Of a stretch of 10,963 bases of DNA, positions 1 to 10,963 are shown piece by piece. Position numbers and translations under genes: made by a program. The DNA lies in contig JAFGQA010000316.1 of assembly GCA_016935885.1 (NCBI GenBank), positions 1-10,963 on the forward strand. Reading direction: 5' to 3'. Source of the stretch: Phycisphaerae bacterium. Its GTDB lineage: Bacteria > Planctomycetota > Phycisphaerae > UBA1845 > UTPLA1. The stretch's first letter is position 1. The number at the start of each line of letters is the position of its first letter. Below the pieces are notes generated by a model that searched no databases, was not told the DNA's origin, and was given only the letters and a program-made list of their open reading frames with translations.

Positions 1-7
1 AAAAGGG

Positions 8-35
8 AAAACAGCGTTTCGGAAACGCCGTTTTT
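8..35. terminator. Bidirectional terminator-like hairpin
   Basis: A perfect 6-bp stem, GCGTTT at 14-19 and AAACGC at 23-28, surrounds a CGG loop. The stem extends past one mismatch (13/29) by five more pairs (AAAAC at 8-12 with GTTTT at 30-34). On the plus strand it ends in a run of five T (31-35). On the minus strand it is followed by a T-rich stretch, so it could stop transcripts from either side. It lies about 225 nt beyond the stop of the leftward hydrolase gene and could also end a rightward gene outside the window. Confidence 0.5.
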
Positions 36-50
36 GACCGTGAAAACCAC

Positions 51-229
51 CGGCGAGACGCCGGTGCCACAGTTTTGCCACGGGCTGTTAAGGCTTATCC
101 GAGGACACTGGCACCGGCGTTCTGCCTGTGCTTCGTCGGGGCGAGAGGCCCGTGCCACCGCGGGTGCGTGCCATTGCTGTGCCAGCAGCGCCCGATCGGC
201 CGAACGCGCTGCTCGCAGAGCAGTGGCAC
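51..229. repeat. Cluster of dispersed GTGCCAC-type short repeats
   Basis: This noncoding stretch carries several related copies: GAGACGCCGGTGCCAC at 55-70, GAGAGGCCCGTGCCAC at 143-158, an inverted TGGCACCGGCGT at 109-120 and an inverted GTGGCAC at 223-229. The 58-69 and 109-120 copies form a 12-bp perfect inverted repeat with a 39-nt spacer. A small hairpin, CTGCTC-GCA-GAGCAG, lies at 209-223. Further copies occur in other gaps of this window. Short open frames here are rich in Arg, Ala and Cys and look like repeat read-through, so no gene is called in 1-259. Confidence 0.55.
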
Positions 230-259
230 ACCAGCCCATTCCAACAAGTTGCGGCACCG

Positions 260-1501
260 CTACGGGGCGGCCGTCTCGGCCCCCAATCGGTAGCATTCCA
301 CGCGCCGCTGGGCCCATAGATCCGTGCTCGGGTTGAACTGCTTGACGTCTGCCTGGCCCAGGTCCAGCTTCAGGGAGTCCTGCCAGTCTACGCCGCGCCA
401 GACGACATTGCCGTCTGGGTCGAGCACGAGGTGAGCCGTGTCCGTGGCCACGATCACGAACACGCGGTTCTCCGCGGCGCGCGTCCGCACGATCGCGTCG
501 TCCACAATCCGCCCTCGCACGACCAGCACCTGGATGCCATCCAGGGCGAGGCACCGCGCCGGCGCGAAGCCGTTCAGATCTCGCACCGCCAGTTGCGCGA
601 CGCGGGCGCCGGATGCTTCAAGGCCCGTGGCGATCGCGTCGGCCTCCCGTCGGAGCCGCACGGTGCATGTAGGCCCCGGCTGCTCGGGACGATACGGCGG
701 CTCGCGGCTCAACAACCGCTGCCGCGATGTACTATCGATCTCGATGGTGTGCGACTCGCCCGGTGGCACATCCGCACCGATCACGTGCTCACCGCCGAGC
801 GGCGCCGCCGCGAGCACCCTGCCATCGGCGGCGACGACCTGGCTCTGCCCGACGTATTCCAGAACGGTTCCCTCCCGGCCGGCCTTGCCACAGCACACCA
901 GCGGCACGCCCAGCTCCATCGCCCTCGCCCGGATCAGAAAGTCCGGCTGAGCGTTGCGGTACGTTCGCCGGACCTGCGTCGTGTTCACCCAGGCCGTCGG
1001 CTCGACGATGAGTTGGGCCCCGTCGTTAACCAGCGTCGCCGGGATTTCGGGCACGCGGGCGTCGGCGCAGATCAGGACGCCCATCTTCCCGAATTCCCAA
1101 TCGAAGACCGACAACGACTCGCCCGGCGTGAACCACTGATGGTCGCAGTCCCACAGGAAGTTCTTGCGGGCAACGCCAACATGGGTGCCGGACCGATCGA
1201 AGACCGCCGCGCTGTTGTATAACCGGCCGTGGTCCTCCTCGACGAAGCCGGCGACCAGCCAGAATCCGTATTTCCCCGCCAACTTGGAGAACCGCTCCAG
1301 TACGTCGGCAGACCGCAGGATATCCGATCGCATATACCGATCGGCTGATTCGAGGTAATAGGCCGGATACGTCGCCTCGGGCAGCACGAACAGATCGGCC
1401 CCCTCTCTCGCGGCCTCGGCGGCAAGGCGGTCCACGACGACCCATACGCCCCCCGCCTGATCCATCGTCGTCGCCTCCATCTGACCACAGGCTGCTATCA
1501 C
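260..1501 (-). CDS. Carbon-nitrogen hydrolase (nitrilase superfamily) with extra C-terminal half-domain
   Basis: The 413-aa product is a nitrilase-superfamily amidase/nitrilase, predicted to be cytoplasmic because no signal peptide is seen. The family hydrolyses non-peptide C-N bonds through a Glu-Lys-Cys triad. All three residues are visible: E42 in LPEATYP, K113 in ARKNFLWD and C145 in GVLICADARVPE. The first domain ends near residue 250, which is the usual family length. Residues 300-413 repeat the pattern of its second half (RTRAAENRVFVIVA, then LDPDGNVVW) but lack a triad. The start is GTG at 1501: its first strand (IAACGQMEA) fits the family, an in-frame stop lies just upstream, and GGAGGG precedes it by 6 nt. 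Later ATG codons at residues 8 and 13 would cut strand 1. The gene stands alone between two long noncoding gaps. The substrate cannot be told from sequence. Confidence 0.9.
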   Translation of the reverse strand: MIAACGQMEATTMDQAGGVWVVVDRLAAEAAREGADLFVLPEATYPAYYLESADRYMRSDILRSADVLERFSKLAGKYGFWLVAGFVEEDHGRLYNSAAVFDRSGTHVGVARKNFLWDCDHQWFTPGESLSVFDWEFGKMGVLICADARVPEIPATLVNDGAQLIVEPTAWVNTTQVRRTYRNAQPDFLIRARAMELGVPLVCCGKAGREGTVLEYVGQSQVVAADGRVLAAAPLGGEHVIGADVPPGESHTIEIDSTSRQRLLSREPPYRPEQPGPTCTVRLRREADAIATGLEASGARVAQLAVRDLNGFAPARCLALDGIQVLVVRGRIVDDAIVRTRAAENRVFVIVATDTAHLVLDPDGNVVWRGVDWQDSLKLDLGQADVKQFNPSTDLWAQRRVECYRLGAETAAP

Positions 1502-1507
1502 GCATCG

Positions 1508-1513
1508 CCCTCC
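1508..1513 (-). promoter_or_regulatory. Ribosome binding site of the hydrolase gene
   Basis: The minus strand reads GGAGGG here, with 6 nt before the GTG codon at 1499-1501. It supports GTG as the start over the two ATG codons further inside the gene. Confidence 0.65.
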
Positions 1514-1657
1514 GGCCGGTTACTCGCCTGATTCGTGTCTCTCCGTCGGCAACGGCCTCTCGAGACCACCCGAAGCACGACCTGAGCATCGCGGCCAATC
1601 GGGAGGAAACGACTCCTTCAAGGATGGCTGGGCACAGGAGCCGATCCCGCGCAGACG

Positions 1658-1685
1658 AGGATACACGCCCTGACGAACAGTTCAA
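1658..1685 (-). promoter_or_regulatory. Weak candidate promoter for the hydrolase gene
   Basis: On the minus strand TTGAAC (1680-1685) and TATCCT (1658-1663) are separated by 16 nt and would give a leader of about 150 nt before the GTG start. Each box matches the sigma70 consensus at only four of six positions, so this is the best candidate in the gap rather than a firm call. Confidence 0.22.
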
Positions 1686-1817
1686 TGGTTCCCCGGCGGG
1701 TGTTCGAGAAGCGATGCTTCACCTTGGCCTTGTGGCACCGCCAGACGTGTACGTCATTTGAGTAGGGGCAAGGAACTCGAGATCGCCCAAGACGAATCAG
1801 CACTCGGCGACGTTCAA

Positions 1818-1888
1818 GAGCCCCCAGCCTTGGCCGGGGGGCAGCCGGATGTCCTTGAGAACGTGCCCCCCGACCAAGGTCGGGGGCT
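1818..1888. repeat. Head-to-head pair of REP-like palindromes
   Basis: Two copies of one palindromic unit lie in opposite orientation, 22 nt apart. The copy at 1865-1888 has a 9-bp perfect stem (CCCCCGACC at 1867-1875 with GGTCGGGGG at 1878-1886). The copy at 1818-1842 has the same design with one A/C mismatch, which becomes a G-U pair on the minus-strand RNA. A third, degenerate copy is at 6755-6777. The pair lies about 190 nt past the sppA stop and has no T-run, so it is not a classical terminator, though it could stabilise the 3' end of the sppA message. The rest of the 1502-2074 gap shows no convincing gene. Confidence 0.6.
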
Positions 1889-2074
1889 CCTACGCCGGTC
1901 CCGAAATCCCACCTACAATCGTGACATACACCCCACCGCCAGCCCCAAACGCCAAGGAGAATGTGCAAGCACAGTTCCTGGCGCCTGTGCCAGAATCCAG
2001 GACGCATGTGCACCTGCGGCTTGGCGGTAATGATGGCGTGGCCGCCTTCGCCGCAGTAATAAGGTCGCGTACCT

Positions 2075-3985
2075 CTACGGTACCGGCAGCGCCGGTCTCT
2101 GGGGCGTCGGGAGGCCCAGCAGGTCGAGGATCGGCTGCCTGGCACCCATGGGGTCGAGCAGCAAGTTCGCATCGGGCAGCGCCATCCAGCACAGCGGCTT
2201 GGGGCTTTGAGCAAAGAATCGCAGTTGGCTGTCGAAGGTGACTGGGGGCGCGGGCATTTGGGCCTGGGCCATCATCTCGATCGACGTGGAGAGGCCGGCA
2301 AAACTCTCGACCAGTTCGCCAATGGACGCGGGCCGCGGATAGTGGACCAGCTTGATCTCAGCGCTGGCCGGGATGTCGGCCATGTCGCGGACGGCAGCGA
2401 TGGCGTCCTTCAGACCGCCAAGGCGGTCGATCAGGCCGATCTCGAGGGCTTGGCGGCCGGTATAGATCCGGCCTTCGGCGATCTTACGGACTTCATCCTT
2501 GGGCATCTTTCGCGTCGCGGCCACGCGGTCGAGGAAGATCTCGTAGAAATCGAGGATCAGCTTCTGAATGAAGTCGCGGTCTTCGGGCCGCATGTCGCGA
2601 TGTCCGTAGCCGAGCAGCGCTCGATCGCCGTGCTTCATCTCGGCGAGGTTGACGTCCATGCGGTTATAGGCGGAGGCCCGATTCGCGAGGATGCCGATCA
2701 CGCCGATCGAGCCGGTAAGGGTCGTCGGCTGGGCGAAGATAAGCCGGCCTGGACAGGCGATGTAGTAACCGCCGGACCCTGCGACCGTGCCCATGCTTAC
2801 GACGAGGGGTTTCTCCTCATCCAGTTCGCGGAGCTTCTGCCAGATGACGTCGGAGGCATAGCCGGAACCACCGGGGCTGTCGATGTGCAGCACGACGGCG
2901 CGGACTGTCTTGTTCTTGCGGATCTGCTCGATGGACTTGACGAATTCGTCGCGCATGACGTACTGGGTGGTGAAACCGGGCCCGAGGTTGGAGTCGATGA
3001 TCGGACCGCGGGCGTGGAGCACCGCGATCTTGGGCCCGACGTCGGTGTAGCTCTTTTGAGCCTCCTTGACCTGTTTCTGCCAGGCGCTGAGCAGGTCGTT
3101 CAGCGAGGTGATCTTCGCGAAGTCGGAGCCTTCCTGGCTCGCCTTCTTGAACTTGTGGCGGCGGATGACCCGATCACAGTAATCGTCGTAATAGCCGATG
3201 GCGTCGACAAGGCCGCGGTTCTTCGCCTCCTCGGCACGGAAGTAGGCAATGTCGATCATCTTCTCGACCTTCTCGGGTGAGATGCCTCGACCGTCGGCGA
3301 TGAACTTGACATAGTCCTTAAACCAACCGTCGAGAAGCTCTCCGAACTCCTCGAGGAAGTACTTGTTCGGCTCACGTCGATTGACGAACCCGGGGTACTT
3401 GAAACGGCCGGCGGTGATGACGTCGTACTCGATGCCCCGCATCTGATACATGCCTCGCATGAACGGGAAGACATGTCCGATACCTGGAATCGCGAGGTCA
3501 CCGGTCGGGGCAATGGCGATCTCGTCGGCTTGGCAGGCAAGCAGATAGCCCATGGGGCCGCCGGCGTTGAGGAAGGCAAAGACCTTCTTGTCGGCCTTGC
3601 GAAAACTGGCGATGCCAGCCCTCAACTCCTCGATGTCGGCCAGGCCCAGGCCAAGGCCGTCCAGGTTCAGGAGAATGGCGCCCACCTCGTCGTCCTCGGC
3701 GTACTTCTCAAGGCGCTCAAGGAGTTCGCGGATGGTCTGTGTTCGGCCGGGCATCGGAATGTTGATCGCCCGGGCCGGCACGAGGAACGGGTCGAGCCTG
3801 AGCTCGACCAGCTTCTTGATCGGGCTGGGTTTGTCCTTGTCCTTGCCTTTGTCCTTGGCCTTCTCCTCGACGAGCTGCTTCTTGCCTTTCTTCTCGTCCG
3901 ATTTGCCCTCGTCGGCGTAGGTCGGCAGTGCCAACGACGATGTCAGGAACAGTGCTGCAATCAGGGGTAGAAGTGTCCGGCGCAT
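2075..3985 (-). CDS. sppA: Signal peptide peptidase SppA-type serine protease (S49 family)
   Basis: The 636-aa protein is a long, two-domain S49 protease close in length to E. coli SppA (618 aa), a membrane enzyme that degrades cleaved signal peptides. The start is ATG at 3985, with GGAGA 6 nt upstream and a classic signal sequence directly after it (residues 1-24, ending LPTYA). A GTG 45 nt further upstream would spoil this sequence. Residues 25-55 form a lysine-rich linker. In the N-terminal domain, K196 in AGRFKYPGFV matches the family's general-base lysine. In the C-terminal domain SPGGSG (about 370-375), the nucleophile S404 in VAGSGGYYIA and GSIGVIG (about 425-431) are intact. The enzyme should act at the cytoplasmic membrane or in the periplasm. 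The gene starts 60 nt after the stop of the large secreted-protein gene and is probably cotranscribed with it. Confidence 0.93.
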   Translation of the reverse strand: MRRTLLPLIAALFLTSSLALPTYADEGKSDEKKGKKQLVEEKAKDKGKDKDKPSPIKKLVELRLDPFLVPARAINIPMPGRTQTIRELLERLEKYAEDDEVGAILLNLDGLGLGLADIEELRAGIASFRKADKKVFAFLNAGGPMGYLLACQADEIAIAPTGDLAIPGIGHVFPFMRGMYQMRGIEYDVITAGRFKYPGFVNRREPNKYFLEEFGELLDGWFKDYVKFIADGRGISPEKVEKMIDIAYFRAEEAKNRGLVDAIGYYDDYCDRVIRRHKFKKASQEGSDFAKITSLNDLLSAWQKQVKEAQKSYTDVGPKIAVLHARGPIIDSNLGPGFTTQYVMRDEFVKSIEQIRKNKTVRAVVLHIDSPGGSGYASDVIWQKLRELDEEKPLVVSMGTVAGSGGYYIACPGRLIFAQPTTLTGSIGVIGILANRASAYNRMDVNLAEMKHGDRALLGYGHRDMRPEDRDFIQKLILDFYEIFLDRVAATRKMPKDEVRKIAEGRIYTGRQALEIGLIDRLGGLKDAIAAVRDMADIPASAEIKLVHYPRPASIGELVESFAGLSTSIEMMAQAQMPAPPVTFDSQLRFFAQSPKPLCWMALPDANLLLDPMGARQPILDLLGLPTPQRPALPVP

Positions 3986-3991
3986 GATCTG

Positions 3992-3996
3992 TCTCC
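3992..3996 (-). promoter_or_regulatory. Ribosome binding site deciding the sppA start
   Basis: The minus strand reads GGAGA with 6 nt before the ATG at 3983-3985. It favours this start, which begins the signal peptide, over the in-frame GTG at 4028-4030. Confidence 0.6.
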
Positions 3997-4045
3997 ATAA
4001 ACGAACCACTCGGCTTGAGCGGTAATACACACACCAGCCGCACGA

Positions 4046-6400
4046 TCAGGCGGCTTTCTTTTCTTTCTCCTCATCAGCGGGCGCGTCCGATTCCGCGTCG
4101 GTCGATTTCGTCTCGGCCGGTTTTGGGATTCGGTGGATCTTTTCGTTTGCGTCGATGCAAATGGTCTTGTAGTTCACGAATTCGCCGTCACGGAACTTGA
4201 GCTTCCAGTCATCAGGTGACCAATCGATGACGTAAAGCGAATCGTCGATCTCGTCGTCCTGGTCTTCGTCGTCGGCTTCACCTTCCTTCTCGCCGGTGAA
4301 CATGGATACAAGGCCGGCGGTGAAGCCCTTCTTCTTCGGGCGGAGACGCAACAGCTCGGGATGCGAGGCGAAATCGACGTATCCGTCGAGTTCCGCCACG
4401 GTGGCTGGCCAGCGGCCGTAGTCCTTCTTGAACAGCTCGGCGTGATGGTAGAGCACACGCAGGTGCTGGCAGGCAACGCGTTCGCGGGCGGCTTCCGACG
4501 ATGGATCGGCAGTAGCGCCGAGTGAGGCGATGGCAACGGCGGGGACGTACACCACGCCAACCGGCACCGGCCCTGTGTGACGCACCTTCAGCCCCCCGAA
4601 TTCAATGCGAATGTTGATGACCGCGTCGGCCAGCACGTGTTCCAGCTCGTCGGCCGTGGGCGGCAGCGTGGCTTCTTCGGATAGACCGGCAACCAGCGAC
4701 AAGTACGGTTGAGCGAGATCGTAGATCCGCTTCCAGTTGATCCTTGCCTGCCAGTGCGTCTTCTTCGAATCCGGGATGGTGATCCTGGACTTGCGGCGTT
4801 TCGTCAGTTCCTTCCAATGGTGCAGGGCATCGTCGGCCCAGGTGGGGGTCTGCGCGATGATCAGGCCCACCTGCTCGGATTCCTCCTCGGAGCCGCGCTC
4901 ATCGAAGAACACGACCGTCCGGTAAGTGACCGGCATCAGGCTGAAGCCGCGATCGGCGGACGGATCCCGCCAGAACACCGGCTTGTCGTCGATCTCTTCC
5001 TCGCACCAGGCCGGGGGGCGGTCCTCCTCCGATCGCTCCTTGTTGTCCTTCTCGATGGCCTCGCGGATTGATTCCACGATCTTGTCCTTGCGACTTGCCT
5101 TGAACTGGTAGTACAGATCGGGGAACGGCAGAAAGCCGGTGCCGGGGACGGCGGCGAAGGCCATCTCGCCACCCGCGCGAGAGCCGATCGTGTCAGGCGG
5201 CAGACCAGCCAAAGCGTCGGCGATGCCTTGACCGAAGCCGGTATTGAACGCCGCCACGGCGTAGGACTCTCGTGGGCACTCGAACGGCTCCTTCAGCTTC
5301 TTGAAGCCGGCCTTAAGGAATGCCCCGATCAGCGGATTCCAGCGGATGGTGAACTTCTCGCTCCACAGGCCGTCCTTGCGGAGGGAGCCCCCGTAACGGA
5401 CGTCCTTCACGCCGGAGATCATGGCAAACCGGGATTCTCCATCATCGTCGTCCCCGCCAGCCAGGTTGAGCCGGCAGTAGATCAGCGAGGTCTTCTTCTT
5501 TTTCTTCTTCTCCTTTGATGTCCCAGAAGACTCGGAGGACGCCGCGGACTTGCCTGATGCAGCCTTGTCGCCGGATGCCTCCTGACCAAAGATCGTCTCA
5601 GGCGGCTCCAGATCGGCCGTGGACGCGATCAGGGTGCCGTCATCGGACTCAAGAAAGACGGCAAGCACGAGATCGGGCAACTCCAGTCGATAGCTTCCGT
5701 CGTCGCCTTCGTTCAACCTGACGTCCTTGAGGATCTTGCCGGTGGCTTCCAGCTCCAGGAGGGCCTCCAGGCGCCCGCGAAGCTCGTCGAGAGGCCAATT
5801 GACTCGGACCGCCCAACGCGGCCGGCCTTCGCGATCCTGCGTGTAGACCGTGAAGGCGATGGATGTGTCGGGCCACTCACAGATCTGCTTGAAAACCTCG
5901 AGCAATGCGCCGATGTCGAAAGCGTCGTCCGTCTCGTCCGTGCGCAAGGAGACCATGCCAACGATGGCTTGATAGATCTCTGCCGTGTTGGAACGTCTGC
6001 CGGAATCGGCAAGCGCGGCGATGGATGGGATGTAGACCTCAACCTGAGGCGTGTTAGCCTTGTCCTCCTCCTCGGCCTTTTCCGCGGGCTCGCTGGTGGA
6101 GGCCCCGGCATCGGCTGGCTTGGCGGATTCGCTGCTTGCCCCTTCATCTTCGTCCTGTGTTGAGCGGGGTTCCTCCTTGTCGGACGTCTCTGAATCCGCG
6201 GTAGATTCTTCGTCCTCGCCCGCTTCCGGTTTATCGGTCTTGTCCTTCTTCGGTGGCTCCGTTGAGGCCAGGATGGCGGGGAACGAGCCGTCAGAAACGG
6301 TGGGGGCCCCGAAACCGTCGCTCGGCGCCGCCCCGATGAACAGGATCGCGATTACACAGAGCCCGAAGCAAGCGCCGATACGCGAATGGAAAGATGCCAC
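4046..6400 (-). CDS. Large secreted, highly charged protein of unknown function
   Basis: I do not recognise this 784-aa protein as a named family. Residues 1-32 look like a signal peptide (hydrophobic core about 10-24). Residues 48-118 are a disordered, Glu/Asp/Ser-rich stretch, and 274-305 are Ser/Ala-rich ending in six lysines. Between them, 119-272 look folded. A second folded part covers about 305-610. Residues 612-630 are hydrophobic and are followed by a helix with HHAELFKKDYGRWPATVAEL (651-670), resembling the helix after the membrane segment of type II secretion/type IV pseudopilins; a very acidic patch (705-720) and a charged tail follow. The start is GTG at 6400 with GGAGGG 7 nt upstream and a good promoter behind it. 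It leads a likely two-gene operon with sppA, which suggests an envelope role. Export is well supported; the function is unknown. Confidence 0.85.
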   Translation of the reverse strand: MASFHSRIGACFGLCVIAILFIGAAPSDGFGAPTVSDGSFPAILASTEPPKKDKTDKPEAGEDEESTADSETSDKEEPRSTQDEDEGASSESAKPADAGASTSEPAEKAEEEDKANTPQVEVYIPSIAALADSGRRSNTAEIYQAIVGMVSLRTDETDDAFDIGALLEVFKQICEWPDTSIAFTVYTQDREGRPRWAVRVNWPLDELRGRLEALLELEATGKILKDVRLNEGDDGSYRLELPDLVLAVFLESDDGTLIASTADLEPPETIFGQEASGDKAASGKSAASSESSGTSKEKKKKKKTSLIYCRLNLAGGDDDDGESRFAMISGVKDVRYGGSLRKDGLWSEKFTIRWNPLIGAFLKAGFKKLKEPFECPRESYAVAAFNTGFGQGIADALAGLPPDTIGSRAGGEMAFAAVPGTGFLPFPDLYYQFKASRKDKIVESIREAIEKDNKERSEEDRPPAWCEEEIDDKPVFWRDPSADRGFSLMPVTYRTVVFFDERGSEEESEQVGLIIAQTPTWADDALHHWKELTKRRKSRITIPDSKKTHWQARINWKRIYDLAQPYLSLVAGLSEEATLPPTADELEHVLADAVINIRIEFGGLKVRHTGPVPVGVVYVPAVAIASLGATADPSSEAARERVACQHLRVLYHHAELFKKDYGRWPATVAELDGYVDFASHPELLRLRPKKKGFTAGLVSMFTGEKEGEADDEDQDDEIDDSLYVIDWSPDDWKLKFRDGEFVNYKTICIDANEKIHRIPKPAETKSTDAESDAPADEEKEKKAA

Positions 6401-6407
6401 GTTTCGA

Positions 6408-6413
6408 CCCTCC
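6408..6413 (-). promoter_or_regulatory. Ribosome binding site of the secreted-protein gene
   Basis: GGAGGG on the minus strand, 7 nt before the GTG at 6398-6400, supports GTG as the start codon. Confidence 0.65.
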
Positions 6414-6461
6414 AGAAGAACCGCCCCATTGGAGTGCTAGATCTACTCTACCCGTAACGCC

Positions 6462-6490
6462 ATTCTAGCTTATGGGATCAACACAATCAA
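6462..6490 (-). promoter_or_regulatory. Sigma70-type promoter for the secreted protein-sppA operon
   Basis: On the minus strand TTGATT (6485-6490) and TAGAAT (6462-6467) are spaced by exactly 17 nt. The -10 box matches consensus at five of six positions and the -35 box begins TTGA. Transcription would start near 6455, giving a leader of about 55 nt. The stretch is clearly more AT-rich than its surroundings. No operator-like palindrome was seen in it. Confidence 0.55.
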
Positions 6491-6646
6491 TCTCGCCACC
6501 ATGTGTCGTATGCGATCCGCCGCCCACGCTCCACAGGCCGACTTCCCACGAACCTATTTCGCCCGCCGGAGGCCTTGTCTGAAGAACAGAACAGGCTTGC
6601 AGTCGCTGCACGCGCTGGCAGGCACACGCGGACACATATGGGAACG

Positions 6647-6670
6647 AAAAAGGCGCGTGGGGTTCACGCC
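6647..6670 (-). terminator. Candidate terminator downstream of the sigma factor gene
   Basis: The minus strand reads GGCGTG, a short loop, then CACGCGCC followed by five T (6647-6651). The stem is imperfect, with a 2-nt bulge. It lies about 215 nt after the sigma gene stop and before the promoter of the next gene, which is a sensible place for a terminator. Confidence 0.35.
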
Positions 6671-6686
6671 TGACGACACAGGGTTG

Positions 6687-6730
6687 CCGCGTTTGAACAA
6701 GAGGACCACCCCGCGCTTGTTCGGACGCGG
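6687..6730 (+). other. Strong intergenic hairpin, 15-bp stem
   Basis: The left arm CCGCGTTTGAACAAG (6687-6701) pairs along its whole length with CTTGTTCGGACGCGG (6716-6730), with a 14-nt loop. Two positions pair as U-G on the plus-strand RNA and would be A/C mismatches on the minus strand, so the structure is continuous only if the plus strand is transcribed. It has no T-run after it. It may be part of a structured RNA, a 3' processing element or a remnant of a repeat. Confidence 0.45.
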
Positions 6731-6754
6731 GGCATGTGTGCCAGGTGATCGCAC

Positions 6755-6793
6755 TCCCCGACCAAGGTCTGGGGCTCTTGGATACAGGAGCCC
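6755..6793. repeat. Degenerate REP-like palindrome with adjoining inverted repeat
   Basis: CCCCGACC (6756-6763) and GGTC-T-GGGG (6766-6774) repeat the unit seen at 1865-1888, with one mismatch in the stem. Directly after it GGGCTC (6772-6777) and GAGCCC (6788-6793) form a second 6-bp stem with a 10-nt loop, possibly the leftover of a paired copy. The remaining parts of the 6401-6883 gap show no convincing gene. Confidence 0.45.
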
Positions 6794-6816
6794 GATACTG
6801 CTCGCGATACTGCGCG
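6793..6816. repeat. Two-copy 12-nt tandem repeat
   Basis: CGATACTGCTCG (6793-6804) is followed at once by CGATACTGCGCG (6805-6816), identical at 11 of 12 positions. It adjoins the REP-like element and lies in noncoding DNA. It may be a slippage product; no binding function is evident. Confidence 0.4.
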
Positions 6817-6883
6817 GCCGCCTGGCACGTCCAGGAAAGCAGGCCTTCGGAACGACCGAAAACGTTACCTCTGTACGGTTGCG

Positions 6884-7849
6884 TCAGTCCCTGTGCGAAA
6901 GGAAGCCGATGCTGGACTGGAACATCCGCTCGGTCAGGTCGCTGTCTGGCGACTGCTCGCTCGCCGCCATCAGGTCATCAAGATTGGCCCGGCACATCAG
7001 GCATCTGACCGTATCGAGATGGAAGGCGGTATAAGACTGCCACGGCTCTTCGAGGACGCCCAGCAGATACGAGCCGATCGTGCTGCGCTTCAGGCAGCTC
7101 AGCCGCCGTTGGCGCCAGACGCGGGCGATAGTCGCCTCGCTGGAAAGCTCCCGGCCTTCCAAGAGATCACGGTCGGCTGTGCTCAGTTCGTCGAGGAACT
7201 CCCGCAGCCGACCCAGTGCCCGGAACTTGACACCTGCGACGGCCTTCTCGTCTCGATTCAACCGCTCTGCCGCCTCCTTGTTTCGCAGCCCGACGTAGAA
7301 CAGCAGTTCGACCACCTGCAAGTCATCGAGCTTGCCGCGGTCCCGCAACTCCTCGAACAGACGGCGAAGGATCTTGGCCAACACGTCCGCCTGACGCTCG
7401 GTGCGCTCGTGTTGAGCGGCAATCTGACTGGGCGTCTCGGAGACGGAAGGCTCCGGCATACCCGGGGAGTCGTCGTCGATGTCGAACCCGTCGGTGTACT
7501 CGGGGTGGCGTTGCCTCCTGGTGAGGAGTTCGCCGATCTTGTACCGGAGAATCGCGAACAGATAGGTCTCCAGCGACCGGCTTTCATCGTAGTGCCGCAG
7601 GCTTGTCACAAAGCCCATGAACGCCTCCTGCAACGCGTCCTCGGCATCGCCGACCCCGCGCAGCCGGCTCCGCGCGAACGCCAGGAGTCGTCCCTGATAA
7701 CGATCGATCAACTGGTGCCAGGCACGCTGGTCGCCCTTGCGAATCGCGTCGATCAGGTATCCGTCCGCGTCGTTCGTCTGCGCCAAGATTAGAGGCCCTT
7801 GTACACGCCTGCCGTCACTGTGGATCAGGCGTCGCGCCTGATTCTCCAC
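6884..7849 (-). CDS. ECF sigma factor with C-terminal zinc-binding-like extension
   Basis: The 321-aa product is a sigma70-family ECF factor that would direct RNA polymerase to a special promoter set. Region 2 covers about residues 44-112 (LIDRYQGRLLAFARSRL, DAEDALQEAFMGF, TYLFAILRYKIGELL). An acidic linker (115-150) follows, and region 4 covers about 160-220. Residues 240-295 are an extra domain with C252, H277, C283 and C286 around SYLLGVLEE, resembling zinc-binding anti-sigma folds. I recall similar tails in planctomycete ECF factors linked to Ser/Thr kinases. The listed GTG start has a poor ribosome site. A TTG at 7784-7786, with AAGGG 9 nt upstream, would start MAQTNDADGY and fits the usual N-terminus better, giving 300 aa. 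The gene lies 153 nt after the membrane-protein gene and is likely part of the kinase cassette. Confidence 0.88.
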   Translation of the reverse strand: MENQARRLIHSDGRRVQGPLILAQTNDADGYLIDAIRKGDQRAWHQLIDRYQGRLLAFARSRLRGVGDAEDALQEAFMGFVTSLRHYDESRSLETYLFAILRYKIGELLTRRQRHPEYTDGFDIDDDSPGMPEPSVSETPSQIAAQHERTERQADVLAKILRRLFEELRDRGKLDDLQVVELLFYVGLRNKEAAERLNRDEKAVAGVKFRALGRLREFLDELSTADRDLLEGRELSSEATIARVWRQRRLSCLKRSTIGSYLLGVLEEPWQSYTAFHLDTVRCLMCRANLDDLMAASEQSPDSDLTERMFQSSIGFLSHRD

Positions 7850-7890
7850 CGCCCTGGGCAGTGGCGCGACACGGGTATGCTATCACCGCC

Positions 7891-7927
7891 GAGACGGCAG
7901 TGCCACGGACGTTCATCTTGGTGCCAC
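7891..7927. repeat. GTGCCAC-type repeats in front of the sigma factor gene
   Basis: GAGACGGCAGTGCCAC (7891-7906) and a second GTGCCAC (7921-7927) match the repeat family found at 51-229. They lie in the 153-bp gap between the membrane-protein and sigma genes, where a promoter would be expected. No clear -35/-10 pair is visible there, so the sigma gene may be read from the upstream kinase promoter. Confidence 0.4.
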
Positions 7928-8002
7928 AGATAGTGGGTCGGGGCAGGTAATCAGGTCAGCAGACCCGGCCCACACGGCTGGGTGACGGCCGCGCGCGTCT
8001 GC

Positions 8003-8608
8003 CTACGTCAGCAAATCCATCTGCGAGATCAACAAGCAGACGGCGATGAAGGCGACGGCGGCGGAAATCCTCCGCAGCCAAACATGGCGGCCGTGCGAGG
8101 GTGCATCGACGAATAGGTGGCCGAGGATGACCAGGACTGCCAACGCCCCTGCTCCAGTCACCTGCCCGAGAACTGATCGCCGTGTGCCAGGATCGCGGAC
8201 CGATGCCTTGCCATCCCGACCCTGTACATCCCGCTCTGATTCCGAATGGATCGTGACGACACACGTGGAATCGTCGCGATCATCCTCCCAGTCCGTTTTG
8301 GCAAATGCGTTCTCGATCATGCGCTTGGCACGTTCGACTTCGGCCACCGCAGCGAGGCTTTCGGCTTCGGCGGTCACCATGGCGCGATCGGCCACGGCGC
8401 GAGCGGTGGTGGATTGGACCGCAAACATGTGCGCGACCAACCCGCCCAACAGGACCAAGGCAAAGATGGCCGCGACGCCCACGCCGAGTATGACCCCGAC
8501 CGCTCCCCTCCTTCGGCAGGCAGCGACGAAAAGGGCGATGATCGTAACGAGCAGGCCCGCGCCCCAGAGCACACCGGAAACGCCGAGGCCCAGACCGCTC
8601 ATGCTCAT
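8003..8608 (-). CDS. Small four-helix membrane protein of unknown function
   Basis: I do not recognise this 201-aa protein. It has two hydrophobic segments near the N-terminus (about 8-30 and 36-62), a soluble middle (about 65-145) that begins as an Ala/Glu-rich helix (68-103) and turns charged (EDDRDDS at 108-114), and two more hydrophobic segments (about 148-168 and 181-198). With four segments both ends face the same side. Its ATG overlaps the kinase stop in an ATGA junction, and GGAGGT lies 6 nt upstream inside the kinase gene, so the two are probably translated together. Position between a membrane kinase and a sigma factor suggests a partner, such as a sensor subunit or kinase/sigma regulator; this is inference from context only. 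Confidence 0.78.
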   Translation of the reverse strand: MSMSGLGLGVSGVLWGAGLLVTIIALFVAACRRRGAVGVILGVGVAAIFALVLLGGLVAHMFAVQSTTARAVADRAMVTAEAESLAAVAEVERAKRMIENAFAKTDWEDDRDDSTCVVTIHSESERDVQGRDGKASVRDPGTRRSVLGQVTGAGALAVLVILGHLFVDAPSHGRHVWLRRISAAVAFIAVCLLISQMDLLT

Positions 8609-10963
8609 GCTGGGACCTCCTCGACATTCTGCGGCACAGACCGGCCGCCCAGGAGTTCCTCAAGATCGCGCAGTTCATCCTGAAGCACGACCATCATCTT
8701 CTGGTCCGGAGTATTGAAGGCCCTCTCTATGTCCAGATAGCAGGTCAGGCGGTAGCCGCCGTGATCGAGCTCGTAGGCGGCGATGTTGAGCCTCGTGCCC
8801 CAGCGTCGGACATCCGATTGCCAGAATTGGAATGCCCAGTTGCCACGCGTGAAGGACCAAAGTAGGTCGGACTTGCTGGCCAGCGAGTAGCCGAGCATGG
8901 TCATGTGGCGTTCGATCAGGCGGGAGAGGTTGGCGTTGGCGTCGATCTCAAAAACAGTGCGGAGCGGCAAGGCGAGCTTCGGCGGCTTGACCTTCTTCCG
9001 GCGACTCAGGCGGTATCCTACCACCAGAAACGTAATTGCCACCGCCATCAGCGGGGCGGTCACGGCGGGCATCACAACATCCAGATCTCGATCAGGAACC
9101 GTCGTCGCGACGATCGGCAAGACGCCCATCATCATCACGAACAGTACGCCGGCGATCGCCATGAGCCGTTTGCCCTTGCGGATTCGGGGTGATTCCGCGC
9201 CGTCGGCCAAGGCACGCTGAGCCGGCGGCACGTAGGCCGGGACTGGAACGAACCAGACGAACAGGCTGACAATGCCGCCCGCGATGACGCATCCGAGCGT
9301 GATGAGGAACACCTCTTCGGACAAGGGATGGAAGAGGCCGAGAGCGGCACCGCACGCGCCGGACGCGGCCGTTCCGGTAAAGAAGACGGCCTTGCGGAAC
9401 ACGCCCCGCCACAGACCGTTCTTGTAGCGGGGAATGGCACAGCACAGGGCGAACAGGAAGTAGTTCGCTGCGACGATACCGCCGAGGATGAAGCAGCCAA
9501 AGTCATCTTCGTAAAGATTGAGGGTCCCCGAGGCAATGAAGGCCATGGCCGTGGTCAGCATGAACAGCCCGGCTACAAACAGCCATAGCGACCGGACGGC
9601 GGTGCTTCGTCGGGGCCGCTCGCCGGGGATTGCCGCGCTTGCTCGCTCCAAAGGTTGTGCACGGCTGCCTGCCTCCACCGCCACGCCCGGCGAAGTCAGA
9701 CCGTCGGCGCCGCCGGCTACAGCGGCTTCCGGCAAGGGCGTGGTTCCGCCATGGATGTCGCTGCGAACGGAATCACCGCCTTGAAAGGTTGCCCAATCCG
9801 TGCCGGGTGCGAGCGGCCACAGACCGCCGACCACCTGGAGGGCGAGTGAAACGGCGGCGGCGATCGCCGCGACGGTGAATCCGTAGCCATCCGCAAGAAT
9901 CAGGCCGGCAACAAGGCAGAACAGACCCACGGAGAAGGCGGAGCCAAGTTGGACGTGCCCCTTCCGGCCTTCTCGGAGGCGGCCCGGCCAATCGCACAGC
10001 AACATGGACAGGAGCAAGGGCGCCACCCAGGGTTCGGCCCGCCAGCAAAGGGCGTAATCGGCGAACAGGACCGCAGGCACAAGGCCCGCACCTACAAACG
10101 CGGTGACGATGAACCGTGGCAACCATTCGCCCGGGATGTGGAGCCGGTTGAAACTCAGCCAGCAGCCGAGCATCACGCCCGGGACGATGGCAAGGATGTG
10201 AAAAAAGACGGCCGTAGCGAATAGTGGGTTTCCGTCCGCCGCGAGCAGACTGGTGCCGAAGGAGATGCCGCCGGCCACCAGCAGCGCCATGAGGATCCTC
10301 TCCGCCCAGTGAGCGGGCCGTTGCGAGGCCTGTGCGACCTGCCGGCCGATCGGGCTGTTGTCGATCCGCCCGACGGCGCGATGAACGCGGGAGCCGATTC
10401 GGTTGTGCATTCGGCCGAAGCGACCACGGGAACAGGAGCCGTGGATCTCAACCCGCGCGGCGTTGCCGATTCTGTCTGGGAGCGACGTGGGGTTGATCAC
10501 GGGCGGCGGCACGCTTTGGCCGACGTTGCTGCTGCCCGTGCCGAACGGGCCCACGCCGCCTCCGCCCCCTGCCGGGGCGACTACGGCGACGTTGACCCGT
10601 TCCGCGACACGGGCCGCGACCGTCGAGAGGCTCGCAGGCTCGAAGGTCGCGACGGACTTGTCCAGGTCTTCGACCTCGAAGACTTCACCAACCATCTCGC
10701 CGACGGTCTGGTATCGATCCTTTGGATCCTTCGCCAGCGCCTTACGGATGACACGCGGGAACGGCTCTGGCAACTCGTCCACCTCCGGCTGCGCCGTCAG
10801 GTGCTTCATCAATACTTCGCCCATCGTCTGACCGGAAAACGGCACACGCCCCAACAGCATCTCATACAGCATCACACCCAACGCGTAGATGTCGATCGTC
10901 CGGTCGTAGTTGCCGCTGCCCACCTCCGGCGCCATGTAGTGAACCGTGCCCACCGACACCGTC
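8605..10963 (-). CDS. Membrane Ser/Thr protein kinase, N-terminus outside the window
   Basis: At least 785 aa are visible and the reading frame runs off the right edge. Positions count from the GTG at 10959. The first residues, SVGTVHYMAPE (2-12), are the end of a Hanks-type kinase activation loop (subdomain VIII). They are followed by DIYALGVMLYEMLLGRVPF (23-41, subdomain IX) and KDPKDRY (77-83, subdomain XI). The ATP site and catalytic loop must lie beyond 10963, so the GTG is internal. A Pro/Gly-rich linker (about 125-160) and a basic stretch (165-215) lead to about 12 hydrophobic segments between 222 and 648, split by a soluble loop at 382-453. Residues 660-784 form a soluble domain I cannot assign, rich in aromatics (LLWSFTRGNWAFQFWQSD). 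With an even helix count both ends would be cytoplasmic. It is the first visible gene of the kinase-membrane protein-sigma cassette. Confidence 0.9.
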   Translation of the reverse strand, partial: TVSVGTVHYMAPEVGSGNYDRTIDIYALGVMLYEMLLGRVPFSGQTMGEVLMKHLTAQPEVDELPEPFPRVIRKALAKDPKDRYQTVGEMVGEVFEVEDLDKSVATFEPASLSTVAARVAERVNVAVVAPAGGGGGVGPFGTGSSNVGQSVPPPVINPTSLPDRIGNAARVEIHGSCSRGRFGRMHNRIGSRVHRAVGRIDNSPIGRQVAQASQRPAHWAERILMALLVAGGISFGTSLLAADGNPLFATAVFFHILAIVPGVMLGCWLSFNRLHIPGEWLPRFIVTAFVGAGLVPAVLFADYALCWRAEPWVAPLLLSMLLCDWPGRLREGRKGHVQLGSAFSVGLFCLVAGLILADGYGFTVAAIAAAVSLALQVVGGLWPLAPGTDWATFQGGDSVRSDIHGGTTPLPEAAVAGGADGLTSPGVAVEAGSRAQPLERASAAIPGERPRRSTAVRSLWLFVAGLFMLTTAMAFIASGTLNLYEDDFGCFILGGIVAANYFLFALCCAIPRYKNGLWRGVFRKAVFFTGTAASGACGAALGLFHPLSEEVFLITLGCVIAGGIVSLFVWFVPVPAYVPPAQRALADGAESPRIRKGKRLMAIAGVLFVMMMGVLPIVATTVPDRDLDVVMPAVTAPLMAVAITFLVVGYRLSRRKKVKPPKLALPLRTVFEIDANANLSRLIERHMTMLGYSLASKSDLLWSFTRGNWAFQFWQSDVRRWGTRLNIAAYELDHGGYRLTCYLDIERAFNTPDQKMMVVLQDELRDLEELLGGRSVPQNVEEVPA
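8615..8620 (-). promoter_or_regulatory. Ribosome binding site inside the kinase 3' end
   Basis: GGAGGT on the minus strand lies 6 nt before the ATG at 8606-8608. It sits within the last codons of the kinase gene and supports coupled translation of the small membrane protein. Confidence 0.65.

Follow-up and report, generated by a model that had tools for sequence, protein, structure and literature searches.

How is an ECF sigma factor controlled when its gene lies beside that of a membrane Ser/Thr kinase, with no separate anti-sigma gene? ECF groups linked to Ser/Thr kinases include ECF43 (EcfP/PknT, EcfK/PknS) and the planctomycete groups ECF59, ECF61, ECF62 and ECF217 (PMC8999054). According to section 12 of the same source, kinase-linked ECF sigma factors outside ECF43 keep a DAED-like motif and may work differently, and their study is called for. 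We analysed a locus of this kind from a Phycisphaerae bacterium (contig JAFGQA010000316.1). The window, that is, the whole stretch of 10,963 nucleotides, contains the features listed in Table 1.

Table 1. Features of the window considered in the text
Feature	Coordinates	Strand	Basis or remark
SppA-type S49 peptidase, 3' neighbour in close relatives	2075..4030	-	Peptidase_S49, 215.7 bits; L001-L003
784-aa protein, function unassigned, 3' neighbour in close relatives	4046..6400	-	Relatives 47-53% identical in L001-L003
ECF sigma factor, 300 aa, TTG start	6884..7786	-	TIGR02937, 74.5 bits; starts of homologues
C-terminal tail S-S/T-x-G-F-L, residues 291-296, candidate phosphosite	6899..6916	-	Conserved; low-confidence prediction
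C-terminal Cys/His domain, ZAS-like, residues 220-277	6956..7129	-	C231, H256, C262, C265
Thr236 codon	7079..7081	-	T in 85/86 class-level rows, the other a gap
DAED motif, sigma region 2.2, residues 47-50	7637..7648	-	DAED in 51/86 and EAED in 24/86 sequences
201-aa membrane protein	8003..8608	-	ORF; four hydrophobic stretches (Kyte-Doolittle), starting near residues 5, 33, 144, 175
Polytopic Ser/Thr kinase, N-terminus cut at the window edge	8605..10962	-	Pkinase, 51 bits (cut-off 31.7)

Composition and conservation of the operon

The ORF list places the kinase, membrane protein and sigma factor genes consecutively on the minus strand. The original prediction had described three genes of the same strand, ATGA coupling and a four-helix membrane protein. 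All three points were confirmed: the gene of the 201-aa protein overlaps the kinase stop codon by ATGA, and the count of its hydrophobic stretches is four. The same gene order recurs, more than by chance, in loci L001 and L002 and across the class. The cassette of three genes is genuine and conserved. The gene of the 784-aa protein possibly belongs to a separate transcript; terminator-like (6671-6651) and promoter-like (6490-6462) matches in the interval between it and the sigma gene are near shuffle level.

The kinase fragment in the window comprises the end of the catalytic domain, ten hydrophobic stretches and a soluble C-terminal domain. Since the Pkinase match spans positions 156-253 of the 263 in the profile, the catalytic loop falls outside the window. 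The fragment is 58% identical to the complete 964-aa kinase of L001. In 56 related kinases, which have HRD by construction, being selected by an HRD-like pattern, DYG follows in all 56. A same-strand kinase domain was observed at most 6.5 kb upstream of the sigma gene in 53 of the 70 loci with enough upstream sequence.

In relatives the operon is headed by a gene encoding an FHA-like protein, which here falls off the window edge. Neither this gene nor the C-terminal Cys/His domain of the sigma factor had been noticed in the original prediction. The FHA-like protein of L001, the one member scanned, scores 19.0 bits with Pfam FHA (cut-off 20.7). Judged by eye, the most distant class-level group has lost the FHA Gly-Arg motif, which counts against a phosphothreonine reading in that group.

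The sigma factor and the FHA-like protein occur together in 127 of 397 genomes, with six genomes having only the former and seven only the latter (counts not corrected for ancestry). Each of the 14 FHA genes examined at a distance from the sigma gene is followed by a same-strand kinase domain (in G369, within a short 176-aa ORF). In the 133 sigma-bearing class genomes, 84 sites were analysed as long loci, and L005 was added. Among the 70 loci whose upstream sequence extends for 6.5 kb or more, the kinase, FHA-like protein and membrane protein are all present in 30, or in 31 with L107, where the membrane-protein match overlaps the called sigma start. Another 22 loci (21 when L107 is placed with the former) have the kinase and FHA-like protein but no match to the membrane protein, and in 16 loci all three are missing next to the sigma gene.

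The sigma factor and its C-terminal domain

Comparison with close homologues places the sigma start at TTG 7786 and not at GTG 7849, which leaves a gap of 216 nt after the stop codon of the membrane protein gene. A search with this protein among 4900 candidates retrieved 1299 at E<=0.001, and the matches listed are mostly about 300 aa long. Three profiles score above their cut-offs, Sigma70_r2 (48.3 bits, cut-off 24), PF07638 (26.7, 21.1) and TIGR02937 (cut-off 42.9), and Sigma70_r4_2 remains below it (18.1, 25.7). The protein is an ECF (group 4) sigma factor. The AF2 model of the full protein has a pLDDT of 79.8, and the match rows of the fold comparison covered residues 3-212. There are no hydrophobic stretches in the window sigma factor and in 84 of 85 relatives (L082 has one).

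The C-terminal region contains a domain with helices modelled at residues 220-226, 234-242, 249-260 and 263-277. Its four Cys/His residues are invariant in 85 of the 86 class-level rows, and in the remaining one, L005, the domain is encoded by a separate ORF. The window spacing is C-x24-H-x5-C-x2-C, which departs from the H-x3-C-x2-C usual in ZAS domains. In an hhalign comparison with a ZAS profile (derived from 12 of 30 zf-HC2 loci, namely those where an [H/C]-x3-C-x2-C frame is open), the probability was 69% and the score 31.7, and none of 60 column-shuffled controls scored above 12.7. In the alignment the His stands two columns off. Pfam zf-HC2 is reached by none of 29 fused domains, and a sequence search of PDB produced three matches (E 0.9, 5.7 and 7.1), none of them convincing. 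Since modelling the domain by itself gave a poor structure (pLDDT 58.5, a single fold match with E=9.3), the fold gives no verdict. At the sequence level the domain appears to resemble ZAS domains weakly, yet above controls.

At the phylum level the same domain was found in different arrangements. The phylum search gave 51 matches, five of them in known class genomes; 38 of the remaining 46 were retrieved and eight left out, and L005 was added. The four residues are kept in all 39 copies. The domain is fused to the sigma factor in nine loci, encoded separately downstream of a two-domain sigma factor in 14, and found at another locus in 16; these draws carry no kinship information, and some phylum-draw genomes may be class members. 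Twelve of the 14 separate downstream copies lie at most 100 nt away or in overlapping frames, and two at 0.7-0.8 kb. In all 16 genomes with the domain at another locus a sigma match exists elsewhere; 15 of these matches end at query positions 196-208, before the domain, and that of G611 reaches position 231 across a stop codon. Some separate copies have an additional N-terminal half of zf-HC2 or anti-sigma-like type: in L272 a true zf-HC2 domain (31.5 bits, cut-off 22.2) precedes the Cys/His domain. In L247 zf-HC2 covers the domain itself with E=0.0016, below the cut-off. Anti-sigma genes often look so, following the sigma gene and encoding a zf-HC2 or anti-sigma-like N-terminal half.

The existence of fused and separate forms, together with the above-control similarity to ZAS domains, suggests that the "missing" anti-sigma factor is probably fused onto the sigma factor. 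The original statement that there is no separate anti-sigma gene is literally correct, as none was found among the six window proteins scanned by domain profiles. However, it is misleading, given the domain borne by the sigma factor and its separate downstream gene in some relatives.

One alternative is that the Cys/His domain is not an inhibitor: it may serve for docking or for redox or metal sensing, bringing the sigma factor to a kinase/FHA complex or altering promoter choice. The failure of the fused domains to reach the zf-HC2 cut-off would fit this, as would the C-terminal extensions of ECF41, ECF42 and ECF238, listed under different modes of action (PMC8999054). On the other hand, a docking or sensing role does not agree well with the separate downstream genes and with the anti-sigma-like additions in some copies, and we consider it unlikely, though worth keeping in mind.

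The conserved C-terminal tail is a candidate phosphosite. At position 292, 85 of the 86 class-level rows and 37 of the 39 phylum copies have S or T (the other two phylum copies have gaps); the final block of the sigma model has a pLDDT of 47. Thr236 was also considered as the main phosphosite. It is invariant at the class level only, and was demoted, as just 10 of the 39 phylum copies keep Thr.

Region 2.2

In 75 of 86 sequences the motif of region 2.2 reads DAED or EAED, and the final D is present in all 86. The window motif has no Ser or Thr. In 23 divergent sigma factors of the phylum set, the E/D-D pair is kept in 22, and seven have Thr at the first motif position.

These data bear on control of the EcfP type, where the kinase would phosphorylate region 2.2 and thus provide the negative charge for RNA polymerase binding. 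The adjoining kinase gene and the Thr in divergent sigma factors would be in line with such control; moreover, several planctomycete groups are filed under phosphorylation, and Ser/Thr in or near the motif is noted for some groups (PMC8999054). However, EcfP of ECF43 has no DAED (same source), whereas here the motif is intact. EcfP-like phosphorylation of region 2.2 is therefore disfavoured, and we regard it as improbable.

The membrane protein

The hydrophobic stretches of the 201-aa protein are paired, two N-terminal and two C-terminal. Its counterpart in L001 is 31% identical, and a direct homology search, which scored the 8000 candidates sharing most words with the query, returned only the protein itself. 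The family was recovered by gene position and a profile of the C-terminal hairpin (family A3; the first local version omitted five poor rows), with 64 matches in 63 of the 397 genomes. Scoring the position of homologues had been suggested in the original prediction: 56 of the 64 matches are encoded directly 5' of the sigma gene on the same strand (30 of 38 independently of the profile, as 26 of the 56 are profile-building loci). The refuting outcome named there, homologues mostly remote from kinase and ECF genes, did not occur, and the linkage of the three genes is supported.

The two roles proposed originally for this protein were relay of a signal to the kinase and holding of the sigma factor. 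In the split genomes G185 and G257 the membrane protein accompanies the FHA-kinase pair and the sigma gene is elsewhere, and in G022, G259 and G392 its coordinates are on the contig and strand of the FHA gene. Relay to the kinase therefore fits better, with G369, where the membrane protein remains beside the sigma gene and the FHA gene is about 170 kb off, speaking against it. The turns on one side of the membrane read as short and Arg-rich, which would leave little cytoplasmic protein to hold the sigma factor. That it is a membrane anti-sigma factor tethering the sigma factor seems most improbable: its usual position directly before the sigma gene and the arrangement in G369 would favour this, but its cytoplasmic parts appear very short, it goes with the kinase in G185 and G257, and no match was found in 21 or 22 of the 70 loci although these keep the kinase and FHA-like protein.

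Candidate promoter

A two-box promoter is predicted to be conserved ahead of the operon. The pattern RAATAWY-N13-CSAATWC, drawn from these very sites, precedes the FHA gene in 27 of 32 loci when at most two mismatches are allowed, versus 3 of 640 shuffles. Exact matches outside the pattern set precede FHA genes in G003, G164, G208 and G123. In the window, where the operon start lies outside, there is no match with at most two mismatches, and ahead of the sigma gene itself no dyad scored better than shuffles. None of 20 FHA genes from the most distant class-level group is preceded by the pattern at the same threshold; an AATA-N15-CGAC dyad precedes an extra gene in 7 of 18 cases there, a weak signal (shuffle maximum 4).

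A regulon search with the exact pattern gave 24 matches in 16 genomes, six of them preceding the FHA gene, and none with the reversed pattern. No other gene family recurs among the ORFs downstream of these 24 matches. Over all 397 genomes the pattern outnumbers the reversed control even in genomes without the sigma factor (by eye, not summed); the reversed pattern thus serves badly as a control, and we do not claim a regulon.

Proposed mechanism and related systems

We propose, at a confidence evenly poised between acceptance and doubt, that the window cassette is one copy of a widespread planctomycete module of an FHA-like protein, polytopic Ser/Thr kinase, variable-loop membrane protein and ECF sigma factor with a zinc-finger-type domain, acting by kinase-relieved inhibition in cis. 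At rest, the C-terminal Cys/His domain, which may bind zinc, would keep its own sigma factor inactive. A putative envelope signal, sensed by the membrane protein together with the transmembrane region of the kinase, would activate the kinase, and the Cys/His domain would be phosphorylated, with the conserved SS/ST tail as the best candidate site and Thr236 a less likely one. The FHA-like protein would then read or scaffold the phosphorylation, freeing the sigma factor, which may also transcribe its own operon from the conserved promoter. More tentatively, somewhat short of an even chance, a phospho-switch of this kind may be phylum-wide in planctomycetes, with the membrane kinase and FHA-like reader acting on the ECF sigma factor via a ZAS-like inhibitory domain, fused or split, and the membrane protein as an exchangeable signal sensor.

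Compared by group description, the module is similar to the groups linked to Ser/Thr kinases, where a kinase gene lies beside the ECF sigma gene, usually without an anti-sigma gene (PMC8999054), but adds the FHA-like protein, the membrane protein and the Cys/His domain. A zinc-finger-like domain C-terminal to the ECF sigma factor also occurs in ECF48, ECF52 and ECF53 (SCO4117; PMC8999054). However, these groups are actinobacterial, have transmembrane helices after the zinc finger, and are thought to be released proteolytically, whereas the window sigma factor has no such helix and is linked to a kinase and an FHA-like protein. The predicted anti-sigma-type domain and the kinase-controlled release proposed here resemble ZAS anti-sigma factors, among them RshA, released by PknB phosphorylation (ibid.). 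Unlike these, the window domain is fused in cis and has the H-x5-C-x2-C spacing, and its inhibitory role is putative. We found no description of the FHA-kinase-membrane protein-ECF module in the open-licence literature, including passages of PMC8103513, PMC8999054 and PMC11032199, a statement about these sources and not about all that is in print.

The module offers a testable answer to the question of kinase-linked ECF sigma factors: the kinase would target an in-cis zinc-finger domain rather than region 2.2. The natural fused and split versions are ready controls, and the predicted promoter could serve as a reporter. Such kinases abound in this phylum, and the variable-loop membrane protein is a candidate for the sensor.

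Gene content and order

Though ordinary-looking, the cassette belongs to a deep and conserved module of planctomycetes. As originally noted, the kinase, membrane protein and ECF sigma genes lie on one strand of the window, and the same order kinase, membrane protein, sigma was observed in two relatives, L001 and L002.

Features of the window
Feature	Positions	Strand	Remarks
784-aa protein and SppA-type peptidase	2075-6400		after sigma in several close relatives
ECF sigma	end 6884, TTG start 7786	minus	start and length (about 300 aa) as in close homologues
201-aa membrane protein	8003-8608	minus	ATGA overlap with kinase stop; four hydrophobic stretches
Ser/Thr kinase, cut by window edge	8605-10962	minus	ten hydrophobic stretches in the part present
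C-terminal domain of the kinase	8605-8950		soluble, about 110 aa (LGYSLASKSDLLWSFTRGNW...)

The sigma factor is present in 133 of the 397 genomes of the class-level search. We read 85 loci (L001-L005 and 80 others), 70 of which have at least 6.5 kb of upstream sequence. Among these 70, the kinase, an FHA-like protein and the membrane protein occur together in 30 loci, the kinase and FHA-like protein without a membrane-protein match in 22, the kinase and membrane protein in one, and the membrane protein alone in one; 16 have none of the three. Absence of the membrane protein here means absence of a profile match. In L107, counted among the 22, there is a match that overlaps with the start called for sigma, which makes this locus really the 31st complete one, and L084 and L088 have an unmatched hydrophobic ORF in the membrane-protein position.

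Downstream of sigma, the 784-aa protein and SppA are also found in L001 to L003. The former has no convincing Pfam family; the pair possibly has a linked envelope function.

FHA-like protein and kinase

In relatives, the kinase is preceded by a gene whose product, about 530 aa long, combines an N-terminal part that is repetitive and helical-looking, as read from the alignment, with an FHA-like one (19.0 bits for Pfam FHA in the L001 protein, under the cut-off of 20.7). It was found in 134 of the 397 genomes: 127 have both it and sigma, six sigma only, seven the FHA-like protein only and 257 neither (Fisher value 1.5e-86, shared ancestry ignored). One of the seven, G123, has a sigma fragment at a contig end. 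The FHA-like protein and kinase form the tightest pair, since each of the 14 FHA genes retrieved from outside the main sigma loci is followed by a kinase domain on the same strand.

Some relatives have another Ser/Thr kinase gene just 5' of the main one: L001 (4023-6242, with a TM2 domain), L002, L043, L052, L062, L074 and L080. The C-terminal domain of the window kinase resembles by eye that of the L001 and L041 kinases, and Pfam gives no significant match to it. In the distant class-level group, an extra gene of 240-330 aa precedes the FHA-like gene and heads the operon (L094, L112, L114 and 15 further loci). Its product looks like a coiled coil, and 16 of the 18 copies have one hydrophobic stretch; the one copy scanned had no convincing Pfam match.

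Membrane protein

A direct search with the 201-aa membrane protein matched only itself. The proposed homologue search and neighbourhood scoring were run with a profile of the two-helix hairpin at its C-terminus, built from the window and 26 loci with a membrane protein before sigma (27 rows in all), and the predicted linkage to sigma held. There were 64 matches in 63 of 397 genomes. Of these matches, 56 directly precede sigma in the same orientation, at a distance of 8 to 733 nt (median 117); excluding the profile rows, 30 of 38 are directly upstream of sigma (by subtraction). Among the other eight, the matches in genomes G185 (C75) and G257 are located after the kinase and FHA gene, and in G022, G259 and G392 the membrane protein and FHA gene share a contig and strand. 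The module of G295 is split over contigs, and the matches in G182 and a second one in G185 are weak. A counter-example is G369, where the membrane protein adjoins sigma, at about 170 kb from the FHA gene. Between helices 2 and 3 lies a segment whose length ranges from some 90 to some 300 aa. Arg-rich turns on the opposite side, placed by the positive-inside rule, suggest that this segment is extracytoplasmic.

C-terminal domain of the sigma factor

Residues C231, H256, C262, C265, K233, R234 and T236 of the Cys/His domain are invariant in 85 of 86 aligned class-level sequences; in the remaining one, L005, the domain is missing from the sigma ORF and encoded as a separate ORF. In the AF2 model, blocks of residues 221-270 have mean pLDDT of 87 to 96. 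At the phylum level the Cys/His residues are retained in all 39 loci and R234 in 35. The C-terminal tail (S-S/T-x-G-F-L, residues 291-296) is the better candidate phosphosite, because position 292 is S or T in 37 of 39 copies (two gaps) but T236 occurs in only 10. L082 has the sole sigma ORF of 85 with a hydrophobic stretch, and exceeds most in length.

Pfam zf-HC2 matched none of 29 fused domains. Against a zinc anti-sigma (ZAS) profile of 12 zf-HC2 proteins from related genomes, the class-level domain profile had probability 26% and score 24.2 (40 shuffles, at most 11.5), and the broad profile 69% and 31.7 (60 shuffles, at most 12.7). The Cys columns are in register and the His is off by two columns. 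One of the separate copies matches zf-HC2 weakly along the domain (18.9 bits, under the cut-off of 22.2; E=0.0016), and another is preceded by a true zf-HC2 domain. The domain is taken as ZAS-like, short of a proven member. The sigma factor seems to bear its own anti-sigma domain in the same chain, with putative inhibition.

Used alone as the query at the phylum level, the domain matched 51 of 294 genomes, and 39 loci were read (38 of 46 new ones and L005). The domain is fused to sigma in nine, forms a separate ORF downstream of sigma in 14, and lies away from the sigma locus in 16. Twelve of the 14 downstream copies lie no more than 100 nt away or in frames that overlap; those of L247 and L263 are at 0.7-0.8 kb. 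Sigma is matched at E 1.7e-41 or better in each of the 16 genomes with the domain elsewhere; the match stops at position 196-208 in 15 (that of G611 reaches 231 across a stop). In 14 of them the FHA-like protein is matched too, mostly in its C-terminal part. Around these sigma genes, nine loci have a kinase upstream and seven sigma only. Between kinase and sigma, all nine have an ORF with at least three hydrophobic stretches, the hairpin profile matching only that of L285. L005, from Pirellulales, contains an FHA-like ORF, kinase, sigma and separate domain, and no matched membrane protein. Since parts of the module occur at phylum-level loci including L005, the module is probably older than the class.

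Sixteen domain copies have no sigma gene nearby; in the 12 of these that were looked at (L248 and 11 further loci), the N-terminal half is like LLAYLDESL...LRxRLAxL, recalling anti-sigma N-termini.

Candidate promoter

When dyads 5' of the FHA gene were sought with no preset pattern, the best exact one was shared by 18 of 52 loci, against a maximum of 6 in shuffles. The fixed-spacing motif derived from these dyads, RAATAWY-N13-CSAATWC, is present with at most two mismatches at 27 of the 32 loci from the closer groups, in 11 of them exactly, compared to three of 640 shuffled sequences. When the upstream regions of every gene at those loci are taken, counting the FHA genes, 26 of 330 reach this level. 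Outside the discovery set, exact motifs precede the FHA genes of G003, G164, G208 and G123; before the FHA gene in the most distant class-level group the motif is absent. Other ECF sigmas have GAAC-N16-CGTC promoters with the same box distance. From this candidate promoter, sigma would transcribe its own operon (putative autoregulation).

Comparison with EcfP

The relevant sections of PMC8999054 and PMC8103513 describe EcfP as having no DAED motif and being activated by phosphorylation at that site, and other kinase-linked ECF groups as retaining the motif, their mechanism open. Unlike EcfP, 75 of 86 sigmas of the window family have DAED or EAED. The EcfP-type model may apply elsewhere in the family, as the first motif position is Thr in seven of 23 divergent sigmas. 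Within kinase-linked ECF regulation, the module stands as a variant of its own, with a putative kinase step, putative inhibition and a putative signal.
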